Source of the DNA: Seramator thermalis
Lineage (GTDB): Bacteria; Bacteroidota; Bacteroidia; Bacteroidales; Dysgonomonadaceae
Assembly (NCBI RefSeq): GCF_004138125.1
Contig: NZ_RXHS01000001.1
Span: 62,001 to 126,000 of the forward strand
Direction: 5' to 3'
DNA: 64,000 bases
How positions within the stretch are numbered: position 1 is the stretch's first letter; every line of letters begins with the position of its first letter. The notes beneath the pieces are model-generated. The model did not search any database. It worked only from the letters and a program-made list of their open reading frames with translations, and was not told where the DNA came from. Position numbers and translations under genes: made by a program. Below, one piece after another: positions 1-64,000 of this stretch.

Positions 1-40
1 AATCGGTGACGGAAAACATCTTTCGATAAATTTATTCATC

Positions 41-793
41 ATGCTCCGAAAAAGAATTATTCCCTGCCTCGATATTCGTGAGGGACGCACAGTGAAAGGC
101 GTCCATTTCGTCGATATTCGCGATGCCGGCGATCCGGTTGAGCTGGCAAAACGATATGTCCGGGAAGGAGCCGACGAGCTGGTTTTTCTCGATATCACCG
201 CCACAGTCGAAAAACGCAAAACACTCACCGACCTGGTGAATCGTATTGCTCGCGAAATCAATATTCCCTTCACCGTAGGTGGCGGCATCGACAGCCTCGA
301 AGATGCTCGATCCATCATCAAGGCAGGAGCCGACAAAGTGAGCATCAATTCATCGGCCGTAAAAAATCCGCAACTCATTACCGACATTGCGCGCGAATTT
401 GGCAGTCAGTGCGTGGTGCTTGCCATCGACACCAAATTCGAAAACGGAGAATGGAAGGTTTATGTGCACGGCGGACGCACTCCCACTCCACTGCGCACAA
501 CGGAATGGGCAAAAACGGGCGAACAACTTGGCGCCGGCGAAATATTGCTCACATCGATGAATAACGACGGAACAAAAAGCGGCTTTGCAATCGACATCAC
601 TCGCTCCGTAAGTGAGGCAGTGAATATTCCCGTAATCGCCTCCGGCGGTGCAGGCACAATGAAACATTTCGCCGAAGTATTTACACAAACAAAGGCCGGT
701 GCTGCATTGGCAGCAAGCATTTTCCATTTTGGCGAAATACCTATTCCTCAATTAAAAGCATATTTAAAAACTCAACAAATACCCATCAGATGA
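41..793 (+). CDS. hisF: Imidazole glycerol phosphate synthase cyclase subunit HisF
   Basis: The 250-residue product is the cyclase half of IGP synthase. With HisH it turns PRFAR and glutamine-derived ammonia into imidazole glycerol phosphate and AICAR in cytosolic histidine synthesis. It is a full-length (beta/alpha)8 barrel: the N-terminus [11 protein letters not shown] carries the first catalytic Asp, [11 protein letters not shown] the second, and phosphate-binding glycines are in GGGIDS and ASGGAGT. The reading frame stays open to the window edge, but [11 protein letters not shown] is the usual family start. The 40 bases upstream show no recognisable gene end, although hisA would be expected there. 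The stop overlaps hisIE by 4 bp (ATGA), so the two are translationally coupled. Confidence 0.97.
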
Positions 794-1377
794 ATATTGA
801 TTTTGAAAAATCGGGCGGATTAGTTCCCGCCATCGTTCAAGACGCGCTCACAATGCAAGTGCTCATGCTCGGATACATGAACCGTGAAGCGCTCGATAAA
901 ACCATTGCCGAAGGCAAGGTTACTTTCTTCAGCCGCAGCAAACAACGACTATGGACTAAAGGCGAAGAATCGGGACATTTTCTTTTTGTTGATGAAATAC
1001 TGACCGATTGCGACAATGACACCATTTTGGTGAAAGCTTTCCCGCAAGGGCCTACCTGTCATACGGGCTCTTACTCTTGTTTCGGCAACAAATTACCAAA
1101 AGGATTTCTCTACGAACTCGAAAATGTCATCGAACAGCGAATTGCCGACAAACCCGAAAATTCGTACACCAGCAATTTGTTTAGTCGTGGCGTAAACAAA
1201 GTTGCCCAAAAAGTGGGTGAAGAGGCGGTGGAACTTGTTATCGAAGCCAAAGACGATAATCTTGTTCTTTTCAAAAACGAAGCTGCCGACTTGTTATACC
1301 ACTTCCTGATTTTGTTGAAAACAAAAAATCTAAAATTGCAGGATATCGAAGAGGTGCTGGTGGAAAGACATAAATGA
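790..1377 (+). CDS. hisI: Bifunctional phosphoribosyl-AMP cyclohydrolase / phosphoribosyl-ATP pyrophosphatase HisIE
   Basis: This 195-residue fusion catalyses steps two and three of histidine synthesis. The N-terminal HisI domain (about 1-110) has [18 protein letters not shown] and the metal-binding stretches DCDNDT and [11 protein letters not shown]. The C-terminal HisE domain (about 115-195) has the pyrophosphohydrolase helix [13 protein letters not shown] and [14 protein letters not shown]. Length and domain order match the common HisIE fusion. It overlaps hisF by 4 bp and appears to be the last his gene; the next gene is 87 bp away and of a different pathway. Confidence 0.97.
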
Positions 1378-1464
1378 AAATAACGTTTTTCGAGGAAACA
1401 ACAAGCGCAAAATAAAAGAGACCGCTTGATTTCTAAACAAATAGAAAAATAAATCGAATAAACA

Positions 1465-2259
1465 ATGATGAATTATCCCATTCACTCCCTTTGTGACGAA
1501 GTATGCCGCATTGCCATCACAACGGGAAAATATTTGAAAGAACAGCAGCAGAAAATAGACACATCGTCGATAGAAATGAAAGGTGCCCGCAACTATGTAA
1601 CTTATGTTGACAAAGAAGCAGAGCGCCAACTCGTCACAGCATTGTCGCAACTTCTACCGGAAGCAGGATTTTTGACCGAAGAAGCCACAGTAGAGTTTGT
1701 AGAAAAACAATATGTCTGGATCATCGATCCTTTGGATGGTACCACAAATTATGTACATAAGGATACACCTTACTCGGTGAGTATTGCTTTGATGAAAGAA
1801 CGCAAGATACTTTTAGGCGTAGTTTTCGACCCTGTTGCAGACGAACTTTACTATGCTGTCGAAAACGAAAATGCACGTTTGAATCAGAAACCCATAAAGG
1901 TGAGCGAAAAAAACATGCTTCAAAACGGCTACATCGGATTTGGCATTCCATATAATCTTACGGCTGAAGGTGAAAAGATTTTGCAAAACGCTCTTCATCA
2001 ATTCAAAAAGTGCAGCTTCAGAATCAAAGGCTCGGCTGCAATCGAAATATGCTATGTGGCTTGTGGACGAAGCGATGCCTATTTTCATTCGGCACTTTCT
2101 CCTTGGGACGTGGCTGCTGCCTCTTTTATTCTGAAATGTGCAGGGGGACGTTGTACCGACTTTTCGGACGGCGACAATTATATCTTCGGAAAAGAAATAG
2201 TTGCAAGCAACGGATATTTGCATCAAGAGCTGATGAACGAAATTATTCGAAAGCAATAA
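1465..2259 (+). CDS. Inositol monophosphatase family protein
   Basis: The 264-residue product belongs to the Mg-dependent IMPase/FBPase/CysQ fold. The metal-binding motif WIIDPLDGTTNYVH is at about 89-102, with the upstream Glu pair in LTEEATVEF, and the second signature SPWDVAAASFILKCAGG is near 212-228. Family members dephosphorylate inositol phosphates, histidinol phosphate or PAP. The position after hisF-hisIE makes a histidinol-phosphatase role conceivable, but Bacteroidales usually carry HisB for that, so substrate is left open. Two ATGs lie in tandem at 1465 and 1468. Confidence 0.9.
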   Translation: MMNYPIHSLCDEVCRIAITTGKYLKEQQQKIDTSSIEMKGARNYVTYVDKEAERQLVTALSQLLPEAGFLTEEATVEFVEKQYVWIIDPLDGTTNYVHKDTPYSVSIALMKERKILLGVVFDPVADELYYAVENENARLNQKPIKVSEKNMLQNGYIGFGIPYNLTAEGEKILQNALHQFKKCSFRIKGSAAIEICYVACGRSDAYFHSALSPWDVAAASFILKCAGGRCTDFSDGDNYIFGKEIVASNGYLHQELMNEIIRKQ

Positions 2260-2431
2260 TTTGGTCAAAACAAAAAACACGGAAAAAGAATTATCGAAAA
2301 GCAATAGCGATTTCTCGGCAAATATTCCTAAGCCATTCTTTTCATCTTGTTGAACAAATTTTTGTAAATATATTTATACCTTTACGGTCGATAAAATTGA
2401 AATTTCTTTCTGAAAGAAAACGAACACAAAA

Positions 2432-2992
2432 ATGACAACAGATTTAAAACAAATCGGCGAACGCATGAAAGGTTTACGTGATGCGCTCAATTATTCACCC
2501 GAAGAAATGGCTCGACTGCTCGAAATCGGAACTGAAGAATATTTGCAATACGAATCAGGGGAGAAAGACATTTCCGTTTCGATTTTATTGCGCATGGAAC
2601 GCGAATTCAAAGTAGATTTGGCAACGCTGATGTTTGGTACCGAACCACGCATGAATTCTTATTTCATTACCCGCAAGGATAAAGGTGTGACTGTGGAACG
2701 CGTGAAAGCCTATAAATATCAATCGCTCACTGCAGGATTTACACATAATCTCGCCGAAATTTTCATCGTAACTGTTGAGCCTAAGCCGCTCGAAGAGGAT
2801 ATCTATCAAAATATTCATTCGGGACAAGAATTCAACATGGTGCTCGAAGGCCGCATGTTAATTCGTTTCAACGGTAAAGACCTCATTTTGAACGAGGGCG
2901 ACAGTATTTATTTTGACTCTTCGCTTCCTCACGGCATGCAAGCCCTTGACAATCGGGCCGTAAAGTTTTTGGCCGTCATACTACATCCATAA
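2432..2992 (+). CDS. XRE-family transcriptional regulator with C-terminal cupin sensor domain
   Basis: This 186-residue protein has an N-terminal helix-turn-helix of Cro/CI type (about 5-62; IGERMKGLRDALNYSPEEMA) and a C-terminal cupin barrel (about 105-186) with HSGQEFNMVLEGRM and LNEGDSIYFDSSLPHGM. The His residues there are those that usually bind metal or ligand. Regulators of this build commonly control an adjacent metabolic gene. Here it lies 105 bp upstream of an acyl-CoA ligase in the same direction, a pairing I infer to be functional. The ligand is not readable from sequence. Confidence 0.9.
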   Translation: MTTDLKQIGERMKGLRDALNYSPEEMARLLEIGTEEYLQYESGEKDISVSILLRMEREFKVDLATLMFGTEPRMNSYFITRKDKGVTVERVKAYKYQSLTAGFTHNLAEIFIVTVEPKPLEEDIYQNIHSGQEFNMVLEGRMLIRFNGKDLILNEGDSIYFDSSLPHGMQALDNRAVKFLAVILHP

Positions 2993-3097
2993 AATCAGTG
3001 AAAAGTCAAAAGCTTTGGAGTTAACAAATCAGCTTAAAATTGTCTTGGCCAATCTCAAGCAAACACTATTAATCATTTATATTCCGTTTTGGTTATC

Positions 3098-4753
3098 ATG
3101 ATCGAAAAATTTGTAAAACAAACACAATTTGCATCACACGAGGATTTCGTAAAAAATTACCGAATAGAGATCCCCGAAAATTTCAATTTTGCCTACGACG
3201 TTGTGGACGAATGGGCACGCACCAACCCAAACAAAAGGGCATTGTGCTGGACAAACGACAAAGGTGAACATCAAGACTTAACATTTGCCCAAGTCAAAAC
3301 ATTGTCGGATCAAACTGCTTCTTTTTTCCAATCGTTAGGAATTGGCAGAGGCGATATGGTAATTCTGATTTTGAAACGTAATCTCGAGTTTTGGCAATCG
3401 ATCGTTGCGTTGCACAAAATCGGCGCTGTGGCTATTCCCGCCACTCACCTGCTCACCGATAAAGACATTGTGTATCGGGCAAATGCCGCAGGAATAAAGG
3501 CAATCGTAGCTTCGGACGATGAAAACCTCGTCACTCACATCAATCTTGCAATGCCAAAAACTCCGACGGTAAAATTTCGCATCCTGGTTGGCAAAAACAA
3601 TATTCCCGAAGGATGGATCGATTTTCACGAAGGAGTAAAAAAAGCATCTCCATTCGTCAAACCCGAACATGTGAATACGAATGAGGATAGCATGCTTTTG
3701 TATTTCACCTCAGGCACCACCGGTCAACCCAAGATGGTAATTCACGATTTTACCTACCCACTCGGGCATATCACTACTGCCAAGTTTTGGCACAATCTTC
3801 ACGAAAACAGTCTCCATTTGACTGTAGCCGATACCGGTTGGGCAAAAGCGATGTGGGGTAAATTATATGGTCAATGGATTGTCGGCGCCTGTATTTTCGT
3901 GTACGACTACGATGGCAGGTTCATTCCTGAAGATATGCTCCGCATTATTTCAACTTATAAAGTTACTTCGTTTTGTGCTCCTCCAACGATTTATCGTTTT
4001 CTCATCCGGGAGGATCTCGGTAAATACGATTTGTCGTCGCTCGAGTATTGCACAACGGCCGGAGAAGCTTTAAACCCGTCGGTTTTCGAAACGTTTTACA
4101 AGCAGACCGGAATTAAAATTATGGAAGCATTTGGTCAGACCGAAACGGTTGCAACTATCATTACTTTTCCGTGGATGAGCCCCAAACCCGGATCTATGGG
4201 TGTTCCTAATCCTCTATATAAACTCGATCTGCTCACTCCGGACGGACGATCTGCTGAAGACGGCGAACAAGGCGAAATTGTATTTTACACGAAAGAAGGC
4301 AAACCTCTCGGATTGTTTCGCGGTTACTATCGCGACGACGAGCTCACCGCCCAAGTTTATGCCGACAATACATACCATACGGGCGACGTTGCCTGGCGCG
4401 ACGAAGATGGATATTACTGGTTTGTTGGTCGTACGGACGATATGATCAAAAGCTCGGGTTATCGCATCGGACCATTCGAAGTGGAAAGTGCCGTGATGAC
4501 ACACCCGGCCGTTGTTGAATGTGCCATAACGGGTGTTCCGGACGAAATACGCGGACAGATCATCAAGGCAACGATCGTGTTGGCAAATGACTACAAAGAT
4601 AAGGCCAACGATGAATTGGCGAAAGAAATTCAGAATCATGTAAAAAACATCACTGCTCCTTATAAATATCCACGGATTGTCGAGTTCGTAGATGAACTTC
4701 CCAAGACTATCAGCGGAAAGATAAAACGCGGAGAGATCCGCGAAAAAAAATAG
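3098..4753 (+). CDS. AMP-forming acyl-CoA synthetase (acetyl/medium-chain type)
   Basis: A 551-residue member of the ANL superfamily that activates a carboxylic acid to acyl-AMP and then acyl-CoA. The P-loop YFTSGTTGQPKMVIHD is near 205, the A5 region EAFGQTETV near 340, the A7/A8 hinge YHTGDVAWRDEDGYYWFVGR near 425, and the catalytic C-terminal Lys is in LPKTISGKIKRGEIR. The acyl substrate cannot be fixed from motifs; acetate, propionate or medium-chain acids are options. I chose the ATG at 3098 over an in-frame TTG at 3089. It follows the XRE-cupin regulator, its likely controller, and ends in a hairpin terminator that includes the stop codon. Confidence 0.93.
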   Translation: MIEKFVKQTQFASHEDFVKNYRIEIPENFNFAYDVVDEWARTNPNKRALCWTNDKGEHQDLTFAQVKTLSDQTASFFQSLGIGRGDMVILILKRNLEFWQSIVALHKIGAVAIPATHLLTDKDIVYRANAAGIKAIVASDDENLVTHINLAMPKTPTVKFRILVGKNNIPEGWIDFHEGVKKASPFVKPEHVNTNEDSMLLYFTSGTTGQPKMVIHDFTYPLGHITTAKFWHNLHENSLHLTVADTGWAKAMWGKLYGQWIVGACIFVYDYDGRFIPEDMLRIISTYKVTSFCAPPTIYRFLIREDLGKYDLSSLEYCTTAGEALNPSVFETFYKQTGIKIMEAFGQTETVATIITFPWMSPKPGSMGVPNPLYKLDLLTPDGRSAEDGEQGEIVFYTKEGKPLGLFRGYYRDDELTAQVYADNTYHTGDVAWRDEDGYYWFVGRTDDMIKSSGYRIGPFEVESAVMTHPAVVECAITGVPDEIRGQIIKATIVLANDYKDKANDELAKEIQNHVKNITAPYKYPRIVEFVDELPKTISGKIKRGEIREKK

Positions 4754-4783
4754 AGATGCTATCGTAGCACCTCTATTTTTTTT
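4751..4783 (+). terminator. Rho-independent terminator of the acyl-CoA ligase gene
   Basis: The stem pairs TAGAGATGCTA with TAGCACCTCTA around a TCG loop (one A-C mismatch) and is followed by eight T residues. The ligase stop codon forms the first three bases of the stem. It separates the ligase from convergent yidC. Confidence 0.85.
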
Positions 4784-4829
4784 GATTTTTTCTCATCGTC
4801 GAAACAATCGCAAATCAGGCGAAAGCTTT

Positions 4830-6794
4830 TCATCGACGATAATTCTTTTTAGCGTTTTCTTTGGCTCTTTCACGAGCTTGTTTTTCCTGCATTTTCTGTG
4901 CTTCTTCCAGTCGTGCCATGAATCCCGATTTCTTTTTGGGCTTCTTTTTGTTTTCTTCCAATTGCGCCAGAAGCTTATCTTCGTCAAGCGTTTTCTGGAA
5001 AACAAAGGTGACAATCATCGTAATAAGTGTCGAAAGCAGATAGTAGTAATTTAATCCGGCCGGATACGAATTAAGTATGAAGAACATAAATACTGCCATG
5101 AAGATAGGCATATATTTCATGCCGGCCATTTGCGCCTGTCCGGTGTCTGCCATTTTCATATTGTAAGTCGAATACCATACATTTACAATAGTCATTAGCA
5201 AACAAAAAAGGCTGATATGATTGCCCATGAAGCGAGTCACTAACGGAATATTTCCACTCCATTGAATAATAGAATCGTAGGTTGACAAATCATCCGCCCA
5301 AAGAAATCCTTGTTGTCGCAATTCAATAGCAGAAGGAAAAAAGAAGAACAATGCAAGCAGAATCGGCATTTGCAGCAGCATTGGCAGGCAACCGCTCATT
5401 GGGCTTACACCGGCTTTCGAATATAATTCCATTGTTTCTTTTTGGCGCTTCATCATCATTTCCTGGTCTTGACCGGGATATTTTTTTTCTATTTCCTGAA
5501 TTTGCGGTCGCAAAACTCGCATTTTGGCCGTCGAGGTAAACGATTTATAGGTGAGCGGCAAAATGATAAGTTTAACCAATAACGTCAGAATCAGAATAAT
5601 CAATCCCATTGTCAGTCCCTGATTTCTAAGCAGATTGAAAATCGGAAGCACAAACCATTTGTTTACCCAACTCAACCATCGATATCCCAAATCTACCTGC
5701 TCGTGAAGCAGCAATTTATCAGAATCATTATCAATTCCTTTATCGTAAGCTTTCAGCGTATAGTAATGCACGGGTCCGAAGTAATATCTAAATCCTGCAT
5801 AATAGGCATTGTTGGCTTCATCTACCGATACGGGAACCATCGCTTCCGCCCTGTAATTTTTAAGGTAATTGCCCGTTAGGATGTCATCTGAGTGAAGAAT
5901 CGTTGTATTAAACGATTTGTCGGGTATCACTACCGTAGTGAAATACTGATCTTTAAAGGCAAACCATTGGACAGGTTCGGTGAGTTCTTTCGAATCGCTC
6001 TTGTCGGGATTCATTTTCTCAACTCCCTGATTTTGATATTTGTACATGATGCGAGCATAACGTCTTTCGAACGATTCGCCTTTTTCCTGCTGTCGCAATT
6101 TCTGTTGCCAATTGAGTTTGAAATTTCGAAGACTTTCGGGATGCAATCCATCGCTCATCCCCACTACCCTGATTTCGAAACGCATCATATATTCATCTTC
6201 CGGAAGAGTGTAAACGAAATCGATATATTGCGCCGGCGAACTTTCGAGTCGCATGATAACCGAATTTTGATCTGACGAAATTATCGGGGTGAAATATAAA
6301 TTTTCTGTCGAAAGCTTCACACTGTTTCGATTGTAGAGTTCAAGATTAAAGTTGGCTTCGTCTCCTTCCCAGAAATATAGACTATCTTTGTTGTAGCGTA
6401 AAAAGTCTTTTAACATCACAGAATGGATAACGCCTCCCTTTGTGCTCAGTTTTAGTTTTATCTTATTATTTTCTAACGCGATCAACTGTTCTTTTTCGGG
6501 GAGCGAATACACAGAGTCCGGCGTTGAGACTGACATACTGTCCGATGACGAGATCGCACTTTTTGAAGCACTGAAGAAACTGTCCACGCTGCCTTGTTCT
6601 TCGGGGACAGATGTGAGACTGTCTGTAGTTCGTTGAGCAACTTCGAGTCTTGCTCTTTCGGCTTCCACAAGTTGTATCGAATCCTGTTTTCTCTTCTGTG
6701 CCGCTAACTGTTCCTGACTGGGTCGGTTATAGATACTGAATGCCACAATAATGGCTCCGATCAACAACAAACCGATAAGTGAATTTTTATCCAT
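4830..6794 (-). CDS. yidC: Membrane protein insertase YidC
   Basis: This 654-residue insertase (Oxa1/YidC family) places membrane proteins in the inner membrane with or without Sec. An N-terminal membrane anchor (about 6-22) is followed by a low-complexity linker, the large periplasmic beta-sandwich P1 domain (about 95-365) and the five-helix insertase core (about 380-605), with the characteristic SPMSGCLPMLLQMPILLALF. The C-terminal tail is strongly basic (KKKPKKKSGF onward), as in family members that contact ribosomes. Length suits Bacteroidota YidC. It converges with the acyl-CoA ligase and is followed upstream by a co-directional PDZ gene. Confidence 0.97.
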   Translation of the reverse strand: MDKNSLIGLLLIGAIIVAFSIYNRPSQEQLAAQKRKQDSIQLVEAERARLEVAQRTTDSLTSVPEEQGSVDSFFSASKSAISSSDSMSVSTPDSVYSLPEKEQLIALENNKIKLKLSTKGGVIHSVMLKDFLRYNKDSLYFWEGDEANFNLELYNRNSVKLSTENLYFTPIISSDQNSVIMRLESSPAQYIDFVYTLPEDEYMMRFEIRVVGMSDGLHPESLRNFKLNWQQKLRQQEKGESFERRYARIMYKYQNQGVEKMNPDKSDSKELTEPVQWFAFKDQYFTTVVIPDKSFNTTILHSDDILTGNYLKNYRAEAMVPVSVDEANNAYYAGFRYYFGPVHYYTLKAYDKGIDNDSDKLLLHEQVDLGYRWLSWVNKWFVLPIFNLLRNQGLTMGLIILILTLLVKLIILPLTYKSFTSTAKMRVLRPQIQEIEKKYPGQDQEMMMKRQKETMELYSKAGVSPMSGCLPMLLQMPILLALFFFFPSAIELRQQGFLWADDLSTYDSIIQWSGNIPLVTRFMGNHISLFCLLMTIVNVWYSTYNMKMADTGQAQMAGMKYMPIFMAVFMFFILNSYPAGLNYYYLLSTLITMIVTFVFQKTLDEDKLLAQLEENKKKPKKKSGFMARLEEAQKMQEKQARERAKENAKKNYRR

Positions 6795-6875
6795 TTTTAC
6801 TCTTTATTCGGATGATGATGTGATTCAAAAAAAATAGCAAATTGTGTTGTTTACTTGATTGATTTTTCAAAACTG

Positions 6876-6883
6876 CAAAAGTA
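6876..6883 (-). promoter_or_regulatory. Putative -7 box of the yidC promoter
   Basis: On the minus strand this reads TACTTTTG, matching the Bacteroidota -7 consensus TAnnTTTG, about 80 bp upstream of the yidC start. No convincing TTTG -33 element is visible at the usual spacing. Confidence 0.45.
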
Positions 6884-7062
6884 CAAAAAAAACACCAACC
6901 TTTAAATTCTTCATCGTTCAATTTACAGAATGTCCGTATCGAAAAATTCACGATCGAAAGCGAGTGTTCTCAAAGAAGGCTTCCCGAAAAAGGGAAAAAG
7001 TTCTTACATCAAATATGTTTGTTTGACTTGTCTGTCCGACAAATTTAGATTCCATGCATCTC

Positions 7063-8493
7063 CTATTTCACCGAAATGGTAGAATTAACCGTTATTTTCG
7101 GGAACACTTCAAACAACAATGTTTCATCGCCTCTTTCCACCTCTATCGTGATAGATCGGGGCGTTCCCCAATCGATATATTGATTAAAATTGAAAAGATA
7201 AGCAAAAGCCGGTTTATATCTTTTATCTTTCAGTGCGTTGGCTACATTGTGGTATTGCGAAACATCCCAAAACATACAATTATTGAATCCATTTACATCG
7301 GTGTATCGAGAATTGCGGTCTCTGTATTGCATTGTCTCGGCTATAAAAAGTCGATATGCTTGTGTGAGGGCTTTGGAATTGTGATCGAATTTTTGATTTT
7401 GGATTTTCAGAACAACATCTCCCGGCCGAAGACCGGCAATTGCAGCCGGTGATTCGGCATCAATGGCAACAATGGTTTTCAGGTCGTTAAAATCGAAACT
7501 GATTCCCGTGTAATTGTATTTGAGGTGATTCACCTGATAAGTAGCCAAATTAAGACTTCCCGGGTACGGATATTTCAGCAGAATGAGGGGGAGATTCATT
7601 TCTAAATAATTTTCGAGGCCATAATTTGTGCCGAGTCTTTCTTTCACTTCACTTTCCCAAATTAAGGTCATCTCACCGGGTTCGATATATTTTTTGTCAT
7701 AAAACTGAAACCCGAATGAGAGATTGAACATTATATCGTCCACCCGAACAGCTTCGGACGGCGAATAGACCGGAATCTTAATCATCCGGTTATTACGAGT
7801 ATCAAATCGCCAAACATTTTGATACGATCCGTAAGTTGGCGAATTTGGTTTGAATAGAGAATTACTTTCGTAAGAATAATATGTTTGTATAACAAAATCG
7901 GGATCGTGTGTGTCACGTCTTAATCCCCGATTGCGTAAAATCCTCTCGAAAATGGAGTTAATTCGCTTGTCGAGAACCGAAAGCTCATCATTATTTCCGG
8001 CAAAATCATAAGTGCGATATAGGTGCAATTTGGCATTCGGATTGACTTTGGTTTTGACGGGAATAACAAAACGTCTGTCCTGAACATCTTCGAGACTGTA
8101 GAATGCAAAAACCGATGACAGTTGCGCTTCGTTAATGGCATTCTTAAACCGACAATCCTTTAGTAAGGAAATTGTTTTAAAAGTGGTTTCCAGATTTCGA
8201 ATGCTTAGAGTCATATCGCCGCTCCTCTCGGCAAACCACGACATAATGGTTGAATAGGGTTTCAAAAAAGTGCCGTTGCCATTCACTTCGAGAATAATAT
8301 CGTTTAATTTTAATCCGGCCCGTGCTGCGGGCGATCCGGGTGTAACTTCCACCACAACCGGCTCGTTCTCGCCCCAATTGGGATTATTGCTGATCTCAAA
8401 CCGAAAACCCAAATTGCAAGTTATTGCAGCATTTTGAGCAAATGAACTCAAACAAACCAGGATGCCGAAAAATAAGGAAATAAAATACTTCAT
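7063..8493 (-). CDS. Secreted PDZ-domain protein
   Basis: This 476-residue protein has an N-terminal signal peptide (MKYFISLFFGILVCLSSFAQ) and so is exported. A PDZ-like domain follows at about 30-110 (VVVEVTPGSPAARAGLKLND), and a second lies near 340-380 (IVAIDAESPAAIAGLRPGD). There is no HtrA or C-terminal-protease catalytic motif, so it looks like a non-enzymatic periplasmic or surface scaffold. The middle region (about 150-320) is unfamiliar. It is co-directional with yidC, 268 bp away. Function is unknown. Confidence 0.8.
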   Translation of the reverse strand: MKYFISLFFGILVCLSSFAQNAAITCNLGFRFEISNNPNWGENEPVVVEVTPGSPAARAGLKLNDIILEVNGNGTFLKPYSTIMSWFAERSGDMTLSIRNLETTFKTISLLKDCRFKNAINEAQLSSVFAFYSLEDVQDRRFVIPVKTKVNPNAKLHLYRTYDFAGNNDELSVLDKRINSIFERILRNRGLRRDTHDPDFVIQTYYSYESNSLFKPNSPTYGSYQNVWRFDTRNNRMIKIPVYSPSEAVRVDDIMFNLSFGFQFYDKKYIEPGEMTLIWESEVKERLGTNYGLENYLEMNLPLILLKYPYPGSLNLATYQVNHLKYNYTGISFDFNDLKTIVAIDAESPAAIAGLRPGDVVLKIQNQKFDHNSKALTQAYRLFIAETMQYRDRNSRYTDVNGFNNCMFWDVSQYHNVANALKDKRYKPAFAYLFNFNQYIDWGTPRSITIEVERGDETLLFEVFPKITVNSTISVK

Positions 8494-8546
8494 TCAAAAA
8501 AAATATTACAGATAAACACGTAGCGGTCGATATTTTTTAGATACGG

Positions 8547-8554
8547 CAAAGGTA
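8547..8554 (-). promoter_or_regulatory. Putative -7 box upstream of the PDZ gene
   Basis: The minus strand reads TACCTTTG, a match to TAnnTTTG, about 55 bp upstream of the PDZ start codon. No -33 box was identified. Confidence 0.4.
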
Positions 8555-8667
8555 ATATTTTTTCGAAAAAAACCGATGATGAGTGCTTTTTAGCTTAAAA
8601 TAAAACAAGTTTGTTTGTAATTTCTTTTAACTTTGTGCCACTCGAACAAATATCAAAAAAAACCAAT

Positions 8668-9117
8668 ATGATTATCGATAACTTATCCAATTCAAAACAA
8701 TATTTATCACTTCACCCTCGTTTCGAAGAGGTTTTTTCGTATATTAATTCGCTCAATTGGAATAATCTTCCTATCGGAGTAACCGAGTTGGACGGACAAC
8801 AACTAAAAGTTATTGCTTCTGAATCCGACATGAAAAGTCAAGACGAAGCGAAACTCGAAGTGCATCAAAAATTCATCGATATTCAGATTCCTGTGACAAA
8901 ATCGGAGACCTTTGGCTGGCGTTCGCTCGATACACTGAAAAAAAGTATCGGCGGTTATGATGAAGAAAGGGATATCGAATTTTTTGACGATGAACCCACA
9001 ACCTATATCACCGTACAAGCCGGTGAATTTGCCATTTTCTTTCCCAGCGATGGACATGCACCGTTAGTCGGTAACGGAATAATAAAAAAAATAGTCGTGA
9101 AAGTAGCCGTATCATAA
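8668..9117 (+). CDS. YhcH/YjgK/YiaL (DUF386) family protein
   Basis: A 149-residue cupin-like protein of the YhcH/YjgK/YiaL family. Recognisable parts are EVHQKFIDIQIPVTKSETFG and the C-terminal VQAGEFAIFFPSDGHAPLVG with its conserved His. Members are linked to sialic-acid or other sugar catabolism and may act as anomerases or sugar-binding proteins; the substrate here is unknown. Starting at 8668 gives the expected family length. The start is preceded by AAAAAAAACCAAT, exactly the leader of the next gene, glgB, 21 bp downstream, so both are probably in one operon. Confidence 0.85.
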   Translation: MIIDNLSNSKQYLSLHPRFEEVFSYINSLNWNNLPIGVTELDGQQLKVIASESDMKSQDEAKLEVHQKFIDIQIPVTKSETFGWRSLDTLKKSIGGYDEERDIEFFDDEPTTYITVQAGEFAIFFPSDGHAPLVGNGIIKKIVVKVAVS

Positions 9118-9138
9118 CCATTTATAAAAAAAACCAAT

Positions 9139-11148
9139 ATGCTCGACATCATCAAAAACGATCCGTGGCTCGAACCCTTCGAACAGGCTATACAAGGCCG
9201 ATACGACTACGTCGTGAAACGTGAAAAAGATCTCACGCAAAACGGAAACATCACTTTATCGGATTTCGCTAACGGATATTTGTATTTCGGGCTTCACAAA
9301 ACGGAAAGCGAATGGATTTTGCGCGAATGGGCACCCAATGCCGTCGAAATTTATTTGATCGGATCATTCAATAATTGGCAAAGGCAAGAATCTTATAGAT
9401 TTAAACGAATTGAAAATGGCGTTTGGGAAGTACGTGTTCCTCTCGACCAAATTCATCACCTCGACTATTATAAAATGCTGGTTGGTTGGGAAGGTGGATC
9501 AGGCGAACGAATCCCGGCTTGGTCTCAATATGTGGTACAGGATCCGGCTACTCATATCTTCAGCGCCCAAGTGTGGAATCCTCCAACACCTTATCAATTC
9601 GATATCGACCGATTCAAACCGGACACTTCCCCATTACTCATCTACGAATGCCATATCGGAATGGCAACCGAAGAGGAAAAAGTGGGGACTTATAATGAAT
9701 TTCGCGAAAAAATTCTACCCCGAATCAAAGACAACGGGTACAATGCCATTCAAATCATGGCCATACAAGAGCATCCCTACTATGGATCGTTCGGCTATCA
9801 TGTTTCCAATTTCTTTGCACCATCGTCTCGTTTTGGAACTCCCGATGAGCTAAAGCACCTCATCGATGCCGCACACCAAATGGGGTTGGCCGTCATCATG
9901 GATATCGTGCATTCGCATGCCGTAAAAAACGAAGCCGAAGGCATTGCCCGTATCGATGGATCCTACGACCTTTATTTTCATTCCGATCCATCGCGCCGGA
10001 ACCATTCGGCATGGGACTCTCTTTGTTTCGATTATGGGAAAAACGAAGTTTTACATTTTCTTTTGTCGAATTGCAAATACTGGATCGAAGAATTCAAGTT
10101 CGATGGCTTTCGCTTCGACGGGGTTACTTCCATGATTTACCTCAGTCACGGATTGGGAGAAGCATTCACATCCTATGCCGATTATTATAACTTGGGGCAA
10201 GATGGCGACGCTATTTGTTACCTCACATTAGCCAATAAGCTCATCCACGAAGTGAATCCTTCGGCTGTTACCATTGCCGAGGAAGTGAGTGGAATGCCCG
10301 GATTGGCGCTAAAGTCCGAAGCAGGAGGCTACGGATTCGATTATCGGCTTGCAATGAACATTCCCGATTTTTGGATTAAGATGATCAAAGAGAGAAAAGA
10401 CGAAGACTGGCATCCAACAGCTATATGGTGGGAAACAACCAATCGCCGGGCAGACGAAAAAACTATTTCTTACGTCGAAAGTCACGATCAGGCACTCGTG
10501 GGTGATAAAACGATTATTTTCCGATTGATCGACGCCGACATGTATTGGTTCATGTCCAAACTGGTGAGCAGTTCGCATCTGGTAGATCGTGGCATTGCCC
10601 TGCACAAAATGATTCGTCTGGTAACAGCCACAACCATTAATGGCGGGTATCTCAATTTTATGGGCAATGAGTTTGGTCATCCCGAATGGATCGATTTCCC
10701 TCGCGAAGGTAACGGATGGTCCTACAAATATGCTCGCCGTCAATGGCATTTGGCCGACGATCACAATTTGAAATATCATTACTTGGGCGATTTCGACAAA
10801 GCTATGCTCCGACTCATCAAATCGGTACCTGATTTTCAAGCAACACCCATCATTAAAATTTGGGAGAAGGACGGTGATAATGTGCTTGCCTATATGCGTC
10901 AAGACTTGCTTTTTGTCTTCAATTTCCATCCCGTTACATCGTTTAGCGATTACGGCATTTTAGTGCCGCAAGGGGAATATAAAGTCATTCTCGACACAGA
11001 CAATCCGGATTTCGGGGGCTTCGGATTGAATGACGACAGCATTCCTCACTTCACTCAATTCGATCCGCTTTACGCTTCCGACAATAAGGGTTGGTTGAAA
11101 CTATACTTGCCCGCCCGCACGGCTTTTGTCATGAAAAAAGTCGATTAA
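9139..11148 (+). CDS. glgB: 1,4-alpha-glucan branching enzyme (GH13)
   Basis: The 669-residue product makes alpha-1,6 branches in glycogen. A CBM48 domain (about 30-140) contains REWAPNAVEIYLIGSFNNWQ, followed by the GH13 barrel. The nucleophile Asp is in FDGFRFDGVTSMIY, the acid/base Glu in TIAEEVSGMPGL and the third acid in VESHDQALVGDK. The C-terminal sheet has GGFGLNDDSIPHFT. Length and these motifs resemble the eukaryote-like GH13_8 branching enzymes found in many Bacteroidota rather than the ~730-residue proteobacterial GlgB. Neighbouring YhcH and ManA fit a carbohydrate theme. Confidence 0.95.
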   Translation: MLDIIKNDPWLEPFEQAIQGRYDYVVKREKDLTQNGNITLSDFANGYLYFGLHKTESEWILREWAPNAVEIYLIGSFNNWQRQESYRFKRIENGVWEVRVPLDQIHHLDYYKMLVGWEGGSGERIPAWSQYVVQDPATHIFSAQVWNPPTPYQFDIDRFKPDTSPLLIYECHIGMATEEEKVGTYNEFREKILPRIKDNGYNAIQIMAIQEHPYYGSFGYHVSNFFAPSSRFGTPDELKHLIDAAHQMGLAVIMDIVHSHAVKNEAEGIARIDGSYDLYFHSDPSRRNHSAWDSLCFDYGKNEVLHFLLSNCKYWIEEFKFDGFRFDGVTSMIYLSHGLGEAFTSYADYYNLGQDGDAICYLTLANKLIHEVNPSAVTIAEEVSGMPGLALKSEAGGYGFDYRLAMNIPDFWIKMIKERKDEDWHPTAIWWETTNRRADEKTISYVESHDQALVGDKTIIFRLIDADMYWFMSKLVSSSHLVDRGIALHKMIRLVTATTINGGYLNFMGNEFGHPEWIDFPREGNGWSYKYARRQWHLADDHNLKYHYLGDFDKAMLRLIKSVPDFQATPIIKIWEKDGDNVLAYMRQDLLFVFNFHPVTSFSDYGILVPQGEYKVILDTDNPDFGGFGLNDDSIPHFTQFDPLYASDNKGWLKLYLPARTAFVMKKVD

Positions 11149-11172
11149 ATAAAATCAAAATAGAACATATCG

Positions 11173-12147
11173 ATGAAATTATATCCATTTAAGTTTGAAC
11201 CGATTTTAAAACCTGTGATTTGGGGAGGATCAAGACTCTGCGAATTTAAAAATATAAAACCCGTAAAAAACGGAATTGGCGAGAGTTGGGAAATATCGGG
11301 TGTCAAGGGTTCTATTTCGGTAATATCGGATGGTGACCTGAAAGGAGTGTCTCTTTCGGAATTACTTCTCGGCAGCAAAGAACAACTGGTGGGGAAAAAA
11401 GTATATGAAAAATACGGTAATACATTCCCCTTGCTGATCAAGTTTATCGATGCTCGCGACGATCTTTCCATACAAGTACACCCGGATGATCGATTGGCAA
11501 AACAACGACATAATTCCTTCGGGAAAACCGAAATGTGGTATGTCATCAATGCTGCACCCGATGCTTATCTCTATTCCGGATTTCAAAAAAGCATAACTCC
11601 CGATGAATATGTGGAAAGAGTAAAGAACAATACTTTTACCGAAACACTTCAGAAATATTACGTGAAACCGGGTGATGTATTTTTTCTGCCCGCAGGACGC
11701 GTTCATGCCATCGGAGCAGGATGTTTTGTTGCCGAAATACAGCAAACATCGGACATAACCTATCGCATCTACGATTACAATCGCAAAGATGCTGACGGCA
11801 ATACACGTGAACTGCACACCGACCTGGCAAAAGATGCCATCGACTATACGGTATATCCAACTTACAAAACAGAATACCTGCCCACGCCCAATCATCCGGT
11901 TCAACTTGCTTCGTGCAATTACTTCACGACGAATCTTCTCGATCTCAGTCTGGAAATTAACCGAGATTACAGCTTGTTGGATTCGTTCGTCATTTTTATT
12001 TGCATAGACGGCTCCTGTCAGATTACTGACGACAAAGGCAATTCGGTTGTGTTGAAACAGGGAGAAACGCTACTCATCCCTGCCGACACAAATTCGGTGA
12101 ACGTAAAACCAAGCGCATCTGTCAAGCTGCTCGAAACATACATATAA
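11173..12147 (+). CDS. manA: Mannose-6-phosphate isomerase, class I
   Basis: This 324-residue cupin enzyme interconverts mannose-6-phosphate and fructose-6-phosphate using zinc. Zinc-ligand motifs are SIQVHPDDRLAKQ, GKTEMWYVINA and the His in LPAGRVHAIGAG. The length matches the short ManA type of Firmicutes and Bacteroidota, lacking the insertion domain of E. coli ManA. It lies 24 bp after glgB and 11 bp before hemH, suggesting co-transcription. Confidence 0.93.
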   Translation: MKLYPFKFEPILKPVIWGGSRLCEFKNIKPVKNGIGESWEISGVKGSISVISDGDLKGVSLSELLLGSKEQLVGKKVYEKYGNTFPLLIKFIDARDDLSIQVHPDDRLAKQRHNSFGKTEMWYVINAAPDAYLYSGFQKSITPDEYVERVKNNTFTETLQKYYVKPGDVFFLPAGRVHAIGAGCFVAEIQQTSDITYRIYDYNRKDADGNTRELHTDLAKDAIDYTVYPTYKTEYLPTPNHPVQLASCNYFTTNLLDLSLEINRDYSLLDSFVIFICIDGSCQITDDKGNSVVLKQGETLLIPADTNSVNVKPSASVKLLETYI

Positions 12148-12158
12148 ATAGGTGAAAA

Positions 12159-13127
12159 ATGCGTGGAATATTATTGGTTAATCTTGGCACTCCTGCAAGT
12201 TGCAAAAAAGAGGACGTTCAGCGATTTATCTGCGATATGCTTTCGGACCCACTCGTCTCGGGACTTCCCGAATGGCAGTCGAAATTTTTGGCAAAAAACA
12301 TCATAGCTCCGCTTTCGTCATCCAAATCGCTCGAAAAATACAAATTGATATGGAGAAAAGAAGAACCCAAAATCTCTCCGCTGCTATATCACATGCAGCA
12401 GCTCGCAGCCGAACTCGAATCGCGGAAAGGATTGCCGGTTGAAATTGCCATGCGATACGGCGAGCCTGATGTGGCACAAGCTATTGATTCACTCGAAAGA
12501 AAATGTCCGTTACTGCATGAGTTAATCGTATTCCCAATGTATCCTCAATATGCGCAATCAACCACTCAAACCGCAATTGACGAAATAGGACGCGTGTTTT
12601 ATAAGCGTCCACACTCCTTTCGGCTGAAATTCGTAAAATCCTATTACAATCATCCGGCTTACATTCACGCATTGGCTGCTCGGGCCAAACCTTATATCGA
12701 GAAAGGATTCGATAAATTCGTATTTTGCTATCACAGTTTGCCCATCAAACAGGTGGAAAGTGCGTGGAAAAAGGGCAGAGAATTTGATTACGTATATCAA
12801 TTAAAAGAAACGAACCGACTTGTGTCCAACGAATTGGGAATTTCTGTCAACGAACAAATTTTGCTCTATTCTTCACAGCGCGGCAACGGATGGCTCAAGC
12901 CTTTTCTTTCAACGGACATCGACAGTTTGCCTCGACAAGGCTGGAAACGAATCATAATTATGGCACCGGGATTCACGGTGGATAACATGGAAACACTCTA
13001 TGACATCGATATTCAGGCAAGACAACTCTTCATGGCTGCCGGTGGCGAAGAGTTTACATTCGTCCCTTCACTAAATAGTTGTGACGAGTGGATCGAGGCT
13101 CTTTGGAAAATTATTTCGGGATATTAG
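12159..13127 (+). CDS. hemH: Ferrochelatase
   Basis: A 322-residue ferrochelatase that inserts ferrous iron into the porphyrin in the last step of protoheme synthesis (or copro-heme synthesis in the alternative route). Family marks are the N-terminal RGILLVNLGTPASCKKEDV, the catalytic His in FCYHSLPIKQVE, YSSQRGNGWLKPF, and the metal-relay Glu in PGFTVDNMETLYDID. It ends 4 bp into the convergent TPR gene, so no room for a separate terminator exists between them. Confidence 0.96.
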   Translation: MRGILLVNLGTPASCKKEDVQRFICDMLSDPLVSGLPEWQSKFLAKNIIAPLSSSKSLEKYKLIWRKEEPKISPLLYHMQQLAAELESRKGLPVEIAMRYGEPDVAQAIDSLERKCPLLHELIVFPMYPQYAQSTTQTAIDEIGRVFYKRPHSFRLKFVKSYYNHPAYIHALAARAKPYIEKGFDKFVFCYHSLPIKQVESAWKKGREFDYVYQLKETNRLVSNELGISVNEQILLYSSQRGNGWLKPFLSTDIDSLPRQGWKRIIIMAPGFTVDNMETLYDIDIQARQLFMAAGGEEFTFVPSLNSCDEWIEALWKIISGY

Positions 13128-14557
13128 TATTTGATATTCTTGAAAAGCACTCGGTTTTCACGCAATTCATTCAAACGTTTTAGCAGTTCGTCCCGAGTGA
13201 GTGTGACGATGTTATCGTTCTCGACATTCGAAATCAACGTAAGCAAAATACGCAAATCTTCATCCGAAAGTTGTTGTGCAATTTCGTCGAAAGGTTCTTT
13301 TTCTCCTATTTCGAATCGGATAAAAGCCAGCCTCGATTTGGCTGACGGGTAACTCGGATCCATTTCGAGCAACTGCTCCAAATATTCGGCAGCCTGCTCA
13401 TACTTATCGCGTGCAACACTCACATTTGCCAGTCTGTCGATTACCGTTTCGTTATCGGGCATGTAAAGAGCTGCTTTCATATAAGCTGTTTCAGAAGCAG
13501 CAAAATCTCCCTTGTAAAACATCAGTTCGCCCTCGAGCATGTAAAACTCAAAGGTGTCTCTTTCGTCATCGGGTATCTTTTCATAAGTTTTCAGGGCTTG
13601 GTCATAATCCTGCTTCAACAGATAAACATGTGCTTTGCGCACCAAAATGCCTTTCGACCCGAATTTTTCTTCTTTACGCGAAATCACGTCCATCATCCGG
13701 TCATATTGCTCCATTGCTTCGTATCCTTCGAACAGCGAATCGTAGAGCGATTCATCGTCGGGCGATTTTCTCAAACATTCCTCAAAAACTCGTATAGCCT
13801 CTTCCACATTCTCATTCAAATAAAGTGAAAATGCTTTCATCTTTAGAACCGATACGTCATTCTCATTAATCGTGAGGGCAAAATCGAATGCATCGATAGC
13901 TTTATCGAATTGCTCATTCATCGAATACAGCTTTCCGATATTTGCCCAACCTTCGAATGAGTAAGGATCTACGTCGAGCAGACGGTTGTTATATTCGATG
14001 GCTTTGTCGAAATCGCCCGCCATTTCGTTGGCATACGCCAAATCAATCAAAACATCCACATTCGACGGATCGAGCAAGAGTGCTTGTTCCAAAAAAAGCT
14101 TCGCTTTGTCGAAAAGTTCGAGATCGTTGAAAATATATCCAACTTCCGACACAAATGTAAACAAATCTTCCTCAGAGATATCTTGCAGCAAAATCTGATC
14201 AATAATAGCTTCCGCTTCGTCTTCGCGATTCAAATGATAAAGCGTTTCTATTTTCAGCAGTGCAAGATCGATATTGCCATCGTCGCTGATGTGGTGCAAA
14301 TAGGAATAGGCCTCTTCATACCTTTCCGCAAAAACCAGCTTCTTGGCATATTGCGTCATAATTTCGGGACTGCCGGGATGCATTCTCATCCCCTGCTCTA
14401 TCAGCGCTTCGGCTTCATCCATATCGCCCATTCCGGCATAATAGTCGATCAGCAACGAAAACTCGTCGGCATCCAGATACATGCTTTTGCCAAGCGCCCG
14501 CATCTGTTCATATCTTTCGATCAACTCATTGATGTCAAGATCGTCGTTCTCGTCCAT
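13124..14557 (-). CDS. Tetratricopeptide repeat protein
   Basis: This 477-residue acidic protein consists of about twelve tandem TPR helices (for example SFEGWANIGKLYSMNEQFDK and PSNVDVLIDLAYANEMAGDF) and has no signal peptide or enzymatic domain, so it is probably a cytoplasmic scaffold or adaptor. I use the ATG at 14557 (MDENDDLDINELI); a longer frame begins with TTG at 14623. It lies 102 bp downstream of glnS in the same direction and converges with hemH. Partners are unknown. Confidence 0.88.
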   Translation of the reverse strand: MDENDDLDINELIERYEQMRALGKSMYLDADEFSLLIDYYAGMGDMDEAEALIEQGMRMHPGSPEIMTQYAKKLVFAERYEEAYSYLHHISDDGNIDLALLKIETLYHLNREDEAEAIIDQILLQDISEEDLFTFVSEVGYIFNDLELFDKAKLFLEQALLLDPSNVDVLIDLAYANEMAGDFDKAIEYNNRLLDVDPYSFEGWANIGKLYSMNEQFDKAIDAFDFALTINENDVSVLKMKAFSLYLNENVEEAIRVFEECLRKSPDDESLYDSLFEGYEAMEQYDRMMDVISRKEEKFGSKGILVRKAHVYLLKQDYDQALKTYEKIPDDERDTFEFYMLEGELMFYKGDFAASETAYMKAALYMPDNETVIDRLANVSVARDKYEQAAEYLEQLLEMDPSYPSAKSRLAFIRFEIGEKEPFDEIAQQLSDEDLRILLTLISNVENDNIVTLTRDELLKRLNELRENRVLFKNIKY

Positions 14558-14659
14558 ACTTTTTTTCTCCGTACTAATCTCTGTTTGTAAATATATGCTA
14601 CAGAAAAAATTCGCAAATACCAATATACGAATGCTATATGCAAGTGATATGATTCCCGG

Positions 14660-16363
14660 TTAATTTTTTGTCTGCTGCTTTTTCCACGAATCCTTCAGCG
14701 AAACCGTGCGGTTGAACACCAAATGGTCGGGCGTAGAATCCTTATCGACATTGAAATAACCGATGCGCTGAAATTGAAAACTATCGAGCGGTTTCACGTC
14801 TTTCAAACAAGCCTCGACTTTGCAGTGCTGTTTGATGACGAGTGACTCGGGATTGAGCAGATCGCGAAAATCGCAATCTTTCTCTTCCGAAGGATTTTCT
14901 ACCAAAAACAATCGGTCGTACAGTCGCACTTCGGCATCGAGGCAATGGTCAACCGACACCCAGTGAATCGTTCCTTTCACCTTTCTGTTGGCTTCGGGCA
15001 TACCACTGCGTGTAAGCGGATCGTATTCGGCATAAACTTCCGTAACGACACCGTTCTCATCTTTTTTGCAACCGGTGCAACGCACGATATAGGCATTTTT
15101 CAACCTTACTTCGTTGCCGGGTGTGAGACGAAAATAGTTTTTCGGAGCCTCCTCCATGAAGTCGTCGCGTTCGATCCACAATTCGCGACCGAAATGCACC
15201 TGACGGCTTCCCATCGACTCGTCTTCGGGATTATTGATTGCCTCAACCATTTCGCCCTCCCCTTCGGGATAGTTCGTCAGAATCAACTTGACAGGATCGA
15301 TCACTCCCGAAACACGCATGGCGCGTTTGTTGAGATCTTCGCGAATGCTGTGTTCGAGCAGCGAAACATCAATCAGTCCGTCATATTTTGTGTAGCCGAT
15401 ATCGTCGATAAAATTGCGAATCGATTCGGGCGTATATCCGCGACGACGCAGTCCGCAGATGGTGGGCATGCGCGGATCGTCCCATCCGGCTACAAGCTTT
15501 TCCTGCACAAGTTGCAGCAATTTACGTTTGCTCATCATCGTGTAGGTCATATTCAGCCGGTTGAATTCGATCTGTCGCGGACGATAATCGCCGGTTGCAA
15601 ACTGATCGAGAAACCAGTCGTAAAGCGGACGATGCACTTCGAACTCCAACGTGCAGAGCGAATGGGTGACTCCTTCGAAATAGTCGGACTGCCCATGCGC
15701 AAAATCATACATGGGATAGGCTTTCCATTGCGTGCCGGTGCGATGATGAGGAATATGGATAACGCGATACATGATGGGATCGCGGAAGTGCATGTTGGGT
15801 GAAGCCATGTCGATTTTGGCGCGGAGCACCATTTTCCCTTCGGGAATTTCGCCACTGTTCATTTTGTAAAACAATTCGAGCGATTCTTCCACGGGACGAT
15901 CGCGGTAGGGACTGTTGATGCCGGGAACCGTCGGCGAACCTTTTTGCCGAGCTATTTCTTCGGCCGTTTGTTCATCCACGTAAGCCTTACCTTCCTTGAT
16001 GAACCGAACCGCCAAATCCCAAAGCTGCCCGAAATAATCGGAAGCATAAAACACATTTTCCCAGTGAAAACCAAGCCATCGGATATCTTCCATAATGGAA
16101 TCGACATATTCTACATCTTCTTTCACAGGATTGGTATCGTCGAACCGAAGGTTGCAGATGCCGTTATACTTTTCGGCAATACCGAAATCGAGGCAAATTG
16201 CCTTGGCGTGCCCTATGTGAAGATAACCGTTGGGTTCGGGTGGAAAGCGCGTTTGTATGCGACCGCCGTTCTTACCTTCCTGCAAATCTTTTTCCACAAT
16301 CTGTTCGATGAAATTGAGATTTCGCTTCGATTCTTCCTTGTTGAGATTTTCTGTTGCTGACAT
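14660..16363 (-). CDS. glnS: Glutaminyl-tRNA synthetase
   Basis: A 567-residue class I synthetase that charges tRNA-Gln. The HIGH motif is in FPPEPNGYLHIGHAKAI and the KMSKS equivalent is MSKRKLLQL. The GlnRS-specific catalytic core and C-terminal beta-barrel anticodon domains are full length. The presence of GlnRS implies direct charging of tRNA-Gln in this organism. It sits 62 bp downstream of hepT in the same direction. Confidence 0.97.
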   Translation of the reverse strand: MSATENLNKEESKRNLNFIEQIVEKDLQEGKNGGRIQTRFPPEPNGYLHIGHAKAICLDFGIAEKYNGICNLRFDDTNPVKEDVEYVDSIMEDIRWLGFHWENVFYASDYFGQLWDLAVRFIKEGKAYVDEQTAEEIARQKGSPTVPGINSPYRDRPVEESLELFYKMNSGEIPEGKMVLRAKIDMASPNMHFRDPIMYRVIHIPHHRTGTQWKAYPMYDFAHGQSDYFEGVTHSLCTLEFEVHRPLYDWFLDQFATGDYRPRQIEFNRLNMTYTMMSKRKLLQLVQEKLVAGWDDPRMPTICGLRRRGYTPESIRNFIDDIGYTKYDGLIDVSLLEHSIREDLNKRAMRVSGVIDPVKLILTNYPEGEGEMVEAINNPEDESMGSRQVHFGRELWIERDDFMEEAPKNYFRLTPGNEVRLKNAYIVRCTGCKKDENGVVTEVYAEYDPLTRSGMPEANRKVKGTIHWVSVDHCLDAEVRLYDRLFLVENPSEEKDCDFRDLLNPESLVIKQHCKVEACLKDVKPLDSFQFQRIGYFNVDKDSTPDHLVFNRTVSLKDSWKKQQTKN

Positions 16364-16425
16364 GACTTATATTTTTTGCTCGATTGTTTTGTTTGATTGA
16401 AAAAAATGCTGATATAGTTCGCAAA

Positions 16426-16761
16426 TTAGTCATTTAATAGTTTGTTGACCTCCAACTTTAATTTTGGCAGATGACGAACGATGATACCCCAAACAATTTC
16501 GTCATCTATTTTATCGTATCCGTGAATGACTCGATTTCGAAGTCCAATGATTTGCTTTTTGGAAGAAATAGGAATTGCCGAATCCACCTTATCCAGTTTA
16601 TTCATCGCTTCACCCATTATTTCGAACTCTCTTTCTACGGCACGGCGAAGCATCTTGTTTTGCATGTATGCCGAGAAATCTTTCTTATCTCCGATAAAAG
16701 TTTCTATTGAAACCAGCGATTGCTGTATATCGAAAAGATATTTTTTGACCATTTCATCCAT
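16426..16761 (-). CDS. HepT-like HEPN toxin (DUF86)
   Basis: This 111-residue protein has the HEPN/DUF86 fold. Its RX4HXY motif appears as RNRVIHGY near residue 73, the catalytic core of HepT ribonucleases and the site (Tyr) that MntA antitoxins AMPylate in characterised type VII systems. The gene overlaps the upstream nucleotidyltransferase by 8 bp, the usual MntA-HepT order. Toxicity is inferred from family and context only. Confidence 0.85.
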   Translation of the reverse strand: MDEMVKKYLFDIQQSLVSIETFIGDKKDFSAYMQNKMLRRAVEREFEIMGEAMNKLDKVDSAIPISSKKQIIGLRNRVIHGYDKIDDEIVWGIIVRHLPKLKLEVNKLLND

Positions 16762-17056
16762 AAAGTTTCACTTTGGTTCGATTGATAGATTCTATGAAAT
16801 GCGGGTTAGATAAGGATTTTTCCGTTATCAGATCGACATCTCGCTGAAAAATTTCTTCCATTTTGTCTGCCACAACAAAATAATTGTCGGCATAGTCGCC
16901 GTAATCCATCGGATAAAAATCAATTAGCAAATCAACATCGCTCGATTCGGAAAACTTGTCGGTGCATACAGAACCAAAAGCAAAAAGAGACCTCACATGG
17001 TAAGTTTTGCAAACCTCCGTTATCCTTTCTATATTATCTTGTAAAATCGATTTCAT
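16754..17056 (-). CDS. MntA-like nucleotidyltransferase antitoxin
   Basis: A 100-residue minimal nucleotidyltransferase. The GSX10DXD signature is complete: FGSVCTDKFSESSDVDLLID near residues 27-46. Known MntA proteins use this site to AMPylate and silence their HepT partner. It starts 38 bp after the tsaD stop and overlaps hepT by 8 bp, all in one direction, so it may be read from the tsaD transcript. Confidence 0.87.
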   Translation of the reverse strand: MKSILQDNIERITEVCKTYHVRSLFAFGSVCTDKFSESSDVDLLIDFYPMDYGDYADNYFVVADKMEEIFQRDVDLITEKSLSNPHFIESINRTKVKLYG

Positions 17057-17094
17057 TACTCTTTTTTCTGTTTGGGTGCTTTATTTCATTCTTT

Positions 17095-18111
17095 TTAAAT
17101 CGAAACCCGTGCATAGGGAGCTACCTCTTTACCACAAAATTCGCCGTCGAGATACTTGTAATATCCGGTGATGGCTACCATTGCCGCATTATCGGTGGTG
17201 TAGGCAAACTTGGGAATATGAATTTTCCACCCATAGCGACGACTATGTTCTTCGAAAGCCCCACGCAGGCCCGAATTGGCCGAAACGCCACCCGCAACGG
17301 CAACCTCATCGATATTTAAATCTTTGGCAGCACGCACGAGTTTATCCGTCAAAATATCGATAATGGTTTTTTGTAACGAGGCACACAAGTCTTCCTTGTT
17401 TTTTTCGATGAAATCGGGATCATTTTTCAATTCGTCACGCAAAAAATAGAGAAACGAGGTTTTCAATCCGCTGAAACTGTAGTTGTAGCCTGCCACATGA
17501 GGTTTGCTGAACGTAAAACGTTCGGGGTTTCCCGACTTGGCGAGTTTATCCACAATCGGACCTCCGGGATAACCCAGTCCCATCACCTTTGCGCATTTGT
17601 CGAAAGCTTCGCCGGCAGCATCGTCGATGGTTTGGCCGATGATTTCCATATCGTTGTAAGATTTCACGAGCACAATTTGCGAATTTCCGCCCGAAACGAG
17701 CAGACACAGAAACGGGAAATTCGGTTGATTCCTGTCCTCCGGCGTTTCCTTGATGAAATGTGCCAACACATGCGCCTGCAAGTGATTGACCTCGATCATC
17801 GGCACGTTGAGCGCCGACGATAAACCTTTGGCAAACGAAGTGCCAACAAGCAGCGAGCCCAACAAACCGGGTCCGCGGGTGAATGCGATGGCCGAAATTT
17901 CGTTTTTTGCGACGCCGGCCTGTTTCAGTGCATCGTGCACTACGGGAATAATATTCTGCTGGTGTGCCCGCGAAGCAAGCTCGGGAACCACACCTCCATA
18001 ACGTTCGTGCACTGCCTGCGTGGTGATGACGTTCGACAAAATCACTCCATCACGAATGACAGCTGCCGATGTGTCATCGCACGAAGATTCTATACCTAAT
18101 ATGGTGATCAT
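17095..18111 (-). CDS. tsaD: tRNA threonylcarbamoyladenosine synthase TsaD
   Basis: The 338-residue product transfers the threonylcarbamoyl group to A37 of ANN-decoding tRNAs (t6A), with TsaB and TsaE. Seen are ILGIESSCDDTSAAV at the N-terminus, PELASRAHQQNIIPV, the metal-binding HLQAH pair, LVSGGNSQIV, VAGGVSANSGLR and TDNAAMVAITG. I choose ATG 18111, which begins MITILGIESS; a TTG at 18120 would overlap the ParE stop. Only 5 bp separate it from the upstream toxin gene and 38 bp from the downstream MntA gene, so tsaD is enclosed by two toxin-antitoxin pairs. Confidence 0.96.
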   Translation of the reverse strand: MITILGIESSCDDTSAAVIRDGVILSNVITTQAVHERYGGVVPELASRAHQQNIIPVVHDALKQAGVAKNEISAIAFTRGPGLLGSLLVGTSFAKGLSSALNVPMIEVNHLQAHVLAHFIKETPEDRNQPNFPFLCLLVSGGNSQIVLVKSYNDMEIIGQTIDDAAGEAFDKCAKVMGLGYPGGPIVDKLAKSGNPERFTFSKPHVAGYNYSFSGLKTSFLYFLRDELKNDPDFIEKNKEDLCASLQKTIIDILTDKLVRAAKDLNIDEVAVAGGVSANSGLRGAFEEHSRRYGWKIHIPKFAYTTDNAAMVAITGYYKYLDGEFCGKEVAPYARVSI

Positions 18112-18116
18112 CTCAT

Positions 18117-18449
18117 TCAATCGTTTTTGGTTGTCGAAGATTCATTTTTTCCCATGATTTGGTGCAATATGTCCGGATTTCGATGACTATCCCAAATCGT
18201 TAGAATGACAATCTCAAACTCCTTTATTTCGTAAATAATTAAATAGTCCGATACTATTTTAACCCGTATGTTTTCGATATCCGTTGATCTTCCGATGTAG
18301 GGATAGGCAATTATCAATCGAATCGCCTCCTTGAACAAACGATTAAGTTTTCTGCTGTATAAGTTCGATTTGTTTCTATTGTTCCAATACGAAAATATTC
18401 GTTTCCTGTCGTCTTGGGCTAATTTAGACCAAATCACTCTCCTATCCAT
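18117..18449 (-). CDS. RelE/ParE-family toxin
   Basis: This 110-residue protein has the RelE/ParE fold signature: an N-terminal helical hairpin (WSKLAQDDRKRIFSYWNN), a central PYIGRSTDIENIRVKIVSDY and the C-terminal strand pair YLIIYEIKEFEIVILTIWDSH. Family members either cleave mRNA at the ribosome or inhibit gyrase; which applies is not readable. It overlaps the antitoxin gene by 16 bp and ends 5 bp before tsaD. Confidence 0.85.
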   Translation of the reverse strand: MDRRVIWSKLAQDDRKRIFSYWNNRNKSNLYSRKLNRLFKEAIRLIIAYPYIGRSTDIENIRVKIVSDYLIIYEIKEFEIVILTIWDSHRNPDILHQIMGKNESSTTKND

Positions 18450-18667
18450 GATTCGATATCCTTGTCTGCATCTTCGTCCGACAAAAAATCGCCCTTTTCG
18501 TATTGCTCTCTTGCCATATCGATTGCTGTTTTTTGATCTTGCGACAGACGATAGGAAGGATGTAAATCATTCTCATGTGAAACGTATTGAAACAGCTCTT
18601 CCAATAATTCCTCATTATCTGATTTACGAATCGCATCGATCAATTTTTTTCGAGTAGATATAATCAT
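18434..18667 (-). CDS. Antitoxin of a RelE/ParE-type module
   Basis: A 77-residue acidic, helical protein immediately upstream of and overlapping the ParE-like toxin, the usual antitoxin-first order. The C-terminal half (EQYEKGDFLSDEDADKDIES) resembles the toxin-wrapping tail of addiction-module antitoxins. I do not see a clear DNA-binding domain, so autoregulation is uncertain. Identification depends largely on gene context. Confidence 0.75.
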   Translation of the reverse strand: MIISTRKKLIDAIRKSDNEELLEELFQYVSHENDLHPSYRLSQDQKTAIDMAREQYEKGDFLSDEDADKDIESWIGE

Positions 18668-18801
18668 TTCCGTCTTATTATTAATTCCATTTTTCGAATC
18701 GAAACCCTGAGGCAGGGCTTTTCGGCCAAATTCGTCTCAAAGGTATCTGTAATAACCGATGTTAGCGACGCTTGGCGAATTACTATGCTTCAATAAATAT
18801 G

Positions 18802-18809
18802 CAAAGATA
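18802..18809 (-). promoter_or_regulatory. Putative -7 box upstream of the antitoxin gene
   Basis: The minus strand reads TATCTTTG, a TAnnTTTG match, directly after the terminator of the preceding minus-strand gene and about 135 bp upstream of the antitoxin start. It could drive antitoxin, toxin and tsaD together. Confidence 0.4.
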
Positions 18810-18813
18810 ACAC

Positions 18814-18851
18814 AAAAAAAGCGTATGATGAACAGAGTTATTCATACGCTT
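18814..18851 (-). terminator. Rho-independent terminator of the 217-residue gene
   Basis: On the minus strand the stem pairs AAGCGTATGA with TCATACGCTT (10 bp, perfect), followed by a T-run. It lies about 50 bp after the stop codon of the unknown 217-residue gene. Confidence 0.8.
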
Positions 18852-18899
18852 CAAAATTGGAAACATCCGATGCAAAATCATTCAAAAATTTTTCCGACT

Positions 18900-19553
18900 T
18901 CAAACGCCTTTCATCAACGCTTCTTTGAGTTGAGGCTTATCCTCAAGGGCGATGTCGGCCGCACGCCAAAAACGGCGCATATAGGTTTCGAGAGCATGCA
19001 ATGCCTCGTCTTTTTTGCGGGTAGCTTCCTGCGATTCGCCTGTCTCCCGATAATATTCGCTGTATGCGGCATCCATCGAAGGCAACAGTTCCTTGGCGGC
19101 GGTCAGTTCTTCAGTCGTCAACTTTACTTGATTCACCGACTGCAGATATGCTTCGTTAGTCAGAAGTGTGTCATAAAAATGGCCAACCTCGTTTCGCCAA
19201 TCTGCATAAACGGTTGCGGGACTGACATTGATGCCCAAATCCTTGACAGCATCCGGATCATCGAGAAAAGCAAAGAGTGCTTTCTTGCGATGTGCTCTGA
19301 AAAGTGCGCTAACCTTCGATCTGATCTCTTTAAAAGCGGCTGAAGCTGCGCTTTCTTCTCCTTTTTCGTCTTGCTGCAAATTCAATGCGGCTTCTACATT
19401 TGCTATCAACGATTTGCCTTCGGTAATTTTGGCTGCGTCGTATCCCAGTTCGGCCATCTCTGCAGCAATCTCGGGCTGGGTTTCAACGTTAGTTAATGCT
19501 ACTCGCGATTTGAGGATAAAATTGGCTTGTGAATCTTTCAGACTTGTGCTCAT
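18900..19553 (-). CDS. Hypothetical protein, soluble and helical
   Basis: I do not recognise this 217-residue protein. It has no signal peptide or membrane segment and is rich in Ala, Glu and Lys with heptad-like helices (for example AELGYDAAKITEGKSLIANV and KLTTEELTAAKELLPSM). It contains no cysteine and only two Trp residues, both in the C-terminal half. It is flanked by its own terminator and by a promoter region with a 21-bp-spaced direct repeat, so it appears to be a monocistronic, regulated gene. Function unknown; a structural or stress role is speculation. Confidence 0.8.
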   Translation of the reverse strand: MSTSLKDSQANFILKSRVALTNVETQPEIAAEMAELGYDAAKITEGKSLIANVEAALNLQQDEKGEESAASAAFKEIRSKVSALFRAHRKKALFAFLDDPDAVKDLGINVSPATVYADWRNEVGHFYDTLLTNEAYLQSVNQVKLTTEELTAAKELLPSMDAAYSEYYRETGESQEATRKKDEALHALETYMRRFWRAADIALEDKPQLKEALMKGV

Positions 19554-19640
19554 ACAATTAATTTTTAGATAAAATTATAATTTATAGCACAAATCTAAAA
19601 AAAATGGATGAACCTTTCAAGCAAAATCATATTTTTTTCG

Positions 19641-19678
19641 CTTCCCCTACTTTTTTATGGCTTTCCCCTGACTTTTTG
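19641..19678. promoter_or_regulatory. Direct repeat, possible operator of the 217-residue gene
   Basis: Two similar sites, CTTCCCCTACTTTTT (19641) and CTTTCCCCTGACTTTTT (19661), have their TTCCCCT cores 21 bp apart (19642 and 19663), i.e. two helical turns on the same DNA face. They lie about 90-125 bp upstream of the divergent minus-strand start at 19553. The rest of the 19554-19902 gap shows no gene. Confidence 0.4.
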
Positions 19679-19902
19679 CAATCATTTCCGGAGTTTATAG
19701 TATAACTTCTGTTCAAAATGGGCCTCTTCTTGACATTATCACACGAATCACCGACAAAATGTATTATTCACCATCGATATTCGTACTCATTCAACTGTTT
19801 TTTGCCCAACTTCTATACATTTTGCTATAGATTCCCCCCAAAAGCATGGTTTCGGCGCATGATCGAATTTCTATTTCTGCCCATCGGCATCTTTATGCCG
19901 CG

Positions 19903-21585
19903 CTATTGCAACTTTCGATACCGCACACGCTTGGGTTCTTCGTTGCCGAGACGCATTTTCTTGTTTTCCTCGTATTCGCTGTATGTGCCTTCGAAGAAGA
20001 AAACTTCCGAGTTGCCCTCGAATGCAAGGATGTGTGTGCAGATGCGGTCCAGAAACCACCGGTCGTGGGAGATGACCACGGCACAGCCGGCAAAATTTTC
20101 GAGTCCTTCTTCCAATGCACGAAGCGTGTTCACATCGATGTCGTTGGTAGGTTCGTCGAGCAACAGCACATTGGCACCGGCTTTGAGCGTGAGCGCCAGG
20201 TGCAGTCGGTTGCGTTCACCACCCGAAAGTACGCCGCACAGTTTTTCCTGATCGGCTCCGGTGAAGTTGAAGCGCGAAAGATAAGCCCGAGCATTAATTT
20301 CACGACCACCCACACGAATAAATTCACTACCGCCTGACACCACCTGATAAACGGTTTTGGCCGGATCGATGGCTTCGTGCGACTGATCGACGTAAGCAAT
20401 AACCACTGTTTCGCCCACTTCGAACGTGCCGGCATCGGGTTTTTCCATTCCCTGAATCAATCGGAACAGTGTAGTCTTGCCGGCGCCGTTCGGCCCGATC
20501 ACACCGACAATTCCGTTGGGAGGAAGCACAAAATTCAAATTGTCGAACAATAGTTTGTCGCCGAAAGCCTTTGCCACGCCGTGCGCTTCAATCACCTTGT
20601 TGCCCAATCGCGGACCATTGGGAATAAATATCTCGAGCTTTTCTTCACGTTCTTTCTGATCCTGATTCAGCAACTGCTCGTACGAATTCAAACGGGCTTT
20701 GCCCTTTGCCTGTCGCGCCTTTGGAGCCATGTGAATCCAATCCAGCTCGCGTTCGAGCGTTTTGCGACGCTTGCTCGCCTGTTTCTCTTCCTGCTCCATT
20801 CGACGCGTTTTCTGTTCGAGCCACGATGTGTAATTTCCTTTCCACGGAATGCCTTCGCCTCGGTCGAGCTCGAGAATCCATCCGGCCACATGATCGAGAA
20901 AATAGCGATCGTGCGTGATACAGATGACTGTTCCTTTGTATTGTTGCAAATGTTGTTCGAGCCAATCGATAGACTCGGCATCGAGGTGGTTGGTGGGCTC
21001 GTCGAGCAACAGCACATCGGGCTCCTGCAGCAGCAACCTACACAGTGCCACACGGCGACGTTCGCCTCCCGAAAGCTGCGTTACGGGCTGATCTTCGGGC
21101 GGACATCGCAATGCATCCATCGCGCGTTCGAGACGATTATCGATATTCCATGCATCTACGGCATCCAGCTTGTCCTGCAATTCGGCTTGTCGGGCAAAAA
21201 GTTGATTCATCTTGTCCTCGTTTTCGTAATATTCGGGCAATCCGAATTTCAAGTTGATATCTTCGTATTCTTTCAGCAAATCCATTACCGGTTGCACGCC
21301 TTCGCGCACCACGTCTATCACCGTTTTGTCGGGATCGAGTTTGGGGTCTTGTTCCAGATAACCCACCGAAAAACTTTTGTCGGAAACCACCTCGCCCTGA
21401 TATTCCTTGTCGATGCCGGCAATGATTTTTAACAAGGTAGATTTCCCCGAGCCATTAAGCCCGATAATGCCAATTTTGGCACCATAAAAAAACGAGAGGT
21501 AAATATCTTTCAATACTTGTTTGTGAGGCGGAAACGTTTTGCTGACTCCCACCATCGAGAAAATAATTTTTTTGTCGTCGGCCAT
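19903..21585 (-). CDS. ettA: Energy-dependent translational throttle protein EttA (ABC-F)
   Basis: A 560-residue ABC-F ATPase with two nucleotide-binding domains and no membrane part. Walker A motifs are GLNGSGKSTLLKIIAG and GPNGAGKTTLFRLIQG; signature/Walker B pairs are LSGGERRRVALCRLLL...LLLDEPTNHLD and LSGGERNRLHLALTL...LLLDEPTNDID. EttA binds the ribosomal E site and gates the first peptide bond according to ATP/ADP level. Length is that of EttA, and the region around EREEKLEIFIPNGPRLGNKV is its linker. I use ATG 21585 (MADDKKIIFSMVGVSK); upstream in-frame sequence lacks conservation. Confidence 0.94.
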   Translation of the reverse strand: MADDKKIIFSMVGVSKTFPPHKQVLKDIYLSFFYGAKIGIIGLNGSGKSTLLKIIAGIDKEYQGEVVSDKSFSVGYLEQDPKLDPDKTVIDVVREGVQPVMDLLKEYEDINLKFGLPEYYENEDKMNQLFARQAELQDKLDAVDAWNIDNRLERAMDALRCPPEDQPVTQLSGGERRRVALCRLLLQEPDVLLLDEPTNHLDAESIDWLEQHLQQYKGTVICITHDRYFLDHVAGWILELDRGEGIPWKGNYTSWLEQKTRRMEQEEKQASKRRKTLERELDWIHMAPKARQAKGKARLNSYEQLLNQDQKEREEKLEIFIPNGPRLGNKVIEAHGVAKAFGDKLLFDNLNFVLPPNGIVGVIGPNGAGKTTLFRLIQGMEKPDAGTFEVGETVVIAYVDQSHEAIDPAKTVYQVVSGGSEFIRVGGREINARAYLSRFNFTGADQEKLCGVLSGGERNRLHLALTLKAGANVLLLDEPTNDIDVNTLRALEEGLENFAGCAVVISHDRWFLDRICTHILAFEGNSEVFFFEGTYSEYEENKKMRLGNEEPKRVRYRKLQ

Positions 21586-21769
21586 TGAATAAATGTCAAT
21601 TTTTTTGGTTAAATGTGTAAAGATATCGTTATGTGTGCAGCGTCGGTCTGTGATATTGATGTCGTCATTCAAATCGTCAAAAAAAATAGTTGTTGACCAT
21701 CTTCGATACAAATTCCAACGCCGGATTTTCGACGATTTGCACTATTTTTCAGATAAATTCTTAAGGGGT

Positions 21770-22651
21770 TCATCTGTAAATTTCTTTCTTTGCAGCGAGC
21801 AAGGTGTTTTTCAATAAAGACACGATGGTCATCGGCCCTACTCCACCCGGAACGGGCGTAATGAAAGAACATTTGGGAGCTACTTCGTCGAAAGCCACAT
21901 CGCCGGTGAGTTTGAACCCCGATTTTGTTTTTGTGCTTGGCACCCGAGTCGTACCCACATCGATCACCACCGCACCTTCCTTCACCATATCTGCTTTCAA
22001 AAATTCGGGCGAACCAAGAGCCGCAATGATGATATCTGCCTGAACGCAAATTTCTTTAATATTCTTCGTTCGACTATGGCATACAGTTACCGTGCAATCT
22101 CCGGGATAAGATTTCTGAAGCATCAGCATGGATACGGGTTTGCCGACGATGTTGCTCCTACCCAACACGACGCAATGTTTGCCCCGAGTCTCGATCTTGT
22201 AACGTCGCAACAATTCTACGATACCTGAAGGTGTAGCCGAAAGAAAACACGGCAATCCGATAGCCATTCTTCCTACGTTGACGGGATGAAATCCGTCCAC
22301 ATCCTTGCGATAATCGATGGCTTCGGTGATCTTGTTTTCGGAAATATGTTCGGGCAGTGGCAACTGAACAATAAACCCGTCTACGTCATCGTCGTTATTC
22401 AATCGTTCGACGCACGAAAGCAGTTCGTCTTCCGACACATTTTCTTCGAAACGAATCAGAGTAGATTTAAAACCTACTTCTTCACAAGCTCTCACTTTGT
22501 TGGCTACATACGTTTCGCTTCCACCATCGTGCCCGACGAGAACGGCAGCCAAATGAGGTGTTTTTTTCCCTTCCGATTTCAGTCGAACCACTTCTTCGGC
22601 AATCTCCAATTTTATTTGAGCCGAAACAGCTTTTCCATCAATTATCTGCAT
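21770..22651 (-). CDS. folD: Bifunctional methylenetetrahydrofolate dehydrogenase/cyclohydrolase FolD
   Basis: This 293-residue enzyme interconverts 5,10-methylene-THF, methenyl-THF and 10-formyl-THF, using NADP. The catalytic Lys is in [14 protein letters not shown], the substrate loop in [12 protein letters not shown] and [12 protein letters not shown], and the Rossmann segment in [36 protein letters not shown] closes the active site. It is 24 bp downstream of ffh in the same direction. Its 10-formyl-THF product feeds PurH, also in this window. Confidence 0.97.
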
Positions 22652-22675
22652 GATAAACGTAAATTAAATATGATT

Positions 22676-24001
22676 TTAGCGCCGCTTAACGTTTCTGCTC
22701 ATCTGTTTAACACCGCCTGTAGTCATCATGCGCATCACCTTGCGGGTTTCGTCAAACTGTTTGATGAGTTTGTTCACCTCCTGTACGTTGGTTCCGCTTC
22801 CTTTGGCAATACGTGCGCGACGGCTTCCGTTCAAAATTTCGGGATGAGAGCGTTCTTCGGGCGTCATGGAATGAATGATGGCTTCAATGCTTTTAAAAGC
22901 ATCGTCATCAATATCAAGATCTTTTATCTGCTTACCTACTCCCGGAATCATCGATGCAAGATCTTTCAAATTTCCCATTTTCTTAATTTGCTGTATTTGG
23001 GAAATAAAATCGTTGAAATCGAATTGATTTTTGGCTATCTTTTTTTGCAGGCGTCGAGCTTCTTCTTCGTCATATTGTTCTTGAGCCTTTTCAACCAGCG
23101 AAACAATATCGCCCATGCCCAAAATACGATCGGCCATGCGTTCGGGGTGAAAAACATCTATAGCGTCCAGTTTTTCCCCTGTGCCGACAAACTTGATAGG
23201 TTTGTTTACAACCGAACGGATGGAAAGTGCCGCTCCACCTCGCGTATCACCATCGAGTTTGGTGAGGACAACACCGTTGAAGTCGAGCCGATCGTTGAAT
23301 TCCTTTGCCGTATTGACGGCATCCTGACCGGTCATGGCATCTACTACGAACAATATTTCCTGTGGATTGACGGCTTTCTTGATCGATTCGATCTCGTTCA
23401 TCATCTGTTCGTCGATCGCCAAGCGACCGGCAGTATCGATGATTACAACATCTTTTCCGTGCTGTTTGGCATACTGGATGGCGTTTTGAGCAATTTTGAC
23501 CGGATTTTTGTTTTCTTCTTCCGAATAAACCGATACATTTATCTGTTCGCCCAATACTTTCAATTGTTCGATAGCTGCCGGACGATACACGTCGCCGGCA
23601 ACCAGAAGCGGGTTTTTCCCTCGCTTCGATTTGAGCATATTGGCCAATTTGCCCGAAAACGTAGTCTTACCCGAACCTTGCAAACCCGCCATCAAGATGA
23701 CTGCCGGATTGCCCTTGATATTGATATCGGTCGCCGAACCGCCCATCAGTGCGGCAAGTTCATCGTGAACGATTTTCACCATCAATTGTTCGGGCTTCAC
23801 CGCAGTGAGTACATTCTGTCCGAGAGCTTTCTGTTTTACATTTTCGGTAAATTCCCTCGCTGTTTTGTAATTGACATCGGCGTCGAGCAATGCACGACGC
23901 ACTTCCTTTAGTGTTTCGGCAACGTTAATTTCAGTAATTCGACCTTCGCCTTTCAGTATTTTAAGCGATCTTTCGAGCCTGTCTGTTAAATTTTCGAACA
24001 T
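22676..24001 (-). CDS. ffh: Signal recognition particle GTPase Ffh
   Basis: A 441-residue SRP54 homologue that binds signal sequences and SRP RNA and targets ribosomes to FtsY. The N domain (1-90) is followed by the GTPase domain: [15 protein letters not shown] (G1), [16 protein letters not shown] (G3), [14 protein letters not shown] (G4). The Met-rich M domain (about 300-441) contains [14 protein letters not shown] and the RNA-binding [18 protein letters not shown] use ATG 24001 (MFENLTDRL); a longer frame to 24082 has no conserved residues. Confidence 0.97.
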
Positions 24002-24545
24002 GATTTGGGTTGTTTTATTTTTTGCACAAAGGTAATAAAATAGACGTGTCCTACAAAGTAGCTTTTGATATGGATATTCCAATCATGCAATATGTTTGTT
24101 TGCAGTCATAGCCGGGTGTTCTCGTTCGATCTTGACGACTACGATCATAACAAAAAAGAGAGGAGATAAAATCCCCCCACTCTAAAATGATTTTTAAAAT
24201 CTTCAATCATCAACCTCATCAACCATTCACATTCTTCCGCTTTCGCAATTGTGATGTTTTGTCAATAAAATTGCACTATATTTTCCCGTGAGCTTTTGGC
24301 AGGATATTAATCTGTCTGTTTCAGTGGACTAATTATGTGAACTTGAAGTAAAAATTCATCGATTCGGCAACAAAATTGCCCCGTCAGAAATGTAGAAAAT
24401 GCGTTGACTCCGACGGACCTGTTTTCTACTTTAGACCACCATTTTTTGTAACCAACTTGTTTTTTGAAAAATAAACGACCGATACACTTAACATGTGTAG
24501 GTTTATCCGACCCAACGCACCTTCTTCGTTCGAACTATCAAATAA
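24002..24545. other. Gene-free interval between ffh and the metallophosphoesterase
   Basis: About 540 bp with no supportable reading frame on either strand and no recognised RNA. It includes interleaved inverted repeats near 24380-24430: CCGTC pairs with GACGG, and GTAGAAAA pairs with TTTTCTAC in pseudoknot-like order. A short palindrome ACACTTAACATGTGT lies near 24484. Confidence 0.5.
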
Positions 24546-25544
24546 TTATTTTTTCGCAGATTGAATAAAATCTACAGGATAAGTAGCTTTAAATTGAATA
24601 TTACCATCAATGGTTCGAATCCAGGTATCGAATTCTCTTTTATTTTCTTTCAAAACGATGATCCTTGCTCCGTTTACAGGTGCAACATAAGTGGTTTTCC
24701 ATCCCGAAAATTGGCCATACGCCAAAGCAATATCGAAATAGTTTACTAAATAATTATTTACATGATCGTGTCCGACAAAAGTTCCCATGATGTCTCCCAT
24801 CTCTTTCATAGCCAAAAACATCCCCGAGTTTAAAGCAGGAGAACATTCATTTTCGTTTTTATCGCCTATTCGTTTGTTTTCGGCATCATCATACGCCAAT
24901 CTGTATTCAGGAAGCGGAATATGGAAAAAAGCCAAAGCCGGCAGCGGTTGGAAATTATTCTGGATAGTATAATGGATGCTTTGCCGTCTGTACCATGAAA
25001 TAATATTGGGACGTATCCAGCCATAACCGTTGACTTTTTGTATCGTAGAATATGCTCCCGAGTCGAAAGTGTAGAGTAACGCTTTAATTTTCATATTATT
25101 GTCGCTTCCATATACGGGAATTACGTTATTTAATACTCCATCCACGTAAGAGCTTGACGCAACATTTATGTTATAAGGATAGGAAGTGATCAAGTTTTCG
25201 AGTTCGGTTCGAGTCGTGCCCTGCTCATCATCGTGATTACCTAATGTTACGGCAAATGGAATTTTTCGATCGATTGCAAAACGAGTAATTGCATCCCACC
25301 CTTCCTTGACGGGTTTTCCCGTCACGATATCGCCGGTAAACACGATTAGATCGGGATTTTCTGCATCAAGAATTCGCTCAATGTTTAACAGCGTTGTATC
25401 TGCTCTGGAATCATTATAAACGTAATGTATATCCGTAAACTGAACTATTTTTAGCAGACCATCTCGGTCGAAAGATATTTTTTGAGCATGAACATGAATG
25501 AATGATGCCAGCAATAAGATGAAAATTCCGAATAATTTATTCAT
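24546..25544 (-). CDS. Secreted calcineurin-like metallophosphoesterase
   Basis: A 332-residue exported phosphoesterase. A signal peptide (MNKLFGIFILLLASFIHVHA) precedes the metallophosphatase core: FTDIHYVYNDSRAD, VFTGDIVTG, TLGNHDDEQG, FFHIPLPEY and VGHDHVNNYL supply the Asp, Asn and His ligands of the di-metal site. Family relatives in plants and Bacteroidota resemble purple acid phosphatase 29-type enzymes, but the substrate is unknown. It lies 21 bp downstream of prs in the same direction. Confidence 0.92.
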   Translation of the reverse strand: MNKLFGIFILLLASFIHVHAQKISFDRDGLLKIVQFTDIHYVYNDSRADTTLLNIERILDAENPDLIVFTGDIVTGKPVKEGWDAITRFAIDRKIPFAVTLGNHDDEQGTTRTELENLITSYPYNINVASSSYVDGVLNNVIPVYGSDNNMKIKALLYTFDSGAYSTIQKVNGYGWIRPNIISWYRRQSIHYTIQNNFQPLPALAFFHIPLPEYRLAYDDAENKRIGDKNENECSPALNSGMFLAMKEMGDIMGTFVGHDHVNNYLVNYFDIALAYGQFSGWKTTYVAPVNGARIIVLKENKREFDTWIRTIDGNIQFKATYPVDFIQSAKK

Positions 25545-25565
25545 GACGGAATATCCGAATAGTTT

Positions 25566-26501
25566 TCACACTACATATAAAGAGCTTATAGATTCGTTGT
25601 TGCATACCCGTTGTATGGATTCGGCAAACATATCTGCAACCGAAAGAATCTTAACTTTTTCCGATTTTTTCGAATATGGAATACTGTCGGTAAAGATAAT
25701 TTCTGTCAACTGGGATTGATCTACACGCAGGGAAGCCGGATCGGACATCACGGCGTGACTTGCTATTGCTCTCACCGAACGCGCACCTTTTTCAATCATC
25801 AGATTTGCAGCTTTGGTGATAGTTCCGGCGGTATCTACTATATCATCCACCAAAAGGATATCCATTCCTTCAACCTCGCCAATCACTTGCATATCCGAAA
25901 TTTCGTTGGCTTTTTTACGGAGTTTGTAGCAAATCACCATCGGGCAACCCAAAAATTTGGCATAAGCACTTGCTCGCTTGGTTCCTCCTACATCCGGCGT
26001 GGCTATAACCAAATTATCCAAGTCGAGAGACTTTACATATTCTAAAAACACGCCTGAAGCATAGAGATGGTCAACCGGAACATTAAAAAATCCCTGAATT
26101 TGATCGGCATGCAAATCCATTGTAATCAATCGGCTGATTCCCGCAACACTAAGCACATCGGCAATAAGTTTTGCTCCTATGCTGACACGAGGCTTATCTT
26201 TACGATCTTGACGCGCCCACCCAAAATAAGGGATGACAGCCACGATAGATTTTGCCGAAGCTCGCTTTGCGGCGTCAATCATTAGCAAAAGTTCCATCAA
26301 ATTGTCTGAATTAGGAAATGTCGATTGAATAAGAAAAACTTGTTTTCCCCGAATCGATTCTTCGTAAGAAACTGCAAATTCACCATCGGCAAAATGCTCG
26401 ATGATCATGTTTCCAAGTGGACAACCTAAGCTGTTGCAAACTTTTTCGGCAAAATAGCGGGATTTGGTTCCCGAAAAAATTTTAAATGGTCTTTCTTGCA
26501 T
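25566..26501 (-). CDS. prs: Ribose-phosphate pyrophosphokinase (PRPP synthetase)
   Basis: The 311-residue product makes PRPP from ribose-5-phosphate and ATP, feeding purine, pyrimidine, NAD, His and Trp synthesis. Seen are the ATP-binding flexible loop YFGWARQDRKDKPRVSIGAK, the metal-binding MDLHADQIQGFF and the PRPP loop ILLVDDIVDTAGTITKAA. Full length class I enzyme. PRPP users hisIE, purH and pncB are elsewhere in the window. Confidence 0.97.
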   Translation of the reverse strand: MQERPFKIFSGTKSRYFAEKVCNSLGCPLGNMIIEHFADGEFAVSYEESIRGKQVFLIQSTFPNSDNLMELLLMIDAAKRASAKSIVAVIPYFGWARQDRKDKPRVSIGAKLIADVLSVAGISRLITMDLHADQIQGFFNVPVDHLYASGVFLEYVKSLDLDNLVIATPDVGGTKRASAYAKFLGCPMVICYKLRKKANEISDMQVIGEVEGMDILLVDDIVDTAGTITKAANLMIEKGARSVRAIASHAVMSDPASLRVDQSQLTEIIFTDSIPYSKKSEKVKILSVADMFAESIQRVCNNESISSLYVV

Positions 26502-26572
26502 GTCTTTGTTATTGATAAAAACAGATTTTCTCTTTAGTGAGATTGTTTTATGGATGAAATGGTTTTCGCATG

Positions 26573-26580
26573 CAAAAGTA
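26573..26580 (-). promoter_or_regulatory. Putative -7 box of the prs promoter
   Basis: Minus-strand TACTTTTG, matching TAnnTTTG, about 70 bp upstream of the prs start codon; a weak TTTG lies 13 bp further upstream. Confidence 0.4.
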
Positions 26581-26606
26581 CAAAAAGTAAATTCAAAAGA
26601 AACTGT

Positions 26607-28301
26607 TTACAAAAAAGAAATTTTATAGATTTCGCCATCGTTGGCAGCAAGCCTCACTTTGAATGGTGAAAAGTAGTTGAAAACAAATTTATCTTCATTG
26701 TCGGCCAATAAGGGCATGGCTTGGCAATTTCCGGGAATGTCAAATCCAAAAAAACGAAATACGTCATCGGGCGTATATACTGTAATTGTTTCATCCTTCT
26801 CAGAAAAATTGGCCACAACAATCAAAAAATCTTTACCGTCGCTTCGCGCAAATGCATATTGTTTCATCGAATTAAAACCCTGATTTTCGTAATTAGCCGA
26901 CATCAGATCGTAGAACAAACCTTCCGAAAGAGCGTTTTGTTGATTACATAACACTACGAGTTTTTTATAAAAAGATTGAAGTTCGATTTCCTCTTCAGTA
27001 AGTAATTCGCTGTTCCACTTTCCATTATTGTTCCACCTTCTGATTTTTTCGATTGACCAATAATCATAAATGCTTGTACGTCCGTTCCGTCCGCTAAAAC
27101 CCTCTTCATCCATTCCGGGTTCTCCCAATTCCTGACCAAAATATACCATTACGGGATTCACATTGATGCATGATGTAACAATCATGGCCGCTTTCCCTTT
27201 TTTGCCGTCCTTCAAAAAGTAATCGGAAGCGATGCGTTGCTCATCATGATTTTCCATGAAATTGATCATGTGATGTTGAATATCTCCGACTTGATTGAGG
27301 GCAAAAGTGATATCGGATGCGGGTCGATATCCACAGGCAACATCCCGAAGCACATCGTACAGTCCGACTTTGTCATACAGGTAGTCGAAAATATTATCCG
27401 ACAAATAGTTGCGATATTCCGAAGGATTATAGGTCTCGGCAATAAAAATGATATTGAAATATTTGGATTTTATTTGAGGAATGACCCATTTCCAAAATTG
27501 CAGCGGTACCATTTCGGCCATGTCACATCTGAATCCGTCCACTTTTCTCGAAGCCCAAAACAAAAGCACGTCCCGCATCTTTATCCAAGTATCGGGAATG
27601 GGAGAAAAATATGATGCTCGTCCATTCAAGTAATCGATGCCATAATTGAGTTTCACGGTTTCATACCAGTCGTAAAGCGAAGGCGAATTTGTAAAACAAT
27701 CGTTTCCGGTAGCTTTTGCGGGAAATTCGGTATAAGTGATCCGTTGATTTTTTCTCTTAATCCGGCTAAGATCTAAGGCTTGATCGGGGATATAATAAAA
27801 ATTGTTTTGGGGATGAAATGCCAAACTTTTATCGTCGTCAGCACCAAAATCGGCAATTGAGGGTGGTTTTGCGATTGATTGATAATTTCTTGCCAAATGA
27901 TTCGGAACGAAATCGATAATAACTTTTAGGCCGGCTTTATGCGTCCGATTTATTAAACTATCAAATTCATCGAGCCTTTTATCGATATCTACCGATAAGT
28001 CGGGACCTACATCATAATAATCTCTTACGGCGTAGGGTGAACCGGCTTTGCCTTTCACAATTTCGGGATATTGATGCGGAATGCCGTATTTTTCGTAATT
28101 AGTGGCCGTGGAATGTGCTAAAACTCCTATATACCAAATATGTGTATATCCGAAATCGGAAAGTTTTTTCAATACATTATCACTGATGTCGTTGAATTTT
28201 CCCGAACCATTTTCCCAAATCTCTCCGTTTTTTAGGTTCGTGTTTATTTTATTTCCAAAAAGACGTGTAAAGATTTGATATACAAAGATTTTTTTTTTCA
28301 T
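26607..28301 (-). CDS. Alpha-amylase family glycoside hydrolase (GH13)
   Basis: This 564-residue protein is a GH13 barrel enzyme without a signal peptide, so probably cytoplasmic. Conserved regions are VIIDFVPNHLARNY (region I), VDGFRCDMAEMVP with the nucleophile Asp, IIFIAETYNPSEYRNYL with the acid/base Glu and INFMENHDEQRIASD with the third Asp. A C-terminal beta domain follows (about 475-564). Substrate (maltodextrin, glycogen) is inferred. The ATG at 28301 overlaps the patatin stop as ATGA, so the pair is translationally coupled. Confidence 0.92.
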   Translation of the reverse strand: MKKKIFVYQIFTRLFGNKINTNLKNGEIWENGSGKFNDISDNVLKKLSDFGYTHIWYIGVLAHSTATNYEKYGIPHQYPEIVKGKAGSPYAVRDYYDVGPDLSVDIDKRLDEFDSLINRTHKAGLKVIIDFVPNHLARNYQSIAKPPSIADFGADDDKSLAFHPQNNFYYIPDQALDLSRIKRKNQRITYTEFPAKATGNDCFTNSPSLYDWYETVKLNYGIDYLNGRASYFSPIPDTWIKMRDVLLFWASRKVDGFRCDMAEMVPLQFWKWVIPQIKSKYFNIIFIAETYNPSEYRNYLSDNIFDYLYDKVGLYDVLRDVACGYRPASDITFALNQVGDIQHHMINFMENHDEQRIASDYFLKDGKKGKAAMIVTSCINVNPVMVYFGQELGEPGMDEEGFSGRNGRTSIYDYWSIEKIRRWNNNGKWNSELLTEEEIELQSFYKKLVVLCNQQNALSEGLFYDLMSANYENQGFNSMKQYAFARSDGKDFLIVVANFSEKDETITVYTPDDVFRFFGFDIPGNCQAMPLLADNEDKFVFNYFSPFKVRLAANDGEIYKISFL

Positions 28302-29158
28302 AATGGTGAGGTTTGATTTATCCATCGATTTATTTTCGATTCCAATTCTTTATGACGAAGACAACGACGGATAATATGTTTGCTTTTGGGCTCATCCATT
28401 TTTGATGACGCCGTTTCATAGCCGATTTTTTTAATTTCCTTTAAATTATTGATATCGAATATTGTAAATTTGTCGAGCCCTTCCATTTCGATCAAAATAT
28501 CGCACAATTTTTTATCGATCAATGTATTTGAGTTTGACATCAAGTTGAATGTTCGTTCCACCATTTTTTTTATTCCGGCATCTTCGCAATAAGGCATTAA
28601 AGAATTGACGTTGATGGCTATTACATATTTGCATTGTTCTCTGATCACCGACACCGGAAGATTTTTGAATAGTCCGCCATCAACATATGGAATTCCATCG
28701 ATATATTGTGGCTGAAAAAATACCGGAATTGAGCAAGAAGCAATAACTGCCTCAATCAATTGATTGCCTTGATAAAAACTCACCGTGCGGGCACGCTTCC
28801 AATCTGTGACAACGCTTATAAACGGAATTTGGAGATCTTCGAAGGTTCTGGCTCTTAAATTTTTCTTTAAAAAATGAAATAGCCCCGAGGTCTTGAAAAA
28901 ACCCTGTTTGGGCATAGAAAAACCTATAAATTCGCGAAACTCTTTACCTGTAAAAAGATCGGCTATTTCATCGGGGTGAAAGCCGTCTGCATAAAATACT
29001 CCGGCCAAAGCACCGGCACTCGTTCCGGCAATTACATGTGGTTTTAATCCTTTCGATTCGAGAACGTTCAACGCACCTAAATGAGCAAATCCTTTTGCTC
29101 CTCCACCACTCAATGCGTATCCGGTGTGAAATTTGTAATTCGTTCCAAATAATGACAT
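28298..29158 (-). CDS. Patatin-like phospholipase
   Basis: A 286-residue serine hydrolase with the patatin Ser-Asp dyad. The oxyanion glycine loop is SGGGAKGFAHLGAL, the nucleophile elbow is AGTSAGALAG and the Asp is in YVDGGLFKNLP. There is no signal peptide or transmembrane barrel, so it is a cytosolic or membrane-associated lipid acyl hydrolase. The physiological lipid is unknown. It is upstream of and overlaps the amylase gene by 4 bp. The displaced folK 3' fragment begins about 115 bp upstream. Confidence 0.92.
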   Translation of the reverse strand: MSLFGTNYKFHTGYALSGGGAKGFAHLGALNVLESKGLKPHVIAGTSAGALAGVFYADGFHPDEIADLFTGKEFREFIGFSMPKQGFFKTSGLFHFLKKNLRARTFEDLQIPFISVVTDWKRARTVSFYQGNQLIEAVIASCSIPVFFQPQYIDGIPYVDGGLFKNLPVSVIREQCKYVIAINVNSLMPYCEDAGIKKMVERTFNLMSNSNTLIDKKLCDILIEMEGLDKFTIFDINNLKEIKKIGYETASSKMDEPKSKHIIRRCLRHKELESKINRWINQTSPL

Positions 29159-29273
29159 ATTCTATAAATTTGAATACGAATACAAAAATGCAACTTTTTT
29201 TCGAATTTATCAATCGAATTCATTTTCAGTTGCGGTATGCAAAACAACAAAGAATCTCGAATAAAGAATTATG

Positions 29274-29586
29274 TTTTACATTGTATATTAAGCTCGTTCA
29301 AAAGTTGGAGAATAGTTTTATGCAGAATTGGGTGAATGTAATCGGGAGCAATTTCGGCTAATGGCTCCAAAACAAATCTTCGCGTATGCAGAAGTGGATG
29401 AGGAATAGTTAATTCGGGAGTATCGATTACAAGATCATCGGCAAGCAATATGTCGATATCGATAATGCGATCGGAATATATTCCATTATTGCTTTTGGAA
29501 GTTCTGCCAATCAGTTTTTCTATAAATTGCGTCTCTAAGAATGCTGAATATACATCCATACTACATTCCACTGTACCTGACGCCAT
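29274..29586 (-). pseudogene. folK: Displaced 3' fragment of folK (direct repeat, left copy)
   Basis: Bases 29274-29572 repeat 34527-34825 with no gaps and about nine mismatches by eye. The fragment keeps the folK frame and encodes roughly the last 100 residues, including SDRIIDIDILLADDLV and IPHPLLHTRRFVLEPLAEI, but lacks the N-terminal third needed for catalysis. A fortuitous ATG at 29586 makes a 105-codon frame starting MASGTVECS. Four amino-acid differences from the intact gene are visible in the shared part. I infer it is the original chromosomal end of folK, displaced by insertion of the segment to its right. Confidence 0.92.
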
Positions 29587-29588
29587 CG

Positions 29589-29733
29589 ATTTTTGACTGG
29601 TTTAGCCACTTACCTGGGGATATTCGCATCGAAAAAAGAAAATACCTGCATTTACATCCCCATCACATCGATGATTGTGATCAGCATCGTTCTTACGCTC
29701 ATCGTCAATTTAATCCGATATTTCAAGCCCTGA
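29589..29733 (+). pseudogene. DUF2905 family fragment, 5'-truncated and frameshifted
   Basis: Right at the folK-fragment junction the plus strand encodes FDWFSHLPGDIRIEKRK, the core motif of small DUF2905 membrane proteins. The frame then shifts and continues as IYIPITSMIVISIVLTLIVN to a TGA at 29731, the family's C-terminal membrane helix. The N-terminal helix is missing at the junction. It is therefore the cut-off end of a gene whose start lay beyond the rearrangement point. The 29734-29809 gap holds nothing else. Confidence 0.7.
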
Positions 29734-29809
29734 TCCTATTCCCAACTCCGCACAGGCGAAAAATCTTGTCATTCTCCCAATCCCCAACCTCCAACCTCTC
29801 AAAACATCA

Positions 29810-30844
29810 CTATCTCGACCTTACTTCGCGCCGCATAAATAAATAATACCCTAATCCAAAAAGCAAAATGGAGCCAGCAACTAATCCCGTAACTTGTGGC
29901 CATACCATTAGCAAGCTCTGACCGATAGGAAGCGGCGTGGGAAGAGCTCCTTCGATCTGCTCCATCGTTAATGCTCCCAAACTTCGTACCGATGGCATGA
30001 GCAGCGTGATGGTGGCTTCACTGAACAGCTGACTCGGATTAAACCGCATCAATCCCAGCACAAAATTCTGAAACTCTACCACCTGCCCTTCTGTCAACAT
30101 ACCTTTAGGTGCCATCGCTTTAGCCAGCAAATCGACGATCATGTTGTAAAAAATGCTGAAGAAAAGCCAAATGGCAATACCCGATAAGGCCGAGGTTGCT
30201 GCCTGTCGAAACACCACCGAAAACAAAATGGATAAATTCAGCCAGAAAGCTACGTAAATGATACTAACCAGGATAAAAAAAATAAGTCGTGCCAATTCAT
30301 CTCCCGTAGGAGGAATTCCCAAGGCAATCAATCCCGATCCAAGCACCAACAGCCCCAAGGTCAAAAACAAGGAACTGATCACGATGAGATCGGCAACAAA
30401 TTTGGCATTGATGACATAATCGCGATAGATAGGTTGGCTCAATAGCCGACTTAGTGTACCCCGGTTTTGTTCCGAATTAATGGCATCGAAACCGAGACTT
30501 ATCCCTAACAACGGCCCCAAGAAACTAATAAAAACCGTAAACGGGGGTAAGGTGCCATCGGATAGGGTGAATAGATTCAGGAAAAAGAAAGCATCTTCAG
30601 CACTGCCCGATTGTTTGCTGAACTGAGCGAGTGCCGTGTATAACGACCCCAAACAGGTCAGGGCTATGAGAACACCCATGATGATAAATCGCCAACTACG
30701 TACTTGATCCGAAATCTCCTTGCCCACCATAACCCAAAAAGGATGTTTGATTTTGGTTTTATTGGAAGATTCTGACGAACGTTCAGTTACGGCATCCTGA
30801 AACGGCCTTCTATTGCGAAAATTCTCTTGTAATTTCTTATTCAT
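29810..30844 (-). CDS. ABC-2 type transporter permease
   Basis: A 344-residue integral membrane subunit with an N-terminal cytoplasmic segment and about six membrane helices. The ABC-2 mark is FDAINSEQNRGTLSRLLSQP with the preceding LGPLLGISLG. It should pair with the adjacent ATPase to export an unknown substrate. ATG 30844 is preceded by a strong AAGGAGG Shine-Dalgarno sequence 11 nt upstream, inside the ATPase 3' end (8-bp gene overlap). A TTG at 30865 is a less likely start. Such ribosome sites are uncommon in this window and point to foreign origin. Confidence 0.88.
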   Translation of the reverse strand: MNKKLQENFRNRRPFQDAVTERSSESSNKTKIKHPFWVMVGKEISDQVRSWRFIIMGVLIALTCLGSLYTALAQFSKQSGSAEDAFFFLNLFTLSDGTLPPFTVFISFLGPLLGISLGFDAINSEQNRGTLSRLLSQPIYRDYVINAKFVADLIVISSLFLTLGLLVLGSGLIALGIPPTGDELARLIFFILVSIIYVAFWLNLSILFSVVFRQAATSALSGIAIWLFFSIFYNMIVDLLAKAMAPKGMLTEGQVVEFQNFVLGLMRFNPSQLFSEATITLLMPSVRSLGALTMEQIEGALPTPLPIGQSLLMVWPQVTGLVAGSILLFGLGYYLFMRREVRSR

Positions 30845-31595
30845 GATGTTCCGTTCCTCCTTCAAAAAAAGAATTATAGATGTCTTCTAATCCATGATCG
30901 GCAGTGCCAAACAACTGTTGGGAAAGAGCGGGGATATTGCCCAAAGCTCGTATTTTTCCTTCGACAAAAATGCCGATCCGATCACAAACCTGTTCTACCT
31001 GATGCAAGTTATGCGATGAAAATAATACAGTTAGTCCGTGTTCATCACGCAATTCGAGAATCAAATCGAGAAAAGACCTGACCCCCTGAGGATCGATACC
31101 GGACGTTGGCTCATCCAAAATAATGACTTCGGGATTTTTAATCAACACATCGGCCAATCCCAGTCGTTGACGCATGCCTTTCGAGTACTTACCGGTTTTC
31201 TTGCCGTCTACATTTTCCAAACCTACCCGTTGAAGTAAAACTTTCGCTTTTTCGGCAGCTTCTGTTTCAGGAATACAGTTCAACATGGCCGTATAAACCA
31301 AATTCTCCAATCCGGTACGATCGTCATAAAAACCTACATCTTCCGGCAGATATCCTACACGTCTTTTAACATCGATGGGATTGCGTGAAGGATTAATGCC
31401 GCATACTCGGGCCCATCCTTCGGTAGGTTCGGTCAATCCGAGCATCATCAGAATGGTTGTCGATTTGCCCGCACCATTAGGGCCTAATAGACCAAATATT
31501 TCTCCTTTTTCAACCGTCAAATCGATGTGATCGACCGCTGTAAACGATCGATATTTTTTGGTCAGGTTAACCAATTCGATGATTGTTTCGGCCAT
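30837..31595 (-). CDS. ABC transporter ATP-binding protein
   Basis: This 252-residue ATPase has Walker A LLGPNGAGKSTTILMMLGL, Q-loop YLPEDVGFYDD, signature YSKGMRQRLGLADVLI, Walker B NPEVIILDEPTSGIDP and the switch His in LFSSHNLHQVEQ. It resembles the NosF/CcmA-type group that powers ABC-2 permeases. A GGGAGGAG Shine-Dalgarno sequence lies 7 nt before the ATG. Gap to the NEW3 gene is 3 bp and it overlaps the permease gene, so the three form one operon. Confidence 0.93.
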   Translation of the reverse strand: MAETIIELVNLTKKYRSFTAVDHIDLTVEKGEIFGLLGPNGAGKSTTILMMLGLTEPTEGWARVCGINPSRNPIDVKRRVGYLPEDVGFYDDRTGLENLVYTAMLNCIPETEAAEKAKVLLQRVGLENVDGKKTGKYSKGMRQRLGLADVLIKNPEVIILDEPTSGIDPQGVRSFLDLILELRDEHGLTVLFSSHNLHQVEQVCDRIGIFVEGKIRALGNIPALSQQLFGTADHGLEDIYNSFFEGGTEHHE

Positions 31596-31598
31596 AAT

Positions 31599-32750
31599 CT
31601 ATCTCCTCCCGTATTTGCGAAACAGATAAACAACCCCGCCTAATGCTGCTAAAATTACCAATAATCCTACCCATCCCCAAATCATCGATGTTTTTACCAT
31701 AACCCGAAAAGAAATTTGGGAATTTGCTTCCGGCGTTCTGGCTTCCATTTCGATGACATAATCGCCCGGAATGGCTTTCTTGTCGGCCTGGATGGTAGCA
31801 GAAACGGTAGTTTGACTACCAGCAGTTAGTTTGTCAATTTTTGATGGTTCAAAGGTTATTTGCCATTTGGAAGGTGCAGTTGATTTCATCTCGATATCGG
31901 TCAGGTCGGCGGAGCCGGCGTTACGAACTACCAATTGAATTTTTTCTTTCTTCCCTGCAGTTAGTTTTGCACTAAGCAGGCCTGTAGAAGTGGTCAACGA
32001 TATTTCATAATTGCCGGTAACAACGGCTTCCAGTTCCATCGATGCGGAAGTGGAACCCGTGACAGCTCTCACCGGAATTTTATAGGTGCCTGCATTTACT
32101 TCCTTGGGAGGTTTAACTTCTATTGTAATCTCTTTAGTGCTATTAGGTTCTATTTCTACCGAAGTAACTGCATTGTAATCTGCTTTAAAGGTAACGGTCC
32201 ATCCTCGAGGTGCATAACCCATTAAGGCATAGAGTTGCTTATCAGCGGTTCCATTTTTCAAGGTTGCTCTATAGGTAAAAGTTGCGTTGGCATTTCCCTG
32301 CATGTTAGGCTGATCAGCTGTAAATTCCGTATCGCTCGATCCCATCTCGGTTACATTAACCGTAAGTGCTAATGACGCCGAATCACCGGCTATTACCCGA
32401 AAAGTATAGGCCCCTTTGTTGACTTGAAAAGGAACTTCTACTCGCAACGATAGGGTCTTTTTCTCATCCGGAAGCACAGCAACTCTGCTAACCGTATAGG
32501 CTCCTCCTTTTAAACTGTAAGTCCACGAGCGGGGAATACCCGTTACTCTGATGTCTCCATCGAATATCTCATCGCTCTCGTTAATTACGTCGATAGAATA
32601 TTCAATGGCTTCTCCGGGCGAAACCGAAATTTTTGTGAAAGGGGTATACAATGTTACTCTCTCCGCGGCAAAAACTTGTGCTGCATTGAATACTAAGAGA
32701 CACAGCAAAACAAAAACTTGCAAATGAATAAGTTTCTCTCGTACTGACAT
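31599..32750 (-). CDS. Secreted, membrane-anchored NEW3-domain protein
   Basis: A 383-residue protein with an N-terminal signal peptide (about 1-28), three tandem Ig-like NEW3 (alpha-galactosidase-associated) repeats of about 100 residues each, and a C-terminal membrane helix (WGWVGLLVILAALGGVVYLF) with a basic end. Each repeat has the phrase type EIEPNSTKEITIEVKPPKEV or DKLTAGSQTTVSATIQADKK. It is COG1470-like. Proteins of this type sit beside ABC-2 transporters in many bacteria and archaea, probably as the extracytoplasmic partner. The start has a GGAGGA site 6 nt upstream. First gene of the operon. Confidence 0.88.
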   Translation of the reverse strand: MSVREKLIHLQVFVLLCLLVFNAAQVFAAERVTLYTPFTKISVSPGEAIEYSIDVINESDEIFDGDIRVTGIPRSWTYSLKGGAYTVSRVAVLPDEKKTLSLRVEVPFQVNKGAYTFRVIAGDSASLALTVNVTEMGSSDTEFTADQPNMQGNANATFTYRATLKNGTADKQLYALMGYAPRGWTVTFKADYNAVTSVEIEPNSTKEITIEVKPPKEVNAGTYKIPVRAVTGSTSASMELEAVVTGNYEISLTTSTGLLSAKLTAGKKEKIQLVVRNAGSADLTDIEMKSTAPSKWQITFEPSKIDKLTAGSQTTVSATIQADKKAIPGDYVIEMEARTPEANSQISFRVMVKTSMIWGWVGLLVILAALGGVVYLFRKYGRR

Positions 32751-32797
32751 AAAAATTCCTCCAAATTTTTTTAAAATGATGGTACAATTGTCTTATT

Positions 32798-32863
32798 TTA
32801 TTTGTTATGATTCACTCCTAGCGCTTTAGAATGAGCATAGCTTCTAAAACTAACAAATCCCAT
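32798..32863 (-). CDS. Candidate 21-residue leader ORF upstream of the transporter operon
   Basis: A short frame starting MGFVSFRSYAHSKALGVN, with a GGAG site 8 nt before its ATG, lies 48 bp upstream of the NEW3 start. The Shine-Dalgarno-like site is the only support besides position; no homology is recognised. It could be a leader peptide or chance. Confidence 0.2.
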   Translation of the reverse strand: MGFVSFRSYAHSKALGVNHNK

Positions 32864-32998
32864 ATCAATTTCTCCATTCTAGTGATAACGATACCGATCG
32901 TTCTTCACGAATGCATGGTCATCATCACTCAGTTTTTTCTGAATTTTAAATGAGAAGAGAAGAATAATTTTTTGGAAAGAAATGTCAACAGACGTTCT

Positions 32999-33187
32999 TC
33001 ATCCATCGTACATTACCATAGAATGGTCACCTTGGTAATTTCTCTGAAGCTTAAGATAAAACCTTGAAACGAAATCTTTTATAATTTCCATCTTCGATTT
33101 AAAACCGGAAATTTCAACATGACCGGCCTTGGCGAATGTGGCCAACCTTCTCTTGATAAAAAGAAATATAAAGACTAACCTTTTCAT
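32999..33187 (-). CDS. Small hypothetical protein
   Basis: A 62-residue basic frame (begins MKRLVFIFLFIKRRLATFAK) with a hydrophobic start. It is supported only by a Bacteroidota-type promoter box 27 bp upstream and by its co-direction with the transporter operon. Not recognised; may be a chance frame or the relic of a larger gene. Confidence 0.25.
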   Translation of the reverse strand: MKRLVFIFLFIKRRLATFAKAGHVEISGFKSKMEIIKDFVSRFYLKLQRNYQGDHSMVMYDG

Positions 33188-33213
33188 GTGTGATCAACTG
33201 TGAATAACGCCGG

Positions 33214-33241
33214 CAAATATATTTTCCTTTCTTCATTTTGA
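33214..33241 (-). promoter_or_regulatory. Putative promoter reading toward the transporter operon
   Basis: Minus-strand TATATTTG at 33214-33221 matches TAnnTTTG, with a TTG about 16 bp further upstream near 33238. It could drive the small ORF and the three-gene transporter operon. Confidence 0.4.
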
Positions 33242-33281
33242 CAAGGAATATTTTTTAAGAAATCTTAATTGGTAAAAAAAT

Positions 33282-33355
33282 GGTTCTACGTGAAATACCG
33301 TGAGTAATCAGAATTGAGGTTGCCTCATGAATTCCGGATGGCGCATTCATTCTCC
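33282..33355 (+). repeat. Dispersed repeat, copy A
   Basis: About 70 bp beginning GGTTCTACGTGAAATACCG and ending near GGATGGCGCATTCATTCTCC. The same sequence, about 85% identical by eye, occurs inverted at 49823-49887. Inside is a hairpin TGAGG-TTG-CCTCA followed by ATGAATTCCGGATGGCGC. It is not coding and matches no element I can name. Confidence 0.75.
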
Positions 33356-33514
33356 AAGTTTCCTATCTTTCATTTCTTTCCCATTAGACATTGTCTGTCA
33401 AGTTTCACAAGGTTGTTTATGGAAACTCGGACTTTTATTCGATTGCACACATAAAATTTTATTTTAAAAAATGCAGGGATTTTGCTTAAAAACTACAGGT
33501 TTTAATTTAAAAGA

Positions 33515-33553
33515 GCAAAGCGTTGATAAAAAACAAATTACCAAACGCTTTGC
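33515..33553. repeat. 10-bp inverted repeat
   Basis: GCAAAGCGTT (33515-33524) and AACGCTTTGC (33544-33553) form a perfect 10-bp stem with a 19-nt loop in the non-coding stretch left of the transposase relic. Could be a terminator or an old element end. Confidence 0.45.
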
Positions 33554-33581
33554 CAAGTGTAAGATTTCACCTGTCTTTATG

Positions 33582-33712
33582 ACAATAGTTCGGTAAATTT
33601 TACGTAATATTCTGTTAATCAGATGATTATATTCTTTATTTTGTAAGGCGAATTCAGTACTAATAATCAATTAGTTATGAGTAACCTTTCTGAAAAAATA
33701 CCGAACTATTGT
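33582..33712. repeat. 14-bp inverted repeat near the transposase relic
   Basis: ACAATAGTTCGGTA (33582-33595) is the exact reverse complement of TACCGAACTATTGT (33699-33712), 103 bp apart; flanks are partly similar too. The right copy is 36 bp before the transposase start, so these may be ends of one or two insertion-sequence copies, or a long hairpin. Confidence 0.5.
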
Positions 33713-33748
33713 TATGAGTGAAAAATAAAAAAGTAAATCTTACAGAAG

Positions 33749-34182
33749 ATGAAATTACAAAAAGTTTCGCAATCCGTGAGCTCATTTGCAGGAATTTCTT
33801 TCGTTCACGAAGAATTTAACAACTGCGGTTTATTGCAACACATAGACCGACAACCGGGGAAAAGGGACACTTCGGGATACCGGCACGGAGAACTTTTCAG
33901 GACGTGGTTTGAGATATTCTTTTGCGAAGGAGAAGTAGCAGAAGACGTTCACGAGCATTTACGATCGACATCGGAAAGCATACCGGGGAACAGGGTAGCG
34001 GCTCCGGATACGCTGCTTCGGGAACTAAAAGGGTTGGCAACCGAAGATACGATCGTAACCTCTTCAAGCGGGAAAGAGTACCGGTTCAACATCAACGATG
34101 GGAAAAAGTAGAGATCAACTACAAGACATACGAAGTAGCGTCCATTCCCTTTAAACAGTTTTCCGGCTTAGAGTTTTTTTGA
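33749..34182 (+). pseudogene. IS1380-family transposase remnant
   Basis: The first ~120 codons (VSQSVSSFAGISFVHEEFN, FRTWFEIFFCEGEVAEDVHE, PDTLLRELKGLATED, YRFNIND) match the N-terminus of Bacteroidales IS1380 transposases. The frame stops at 34111; one frame over, VEINYKTYEVASIPFKQF, which belongs much later in the protein, follows at once. So most of the catalytic region is deleted, with a frameshift at the joint, and the C-terminus is missing. Intact relatives are about 430 residues. It cannot be active. Confidence 0.82.
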
Positions 34183-34521
34183 CAGAGCTCTCTTTTCTTG
34201 GATTTAATAAGCCGATTCGTAAATTCCGTCCGTTATCTGTCAAAACACGGGTGATTTCGAAAGGGAAAAATTTCAAACGCCGATTCATAAAATCTTTTGT
34301 ATTTTCACTATTTTTATCTTCACACGTTTCCCTATTTTTCTACTTACTGATGGTAGTGGGGAAAATATGAAAGAGTTGGGCTAATTGAAAATTTGGCAAA
34401 GAACTTTCTTTAATTTTCAAAATTAATCAAGTTTTCATTTGGATGTTCTTTTTTCTCATTGTGAAGTGAAGCGTAGCGAAACGAAACGATAAGAAAAAAA
34501 CATCAACAACGTGGTGAAACT
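34183..34521. other. Non-coding stretch between transposase relic and folK
   Basis: About 340 bp, AT-rich, without a supportable gene. It has GAAGCGTAGCGAAACGAAAC near 34468, a short purine-rich repeat, before the folK 3' end. A 63-codon plus-strand frame here is basic and hydrophobic and not recognisable; it may be further transposase debris. Confidence 0.5.
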
Positions 34522-35001
34522 TTACATTTTACATTGTATATTAAGTTCGTTCAAAAGTTGGAGAATAGTTTTATGCAGAATTGGGTGAATGTAATCGGGA
34601 GCAATTTCGGCTAATGGCTCCAAAACAAATTTTCGCGTATGCAGAAGTGGATGAGGAATAGTTAATTCGGGAGTATCGATTACAAGATCATCGGCAAGCA
34701 ATATGTCGATATCAATAATGCGATCGGAATACATTCCATTATTGCTTTTGGAAGTTCTACCAATCAGTTTTTCTATAAGTTGCGTCTCTACGAATGCTGA
34801 ATACACGTCCATACTACATTCCACTTCGCAAGCCGAATTTAAGAAATAATTTGCCGATTCGAATCCTTGCGGATTCGTAATATAAAAAGCAGATCGGGAA
34901 ATAATTTTCCCGATCCGTTTTTCTATTTCAGAGTATGCATTCAGTATATTCTCTTGTTTAAATCCTAAATTTGAACCAAAGCCGAGAAACAGTCTTAGCA
35001 T
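34522..35001 (-). CDS. folK: 2-amino-4-hydroxy-6-hydroxymethyldihydropteridine pyrophosphokinase
   Basis: A complete 159-residue HPPK, which pyrophosphorylates hydroxymethyl-dihydropterin for folate synthesis. Seen are LFLGFGSNLGFKQENI, the substrate loop near YITNPQGFESANYFLN, and the signatures SDRIIDIDILLADDLV and IPHPLLHTRKFVLEPL. It is the last gene of the ftsX-DUF3098-uppP-truB-queA-folK cluster, 11 bp after queA. Its final 299 bp (34527-34825) are the right copy of the direct repeat shared with 29274-29572, so its 3' part may have been replaced by incoming DNA. Confidence 0.95.
   Translation of the reverse strand: MLRLFLGFGSNLGFKQENILNAYSEIEKRIGKIISRSAFYITNPQGFESANYFLNSACEVECSMDVYSAFVETQLIEKLIGRTSKSNNGMYSDRIIDIDILLADDLVIDTPELTIPHPLLHTRKFVLEPLAEIAPDYIHPILHKTILQLLNELNIQCKM
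34527..34825 (-). repeat. Direct repeat, right copy (3' part of intact folK)
   Basis: Same orientation as and 5,253 bp from the left copy at 29274-29572; no insertion or deletion across 299 bp. The homology ends inside folK codon ~59 on one side and 5 bp before the stop on the other. Confidence 0.92.
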
Positions 35002-35012
35002 GAATGCTCAAT

Positions 35013-36065
35013 TTAATCGATTATCAGCATAGCATCACCGTAGGCGCCAAAACGATATTTTTCGTCAATGGCCACCTGATAAGCATTCATCACCAGGTCA
35101 TATCCCCCAAAAGCCGTTGTCATCATTAGCAATGTTGAATATGGCATGTGAAAATTGGTTACAAGCGATTTGGTTAAGACAAATTCGTAAGGTGGAAATA
35201 TAAACTTGTTGGTCCATCCCTCTTTGGGTTTTAAATGTCCTGAGGGAGTAACGGTAGTTTCAAGAGCACGTAGTACCGATGTGCCTACGGCACAAATATT
35301 GCGCCCTTCGTCGAAAGCCTTATTGACGCGCTCGCAAAGTTCCTCCGATATGCTGAATTGTTCCGAATCTATTTTATGCTTGGTCAAATCTTCGACGTCA
35401 ATGTCGCGATAAGCTCCCAATCCGTTATGCAAAGTCAAAAAGCCATAATCGATGCCTTTTATTTCCATCCGCTTCATCAGCTCACGGCTAAAATGAAGGC
35501 CGGCAGCCGGAGCAACTACGGCACCTTCGTTGACAGCAAAGATATTCTGATATCTCAACTCGTCGTCAGAATCAGCGTGTCGGCCCATGTATTCGGGAAT
35601 AGGCATCTCGCCAATCGAAAAAAGCAGTTTTTTGAATTCTTCGTGAGGGCCATCGTATAAGAATCTTAACGTTCTGCCTCGTGAAGTAGTATTATCGATA
35701 ACTTCGGCCACGAGTTCTTCATTTTCACCAAAATAAAGTTTATTGCCGATTCTGATCTTGCGTGCCGGATTTACCAATACATCCCATAGATGTTGGTTTG
35801 GATTTAATTCGCGCAACAGGAAAACTTCGATTTGAGCACCGGTTTTTTCCTTATTACCAAACAATCGAGCCGGAAAAACCTTTGTGTCGTTGAAGATAAA
35901 AAAGTCTTTCTCTTTGAAATATTCCAGAATTTCTTTGAAAATGCGATGTTCGATTTCTCCCGAACGCTTATGAAGCACCATCAATCGGGATTCGTCACGA
36001 TACTTTGCCGGATATTTGGCAATAAGTTCCTCGGGAAGATTAAATTTAAACTGAGAAAGTTTCAT
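35013..36065 (-). CDS. queA: S-adenosylmethionine:tRNA ribosyltransferase-isomerase QueA
   Basis: The 350-residue enzyme moves the ribosyl part of SAM to preQ1 in tRNA, giving epoxyqueuosine. Marks include the N-terminal [62 protein letters not shown] and the C-terminal [20 protein letters not shown]. Full family length. Set between truB and folK. Confidence 0.96.
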
Positions 36066-36095
36066 TATTGTTTATGTTTTCGCTTTATTAATTTG

Positions 36096-36785
36096 TCAGT
36101 GAATATTTCTGTCAAAAAAATCATCCAATTCATCCATCTTTAAGCATTCGTCAAGAGTGATATTTCCAACTCTTGTTCTGATCAATGACGTAAGATGGGC
36201 ACCGGATTGAAGTTCGATGCCAATATCTCTTGCTAATGCCCTGATATAAGTTCCTTTGCTGCAAACTACCCGAATCGTTATATTGGGTAAATTGCAACTC
36301 AACAACTCTATCTTGTCTATAACCAATAACTTGGGTTTTAGTTCAATAGTTTCGTTTTTTCTCGCAAACTCGTAAGCTCTTTTGCCATCGACTTTGCACG
36401 CCGAAAATGATGGAGGAATTTGTTCAATATTTCCGGTAAATTTTATCAGTGCCCGCTCTACTTTTTCTCGCGTCACATGATCAGTCGGGAAAATGGCATC
36501 TATTTCTGTTTCAAGGTCAAACGACGGAGTAGTTGCTCCTAATCGAATAGTAGCAACATATTCTTTGGTTTGAGCCTGAAGAGAATCTATTTCTTTTGTC
36601 TTTTTCCCGGTGCAAACGAGCATCACTCCGGTTGCCAGTGGATCAAGCGTTCCGGCATGTCCGACTTTCAGCTTTTTAATTTTTAATCTACTGCAGAGCT
36701 TTGCCCGCACAACGCGCACCACTCGAAACGAACTCCAATGCAACGGTTTGTCGATATACAAAACTTCGCCTTCTATAAAATCCAT
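36096..36785 (-). CDS. truB: tRNA pseudouridine(55) synthase TruB
   Basis: A 229-residue pseudouridine synthase for U55 of the T loop. The catalytic Asp is in VGHAGTLDPLATGVMLVCTG; IPPSFSACKVDGKRAYEFAR and CSKGTYIRALARDIG are other family blocks. It lacks a separate C-terminal PUA domain, as is common for the short type. Its start abuts the uppP stop (one shared base), typical of a tight operon. Confidence 0.95.
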   Translation of the reverse strand: MDFIEGEVLYIDKPLHWSSFRVVRVVRAKLCSRLKIKKLKVGHAGTLDPLATGVMLVCTGKKTKEIDSLQAQTKEYVATIRLGATTPSFDLETEIDAIFPTDHVTREKVERALIKFTGNIEQIPPSFSACKVDGKRAYEFARKNETIELKPKLLVIDKIELLSCNLPNITIRVVCSKGTYIRALARDIGIELQSGAHLTSLIRTRVGNITLDECLKMDELDDFFDRNIH

Positions 36786-37669
36786 CAGATTGTATTTTGA
36801 ACAATTCCGGTTCCAAGTAAAATCAACAATAAACCGCCTACAATTATTCGATAATATCCAAAAGCCTTAAAGCCATGTTTCGTGAGAAAATCGATAAAAA
36901 ATTTGATGGCAACAAGTGCTACGATAAAAGCAATAATATTACCAACAATCAACATCATCAAATTATTACCAAGAAAGATAGCATTCAAGGGATCTTTCAT
37001 CATTTTGTACAGTGTATATCCGGTTGCGGCAGCCATAGTAGGAACGGCCAGAAAGAAAGAAAATTCCGCTGCATTTTTTCGGTTAAGTTTGGTAGCCATT
37101 CCTCCAACAATTGTTGCCATTGATCGGGAAACTCCGGGAATCATCGCTATACATTGGAAAAGACCTATTTTCAGTGCTCGTTTCCATGACATGTCTTGGT
37201 TATCGTCGGTTTTGCTGAACCATTTATCGACAAAAAGCATGACAATGCCGCCCAACACAAGCATCAGAGCCACGACGAATACATTCTCGAGGAGTGCATC
37301 AATCTGATCTCCGAACAGCAATCCCATAATTCCGGCGGGAACAAGTGCAATGAGAAGTTTCCAGTAAAAATCGAATTTGAATAAAAATCGTTTGGTATAT
37401 GTTATTAATCTTTTAGCGATATTCATTCCCTTAACCGCCTGACCGTCGAAAATTCGGATTTGGTTGAGATGAAAAAAGCGTTTCCAATAAAGAACAACAA
37501 CCGAAAGTATCGCACCAAACTGAATGATAACGGTAAAGGCTTTTACAAAAGGAGTACTCTCTATTCCCAATAACGCTTGGGTAATGATCATGTGTCCGGT
37601 TGAAGACACAGGAAGAAATTCCGTCAGCCCCTCGACTACGGCAATCACTATAGCTTCGATAAAATTCAT
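36785..37669 (-). CDS. uppP: Undecaprenyl-diphosphatase UppP (BacA)
   Basis: This 294-residue integral membrane phosphatase recycles the undecaprenyl pyrophosphate lipid carrier for peptidoglycan and O-antigen. The two signature motifs are [17 protein letters not shown] (residues 14-30) and [15 protein letters not shown] (about 176-190), with about eight membrane helices. It belongs to the ftsX-folK cluster and fits with the mre/mrd cell-wall genes later in the window. Loss of UppP raises bacitracin sensitivity in other bacteria. Confidence 0.96.
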
Positions 37670-37691
37670 TTAGACACTTATAAATTGGGAG

Positions 37692-37952
37692 TCAACGATT
37701 TTGATTGCTATCGTTTGTTTCTTTTTTGTTTTTTGAGGGTATCAGGATACCGAAAATCATGAGGACAAATCCTATCATGCAAACAATGGGTGCAACCTTA
37801 ATCCGTCTTGGACTGAATATATCGGGGTTGAAGCCCTCTTCAACCGTTGTGCCGGGACCCGACATCAGGATAAATCCTATCAAGATGATAACTGCGGCGA
37901 TGCCGATGATAATAAGATTTTTTTTGCCCAATGCAAAATTATTGCTTGACAT
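37692..37952 (-). CDS. DUF3098 family small membrane protein
   Basis: An 86-residue protein with two hydrophobic helices (about 11-31 and 54-74) joined by a loop with FNPDIFSPRRIKVAPIVC. This matches DUF3098, found between ftsX and uppP in Bacteroidota. The role is unknown; constant position beside ftsX suggests a link to cell division or envelope maintenance. Confidence 0.88.
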   Translation of the reverse strand: MSSNNFALGKKNLIIIGIAAVIILIGFILMSGPGTTVEEGFNPDIFSPRRIKVAPIVCMIGFVLMIFGILIPSKNKKETNDSNQNR

Positions 37953-37994
37953 ATATTTTATTTTTAAATTTCAAATTGTCTATTTTTTCAATAT

Positions 37995-38873
37995 CTAAAT
38001 GTAAAACAAATTATCAGTATTCATTTTTAAATATCTGTTTACGGCAAAAATGGCTGCTGTGGATGTAATGATAATACCCAATGCAATAACGATGCCGAAA
38101 ACGATCGACAAATCCGTCCAATTAAGTATCGAACTAAGCGAACCAAATTCTTTATTGAAATAATATAAACCGGCAAAAATTATGGCATTCGCTAAAAGTC
38201 CGGAAAAAATTCCCATCAAAGCATTACTGCGAACGAATGGTTTGCGAATAAACCCATCTGTAGCTCCAACGAGTTTCATCGTGTTGATAATAAATCGTTT
38301 GGAATATATGCTCAAGCGTATTGTATTCCTTATCAGAGCAATAGAAATAAAGAGCAGGATAGCCGAAAGAATTAACAAGATGGTCGTTATTTTCGAAAGG
38401 TTGTTATTGATTAAATCGATAACGTCTTGTTGATACAGCAAATCGGAAATGTTGGTTGTAGCTTTGAGTTTTTTGCTGATTATCTGTAAACTGTCACTAT
38501 TGGCATATTCCGAATTAAGAAAAATTTCGATGCAATCTTGAGCAGGATTGTATCCAAGCAATTCTTCGGGATCTTCTCCCAGATCTTTAATCAATTGTTC
38601 CTTAGCCTCTTCTTTACTGATAAACCTGGAAGATTTAACAAAAGGCATCCCATCCAATTGCTTTCGTAAGTTGTTAATTTGAGCATCGGAAATGTCTTCG
38701 GAAAGCATTACGTTTATGCTCATTTTTTCTTTGACATAATTAGACAAGCCTCTACCCACAAACAAAATCAGAATGGTAAAACCCAACAAAACAAGCACCA
38801 ACGTAATACTGATGGTGGACGTGAGTTTGGCATTCAGGAATCTGGATTTGCTGATACGTTGTTTCTTGCTCAT
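37995..38873 (-). CDS. ftsX: Cell division ABC permease FtsX
   Basis: A 292-residue membrane protein with an N-terminal cytoplasmic stretch, helix 1 (about 20-42), an extracytoplasmic domain (about 45-160) and three C-terminal helices (about 165-285). With FtsE it activates murein hydrolases at the septum. MPFVKSSRFISKEEAKEQL and LVGATDGFIRKPFVRSNALM are FtsX-type. ftsE is not adjacent, as usual in Bacteroidota. First gene of the cluster down to folK. Confidence 0.92.
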   Translation of the reverse strand: MSKKQRISKSRFLNAKLTSTISITLVLVLLGFTILILFVGRGLSNYVKEKMSINVMLSEDISDAQINNLRKQLDGMPFVKSSRFISKEEAKEQLIKDLGEDPEELLGYNPAQDCIEIFLNSEYANSDSLQIISKKLKATTNISDLLYQQDVIDLINNNLSKITTILLILSAILLFISIALIRNTIRLSIYSKRFIINTMKLVGATDGFIRKPFVRSNALMGIFSGLLANAIIFAGLYYFNKEFGSLSSILNWTDLSIVFGIVIALGIIITSTAAIFAVNRYLKMNTDNLFYI

Positions 38874-39028
38874 GAATTTTATTGATTCTTTCTTCCATTG
38901 AGTTTTATTGGAAGAAATCTATTTCACTCAACATTATGCAAAGTAACTAAAAATATTGCACGAAAACCCTATCTAAACAAAAATATTCGAAGGCAGATTT
39001 TCAATTCATCATTACTTCCGCATCAGCG

Positions 39029-40009
39029 TCATCGATGAGTTTTGTTTTTCAAATGCTTGCTTCGAAGAATCGAAGCTACAATCGATATCGCAAGAAGAGA
39101 GGAGATGACAATCAACGACGTGGCATTGGAGATATGAAAATCACTTCTGACGATTTCGCTGTAGTGATTGAGAATCATTTTGGCGCCAATAAAGATCAGA
39201 ATAATGCTCAAGGTATATTTAAGATAATAAAAAATATCCATGATTCCCCGAAGGGCAAAATAAAACGACCGAAGTCCGAGAATGGCAAAGATGTTGGAAG
39301 TATAAACGATAAAGGTATTCGTTGATACGGACAAAACTGCCGGAATGGAATCGACAGCAAAGATGATATCGGTCATTTCAATTACCAGCAAGGCGATGAA
39401 AAAAGGGGTGGCAACCAGTTTTCCGTCGATTTTTTTAAAGAATTTGACTTCGGAAATATCGTCGGTGGTAGGAATAATTTTCATGAAAAACCGGATAATT
39501 TTATTTTTTGAGATATCGACCTTTTCGATTTGCTTTCCCTCCTTTTCACGTACGAGATCGATGGCCATTTTTAGTCCGGTGAATGCCAGAAATGCGCCAA
39601 AAATGTACATGATCCAACCGAACCTTTCGATCAATGCCACTCCTGCAAATATGAATATCGCTCTGAAGAAAATGGCTCCCAATATTCCCCAGAACAGCAC
39701 ATCGTGCTGATATCGCAAATCGATTTTGAATGTGGCAAAAATAATGATGAAAACAAAAAGGTTATCGATGCTCAGCGACTCCTCAATCAGATATGCCGTA
39801 AAAAACTCGATCGCGCTTTCTTTTCCGAAAACAAAATAGATGCCGACATTAAATATCAAGGCGAGCGATATCCAAAACAAACTAAGCCACAAGGCTTTCT
39901 TCACTTTCACCCTCTCGCCTTTTTTGTGAAAGACGAACATGTCTAAACTTAATAGGAACAGGACGAGAATGAGAAAACCGATCCAAAAGGTAGCACTAAC
40001 TTCGATCAT
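39029..40009 (-). CDS. TerC/Alx family integral membrane protein
   Basis: A 326-residue protein with about nine membrane helices and the acidic intramembrane motifs of TerC: AYLIEESLSIDNLFVFIIIF and VIEMTDIIFAVDSIPAVL. Family members are linked to tellurite resistance or to Mn2+ export and metal loading of secreted proteins. The function here is inferred as metal-ion related. No tellurite operon is nearby, so a metal-homeostasis role is more likely. Confidence 0.92.
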   Translation of the reverse strand: MIEVSATFWIGFLILVLFLLSLDMFVFHKKGERVKVKKALWLSLFWISLALIFNVGIYFVFGKESAIEFFTAYLIEESLSIDNLFVFIIIFATFKIDLRYQHDVLFWGILGAIFFRAIFIFAGVALIERFGWIMYIFGAFLAFTGLKMAIDLVREKEGKQIEKVDISKNKIIRFFMKIIPTTDDISEVKFFKKIDGKLVATPFFIALLVIEMTDIIFAVDSIPAVLSVSTNTFIVYTSNIFAILGLRSFYFALRGIMDIFYYLKYTLSIILIFIGAKMILNHYSEIVRSDFHISNATSLIVISSLLAISIVASILRSKHLKNKTHR

Positions 40010-40043
40010 TGTTGTGATTCATTCATTTTGTTATTCAATTTTG

Positions 40044-41477
40044 TTAAGTAATAATAGGTTGCAATCCCATTTCGCGTGCCTTTTCGACCATGAAATCGAA
40101 AGCCGCATCGTGTTCGTTAGGAATTTTTCCGTCGAGAATCGCATCTTTGATGGCAGTTTTCAGCACTCCTACTTCACGACATTCACCAAGTCCGAAAACC
40201 CGCATGATTTCATTTCCGTCCACAGGAGGCTGAAAATTTCGGATTCGATCCTTTTCTTCAATTTCTTTAAGTTTACGACGAACTAGTTTGAAATTTTCCG
40301 TAAATCTTTTCACCTTTTCGGGATTTTTCGAAGTAATGTCGGCTTCACACAATGTCATTAAATCGTCGATATCGTCGCCGGCGTCAAAAAGCAGTCGGCG
40401 AATTGCCGAATCGGTAACTTCTTCTTCTACAAGTTGCATGGGACGCATGTGCATCGAAACCATTTTCTGTACATATTTCATTTTTTCATTCAACGGAAGC
40501 TTGAGTCTTCGAAAAATTTTCGGAATCATTTTTTCACCCACGTAATTGTGGTTATGAAAGGTCCAACCCGATTTGTTATCCCATCGTTTTGTCGCCGGTT
40601 TGCCGATATCATGCAGCAAAGCCGCCCATCGTAGCCACAAATTGTCGCTGAGGAGAGAAATATTGTCGAGAACAGCGAGAGTGTGATAAAAATTGTCTTT
40701 ATGCCCTACTCCATCACGTGTTTCTGCACCTTTTAGAGCCGTTAGTTCCGGAAAAATTATATCGAGCAACCCCGTCTTTTCGAGTAGAACAAAACCTATG
40801 GACGGTTTTGGTGAAAGCATAATTTTATTGAGCTCTTCTGCAATGCGTTCGCTGGAAATAATCGAGATTCGGTCTTTATTTTTCGTGATGGCATCGAATG
40901 TATCCGGATAAATATCGAACCCCAATTGCGATGCGAATCGGATGGCACGCATCATGCGCAATGGATCGTCGCTGAAGGTGATGTCTGGATCGAGAGGCGT
41001 GCGGATAATCAGATTCTCAATATCGCTTAAACCATCAAAATAGTCCAATAGTTCTCCAAACCTATTGCCGTTTAGGCAAATTGCCAATGTGTTGATGGTG
41101 AAATCGCGGCGCTTCAAATCATCTTCAAGAGTACCATTTTCTACAACGGGTTTTCGAGAATCATGAGTGTAAGATTCTTTTCGCGCACCGACAAATTCCA
41201 ATTCGAAATCTTTGTATTTAACCTGAGCCGTGCCAAAATTTTTAAAAACTGATAGTTTACTTCGTTTTCCGAGTTTTTGGGCAACAGCTTCAGCAAGCAT
41301 TATACCACTTCCAACAACCACAAAATCAATATCTTTTGAAGTGCGATACAGAAAAATATCTCGCACATAGCCTCCTATCACATAACACTCCAGCCGCATT
41401 TCGTCGGCAATCTGCGCTATCAATCTGAAAATGTCCTTATCGATGTGTGATCGTATCTCTTCGGGAGACATATCCAT
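40044..41477 (-). CDS. cca: CCA tRNA nucleotidyltransferase with HD domain
   Basis: The 477-residue product adds or repairs the tRNA 3' CCA. The nucleotidyltransferase site is [13 protein letters not shown] then [10 protein letters not shown] (DxD); the head/neck has [13 protein letters not shown] and [17 protein letters not shown]. An HD phosphohydrolase domain follows ([15 protein letters not shown]). I use ATG 41477; the open frame extends upstream without conservation. The tRNA in this window has no encoded CCA, so the enzyme is needed for synthesis. Confidence 0.94.
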
Positions 41478-41503
41478 AAACGGTTGAATTTCTGTTTGAA
41501 GTA

Positions 41504-41511
41504 CAAAAATA
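41504..41511 (-). promoter_or_regulatory. Putative -7 box of the cca promoter
   Basis: Minus-strand TATTTTTG (TAnnTTTG match) 27 bp upstream of the chosen cca start, which supports ATG 41477 rather than the longer frame. Confidence 0.45.
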
Positions 41512-41555
41512 CGCAAAATGAGCTTTATTTCCGACTTCGAGAGGAAGATATTTTG

Positions 41556-41563
41556 TAAGTTTG
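41556..41563 (+). promoter_or_regulatory. Putative -7 box of the lipoprotein gene
   Basis: TAAGTTTG matches TAnnTTTG, 38 bp before the ATG at 41602; divergent to the cca promoter. Confidence 0.4.
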
Positions 41564-41601
41564 CAAGAAATACACGAGATAAATATAGGGGTTTATAAAC
41601 A

Positions 41602-42429
41602 ATGAACAAAACAATTTATATTTTTTACCCGATTATTGCGCTGCTTTTTTGTAGCTCATGTTCGTCAAAACAAAAAGATGCAAAATCATATCTTTCGGCC
41701 GCACGCGAATTTTATCAATCAGGAAATTACGAATCGGCTAAATTGCAGATTGACAGCATAAAAATAAAATTTCCTAAAGCTTTCGATGAAATTAAAGAAG
41801 GACACATGCTGATGCAACAAATTCGTACATCAGAAAATCAACGAAATATCGCTTATTGCGATTCGATGCTGCAGGTTACCAATGCAGCCATCGAGAAAGC
41901 GATGCTCGCATTTTCACTCCAAAAAGATCCACAATATCAGGAAATAGGCAATTACATTCCCAAATTAACGCCTTCAACGCAATTGTTTACCCGAAACACT
42001 TTACGATCGGGTGTTTCGGAAGATGGAAAGATTTATCTCGAAAGTATTGTTGTAGGACAAAATATTGGACATCGACAAGTTAGGGCTTCGCTATCGGATG
42101 GAATTTATGCAGAAACACTGCCGGTAACTTCTGACGGCCTGAATTATTCTTTCAACACAATCGAAGGGCGATATGAAATTGTGAAATATACAGGTAAGGA
42201 TGAAAATGGAGTATCGAATTTTATTTCGGTATATAAAAACGAACCGATCACGATTCAATGTATTGGTCGTAAAACGATTTCTTTTTCGTTGTCGAAAAAC
42301 GAAAAAGAAGCCATCAGTCAATCCTGCGAACTGTCGTCACTTTTGCTCGAAAGAGAACGCTTGAAGATGGAAAAAGAAAAAAGCGAAACGCTGCTGCGTT
42401 ACCTGCAGGAAAAAGCCGGAGAAGAATAA
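41602..42429 (+). CDS. Putative lipoprotein
   Basis: A 275-residue exported protein with a lipoprotein signal: hydrophobic stretch then LLFCSSC, giving the acylated Cys at about residue 20. Residues 26-60 resemble a TPR-like pair ([20 protein letters not shown]). The C-terminal 40 residues ([20 protein letters not shown]) form a coiled coil. The middle is unfamiliar. It is probably an outer-membrane or periplasmic lipoprotein of unknown role. Divergent from cca and convergent with aroC. Confidence 0.8.
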
Positions 42430-42441
42430 TTTTTTCGCCAT

Positions 42442-43515
42442 TCAAAGCGTTTTTCGTGCATTTGCCAGTAAATAATAATCCATAATAACCAACGCCGCCA
42501 TAGCCTCTACAATGGGAACGGCGCGTGGCAAAACGCATGCATCATGACGTCCCCGGGCTTTGACAACGGTTTCGTTTCCACGAATATCTACCGTGTTTTG
42601 TTGCATCAGGATGGTTGAAACCGGTTTGAACGCAACCCGAAAATAAATATCCTGACCGTTGGATATCCCGGCTTGAATGCCGCCCGAATTGTTCGTACGT
42701 GTGCTAATTGTGCCGTGATCGTTGAAAAAAGAATCGTTAACTTCCGAACCACGATGATTGACATCGAATCCCATTCCGTATTCAAATCCTTTCACTGCAT
42801 TTATACTGAGCATGGCGGATCCAAGCGCTGCATGGAGTTTCCCGAAAACGGGTTCTCCCAATCCCACGGGAGTGCCTTTCACCACGCATGTAATGATGCC
42901 TCCGATGGTGTCGCCTTTCGATTTCACTTCATTGATCAGTGCAATCATCTCTTCGGCTTTTTCAGGATCGGGGCATCGCACCGCCGTATCCTCGATTTTC
43001 GAAAGATCATATCGCGTATAATCTTTTTCGAGAGCAATGTGCCCAACTTGTGATGTATAAGCCTTGATATCGATATCTAGTTTTTTGAGAAAAAGTTTGG
43101 CAATAGCCCCACCCACAACGCGAGCAATAGTTTCGCGTGCCGAAGAGCGTCCTCCTCCGCGATAGTCCCGAATACCATATTTCGAAAAATAAGTGAAATC
43201 GGCATGAGAAGGCCGAAACACATCTTTCAGATTGTCGTAATCCGACGAATGTTGATTTTCGTTTTTCACCATAAAAGCGATGGGCGTTCCGGTGGTTTTC
43301 CCCTCGAAAATTCCCGAAAGAAAAACAACCGTATCCGATTCCTTTCGTGGAGTTGTGATACGCGACTGACCCGGTTTGCGCCTATCGAGCTCGTTTTGGA
43401 TAAAATCCATATCAAGTTCGAGACCGGCAGGACACCCGTCAAGGATCCCGCCAACGGCTTCGCCGTGCGATTCACCAAATGATGTTAACCTAAATAAATT
43501 TCCGAATGTATTCAT
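42442..43515 (-). CDS. aroC: Chorismate synthase
   Basis: The 357-residue FMN enzyme converts EPSP to chorismate, the last shikimate step. Conserved blocks: [58 protein letters not shown] and [21 protein letters not shown] use ATG 43515 ([10 protein letters not shown]); the frame extends ten codons further without conservation. It lies downstream of slyD with a perfect palindrome in between. Confidence 0.96.
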
Positions 43516-43543
43516 CTGTCGAGCTGTTGTTAGCCGTATGCAC

Positions 43544-43573
43544 ATAAAGGCAAAGAATTCTCTTTGCCTTTAT
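43544..43573. terminator. Perfect palindrome between slyD-like gene and aroC
   Basis: ATAAAGGCAAAGA and TCTTTGCCTTTAT are exact inverted repeats of 13 bp around ATTC. It lies just after the slyD-like stop (43597) and 28 bp before the aroC start. It looks like a terminator or attenuator hairpin, although no long T-run follows on the minus strand. Confidence 0.55.
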
Positions 43574-43596
43574 CATACCTGTTTTCAATTATTTGT

Positions 43597-44172
43597 TTAG
43601 CAGTTACAGCCTGATGAGCCGCATCCGCATCCTTCAGATTCGCCACCGCATCCGCAACTATCGGATCCGCAGGAACAACTACCGGCCGAAAACAGAGCGG
43701 CAATTTCTTCTGCCGAAGCATCACGCACGTTCAAAACCGTTCCCTTGAAATGCATGGTTTCTCCAGCCAGAGGATGATTGAAGTCCATCACGACAATATC
43801 ATCACCTATGCTCACGATGGACCCCGTAAGCCGATTTCCTTCCGAATCCATCATCGGCACCGTATTTCCCTCAAAAAGTATTTCTTCATCGATTTTTCCA
43901 TCGATTTGAAAAATATTTTTAGGCAATTCTATGATTTTATTTTCGTCATACTCGCCGTATGCTTCGTCGGAAGTGAGTGTGAATTGGAAATTATCGCCTT
44001 GATCCAAACCTTCCAGGTTTTTTTCGAAGGCCGGAAGCATCGAATTAGTCCCGAAAATAAATTCGAGCGGTTTTTCCGCTGTGGCACGTTCCATCAATTC
44101 GAGTTCTTCACCTTCTTCCCCTACATTTAAATCGTAGGATAATACGACGTATTTGTTTGTGTCGATTTTCAT
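43597..44172 (-). CDS. FKBP-type peptidyl-prolyl isomerase, SlyD-like
   Basis: A 191-residue SlyD-like protein: FKBP core halves flank an inserted-flap chaperone domain (about 70-125; TSDEAYGEYDENKIIELPKN), and DFNHPLAGETMHFKGTV is the family signature. It helps fold proteins by proline isomerisation. The last 30 residues hold eight Cys in Gly/Ser context (SCSCGSDSCGCGG), a probable metal-binding tail replacing the His-rich tail of E. coli SlyD. I use ATG 44172; the longer frame starts with TTG. Confidence 0.92.
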   Translation of the reverse strand: MKIDTNKYVVLSYDLNVGEEGEELELMERATAEKPLEFIFGTNSMLPAFEKNLEGLDQGDNFQFTLTSDEAYGEYDENKIIELPKNIFQIDGKIDEEILFEGNTVPMMDSEGNRLTGSIVSIGDDIVVMDFNHPLAGETMHFKGTVLNVRDASAEEIAALFSAGSCSCGSDSCGCGGESEGCGCGSSGCNC

Positions 44173-44241
44173 TCTTCTATTAATTTTCAATTATTGAATT
44201 ATCTGTTCAAATACAAAATAACAAAATCTTTTGCTACATGT

Positions 44242-45414
44242 TTATCCATTTACAGCTTTTTTTAAATTATTCAGGGCTTTTATGATGACCGAACGTGCAG
44301 TTCCTACGTTCATTCTCATAAACCCTTCGCCTTCGGATCCAAACAATGTTCCACTATTGAGTGCCAAATGAGCTTTTTCGATAAACAGTTTTTCGAGTTC
44401 GCTTTGCGAAAGGTGCAAATCGCGACAATCGAGCCATACCAAAAATGAGGCATCCGGCTTTAAAACTTTTATTGCCGGAATATTTTCGTGCATAAAATTG
44501 GAAACATACAGGATGTTGGCTTCGATGTATTGCAACATTTCGTTCAACCACTCTTCGCCGCCATCGTATGCAGCCTGAGTTGCGGTGTATGCAAAAATGG
44601 TTCCCTGATTGAGTTCTCGGGGTTCGAGATAACTCAAATATTTTTTCCGAATATGCTCATTTTCGATCACTGCAAATGAACTGACAATACCGGCGATATT
44701 AAAGGTTTTGCTTGGAGCCATCAGCGTGATGCAGTTTTGAGCAGCTTTGGGCGAAACCGAGGCAAAAGGAATATGTCGATTATTCCACAACGCCAAATCG
44801 GCGTGAATTTCATCCGATATCACAAGAACATGATTCTCGTAACAAATATCTGCCAGTTTAGTTAATTCGTCGAAAGTCCACATTCTTCCACCGGGATTGT
44901 GAGGATTCGACAAAATCAGCATTTTACAATCGTTTTCGGAAACCAACTTTTCAAGTCCTTCGAAATCGATGTAATACTTTCCGTCTTGCAAAAGCAGCGG
45001 ATTGTTGACGATTTGTCTGTCCAATCCTTTGCTAACCAATCTGAATGGATGATATACAGGCGGTTGAATGATGATTTTGTCTCCTTCTTGGGTAAATTTG
45101 TCAATGGCAAAAGCAAAACCCTTGACCACTCCGGGTACAAAAGTAATCCAATCTTTTTGCACGTCCCAGCGATGTCGTCCGGCAAGCCATCCAATAATCG
45201 ATTGATAGTATTCATCGGTTGCATACGTATAACCGAAAACGCCATGCTCTACCCTCTTTTTTAAAGCTTCTGTAATGCAAGGCGGCGACAAAAAATCCAT
45301 ATCGGCAACCCAAAGTGGAATCAGATTGGCATTGCCGAATAAATTCTCGAGGGCATCCACTTTCACACTTGCCGTGTTGCGTCGATCGATCAGTTCATCA
45401 AAATTATATTTCAT
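44242..45414 (-). CDS. PatB/MalY-type C-S lyase (PLP-dependent aminotransferase fold)
   Basis: This 390-residue PLP enzyme has the MalY/PatB pattern: LIPLWVADMDFLSPPCI, the cofactor-binding NPHNPGGRMWTFDEL, VISDEIHADLAL, and the Schiff-base Lys in MAPSKTFNIAGIVSSF. Family members cleave cystathionine or cysteine (beta-lyase), yielding homocysteine or H2S. The exact substrate is inferred, not proven. Confidence 0.92.
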   Translation of the reverse strand: MKYNFDELIDRRNTASVKVDALENLFGNANLIPLWVADMDFLSPPCITEALKKRVEHGVFGYTYATDEYYQSIIGWLAGRHRWDVQKDWITFVPGVVKGFAFAIDKFTQEGDKIIIQPPVYHPFRLVSKGLDRQIVNNPLLLQDGKYYIDFEGLEKLVSENDCKMLILSNPHNPGGRMWTFDELTKLADICYENHVLVISDEIHADLALWNNRHIPFASVSPKAAQNCITLMAPSKTFNIAGIVSSFAVIENEHIRKKYLSYLEPRELNQGTIFAYTATQAAYDGGEEWLNEMLQYIEANILYVSNFMHENIPAIKVLKPDASFLVWLDCRDLHLSQSELEKLFIEKAHLALNSGTLFGSEGEGFMRMNVGTARSVIIKALNNLKKAVNG

Positions 45415-45435
45415 TATTTCTACAATTCAAGGCAT

Positions 45436-46293
45436 CTATTCGTCATAATAGACACTTTTCAACCAATGCCGATTTTCTTTAATTTTGCTACCGCCAAAAT
45501 TCAGCGATTCATTAGCCAGCCCTATAACGAATTGGTGTGATAATATTTTAGTTGTCAATTCGTTAATATCCGTTCTATAATAATTCCCCAAATAGCCTGT
45601 ACGAACAGTGAACTTTCCGACCGGAAAATCGACGGTAAAATAGTTGCGCAATGCAAGCTGATCATGAAACGATCCCAAGTGAACGGTTCCCTTGTCATTG
45701 CCAAGAGAAAATATCTCATAATAGGAATGACCGTATTCGGGAGAAAAAAACATTCCTAAAAATGGTGTAGATAATTGCCACCGAAAAGTAACATTCTTCA
45801 GGCGATACATCGCCATTGCAGCTGCATCAAGATTGACCGAAACTTTGAGTGATCCAGGATTATTGGAATTGCGTTCGTTGTAGATTCCGCCTAATTCACC
45901 CGTAGCGCCTCCACCCGCAAAAAATCTGAATTTGTCGTTTCGGACCAACGGATAAAAACCGTTGATTCCGTAGTAAATGTTTCCATAGTAGGATGACGCA
46001 GTTTTGGTGGGATTTTTTGTGGTAGCTATTTGCAATTGAAACTGTTGTTGCATCAGCAATTTCCCCTTGAAAAGTTTGCTTCCGTTTAAACGGTCGCGAA
46101 GCAATGAAAATGACATTCCTTCATATTCAAGAGGAGAGAGATAGGTATCGGTGAGAAATGACTTGCCAATTCCGAACAATGTTGCTTCGTTTGTTGATTT
46201 TAACGAAAGTGAACCTCGACATTCTTGCGAATGTATTGAGGTAGTGGTATAAAACCATACGATTGTAGCTAAAAAACAAAGTTTCGTGCGCAT
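45436..46293 (-). CDS. DUF3316 family protein, probable outer-membrane beta-barrel
   Basis: A 285-residue exported protein (signal peptide about 1-22) with DTYLSPLEYEGMSFSLLRDR, a DUF3316 hallmark, and alternating amphipathic strands with aromatic residues (FRFFAGGGATGELGGIYNER), as in small outer-membrane barrels. It begins 3 bp after the topoisomerase stop, so is likely co-transcribed. The role is unknown. Confidence 0.82.
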   Translation of the reverse strand: MRTKLCFLATIVWFYTTTSIHSQECRGSLSLKSTNEATLFGIGKSFLTDTYLSPLEYEGMSFSLLRDRLNGSKLFKGKLLMQQQFQLQIATTKNPTKTASSYYGNIYYGINGFYPLVRNDKFRFFAGGGATGELGGIYNERNSNNPGSLKVSVNLDAAAMAMYRLKNVTFRWQLSTPFLGMFFSPEYGHSYYEIFSLGNDKGTVHLGSFHDQLALRNYFTVDFPVGKFTVRTGYLGNYYRTDINELTTKILSHQFVIGLANESLNFGGSKIKENRHWLKSVYYDE

Positions 46294-46296
46294 TGA

Positions 46297-48993
46297 TTAA
46301 TCATCAAAAAGTTTCATTTGACCGGTAATCTCATCCAATATATCCGATGGGGATGCTTCGTTGTTTTCGTCTTCTTCTATTTCCACATTAGTGGATGTTT
46401 CTTCTGTAGGCGTCGGCTCGGGGAAACGGGTTGGCTCAAGTTCTTCGACTTTTTCGACTCGGAAATTCGAGATTCGTTTGCCTTTGGCTTTATAGCTTTT
46501 TACGCCGATAAATTCTTCGGCATCTATTTCCAATGGTTCTCGAAAATAGTCGTTTCCTCCAAAAGTAGCTAAAATGCGAGGATAAACCGTATCGGTAAGC
46601 AAAAAAAGTTTCGATTCGGGATTCTCTCCTATGAAATTGAGCGTTTTTTCCGTTGGTTCGAAAGTGAAACGTTTCAGATAAGCAAATCCTTGGTCGGCAT
46701 CATAAAGAGCTGCTGTCCAGATTTTATGCTCGTCAAATTTTTCAATCCTCAACAAATTCGAAGGGAAATGATTGCTCAAGTCGAAAGTGCAAACCGAATA
46801 ATCCCCATTTTTGGTAACAACCAAGATCTTGTCGTCGCCCTGAAACTCGCCAAGATAGATGCCACTGCCATCATAATTGAGCCGCAACACATCGGGATCG
46901 AACCATACCTTACGCCCACCAAGTGTCGAAATGCCTTTTTGCTTAAGCTGTATGCGGTGTACTTCGGCTTTGGTGAGCAGATTGCCGATAGCTTGTCGAT
47001 TTTTTATTTCAACTTCACTGAAATCTTTTTCGAATTGCAGAATTCGCATGCGCGGCTTCGGCTTCAGATACACACGTATCGTTTCGGCTTCGCCGTTAGG
47101 GTTTGCACTGAAATAGGCAATGCGTGAACCCGGTGTTCCTCGGGTAACGTCGTATTCCTTATCACGCGTAACGCCCGTTACCGAAAAACGTTTGATGTAG
47201 TGAGGAGACGTTTTGCCGTCGCGATACACAACATTGTAGATTGTGCGCGTATCGTTTTTCTTAAAAACATTTGCATAAAGTATTCCTTTTCCCACGAACA
47301 TTTTTTCGCTCACTTTCACCACTTTATATTTTCCGTCTTTGAAGAAAATAATGATATCGTCGATATCCGAACAGTTACATACAAATTCGTCCTTCTTCAG
47401 ACCGGTGCCGATAAACCCCTCTTCGCGGTTGATATAAAGTTTTTCGTTGGCTTCGGCAACTTTCACGGCTTCGATGTTTTCGAAATTCCGTATTTCGGTT
47501 TTTCGGGGAAAATTCTTCCCGTATTTGTCTTTCAACGACAGATACCAAGCGATGGTGTAATCGACCAGATTGTTGAGATTATGATCAATTTCTTCAATCT
47601 CCTCTCGCAATCGCGCAATTTGCTCATCGGCTTTGTCGGAATTGAATTTGAGAATGCGCCCCATTTTTATCTCCATCAATCGCAAAATATCGTCTCGAAC
47701 GATCGTTCTTATAAATTGAGGCTTAAACGGTTCCAATCGCTTATCGATATGAGCAACGGCAACGTCGATATTTTGGGCATTTTCAAATTCCTTGTCTTTA
47801 TAGATACGTTCTTCGATGAAGATTTTTTCGAGAGAAGCGAAAAGCAACGCTTCCTCTTTCTCCGATTTATCGATTTCCAGCTCCTTTTGCAACAAATCTT
47901 TCGTACGATCGACCGATCGACGTAAAACGTCGCTCACCGTAAGGAAATGAGGCTTATCCTGATCGATAACGCAGCAATTGGGCGAAATACTGATTTCGCA
48001 ATCGGTGAAGGCATAAAGGGCGTCGATGGTCTTGTCGGACGAAACGCCGGGAGCCAGTTGAACCTGAATCTCCACATTTTGTGCGGTAATATCGTCCACC
48101 TTTTTTATTTTGATTTTGCCCTTATCGTTGGCTTTCAGGATAGAGTCAACCACACTCGAAGTAGTTCTCCCGAAAGGAATATCTCTAATGACAAGCGTTT
48201 TATTATCGAGTTTGCCGATTGTAGCGCGTACCTTGACCGAACCGCCACGCTCGCCATCGTTATATTTTTCGACGTCGATTTGTCCACCGGTTTGAAAATC
48301 GGGATAAAGTTTAAATTCTTTTCCTTCAAGATAAGCTACCGATGCATCGCACAATTCGTTAAAGTTATGCGGCAAAATTTTCGACGATAATCCAACGGCA
48401 ATTCCTTCGGCACCCTGCGCAAGCAAAAGTGGAAATTTCACCGGCAAGGTTATTGGTTCTTTGTTTCGACCGTCATACGAAGGTTTCCACTCGGTAGTTT
48501 TAGAATTGAAAGCAACTTCAAGAGCAAATTTCGACAGCCGGGCTTCGATATATCGGGGTGCAGCGGCGCCATCGCCGGTAAGCACATTGCCCCAGTTTCC
48601 CTGACAATCGATCAACAATTCTTTTTGACCGAGCTGCACCAATGCATCGCCTATGGAAGCATCTCCGTGCGGATGATATTGCATGGTGGTTCCGATAATG
48701 TTGGCCACCTTGTTGTAGCGACCGTCATCCATGCGTTTCATCGCATGAAGAATGCGTCGTTGCACAGGTTTCAATCCGTCATCGATATGGGGAACGGCAC
48801 GTTCCAAAATAACATATGAAGCATAATCGAGAAACCAGTCCTGATACATCTTGGGCAAGCTCATCGGAGCGTCGTTGCCCAATTTGACAGGTGCATTTGA
48901 ATGCGCCGATGAATCGAGTCCTTTCTGTTCGTCACCGTTATTCGCCTCATCCTTTTCGTTTAATTCATCGTCCAATATTTCCTCAGAAGACAT
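46297..48993 (-). CDS. parC: DNA topoisomerase IV / gyrase subunit A
   Basis: An 898-residue type IIA topoisomerase A subunit. Seen are PVQRRILHAMKRMDDG, QYHPHGDASIGDALVQ, the catalytic Tyr in GDGAAAPRYIEARLSKF, and a C-terminal pinwheel domain (about 560-850). The usual gyrase GQRGAAG box is not evident, which favours topo IV, as does the Bacteroidota-type sequence. The C-terminal tail is acidic. I use ATG 48993 (MSSEEILDDE). parE, the partner, is not in the window. Confidence 0.9.
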   Translation of the reverse strand: MSSEEILDDELNEKDEANNGDEQKGLDSSAHSNAPVKLGNDAPMSLPKMYQDWFLDYASYVILERAVPHIDDGLKPVQRRILHAMKRMDDGRYNKVANIIGTTMQYHPHGDASIGDALVQLGQKELLIDCQGNWGNVLTGDGAAAPRYIEARLSKFALEVAFNSKTTEWKPSYDGRNKEPITLPVKFPLLLAQGAEGIAVGLSSKILPHNFNELCDASVAYLEGKEFKLYPDFQTGGQIDVEKYNDGERGGSVKVRATIGKLDNKTLVIRDIPFGRTTSSVVDSILKANDKGKIKIKKVDDITAQNVEIQVQLAPGVSSDKTIDALYAFTDCEISISPNCCVIDQDKPHFLTVSDVLRRSVDRTKDLLQKELEIDKSEKEEALLFASLEKIFIEERIYKDKEFENAQNIDVAVAHIDKRLEPFKPQFIRTIVRDDILRLMEIKMGRILKFNSDKADEQIARLREEIEEIDHNLNNLVDYTIAWYLSLKDKYGKNFPRKTEIRNFENIEAVKVAEANEKLYINREEGFIGTGLKKDEFVCNCSDIDDIIIFFKDGKYKVVKVSEKMFVGKGILYANVFKKNDTRTIYNVVYRDGKTSPHYIKRFSVTGVTRDKEYDVTRGTPGSRIAYFSANPNGEAETIRVYLKPKPRMRILQFEKDFSEVEIKNRQAIGNLLTKAEVHRIQLKQKGISTLGGRKVWFDPDVLRLNYDGSGIYLGEFQGDDKILVVTKNGDYSVCTFDLSNHFPSNLLRIEKFDEHKIWTAALYDADQGFAYLKRFTFEPTEKTLNFIGENPESKLFLLTDTVYPRILATFGGNDYFREPLEIDAEEFIGVKSYKAKGKRISNFRVEKVEELEPTRFPEPTPTEETSTNVEIEEDENNEASPSDILDEITGQMKLFDD

Positions 48994-49822
48994 ATGTTTT
49001 AGGTAAAGTAATTTTTCTTGTATTTTTCTAATTCCAAAAAACAATCAAAGGTACGGATTTTCGGATAAAATGCAAAAAAGAGACGAAAGTGGTCAATCGA
49101 GTTTAGCATGAAATAAATTTCAACTCTTCCCTCCATTGATTTCATCAGTTTTTAATTTTTTTTGAATTACCGGCAAAAATATGTATTATCGTGCCTATAT
49201 CGGCATCTCTAAAAAGAAAATGTTCATTGCCGGTTACTGAAATCTATTAGATCCGGAGTCGAGGTGGTAGAAGACAGTAACTTACTGTTTTATTAGTTTT
49301 AAATTTGAAAGATTCTCTTTTGGGGGAGTTTGTGTAAGGTTAACAAGAGCGAAGTACGACGCAAATACGACGATGGTATGACTCAAACAATGGATGAAGT
49401 TTGAAGTGGAAAAATTGGAATTACAAGTTGCGAATTACAAATTGCAATTCTGTTTGTCACTTTTTGCCGGTGCAGATATTCATCTATGCCATTACGCAAC
49501 TCGTTCAAGTTTAGCGTCAGCGTAATTTGGACGCAAAACAACAGGCAGTTTGGAAACTGCAGTTATTACCGGCACAAGTTTTGAAAGTTGCGCTATTAAG
49601 AAAGAAAAGAAATGAAGAAGTCGGAAATGAAGAAATATCATAACCCCCGCACTGTCCCTGGTGGTTGTAATGATTTAATTGATAATTGACAATTAAGTGG
49701 AAAGTGAAAGTCGAATGTAATACTTTATGAACTTTATAACTATATGAACTTTCGACTAAATATCCGGTTCACCAGCCTCAAACTTCCAATCACCGGTATA
49801 AGGAGGAGAAACACAAAAAAGA
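48994..49822. other. Gene-free interval with decayed repeats
   Basis: About 830 bp with no convincing gene. It holds a tandem repeat (GAATTACAAGTTGC/GAATTACAAATTGC at 49418-49445), a GCAGTTT-GG-AAACTGC hairpin (49545-49560), ACAGTAACTTACTGT near 49275, and ACCGGCAA/TTGCCGGT near 49168 and 49236. Mixed composition suggests degenerate mobile or repeat DNA. Confidence 0.5.
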
Positions 49823-49887
49823 GTGCGCCATCCGGAATTCGTGAGTCAAACTCAATTTCGATTACTCACGGTATTTCACATAGAACC
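49823..49887 (-). repeat. Dispersed repeat, copy B (inverted relative to copy A)
   Basis: On the minus strand it reads GGTTCTATGTGAAATACCG and so on, like 33282-33355. The internal hairpin is TGAGT-TTG-ACTCA, with the terminal pair T-A where copy A has G-C. The repeat stands about 100 bp upstream of the phosphodiesterase gene. Confidence 0.75.
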
Positions 49888-49949
49888 GAACTTGCGAAAC
49901 TTGAAAACCTTAATTTTTATGGGTCTGTGTATATGTATAAACTTTTATG

Positions 49950-49957
49950 TACATTTG
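49950..49957 (+). promoter_or_regulatory. Putative -7 box of the phosphodiesterase operon
   Basis: TACATTTG matches TAnnTTTG, 30 bp before the ATG at 49988, supporting that start and the three-gene unit that follows. Confidence 0.5.
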
Positions 49958-49987
49958 CTTCCAAAATTTGATTATATAGCATTAGTT

Positions 49988-50779
49988 ATGAACTCACAAA
50001 AAAAATTTTATCGAATTATAAACGCCACTTTGATCAGTTTGTGCATATGTTTTTCAATGCATGCCCAACCAAAAGTGATTGCTCATCGTGGCTACTGGAA
50101 GACGGAAGGCTCGGCTCAAAATTCGATAAAATCTTTATTAAAAGCCGATTCCATTGGCGTGTATGGTTCGGAAGTAGATATATGGCTTTCGGCAGACGGC
50201 ATTCCCGTGGTGAATCATGATGCGACAGTGGTGCTGAATGGCAAAAAGTTGACGGTGGAAGAAACTACGACAGATACCCTAAAACAGGTGAAACTGGCAA
50301 ACGGTGAATCATTACCCACGTTCGAAGCTTATCTTGACGCTTTCGCTACATGTCAAAATACAAAACTCATTGTGGAATTTAAAACGCATAAAGAAAAAGC
50401 GCACGAAGATGAATTGGCTGCCAAAGTGATTCAAATGGTTCGCAACCGACATTTGCAAAGCAAAGTCGAATATATTTCCTTCAGAAAAAACTTTGTAGAA
50501 CAAGTGCGTAAGCTTGATCCCGAAGCCAAGATATATTATTTGAACGGAGATCTCACTCCCGCGGAACTATCAACGATGGGAGCCGCGGGATTAGACTATC
50601 ATTACAATGTGCTCTATCAGCATCCGGAATGGGTGAAACAGGCTCACGAAAAGGGTTTGAAAGTGAATGTGTGGACCGTAAATTCACCCAAAGATATACA
50701 AAAAGTAATCGATTTGGGCGTGGATTTCATCACGACCGACGAACCGGAAACCGTAAAACAAAAAATTGCAGAATTATGA
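49988..50779 (+). CDS. Secreted glycerophosphodiester phosphodiesterase family protein
   Basis: A 263-residue GDPD-type barrel with a signal peptide (about 1-25). VIAHRGYWKTEGSAQNS replaces the usual HRG...PENT, so the conserved metal-binding Glu is Gln here; GSEVDIWLSADGIPVVNHD keeps the second acidic pair. VNVWTVNSPKDIQKVIDLGV is the C-terminal signature. It may cleave glycerophosphodiesters. The ATGA overlap with the HD gene implies coupling. The longer upstream frame would read through dispersed repeat B and is not used. Confidence 0.88.
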   Translation: MNSQKKFYRIINATLISLCICFSMHAQPKVIAHRGYWKTEGSAQNSIKSLLKADSIGVYGSEVDIWLSADGIPVVNHDATVVLNGKKLTVEETTTDTLKQVKLANGESLPTFEAYLDAFATCQNTKLIVEFKTHKEKAHEDELAAKVIQMVRNRHLQSKVEYISFRKNFVEQVRKLDPEAKIYYLNGDLTPAELSTMGAAGLDYHYNVLYQHPEWVKQAHEKGLKVNVWTVNSPKDIQKVIDLGVDFITTDEPETVKQKIAEL

Positions 50780-51216
50780 ATTTGAAAGAACAACTCAATC
50801 ATGCCATCGAAATAGCCATTTCAGCTCACGAAGGACAACTCGATACAAACAACGGCCGCCCCTATATCGAACATCCATTCCGCGTGATGAATGCCGGGCA
50901 GACTTTGCAGGAAAAAATTGTCGGCGTATTGCACGACGTCATCGAAGACACTTCCTGGACTCTTGAACAGCTGCGTGCCGAAGGCTTTTCGGAAGAAATT
51001 GTGGAAGGAATTGACGCCATGAGCCGTCGCGATAACGAATCGTATGACGAATATTTATTACGCGTCGAAAAAAATGACATCGCTACTCGTGTAAAAATCA
51101 ACGATTTGTCCGACAATATGGATATTCGTCGTTGGAACGAGGTTCCCTATCACGAACTGGCTCGTTTGCAAAAATATCTGAAAGCCTACAAACAATTGAC
51201 CGAAAGGGAAAAATAA
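50776..51216 (+). CDS. HD-domain hydrolase, SpoT-like
   Basis: A 146-residue HD protein: ISAHEGQLDTNNGRPYIEHP, then VLHDVIEDTSWTLEQL with the HD pair and Asp in KINDLSDNM. These are the motifs of the (p)ppGpp hydrolase family (Mesh1/SpoT N-terminal type) without synthetase or ACT domains. It may be a small alarmone hydrolase or another nucleotide phosphohydrolase. Overlaps the phosphodiesterase gene by 4 bp. Confidence 0.82.
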   Translation: MNLKEQLNHAIEIAISAHEGQLDTNNGRPYIEHPFRVMNAGQTLQEKIVGVLHDVIEDTSWTLEQLRAEGFSEEIVEGIDAMSRRDNESYDEYLLRVEKNDIATRVKINDLSDNMDIRRWNEVPYHELARLQKYLKAYKQLTEREK

Positions 51217-51245
51217 ATCAAAATCCATTTCCTTTTCAGGTCAAA

Positions 51246-52373
51246 ATGGCAGGCATCTACATCCATATTCCCTTTTGCAAAACGCGCTGCATATATTGCG
51301 ATTTCTACACCATTACGAATGAAGCCCGCATGGACGATTTCGTAAAAGCAGTTTGCGCCGAAGCACGACTGAGAAGAGAAGAAATTGGCGAATCCGTTCA
51401 CACCGTTTATTTCGGCGGAGGTACGCCTTCGCGGCTGAATGCAAGGCATTTCGAACAAATTTTCGAAACACTTTTTCGCGAATATTCAATCGATCCTGAG
51501 GCCGAAATCACGTTGGAAGCCAATCCGGATGATTTAACGAACGATTATATCGAAATGCTTCACGATTTTCCGTTCAATCGATTGAGCATGGGGGTGCAAA
51601 GTTTCGACGAAAGCGAACTAAAATTTCTGGGCAGAAGACATTCGGCAAGACAAGCGATCGACACCGTTGCTGCCTGCCAAAAAAACGGATTCGATAATAT
51701 CAGCATCGATTTGATGTACGGACTTCCATCCCAAACTATCGAAATTTGGGAGAAAAATCTTCAACAAGCCATAACGCTCGATATACAGCACATTTCGGCT
51801 TACCATCTTATTTACGAGGAGCACACCCGCCTCGAAGCACTTCGACGTAACGGGAAAGTACATGCTGTTGACGAAGAATTGAGCAACCAAATGTTTTCGC
51901 TACTCATCGAACACCTCACCGAAAACGGATTTGTACACTACGAGATTTCAAATTTTGCAAAGGACGGCCTTTACTCTCGTCACAATACCTCCTATTGGAG
52001 CGATGAAAAATATCTCGGATTAGGGCCTGCCGCCCATTCATTCGACGGACAAAATCGATCATGGAACGTGGCTTCGCTCACACGATATATCGAAGGAATA
52101 AATAATGGCACTCTACCCTCAGAGATCGAACATCTCGATATTTATACCCAATATAACGAATTTGTTCTCACCCGATTGCGCACCATATGGGGCGCGGATA
52201 TCCAACAGTTGAAATCGAAGTTTGGCGAAGAATTATACAATTACTGTCTTACGAATGCCCGGAAATATCTCGAAAATCAGCTGTTGAAAATCGAAAACGG
52301 GAACTTAAAGCTCACACGCAAAGGTATTTTCATTTCTGACGGAATCATGAGCGATTTGATGTGGGTGAAATGA
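51246..52373 (+). CDS. hemW: HemW-like radical SAM protein (coproporphyrinogen oxidase-related)
   Basis: A 375-residue radical SAM protein with the cluster motif CKTRCIYCDFY at the N-terminus, YFGGGTPSRL and GVQSFDESELKFLGRRH. HemW proteins bind heme and act as heme chaperones rather than true HemN oxidases; the shorter length and C-terminal HemN_C-like part fit this. I use ATG 51246 (MAGIYIHIPF), 29 bp after the HD gene; a longer frame overlaps the HD gene. Ends 23 bp from convergent pncB. Confidence 0.9.
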   Translation: MAGIYIHIPFCKTRCIYCDFYTITNEARMDDFVKAVCAEARLRREEIGESVHTVYFGGGTPSRLNARHFEQIFETLFREYSIDPEAEITLEANPDDLTNDYIEMLHDFPFNRLSMGVQSFDESELKFLGRRHSARQAIDTVAACQKNGFDNISIDLMYGLPSQTIEIWEKNLQQAITLDIQHISAYHLIYEEHTRLEALRRNGKVHAVDEELSNQMFSLLIEHLTENGFVHYEISNFAKDGLYSRHNTSYWSDEKYLGLGPAAHSFDGQNRSWNVASLTRYIEGINNGTLPSEIEHLDIYTQYNEFVLTRLRTIWGADIQQLKSKFGEELYNYCLTNARKYLENQLLKIENGNLKLTRKGIFISDGIMSDLMWVK

Positions 52374-52396
52374 AATACAATTCATCGCAACCATTG

Positions 52397-53572
52397 TCAA
52401 ATCAATCCCAGAGTTTGCTGTGCCAAAAGAATTTCCTTTTCGCTGCCGGTGTGTTTTCCATCAACATCCGACAATTTGATACACTCCTGCCATGGTTCTT
52501 TGGCGGTCATTTTGCAGCGAAAAAGTTTCATCACAATATTCATCCCCTTGATATCGTTTCCAACATCATTAGTCAGATTTGTGCCAATGCCAAAAGTTGC
52601 ACCTATCCGATCGCCACAATAGTTTTTGATTTCGATTGCCTTGTCAACGTTCAGACTGTCCGAAAAAACGATATATTTCAGTTTTGGATTTACTTTCAAC
52701 TCCTCGTATCGCTTGATCACTTTATCGGTAAACAAAAAAGGGTCGCCGCTGTCCTGACGAAGACTCGTGAAAAGAGCAGCATGCTTTTTACTGAAATTTC
52801 GTAAGAACACGTCCGTAGTGTACGTATCCGTCAGTACCGTTCCCAAATCGCCATCGTAAACGTTGATCCAATCTTCCATCGACATATAATTGGCCATCTT
52901 ATATCCGTATAGCGACCCGTGAAACTGCACCCATTCATGGGGATGCGTTCCCGAAATATTCACATTATGTTTGAAAGCCAGATACACGTTGCTCGTCCCA
53001 AAAAAACTGTTTCCGGCATTCTGCTTGAGCAATTTCGTAACACGGTCTTCCACATCAAAGCTGAAACGACGTCTCATTCCGAAAAGTGAAAAAACGATGC
53101 CGTTTTCTTTCATTTTGTGTGCTTTTTCGATAGCGGCTTGTTCCATGTAACGCAAATCCGGAATCTGACCCGTTGTGCGGAAATAAAGCTCCGATACGGT
53201 AGCCAAAATCGGAGTTTCCCAAAGTGTAACGCGATAGAGTAATCCAGAAGCGTTGATATGAAGCTTATGATTTTCCATCCTAACCGTCACTTCCGAAGGA
53301 TCGAAGCGATATCCTTTCAGAAAATCGATATAGGTGGGTGGAAGATAAGGCATTTTGGTTCGCACAAACTTTTCTTCATCCGCTGTCAGATAAAGTTTGC
53401 TCATTTCTTCCAATTCGTTGCGTAATAACTGATCGAAACCGTCCGGATAATCGCCGTTGCTGCGATCGATAAACTCAAATTCGCCATAAGCACGCGGGAA
53501 AAGTTTGGAATAAGCATAGCTTGTAGTAAATTTGTAGAGATCGGTGTCGAGAATGCTTCTAATTATTCCCAT
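52397..53572 (-). CDS. pncB: Nicotinate phosphoribosyltransferase
   Basis: The 391-residue enzyme makes nicotinate mononucleotide from nicotinate and PRPP, using ATP. Seen are DLYKFTTSYAYSKLFPRAYG, GTSNVYLAFKHNVNISGTHP, the phospho-acceptor region HEWVQFHGSLYGY and SLRQDSGDPFLFTDKVIKRY. Full length for the PncB type. Gene is convergent with hemW; upstream is the trmO remnant. Confidence 0.94.
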   Translation of the reverse strand: MGIIRSILDTDLYKFTTSYAYSKLFPRAYGEFEFIDRSNGDYPDGFDQLLRNELEEMSKLYLTADEEKFVRTKMPYLPPTYIDFLKGYRFDPSEVTVRMENHKLHINASGLLYRVTLWETPILATVSELYFRTTGQIPDLRYMEQAAIEKAHKMKENGIVFSLFGMRRRFSFDVEDRVTKLLKQNAGNSFFGTSNVYLAFKHNVNISGTHPHEWVQFHGSLYGYKMANYMSMEDWINVYDGDLGTVLTDTYTTDVFLRNFSKKHAALFTSLRQDSGDPFLFTDKVIKRYEELKVNPKLKYIVFSDSLNVDKAIEIKNYCGDRIGATFGIGTNLTNDVGNDIKGMNIVMKLFRCKMTAKEPWQECIKLSDVDGKHTGSEKEILLAQQTLGLI

Positions 53573-53617
53573 TTTTTGTTGTATTTTATCGATATCAATT
53601 TTGATTGTATTAACGTT

Positions 53618-53926
53618 TCAATAAAAATATGGTTCGACTATTTTGCTTTTAAGGGCATAATGTCCACCACGAATATTTCCGCCCAAACGAAAAGAACGAA
53701 CTGTTGGCGACCAACCTTCACAAACAGTTTCCGAAAATCCCCAAATAAGCCACAAATGAGAGTAATTTCTCAACCCTCTCAGAGACTCGCGAATTCGATA
53801 TTCAGGTTCGAAAACGATTGTTCCTTCAAGCGATTCCACCATTCCACTCTGATGCGGTATTCCGAATTTGCCCGGAAAATCAGTGCGAACGTGAACAATC
53901 GATTTAATTTCGAAAATACTTTTCAT
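53618..53926 (-). pseudogene. trmO: Truncated TrmO (TsaA-like tRNA m6t6A methyltransferase)
   Basis: The first ~90 residues are clearly TrmO: KFGIPHQSGMVESLEGTIVF, RGLRNYSHLWLIWGFSE and PTVRSFRLGGNIR. The family then continues with a conserved VFATRSPFRPNPIGLS block and about 130 more residues. Here the sequence diverges after GGN-IR-GG and stops at 53618, with pncB starting 45 bp later. The protein would lack most of the SAM and substrate site, so it is very probably inactive. TrmO methylates the t6A made by TsaD, which is intact in this window. Confidence 0.8.
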
Positions 53927-53989
53927 TACATCGTCATTCCCCAATTAACAATAACTCTACATCTGAATGATTATAAATGCTTCAAGTCA

Positions 53990-55444
53990 TCAAACTCTTC
54001 TATTTTTGTCCAAACGTAAAAAAATAAACAAGAGAATCGTAAAGCCCCAAAGTGACGAACCTCCATAACTGAAAAAAGGCAACGGAATGCCAATGACCGG
54101 CAATATGCCAACCACCATACCGATATTCACCATTACATGAAAAATAAAGATTGACGCTACACAATATCCATACACCCGACCGAAAACAGAAGTCTGCCTT
54201 TCGGCAAGATAGATAAGCCGAAGAATGAATATGAGATAGAGCAACAAAATAATAGATGATCCGACAAATCCCATTTCCTCGCCTATCGTACAAAAGATAA
54301 AATCGGTATCTTGTTCGGGCACATATTTCAATTTTGTTTGAGTTCCATTAAGAAAACCTTTACCCCACAGGCCGCCTGAGCCAATAGCTATTTTCGATTG
54401 TTCAACATGATAACCTGCGCCATGTAGATCGCGTTCCATACCGAGGGTAACTTTGATACGCATCTGTTGATGTGGTTTAAGCACATCATTGAACATGTAT
54501 TCGGCAGATTCGAGAAAAGCAAAAGATCCCGCCATAAAAATCAGAATAAGGAGATAAGTTCTTTTTCGAAACCGAAGAGCCAAATATAATACATAAAGAA
54601 AAACACCACACAAAGCTATAAGGGCAACAAGACCATAATCAATTTCTATTCCGAAAAGGCCGGCGATTAGCGCAATCAGAAAAACGACAAAAGGAATTCC
54701 AAGCATGAAAGAAAGAACTTCTTTTCGTTTCATATAACTCCATACCATGCCGGCAGAGAAAAGAATAATTAGCAAAATCGAAATAAATTCACCTCGAGAA
54801 AGGGATCCCAGAGGAATGTCGGAAAACTTTATACCCAATACGAAATACAAAACCAGAGCAACACCAATCAAAAAAACTGCTCCAGGCATTCCCTCTCGAA
54901 AAAGTACCAGTAGTAAACTCAAATAAACCAAAGCAGTTCCGGTTTCACTTTGTGCAATTACCAATGCTGTGGGCAATAGTATGATGGCAAGCACGAGTAG
55001 CAAATTTTTTCTCTCTAAAAGTCGAAAGCCATAAGTATTGAAGACTCGGGCAAGAGCAAGAGCAATGACAAACTTCATAAACTCGGCCGGCTGCAATCTC
55101 ACCGGTCCCAATACCAGCCATGATCGAGATCCTTTGATTTCGGGAGCTATAGCCAGTGTTATGATTAACAATACAATACCAAAAGCATAAAAAACAAACG
55201 CATAAGTCTCAAAAAAACCGGTATCGCTTTTCATGAGAGCGAAAGCCAACACAAGCGATGTACCTATCCAAATCAGCTGCATTCCTGCTCTTCCCGAAAG
55301 ATCGAATAGGCTTTTTGCATTTTCCAAATCGTAACTGGCCGCATAAACACTCAACCAACCCAGAAACAAAAAAACAAGGTACAAACCGGCCGTAAACCGG
55401 TCGATTCTGCCCCTATCTGTTGTCCCGTTGGATACGTTGTACAT
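53990..55444 (-). CDS. rodA: Rod-shape SEDS glycosyltransferase RodA
   Basis: A 484-residue SEDS protein that polymerises lipid II with its partner PBP2. The N-terminal helices, the catalytic-loop LKYVPEQDTDFIFCTIGEEM and the C-terminal IPLPFFSYGGSSL are present. It is longer than E. coli RodA (370): an extra hydrophobic stretch lies around residues 205-320, as in other Bacteroidota. It is 14 bp downstream of mrdA in the same direction. Confidence 0.95.
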   Translation of the reverse strand: MYNVSNGTTDRGRIDRFTAGLYLVFLFLGWLSVYAASYDLENAKSLFDLSGRAGMQLIWIGTSLVLAFALMKSDTGFFETYAFVFYAFGIVLLIITLAIAPEIKGSRSWLVLGPVRLQPAEFMKFVIALALARVFNTYGFRLLERKNLLLVLAIILLPTALVIAQSETGTALVYLSLLLVLFREGMPGAVFLIGVALVLYFVLGIKFSDIPLGSLSRGEFISILLIILFSAGMVWSYMKRKEVLSFMLGIPFVVFLIALIAGLFGIEIDYGLVALIALCGVFLYVLYLALRFRKRTYLLILIFMAGSFAFLESAEYMFNDVLKPHQQMRIKVTLGMERDLHGAGYHVEQSKIAIGSGGLWGKGFLNGTQTKLKYVPEQDTDFIFCTIGEEMGFVGSSIILLLYLIFILRLIYLAERQTSVFGRVYGYCVASIFIFHVMVNIGMVVGILPVIGIPLPFFSYGGSSLWGFTILLFIFLRLDKNRRV

Positions 55445-55458
55445 CTCTTTTATCTCAA

Positions 55459-57366
55459 TTACTGATTCACATTCGCCGACTGCCCTTTGATGATCGCATT
55501 TTTTTGATAAACAAAAGGTAAAATTTCTCGTGAAGCAATCTGCTCCTCAATCCATTTATCACTTTCGGGAATTGAATCGCGAAAATATTTTTGCAACATA
55601 AGGCGACCGATAGGCACTGCATTACGCGCACCAAACCCTCCATTCTCCACAACAACGGCGATCGCTACCTCCGGATCATTTTTCGGAGCAAACGCCATAA
55701 AAAGTGAATGATCTTCGCCGTGTGGATTTTCAGCCGTTCCCGTTTTTCCACAAACCTGAATATCCGTCCCCAAGTTTGCGGCTCTACAAGTGCCGGAAGT
55801 TACCGCATTTGCCATTCCGTCTGCAATTATATCGAAAACCGATTTATCAATTCCTGATTCGTGCCTCCTACTGTACAGTGAATCGAGCGCAATTCCTTTG
55901 CGTTGGCGTACAACATGCGGAGCATAATAATAACCTCTATTGGCTACAATGGCAGCAAAATTAGCTATTTGCAAAGGCGTAGCCAAGATTTCACCTTGTC
56001 CGATGGCAATCGAAATCACCCGGTGTGCGTTCCAATTATCTTTCCAGAGTTTATTGTAAAATTTATTGTTCGGTATAAAACCCGTTTTTTCCGAAGGAAG
56101 ATCAATTCCCAATCTATGTCCGTAACCCATATTCGACATATAGTTTCCCCAAATATCGAAAGCTTGATCTTGTGACGAATAATGTTCTCTATTGCTGAGC
56201 ATTGCGTTGAATCCGTAACAAAAAAATGAGTTGCAGGAAGTAGCCAATGCCGGCACTATGGAGAGAGGAGAAGGATGACCGTGACATGCCGGTCGGCCAC
56301 CTAACGGCGGATATCCATGGTAACAACTAAATTGAGTTTGGGTGTTAATAATATTTTCTTGTAGAAAAATTGCCCCCTGTGACGGTTTAAAAGTTGATCC
56401 GGGCGGGTACATACCCGAAATGGCTCTATTGATGAGTGGTTTGTATGGATTTCGTTCCAATTCCAAATAATTTTTCCCGAAATCTTTCCCTGTAAGAAGA
56501 GATGGATCGTAGGAAGGAGAAGCAATCATACATAAAATTTCTCCTGTTCGGGGCTCAATCATCACGATTGCACCAATTTTGTTCTGCATGAGATATTCGC
56601 CATAAGCCTGCAGATCGATATCGATACCCAACATCAGATCACGGCCTGACTGAGGAGCTTTGTCTTCGGCTCCGTTTTTGTATTTTCCCTGAATTCTGCC
56701 TTTCGAATCGCGCAAGAGTATCTCCACGCCCTTTACACCTCGTAAGTCCTCTTCATAGAATCGTTCTATTCCGGATTTTCCGGCATAATCGCCTCTGACA
56801 TAATAAGGATCCGAATCAAGTTTGTTTTTATCAACCTCGGCAACATATCCGAGAATTAACCCCATATTCGGATATTTGTATTGACGACGAGTGCGATTTT
56901 GTATATATACTCCCGGAAACTTATATAGTTTCTCCTGCAACAAGCCAAACTCTCTGACATCAAGTTGTGACATAAATAATTGTGGAGTATAGGACGAATA
57001 TCCCGGATTTTTTCGACGGTCTTTCATGTCGGACAAGAGCTGTTCAAACTTCATCTTATCGATATCGAGCGCACGGCAAAAATCAAGCGTATCAAAGTTA
57101 CTCGCCGTCATTTCCCTCACATTCATCATTATATCGTAAGTAGGCTCGTTAAAAACAATGAGTTTTCCGTTTCTGTCGTAAATAGAACCTCTTGCCGGAT
57201 ATAAAGTCTTACGAAAAAAAGCATTGCTGTCGGCAAACGCTCTGTATTCGGGACTAAGAATTTGTAATCGAAAAAGCTGGATAATATAAAGCAAGACAAC
57301 GGCTATTACAATGCCGCCGATGACAAATTTTCGGTTTTCAAACAAATTATCAGGCCTGTATTCCAC
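55459..57366 (-). CDS. mrdA: Penicillin-binding protein 2 (transpeptidase)
   Basis: This 635-residue class B PBP cross-links peptidoglycan for elongation. One N-terminal membrane helix (about 14-32), a pedestal domain, then the transpeptidase: SxxK in PPGSTFKPSQGA, SxN in TSCNSFFCYG, KTG in CGKTGTAENPHG. The start is GTG (57366), overlapping mreD by 17 bp. Partner is RodA directly downstream. Confidence 0.95.
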   Translation of the reverse strand: MEYRPDNLFENRKFVIGGIVIAVVLLYIIQLFRLQILSPEYRAFADSNAFFRKTLYPARGSIYDRNGKLIVFNEPTYDIMMNVREMTASNFDTLDFCRALDIDKMKFEQLLSDMKDRRKNPGYSSYTPQLFMSQLDVREFGLLQEKLYKFPGVYIQNRTRRQYKYPNMGLILGYVAEVDKNKLDSDPYYVRGDYAGKSGIERFYEEDLRGVKGVEILLRDSKGRIQGKYKNGAEDKAPQSGRDLMLGIDIDLQAYGEYLMQNKIGAIVMIEPRTGEILCMIASPSYDPSLLTGKDFGKNYLELERNPYKPLINRAISGMYPPGSTFKPSQGAIFLQENIINTQTQFSCYHGYPPLGGRPACHGHPSPLSIVPALATSCNSFFCYGFNAMLSNREHYSSQDQAFDIWGNYMSNMGYGHRLGIDLPSEKTGFIPNNKFYNKLWKDNWNAHRVISIAIGQGEILATPLQIANFAAIVANRGYYYAPHVVRQRKGIALDSLYSRRHESGIDKSVFDIIADGMANAVTSGTCRAANLGTDIQVCGKTGTAENPHGEDHSLFMAFAPKNDPEVAIAVVVENGGFGARNAVPIGRLMLQKYFRDSIPESDKWIEEQIASREILPFVYQKNAIIKGQSANVNQ

Positions 57367-57868
57367 TTGATTTCCTATACATTAAACCATCCAGTGCAAA
57401 AATCAGTACGAGTGTGAGTACCGATGATGCACAGATGCGAACAATTGTGTACGATAAATTGAAAAAAGTGAATGATTCGATGAAAAACAGCAGCGTTTGG
57501 TGCATGATCGTTATGACAATAACAAAACGGATAAACGATTTGGTTGAAGAATAAATACTTGGAACAAATTCCTCATAATCGTCACGAGAGAAAAAAACAT
57601 TGAGCAATGGTTTGCGTAATGCAGCAATTATGGTGGTTGCTGCAGCATTCATTCCGGGAGTATTCAGAAAGATATCAATAATAAGTCCCATCAAAAATCC
57701 GGAAGTAATGACATAAAACACATTTCTGCCCATCGGCAATTTTATCAGAAAATAAATATAAAGAATAGGTGTAGCTACGCCAAAAACACTAATCCGGCTA
57801 AAAATTGTAGTTTGAAAAGCTATCAAAACTACAAAAAGCACTATTTCGAATATCATTGATACCTTCAT
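57350..57868 (-). CDS. mreD: Rod shape-determining protein MreD
   Basis: A 172-residue integral membrane protein with about five helices; the sequence is poorly conserved across phyla, but length, hydrophobicity and position between mreC and mrdA identify it. LIIDIFLNTPGMNAAATTII is the best conserved part. It overlaps mreC by 4 bp (ATGA). Confidence 0.9.
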   Translation of the reverse strand: MKVSMIFEIVLFVVLIAFQTTIFSRISVFGVATPILYIYFLIKLPMGRNVFYVITSGFLMGLIIDIFLNTPGMNAAATTIIAALRKPLLNVFFSRDDYEEFVPSIYSSTKSFIRFVIVITIMHQTLLFFIESFTFFNLSYTIVRICASSVLTLVLIFALDGLMYRKSSGIQA

Positions 57869-58719
57869 GGAATACTGATAGATTCTTCAAGTTTACTCTG
57901 CTCATCAAAAAATCGGTCGCGAATGATCATTACATGCTGCAAGCTGTGAAAATCGGATGCAAGCTCGATATTGAACGAATTGAAATTATCATCCTTGGAT
58001 TTTCCGACAGAAACAGTATATCCAATCACTAAATCTTTCGGGAATATACGTGAGTAACTCGTTACTACTGTATCTCCCGAACGAAAAGGTTCATGCTTTG
58101 GCAGTTGCTCGAGTTGAGCTATATTTAATTCGGGTCCCGACCATCCAAGCGATCCCGAATTTTCGGAATTTTTTATTTTGGCACTCACTCTGAATTTTGG
58201 GTTGACGACAGGAATTACAACCGAAAAATGATCCGAAACATTAAAAACGACGCCGACTATTCCCGTTTGAGAGATTACCCCCATATCAGATTTTACGCCA
58301 TCAAGTATCCCCTTGTCGAGAGTGAGAAAATTATTAACCCCCGAAATGCTCTTATTCACTACAGTAGCCGGTATAAAATCGAACTGTGGTGGTCGCGTAG
58401 TAGAATCATTCGCAAAAGCGTGACTATAATAAATTGAATCCGTCGTGAAACCGGCTATGACACTTTTCAAAGTTTCCACTTCGTTATGCAGGCGGGCATT
58501 TTCTTCCAGAAGTTGCCGATTATTTTGTTGCATATGAACGTAGGAGACAATTTGATTGGAAAATTTATAAATCTCACCCGTCACTCGGTTTGCCGACGTC
58601 AAATAGACGCTTCGTTGATATGAATTCTGAGTGAATACTAAATATAAACTAACACCGGTTAATAAAATAGCCCATATCCACGAACTCTTTTTGATCAGAA
58701 AATCGATAAAATTACGCAT
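57865..58719 (-). CDS. mreC: Rod shape-determining protein MreC
   Basis: A 284-residue protein with an N-terminal membrane helix (about 13-31), a coiled coil (about 55-90, EENARLHNEVETLKSVIAG) and the periplasmic beta-barrel domain (about 110-275; VVNKSISGVNNFLTLDKGI, GVISQTGIVGVV). It links MreB to PBP2 and RodA. It lies 130 bp downstream of mreB, a gap with no gene, and overlaps mreD. Confidence 0.93.
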   Translation of the reverse strand: MRNFIDFLIKKSSWIWAILLTGVSLYLVFTQNSYQRSVYLTSANRVTGEIYKFSNQIVSYVHMQQNNRQLLEENARLHNEVETLKSVIAGFTTDSIYYSHAFANDSTTRPPQFDFIPATVVNKSISGVNNFLTLDKGILDGVKSDMGVISQTGIVGVVFNVSDHFSVVIPVVNPKFRVSAKIKNSENSGSLGWSGPELNIAQLEQLPKHEPFRSGDTVVTSYSRIFPKDLVIGYTVSVGKSKDDNFNSFNIELASDFHSLQHVMIIRDRFFDEQSKLEESISIP

Positions 58720-58849
58720 GAGAAGCTATTCACTTTTTAACGGTCGTCCGGTTTATAAATTGCACATTTCCGTACTCTCCTTTTTGAGTTGCAAAAATAA
58801 GATCGTTAAGAACAACAAATCGAATATTTTTGAAGAATAAATCCGAAAT

Positions 58850-59878
58850 TTATCTCATCAGGAAGTTAAACTTGTCGATATTGCGTAATGCTATGCCGGT
58901 GCCTTTAGCAACTACATGAAGCGGATCGTCCACAACCTTGAACGGAATGCCGATTTTTTCGGTCAGTCGTTTGTCCAAACCACGAAGCAATGCACCTCCA
59001 CCGGTGAGATAAATGCCATTGCGAACAATGTCGGCATACAATTCAGGGGGAGTTTGCTCGAGTGCGCTCAGAACAGCCGAATCGACTTTGGATATCGATT
59101 TCTCGAGGCAATGAGCAATTTCCTGATACGAAACAGGAACATCCATCGGAAGCGAGGTCATTCGATTGGGTCCGTGCACGATAAAATCTTCCGGAGGATC
59201 TTGTAATTCGGTAAGAACCGAACCCACATTTATTTTTATTTGCTCAGCCGTACGTTCCCCTACTTTCATGTTGTGCTGACGACCCATGTATTCCATAATA
59301 TCCTCAGTAAGGTCATCACCTGCAATTTTGATAGATTTATTCGAAACAATTCCGCCGAGAGAAATTACTGCAATTTCTGTGGTACCTCCGCCTATGTCCA
59401 CAATCATGTTTCCCTCGGGAGCTTCTACGTCGAGACCTATACCCAACGCTGCAGCCATCGGCTCGAAGATCATATAGACATCGCGCCCACCTGCATGTTC
59501 GGCCGAATCTCTAACAGCGCGAATTTCGACTTCTGTACTTCCCGAAGGAATGCATATCACAATGCGCAATGAAGGTGAAAACAAACCATTTCCACGATTT
59601 TTATTGGCCATTTTAATCATTCCCCGAATCATTTGCTCGGCAGCGTTGAAATCGGCAATCACGCCATCACGAAGCGGTCTTACGGTACGAATATTTTCGT
59701 GCGTCTTCCCATGCATTTGCCTTGCTTTTTCACCCAAAGCAATCATTTTGTCGGTTTTGCGATCGAGTGCCACAATCGATGGCTCGTCGAGCAATATCTT
59801 TCCAACATTATTCACGATGATGGAATTGGCCGTTCCGAGATCCATCGCCAGTTCCTGAGTAAATGAAAATAATCCCAT
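58850..59878 (-). CDS. mreB: Rod shape-determining protein MreB (actin homologue)
   Basis: The 342-residue bacterial actin directs lateral wall synthesis. Nucleotide-binding parts are LAMDLGTANSIIV (phosphate 1), VDIGGGTTEIAVISLGGIV (phosphate 2) and GIYLTGGGALLRGLDK (adenosine). It is the first gene of the mre-mrd cluster on this strand; purH lies 112 bp upstream. Full length. Confidence 0.97.
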   Translation of the reverse strand: MGLFSFTQELAMDLGTANSIIVNNVGKILLDEPSIVALDRKTDKMIALGEKARQMHGKTHENIRTVRPLRDGVIADFNAAEQMIRGMIKMANKNRGNGLFSPSLRIVICIPSGSTEVEIRAVRDSAEHAGGRDVYMIFEPMAAALGIGLDVEAPEGNMIVDIGGGTTEIAVISLGGIVSNKSIKIAGDDLTEDIMEYMGRQHNMKVGERTAEQIKINVGSVLTELQDPPEDFIVHGPNRMTSLPMDVPVSYQEIAHCLEKSISKVDSAVLSALEQTPPELYADIVRNGIYLTGGGALLRGLDKRLTEKIGIPFKVVDDPLHVVAKGTGIALRNIDKFNFLMR

Positions 59879-59990
59879 AGTTGTTATGTATATATTTTAC
59901 AATCTGACCGAGAGCTTTAAATATTCATCGCATAAATCTATCGATCAAATAATTAATTTTGTTAATTAGTGTCTTTTAAAATTTGATTCG

Positions 59991-61514
59991 TTAATGTTTG
60001 AAATGACGAATTCCGGTAACAACCATGCTTATGCTATGATCGTTGCAATAATCAATCGATTCATTGTCACGAACAGAACCTCCCGGTTGCACAACGGCAG
60101 TAATTCCGGCTTCGTGAGCAATCTGTACACAATCCGGGAACGGAAAAAAAGCATCCGAAGCCATCACCGCGCCATGCAAATCGAAGTGAAATGATTCGGC
60201 TTTTTCGATCGCTTGTTTAAGTGCATCTACACGAGAAGTTTGGCCCGTTCCACTAGCTATAAGCTGTTTATTTTTAGCTAAAACAATTGCATTCGATTTG
60301 GTATGTTTTACTATTTTATTGGCAAAAACCAAGTCCTCCATTTCAGCCAAAGTAGGCTCAGTCCGTGTAACAACTTTCATGTCGGATATTGATTGAACGC
60401 TCGCATCTTTTTCCTGAGCCAATATTCCGTTTAAAGCAGAACGATATGACAATGATTGAGAAGCATTTGCTTCCGATTTATAACGTAAAATTATACGGTT
60501 TTTCTTTTGTTTCAAAATATCGAGCGCATCATCATTGTATGCCGGGGCGATAATCACTTCGAAAAAAATTTCGTTGATCAACTCGGCGGCTCCTTTATCA
60601 ACACGTCGATTAGCTATCACTATGCCGCCATAGGCAGAAACCGGATCGGCTTCGAGTGCAGCTTGCCAGGCCTCTTTCACCGTAGGACGAGACGACAAGC
60701 CGCAAGCATTGTTGTGTTTGAGAATAGCGATGGAAGTTTCGTCAAAATCGGACATTAAAGAAACGGCAGCATCAATATCGAGCAGATTATTGTAGGATAT
60801 TTCCTTCCCATGCAATTGTTCGAAGTAAGCTTCGAAATCGCCGTAGAAAATTCCCTTTTGATGTGGATTTTCGCCGTAACGAAGCGATCGTGAACCATCT
60901 ATCGCCAATCTGAGAGCTGACGCTTTTTCACGATCGAAATAATTGAAGATGGCTGCATCATAGGCAGATGATACTGCGAAAGCTTCTTTTGCAAACCATC
61001 TGCGATCGTCGAGATCGGAATCGCCTTTTTTTTCTTTGAGCAACCGAATCAATGGTTGATACTGATTTTTGGAAGCTACAATAATTGTGTCCTGAAAGTT
61101 TTTTGCAGCGGCGCGAATAAGCGAGATTCCACCAATATCTATTTTCTCGATGATTTCCTCCTCTGTTGCACCTTGATTAAGTGTTTCTTCAAAAGGATAC
61201 AAATCAACAACAACCAGATCGATCGATGGTATATCATAAGATTTTACCAGTTTACGATCAGTTTCATTGTCGCGACGATAAAGGATACCCCCAAACACTT
61301 TAGGATGAAGCGTTTTCACTCTACCACCCAATATGGATGGATAGCCGGTAATATCTTCCACCGAATCGCATTCATATCCCTGCGATTGGATAAACGATTG
61401 CGTTCCTCCAGTGGAAATCAGTCTCACATTCAAATCGTTGAGCAACTCCAGTATTTCATCCAACCCGTCTTTGTGATATACCGAGATGAGCGCAGCATTT
61501 ATTTTCTTCGACAT
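59991..61514 (-). CDS. purH: Bifunctional AICAR transformylase / IMP cyclohydrolase PurH
   Basis: The 507-residue enzyme performs the last two steps of IMP synthesis. The N-terminal MGS-like cyclohydrolase domain (1-190) has ISTGGTQSFIQSQGYECDSV and VKTLHPKVFGGILYRRD; the C-terminal transformylase has the KHNNACGLSSRP substrate motif and AVMASDAFFPFPDCV. It uses 10-formyl-THF from FolD. Position upstream of mreB is typical for Bacteroidales. Confidence 0.97.
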   Translation of the reverse strand: MSKKINAALISVYHKDGLDEILELLNDLNVRLISTGGTQSFIQSQGYECDSVEDITGYPSILGGRVKTLHPKVFGGILYRRDNETDRKLVKSYDIPSIDLVVVDLYPFEETLNQGATEEEIIEKIDIGGISLIRAAAKNFQDTIIVASKNQYQPLIRLLKEKKGDSDLDDRRWFAKEAFAVSSAYDAAIFNYFDREKASALRLAIDGSRSLRYGENPHQKGIFYGDFEAYFEQLHGKEISYNNLLDIDAAVSLMSDFDETSIAILKHNNACGLSSRPTVKEAWQAALEADPVSAYGGIVIANRRVDKGAAELINEIFFEVIIAPAYNDDALDILKQKKNRIILRYKSEANASQSLSYRSALNGILAQEKDASVQSISDMKVVTRTEPTLAEMEDLVFANKIVKHTKSNAIVLAKNKQLIASGTGQTSRVDALKQAIEKAESFHFDLHGAVMASDAFFPFPDCVQIAHEAGITAVVQPGGSVRDNESIDYCNDHSISMVVTGIRHFKH

Positions 61515-61541
61515 ATATAACTTTCTATATTTAAAGAACTA

Positions 61542-61549
61542 CAAAGGTA
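61542..61549 (-). promoter_or_regulatory. Putative -7 box of the purH promoter
   Basis: Minus-strand TACCTTTG matches TAnnTTTG, 28 bp upstream of the purH start codon. No clear -33 box at normal spacing. Confidence 0.45.
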
Positions 61550-61663
61550 TAAAATCTATTCCTATTATATTATCGCAAATATCATCGATTTGGTGTTTTT
61601 TTAATAACCTCCGGCTTTTAAAGCATATTCTTCTATTTATCAAAAAGATAGGCTTCAAAAAAC

Positions 61664-61691
61664 AAAAAAGGCTGATATTCGTATATCAACC
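61664..61691 (-). terminator. Terminator of the tRNA gene
   Basis: Minus strand: GGTTGATAT pairs with ATATCAGCC (9 bp, one G-T) around a 4-nt loop, then six T residues. It begins 17 bp after the tRNA 3' end. Confidence 0.85.
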
Positions 61692-61707
61692 TCTTTCCTT
61701 AACATTG

Positions 61708-61781
61708 TAGCGAGAGGGGGGCATGATCCCCCGACCTCATGATTATGAATCATGCGCTCTAACCAACTGAGCTATCTCGCC
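61708..61781 (-). tRNA. tRNA with CAU anticodon, probably elongator tRNA-Met
   Basis: A 74-nt cloverleaf: acceptor GGCGAGA/TCTCGCT (first pair G-T), D arm GCTC-AGTTGGTTA-GAGC, anticodon arm CATGA-TTCATAA-TCATG with CAT at 34-36, T stem GGGGG/CCCCC, discriminator A. Not an initiator (no C1-A72 mismatch or GGG/CCC anticodon stem). tRNA-Ile2 is a lesser possibility. No CCA is encoded. The T loop reads ATCATGC instead of the usual TTCRANN. Confidence 0.92.
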
Positions 61782-61935
61782 ATCACGTACAACGAATTAG
61801 TACTCGAAATTCGAGGTGCAAAAGTAGAATTTATTTTTGAATATTACAATAGATAATTGAAATTTGATAGAAAAATAAAATACTGACACTTCTAATTTCT
61901 CGGCAATATTTCTATCAAATTTCAAATTCGGTATA

Positions 61936-61962
61936 TTGTTTAAAAATTATCGTGTATTTTTG
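61936..61962 (+). promoter_or_regulatory. Putative promoter upstream of the umuC remnant
   Basis: TATTTTTG at 61955 matches TAnnTTTG, with TTG at 61936 as a possible -33. It may be the original promoter of the lost umuC or umuD gene. Confidence 0.35.
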
Positions 61963-61999
61963 TACTGTTATGTTGTATTTCTTATGCATACATTAGTTT

Positions 62000-62521
62000 C
62001 AACGGATAATTTCGATTTCTTCCAATCCGGCAGCTCGATGGCCGAAGATTTCGCCGACGGTGATTTGCCACTCTCAGCGCCGAAAAGCTTCGAAATCAGC
62101 ATTCGATGTGCAGCAGATTGATTGTTTTTGTGGAAACCAATAGATTTAATCGACACGAAGATTTTTACGCCAACAATGAGCAGATGAAATTTCCATTTCC
62201 GACTTCTTCATCGCTCGAAATAGTTGAATTTGCCGTAAAAGGACTGAAGCACATCTTTCGCGAAGGACTTCATTACAAAAGAGCAGGGTCATTTTAATCG
62301 ATTTTGTGGACGACAATGCCTACCAGCCTTCACTATTCTTCAATTCAAATCCCAAACATAAACAATTGATAGCTCAAGTCGATGCCGTCAACGGCAAATA
62401 TGGAAAACAAATTATACGATTGGCGGCCCAAGATAATGATCCACTACGAAAAAAACAACAACATTTAACAAAAGAATATACTACCGACATTCACGATATT
62501 TTACAAGTTGATGTAACATAA
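62000..62521 (+). pseudogene. umuC: Decayed UmuC (DNA polymerase V catalytic subunit) fragment
   Basis: Only the C-terminal part of UmuC survives. One frame from 62064 reads FATLSAEKLRNQHS, then LIVFVETNRF, KFPFPTSSSLEIVEFAVKGL and HIFREGLHYKRAG. A frameshift near 62288 is needed to reach VILIDFVDDNAYQPSLFF and NPKHKQLIAQVDAVNGKYGK, ending KEYTTDIHDILQVDV. A TGA in frame at 62061 and another shift precede the first piece. The polymerase active site is missing, so this is a dead gene. Confidence 0.8.
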
Positions 62522-62708
62522 ATGGCAAATCAGAAAATTTGACGGAATTGATTTTTTAATAGATGATCGAACAATTCATCGGCATTTGGCGTTTTAGCCC
62601 AAACAGTTACATAAAGGATCATCCTCACGCTCTCCCACTTCAACCACAACGCCTTTCTGCAAGCAAATCACATAGTAGGTAAATATTGTTAAAACTTAGA
62701 AAACTAAT

Positions 62709-62738
62709 TTTGGCTTTCAAGTTTTCGTCGTATATTTG
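62709..62738 (+). promoter_or_regulatory. Promoter of the TetR regulator gene
   Basis: TTTG at 62709 and TATATTTG at 62731, 18 bp between them, fit the Bacteroidota -33/-7 pattern well, 23 bp before the ATG. Confidence 0.6.
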
Positions 62739-62761
62739 CGCGTTTTTAATTTGCAATAAAG

Positions 62762-63373
62762 ATGGACGTAAAGGAACGTATCGTAAAAGAAGCCGGAAAA
62801 TTATTTTTGGAGAACGGTATAAAAAACGTATCTATGGATTATCTGGCATCTTCTATAGGAATTTCGAAACGCACTATTTATGAGAATTTCAGAGACAAGG
62901 AAGAGATACTGAATACATTTTTATTGCAGGCCAAAGAAGATAATGAGAAGGAACTATCCCAAATCATCGACAAAAGCGACAATATTGCCGAGATCTTTAT
63001 TCGCATCATTGAGTTTCACAGAAACAAACGGCTAATCAGTGTAAAATTTTTCGAAGATATCTACAAATACTATCCTGATATTTATGAACGGATAAGGAAA
63101 GAAAATGAAAAATCTATCAATCAGGCAAAAAAATTATTGCAGAAAGGTATCCGCGAGGAATATATCCGAAAAGACTTAAATGTGGATGTTACCGCTTTTT
63201 TGATGGAAGAAAGTACAAACATATACATTAGGGCATCCTATCTTGAAAAACCACCATTTTCTTTCCAGGAATTATTTTTCACGATGATGATCAGTTTCAT
63301 TCGTGGCATTTCTACCGAGAAAGGGATAAAAATTATCGACGATTATCTGGCAAAAAACGCTTGTGAAAAGTAA
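62762..63373 (+). CDS. TetR/AcrR family transcriptional regulator
   Basis: A 203-residue regulator with an N-terminal helix-turn-helix (about 1-50; KNVSMDYLASSIGISKRTIY) and a variable ligand-binding C-terminal domain. It lies 36 bp upstream of a TolC-type gene in the same direction, the usual layout of an efflux operon where the regulator represses the pump. The inducer is unknown. Confidence 0.93.
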   Translation: MDVKERIVKEAGKLFLENGIKNVSMDYLASSIGISKRTIYENFRDKEEILNTFLLQAKEDNEKELSQIIDKSDNIAEIFIRIIEFHRNKRLISVKFFEDIYKYYPDIYERIRKENEKSINQAKKLLQKGIREEYIRKDLNVDVTAFLMEESTNIYIRASYLEKPPFSFQELFFTMMISFIRGISTEKGIKIIDDYLAKNACEK

Positions 63374-63409
63374 AAAAACATACATCAAAAAACAGAAACA
63401 ACAATTAAG

Positions 63410-64000
63410 ATGAAAGCAAAGACTATTCAAATTATGATGTTAGTTTGCGGATTGTTAGGATTATCAAATGCAAACGCACAACAACGCGACAGCTTATCGA
63501 TTGACTTGAACACGGCTCTCGAAATTGCTTTGAGCGAAAACCCGAACATTAAGGTTGCCGATATGGAAATTACAAAAAAGCAATATGCTAAAAAGAGTGC
63601 TTATGGAGCCTTGCTTCCGGAAATCAATCTGATTGGGCAATACCAACGGACTATTAAAAAGCAAACGATGTATCTCGATGGAGGATTTTTCGGTAGCGAT
63701 ATCGATCCTACACAATATACTACCGAAGTGGAACGTACAGTAGTGGAAGTTCTCGGTAAAATGATGACACCCGCCGAAGGTGCTCAGGACGGCATTCAGG
63801 TAGGCCGTTGGAACATGTACACAGGGGGAATGAACATAAGTCTGCCTTTGGTGGTGCCATCACTCTGGAAAAATATCCAGATGAGCGAAATTGATATTCA
63901 AACATCAATGGAACAGGCTCGTTCATCAAAAATCAATTTGGTAAATCAAGTGACGAAATCGTTTTATAGCCTTATGCTGGCACACGACAGTTATATGCTT
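63410..64000 (+). CDS. TolC-like outer-membrane efflux protein (partial, cut by window end)
   Basis: The first 197 codons of an outer-membrane efflux protein. A signal peptide (about 1-23, ending SNANAQ) is followed by the TolC repeat start SLSIDLNTALEIALSENPNI and KKSAYGALLPEINLIGQYQR, then SKINLVNQVTKSFYSLMLAH. The gene is open at the window edge. With the TetR gene it begins a probable RND or MFP-type efflux operon. Confidence 0.92.
   Translation, partial: MKAKTIQIMMLVCGLLGLSNANAQQRDSLSIDLNTALEIALSENPNIKVADMEITKKQYAKKSAYGALLPEINLIGQYQRTIKKQTMYLDGGFFGSDIDPTQYTTEVERTVVEVLGKMMTPAEGAQDGIQVGRWNMYTGGMNISLPLVVPSLWKNIQMSEIDIQTSMEQARSSKINLVNQVTKSFYSLMLAHDSYML

Follow-up and report, generated by a model that had tools for sequence, protein, structure and literature searches.

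The 3′ end of the folate-synthesis gene folK in the genome under study (G000) is present twice, as direct copies at the two ends of a 5-kb insert that holds an ABC-transporter cassette and repeat debris, and the corresponding site of a congener is empty. The reading that we favor, with a probability slightly above one half, is a single-crossover (Campbell-type) integration of a circle carrying a folK tail into folK. The observations on which it builds are the anatomy of the locus, the empty site in the congener (G001), the closeness of the cassette to Seramator, the inserted stop codon and the absence of a PF00589 match from the window; from these we infer the circle, the crossover, the donor and the order of events.

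The folK locus and its empty counterpart

The window, i.e., the whole stretch of 64,000 nucleotides that was analyzed (C11:62001-126000), carries the following features at folK and on its downstream side.

28298..29158, minus strand: patatin-like phospholipase, the neighbor of folK in G001 (ORF, Pfam scan and G001 gene order)
29210..29273, no strand assigned: native sequence downstream of folK, shared with G001 (match of 29210-29572 to L023)
29274..29572, minus strand: left repeat copy, a folK fragment without its head, next to the native downstream DNA (repeat comparison and profile match)
34527..34825, minus strand: right repeat copy, folK from codon 59 on (repeat comparison)
34522..35001, minus strand: intact folK (HPPK), 159 aa, PF01288 and TIGR01498 above cut-off

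In a base-by-base comparison the two copies, 29274-29572 and 34527-34825, were identical at 290/299 positions at an offset of 5,253, with nine mismatches and no gaps, so that the 299-bp collinear repeat with about nine mismatches described in the initial annotation is exact. The same pair was the longest direct-repeat family in a repeat search (300 nt, 96%). Within 25000-40000 the longest exact repeat measured 84 bases, versus 13-15 in 20 dinucleotide shuffles, and the folK-tail repeat is therefore not due to chance. DNA of the target gene is thus found as direct copies at both ends of the insert. The placing of an intact folK at the right and a headless fragment at the left was borne out by the HPPK profile matches: the headless piece is an open frame of 105 aa (29269-29586) that matches the profile at positions 53-116 only, and it is without the first 58 codons of the gene.

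Among the genomes searched one congener was present, G001 (83% complete). It has a single folK in the order queA-folK-patatin, with 222 bp from folK to patatin, i.e., a one-copy empty site, as the initial annotation had expected of relatives. Window positions 29210-29572 match the G001 locus (L023, 9713-10072) at 86.8% over the folK end and the DNA downstream of it; the left copy therefore adjoins the original downstream DNA, and the right copy the original upstream DNA. Within the family, folK lies at most 350 bp from patatin in 11/37 genomes (G001, G003, G008, G010, G017, G020, G021, G024, G028, G035 and G036); the spacing is 2.3 kb in G011, 2.7 kb in G029 and 46 kb in G022, and in the remaining genomes of the 37 the two genes are more distant, lie on separate contigs, or one of them was not found.

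The intact folK reads ATG TAA at its end where the left copy has ACA TAA; its stop codon, together with the final two bases of the codon before it, falls outside the repeat, within the inserted sequence. At this extremity at least, the gene is a chimera, and to that extent the earlier suspicion of a chimeric gene holds. For the rest of the tail it comes down to the nine sites at which the copies differ, where G001 sides with the left copy at six, with the right copy at two and with neither at one (p = 0.29); the expectation that the folK end of relatives would be nearer the left copy is thus followed in direction and not in significance. The outgroups are too diverged to settle most of these sites. 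Moreover, the folK head is nearer G001 than the tail is (165/176 versus 263/301 identical, p = 0.03), and such rate variation along the gene blurs a test of copy origin.

The inserted cassette and the repeat debris

Between the repeat copies lies a cassette of three transporter genes, all open, together with decayed DUF2905 and DUF4919 genes.

29571..29733, plus strand: remnant of a DUF2905 gene, truncated at its 5′ end by the left junction and frameshifted by one base; it shares 2 bp (CT) with the folK copy
29810..30844, minus strand: ABC-2 family permease, 344 aa, open (PF12679)
30837..31595, minus strand: ABC transporter ATPase, 252 aa, open (PF00005)
31599..32750, minus strand: NEW3-domain protein, 383 aa, open (PF10633)
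33155..33281, minus strand: match to the 5′ end of a DUF4919 gene whose remaining part is no longer detected

Positions 29571-32780 and 33155-33281 match one fabD-linked chromosomal locus in Seramator thermalis m5 (G003), UBA4179 (G017) and UBA1410 (G024), where the gene order is DUF2905, permease, ATPase, NEW3, DUF4919, fabD, and the NEW3 protein is 79-80% identical to the proteins of these three genomes. The cassette is single-copy in G000 and found no match in G001 (83% complete). The fabD loci of G000 and G001, elsewhere in the genome, have neither DUF4919 nor the cassette adjoining, and a DUF4919 gene adjoins fabD in G004, G011, G021 and G022. At four-fold sites the three cassette genes are identical to G003 at 169/380 positions (44%), versus 219/689 (32%) when eight core genes near folK are compared (p = 5e-5). 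Since the cassette is nearer G003 than the core genes are, it was probably imported horizontally from a Seramator-like lineage, with composition or rate effects as possible contributors to the difference. This relationship to a Seramator locus also makes a plain segmental duplication of host DNA, an alternative raised in the initial annotation, unlikely for 29573-33281; the stretch from 33281 to 34526 consists largely of repeats found elsewhere in the genome.

The NEW3 gene is present in 19/101 family genomes. In the other 18, which are mostly drafts, no cassette was seen beside folK: in 15 of them cassette and folK are on different contigs, in 2 more than 0.9 Mb separates them, and in 1 (G098) folK found no match. 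We rejected the idea of a cassette that moves as a unit with flanking repeats of its own, given that no direct repeat was found between the flanks in 32 loci and the window, as positive control, did show one; this comparison took in 33/34 cassette loci (L137, 23% identical, was left out), the flank of L128 was too short and some flanks were under 3 kb. Carriage of the cassette on plasmids was likewise rejected. The NEW3 protein matched 12/72,556 plasmid records, the best of which (Bacteroides finegoldii) looks like a chromosomal piece since it bears ribosomal, tsaD and proS genes, and the others among the matches listed are at most 35% identical.

The rest of the insert, 33281-34526, is largely a mosaic of pieces that occur elsewhere in G000.

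33281..33401, no strand assigned: dispersed repeat with at least 13 other genomic places; begins where cassette homology stops
33396..33511, no strand assigned: dispersed repeat unit, which in C35 and C4 lies close to the homologue of 34312-34416
33500..34162, plus strand: remnant of a DDE_Tnp_1_4-like transposase element (repeat comparison in the genome)
33582..33713, no strand assigned: MITE-like 132-bp insertion inside the transposase remnant, with 23-nt terminal inverted repeats
34312..34416, no strand assigned: dispersed repeat unit (repeat comparison in the genome)
34409..34526, no strand assigned: short dispersed repeat whose truncated end abuts folK at 34526/34527; second copy in C12 (96%), part in C18

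The ORF of the transposase remnant itself gave no Pfam match, and a related ORF in L079 scored 34.5 of the 34.7 bits required by PF13701, just below the cut-off. The arms of the MITE-like element, 33579-33601 and 33693-33715, are 87% identical, and copies of it at C32 and C13 are 94-96% identical. The repeat at 34409-34526 is truncated at folK, as both its C12 and C18 copies run on into the same ATTAT, which is absent from the window. The predicted fold of this end repeat was no better than that of shuffles (z = -0.24), and Rfam gave no match in 29200-35100 up to E = 1. A composite transposon was considered and rejected, because the transposase remnant is present at one side only and the other junction cuts DUF2905 into folK. 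Pieces of 33281-34526 elsewhere in the genome would also fit a within-genome route.

Routes by which the insert may have entered folK

In the integration that we propose, the incoming DNA fragment would have consisted of a 3′ part of folK, followed by repeat and IS debris and then by the Seramator-like ABC-transporter cassette. Its ends would have been joined into a circle, the end of the cassette within DUF2905 meeting folK at codon 59, and the left junction does cut DUF2905 with a 2-bp overlap with the folK copy. A single homologous crossover in folK would then have integrated this circle, or a recircularized linear fragment, into the chromosome, so that folK was rebuilt with the incoming tail, followed by the insert, and the host tail was left as a headless fragment beside the native downstream DNA. 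The joint between cassette and folK codon 59 would then be the scar of circularization, and that between folK and the repeat would have pre-existed in the donor. With a circle and one crossover the whole event requires just one illegitimate joint. Neither a circular form nor a donor was found, and no link between folK and the cassette was seen in the 18 other cassette-bearing family genomes, most of them drafts. The proposal of the initial annotation that a folK-tail circle had rebuilt the gene accords with the anatomy, the empty site, the native left side and a parallel in G022, and the crossover and the circle themselves were not seen.

The parallel comes from another genus of the same family. 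At the same folK end G022 carries a 43-kb insert, with metabolic and outer-membrane genes (assigned by eye), and a folK-tail direct repeat of 91 bp with one mismatch. Compared with its near relative G029, the G022 folK shows 2 differences in codons 1-151, and then all of codons 152-161 differ, so that the intact gene ends in a different but folK-like tail; the remnant 43 kb on keeps a G029-like tail. G022 shows the same anatomy, and its folK tail has clearly been replaced.

The best-placed alternative, which we nevertheless hold to be rather unlikely, is an insertion with long target duplication, in which template switching or end joining at a break in folK would have duplicated the 299 bp with no circle involved. 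It would leave the same end anatomy, with target sequence doubled at both ends as compared with the empty relative, and the junctions, with a 2-bp overlap only at the left one and no clear microhomology at the right one, would suit it. It also has precedent as a named pattern in bacteria, in the excerpts available on Helicobacter restriction-modification genes (PMC1643837, PMC3031569, PMC3154945). By itself, however, it leaves the different folK-like tail of G022 unexplained, and at three amino acids the right copy departs (L for F, M for I, K for R) from the residues shared by the left copy and G001.

A decayed integrative element with an attachment site at the folK 3′ end, whose recombinase has been lost, would account for 3′-end insertion and a rebuilt gene in two genera. 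Yet the initial observation that no integrase is visible stands: there are 10 PF00589 matches in the genome at E <= 0.001 and none in the window, the nearest on C11 being at C11:150632, and the insert of G022 has none either. Among the Pfam matches of seven proteins, from within the insert and at its edges, there was no recombinase; for serine recombinases the coverage is that of Pfam scans on the main ORFs of the insert. Furthermore, the repeat lengths are unlike (299 versus 91 bp), and across the order, where the folK tail matched in 367/393 genomes, two matches were obtained only in G000 and, doubtfully, in G213. We consider this origin improbable.

Slightly less credible is a rearrangement within the genome, by which the host's own cassette locus would have moved to folK via dispersed repeats and the folK tail would have been duplicated on the way. 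The mosaic of host repeats at 33281-34526 speaks for it, as do the single copy of the cassette in G000 and the lack, at the G000 and G001 fabD loci, of the DUF4919 gene kept in four other genomes. Against it, the cassette is nearer Seramator than the core genes are, the incomplete G001 genome has no match to it, and no repeat was found at the left junction. An assembly artefact, conceivable in a draft of 39 contigs, is very improbable, as the copies are told apart by nine mismatches and by their flanks on either side, the contig spans 469 kb and the native junction is present independently in G001.

folK ends in other genomes and known systems

That the folK 3′ end is a recurrent recombinase-free acquisition site in Seramator's family, where tail-carrying circles would rebuild the gene and headless tails would record past events, seems to us improbable, and a hot spot is not claimed. 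The folK alignment found a match in 96/101 family genomes, in three of them (G002, G086 and G119) only through a weak N-terminal paralogue, which leaves 93. C-terminal-only second pieces of folK occur in at least two family genomes, G000 and G022, among the matches listed. As controls, the queA tail matched in 99/101 genomes, four only by a weak paralogue, and the fabD tail in 90/101. With queA, G080 has an extra piece that is 71% identical to the other copy and stops a few bases short of the end of a contig, and the other second matches listed are 41-47% identical; with fabD, the extra piece in G109 lies where a contig begins, in G122 two contigs each bear one of two complementary parts, and the other second matches are 33-42% identical. 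Taking these control edge cases as none, the frequencies are 2/93 versus 0/185 (p = 0.11; p = 0.60 if G080 and G109 are counted), and looser denominators (2/96 versus 0/189) also give p = 0.11. In the order-wide search the second folK piece of G213 (215 bp, 96% identical to the first) starts at a contig edge, and may therefore reflect a strain mixture. Among titles and abstract beginnings retrieved for folK together with integration sites or genomic islands, none was about folK by its title.

The folK locus is a readable natural record of the way in which chromosomal genes can enter a genome without a visible integrase: homology to a conserved gene end provides the anchor, that end is rebuilt, and the former tail persists as a scar. 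From such headless-tail scars, recombinase-free acquisitions could be tallied in many genomes.

Genomic islands at gene 3′ ends likewise leave a rebuilt gene end and a remnant on the far side, as at folK. Their usual att cores are far shorter than the 299-bp repeat, and, unlike at such islands, no tyrosine recombinase was found at the folK insert. A closer likeness is offered by conjugation experiments in E. coli. In PMC3240628, 56/60 Lac- clones were PCR-positive for a duplication of the lacZ end, 14 such duplications that were sequenced measured 109-950 bp, and they were explained by one crossover with a plasmid circle that lacked part of the lacZ end. In both cases direct copies of a gene end flank the insert (299 bp here), and one homologous crossover with a circle missing part of the gene end, with no site-specific recombinase, would suffice; that work used a laboratory plasmid, whereas the folK case would be a natural event read from sequence, in which the copies have diverged and IS debris is present. 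Insertion with long target duplication (Nobusato et al. 2000, Gene 259:99, as cited in PMC1643837, PMC3031569 and PMC3154945) shares an insert between long direct copies of the target, recognized against an empty site, but the passages at hand concern Helicobacter restriction-modification genes and not a Bacteroidales ABC-transporter cassette. Homology-facilitated illegitimate recombination, as far as the available portions of PMC5361080 and PMC3240628 describe it, also imports foreign DNA through one homologous anchor and one non-homologous joint; a deletion is expected in PMC3240628, in contrast to the duplication seen here. Flanking duplication by a single crossover and long target duplication are both already published; the folK insert represents a known gene-transfer route rather than a new system, and is a new, well-delimited Bacteroidales example.

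folK junctions in other genomes

The folK 3′ end of G022, a genome from another genus of the same family, holds a 43-kb insert (contig C1, ~2296960-2340460; loci L021 6959-7072 and L035-L037). Here the folK tail has been replaced and the folK-tail repeat is 91 bp, the cargo was judged by eye to consist of metabolic and outer-membrane genes, and no match to the tyrosine recombinase profile PF00589 was observed within the insert. In G213, a genome of the same order, a folK tail pair of 215 bp (96%) was found at L160 1-214 and L161 1589-1803. This pair might represent a third folK tail duplication, the pieces of which lie on two contigs of a draft of ~610 contigs.

Within a single genus (G084, G085 and G088; loci L139, L140 and L142), different genes are located downstream of folK, and on inspection by eye these were SusD-like, phosphatase-like and others. 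Record L162 (NZ_OY725888.1) is labelled as a plasmid of Bacteroides finegoldii. Genes for ribosomal protein, tsaD and proS are present on it, and it resembles a piece of a chromosome.

Repeats within the window and their copies

33281-33401, also 49818-49887: dispersed non-coding repeat
33582-33713: MITE-like element, 132 bp, with terminal inverted repeats

The copy at 33281-33401 had no match in Rfam, and the repeat occurs in at least 13 other places in the genome that holds the window, G000 (40 of 66 candidates scored). Close copies of the MITE-like element were found on contigs C32 and C13 of this genome.

The second copy of the short repeat that abuts folK is located on contig C12 (L079 5924-6049), beside a gene whose relatives, as identified by eye, lie between folK and the patatin-like phospholipase gene in the family relatives G011, G029 and G022. 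This proximity could be either a coincidence or the trace of an older rearrangement.
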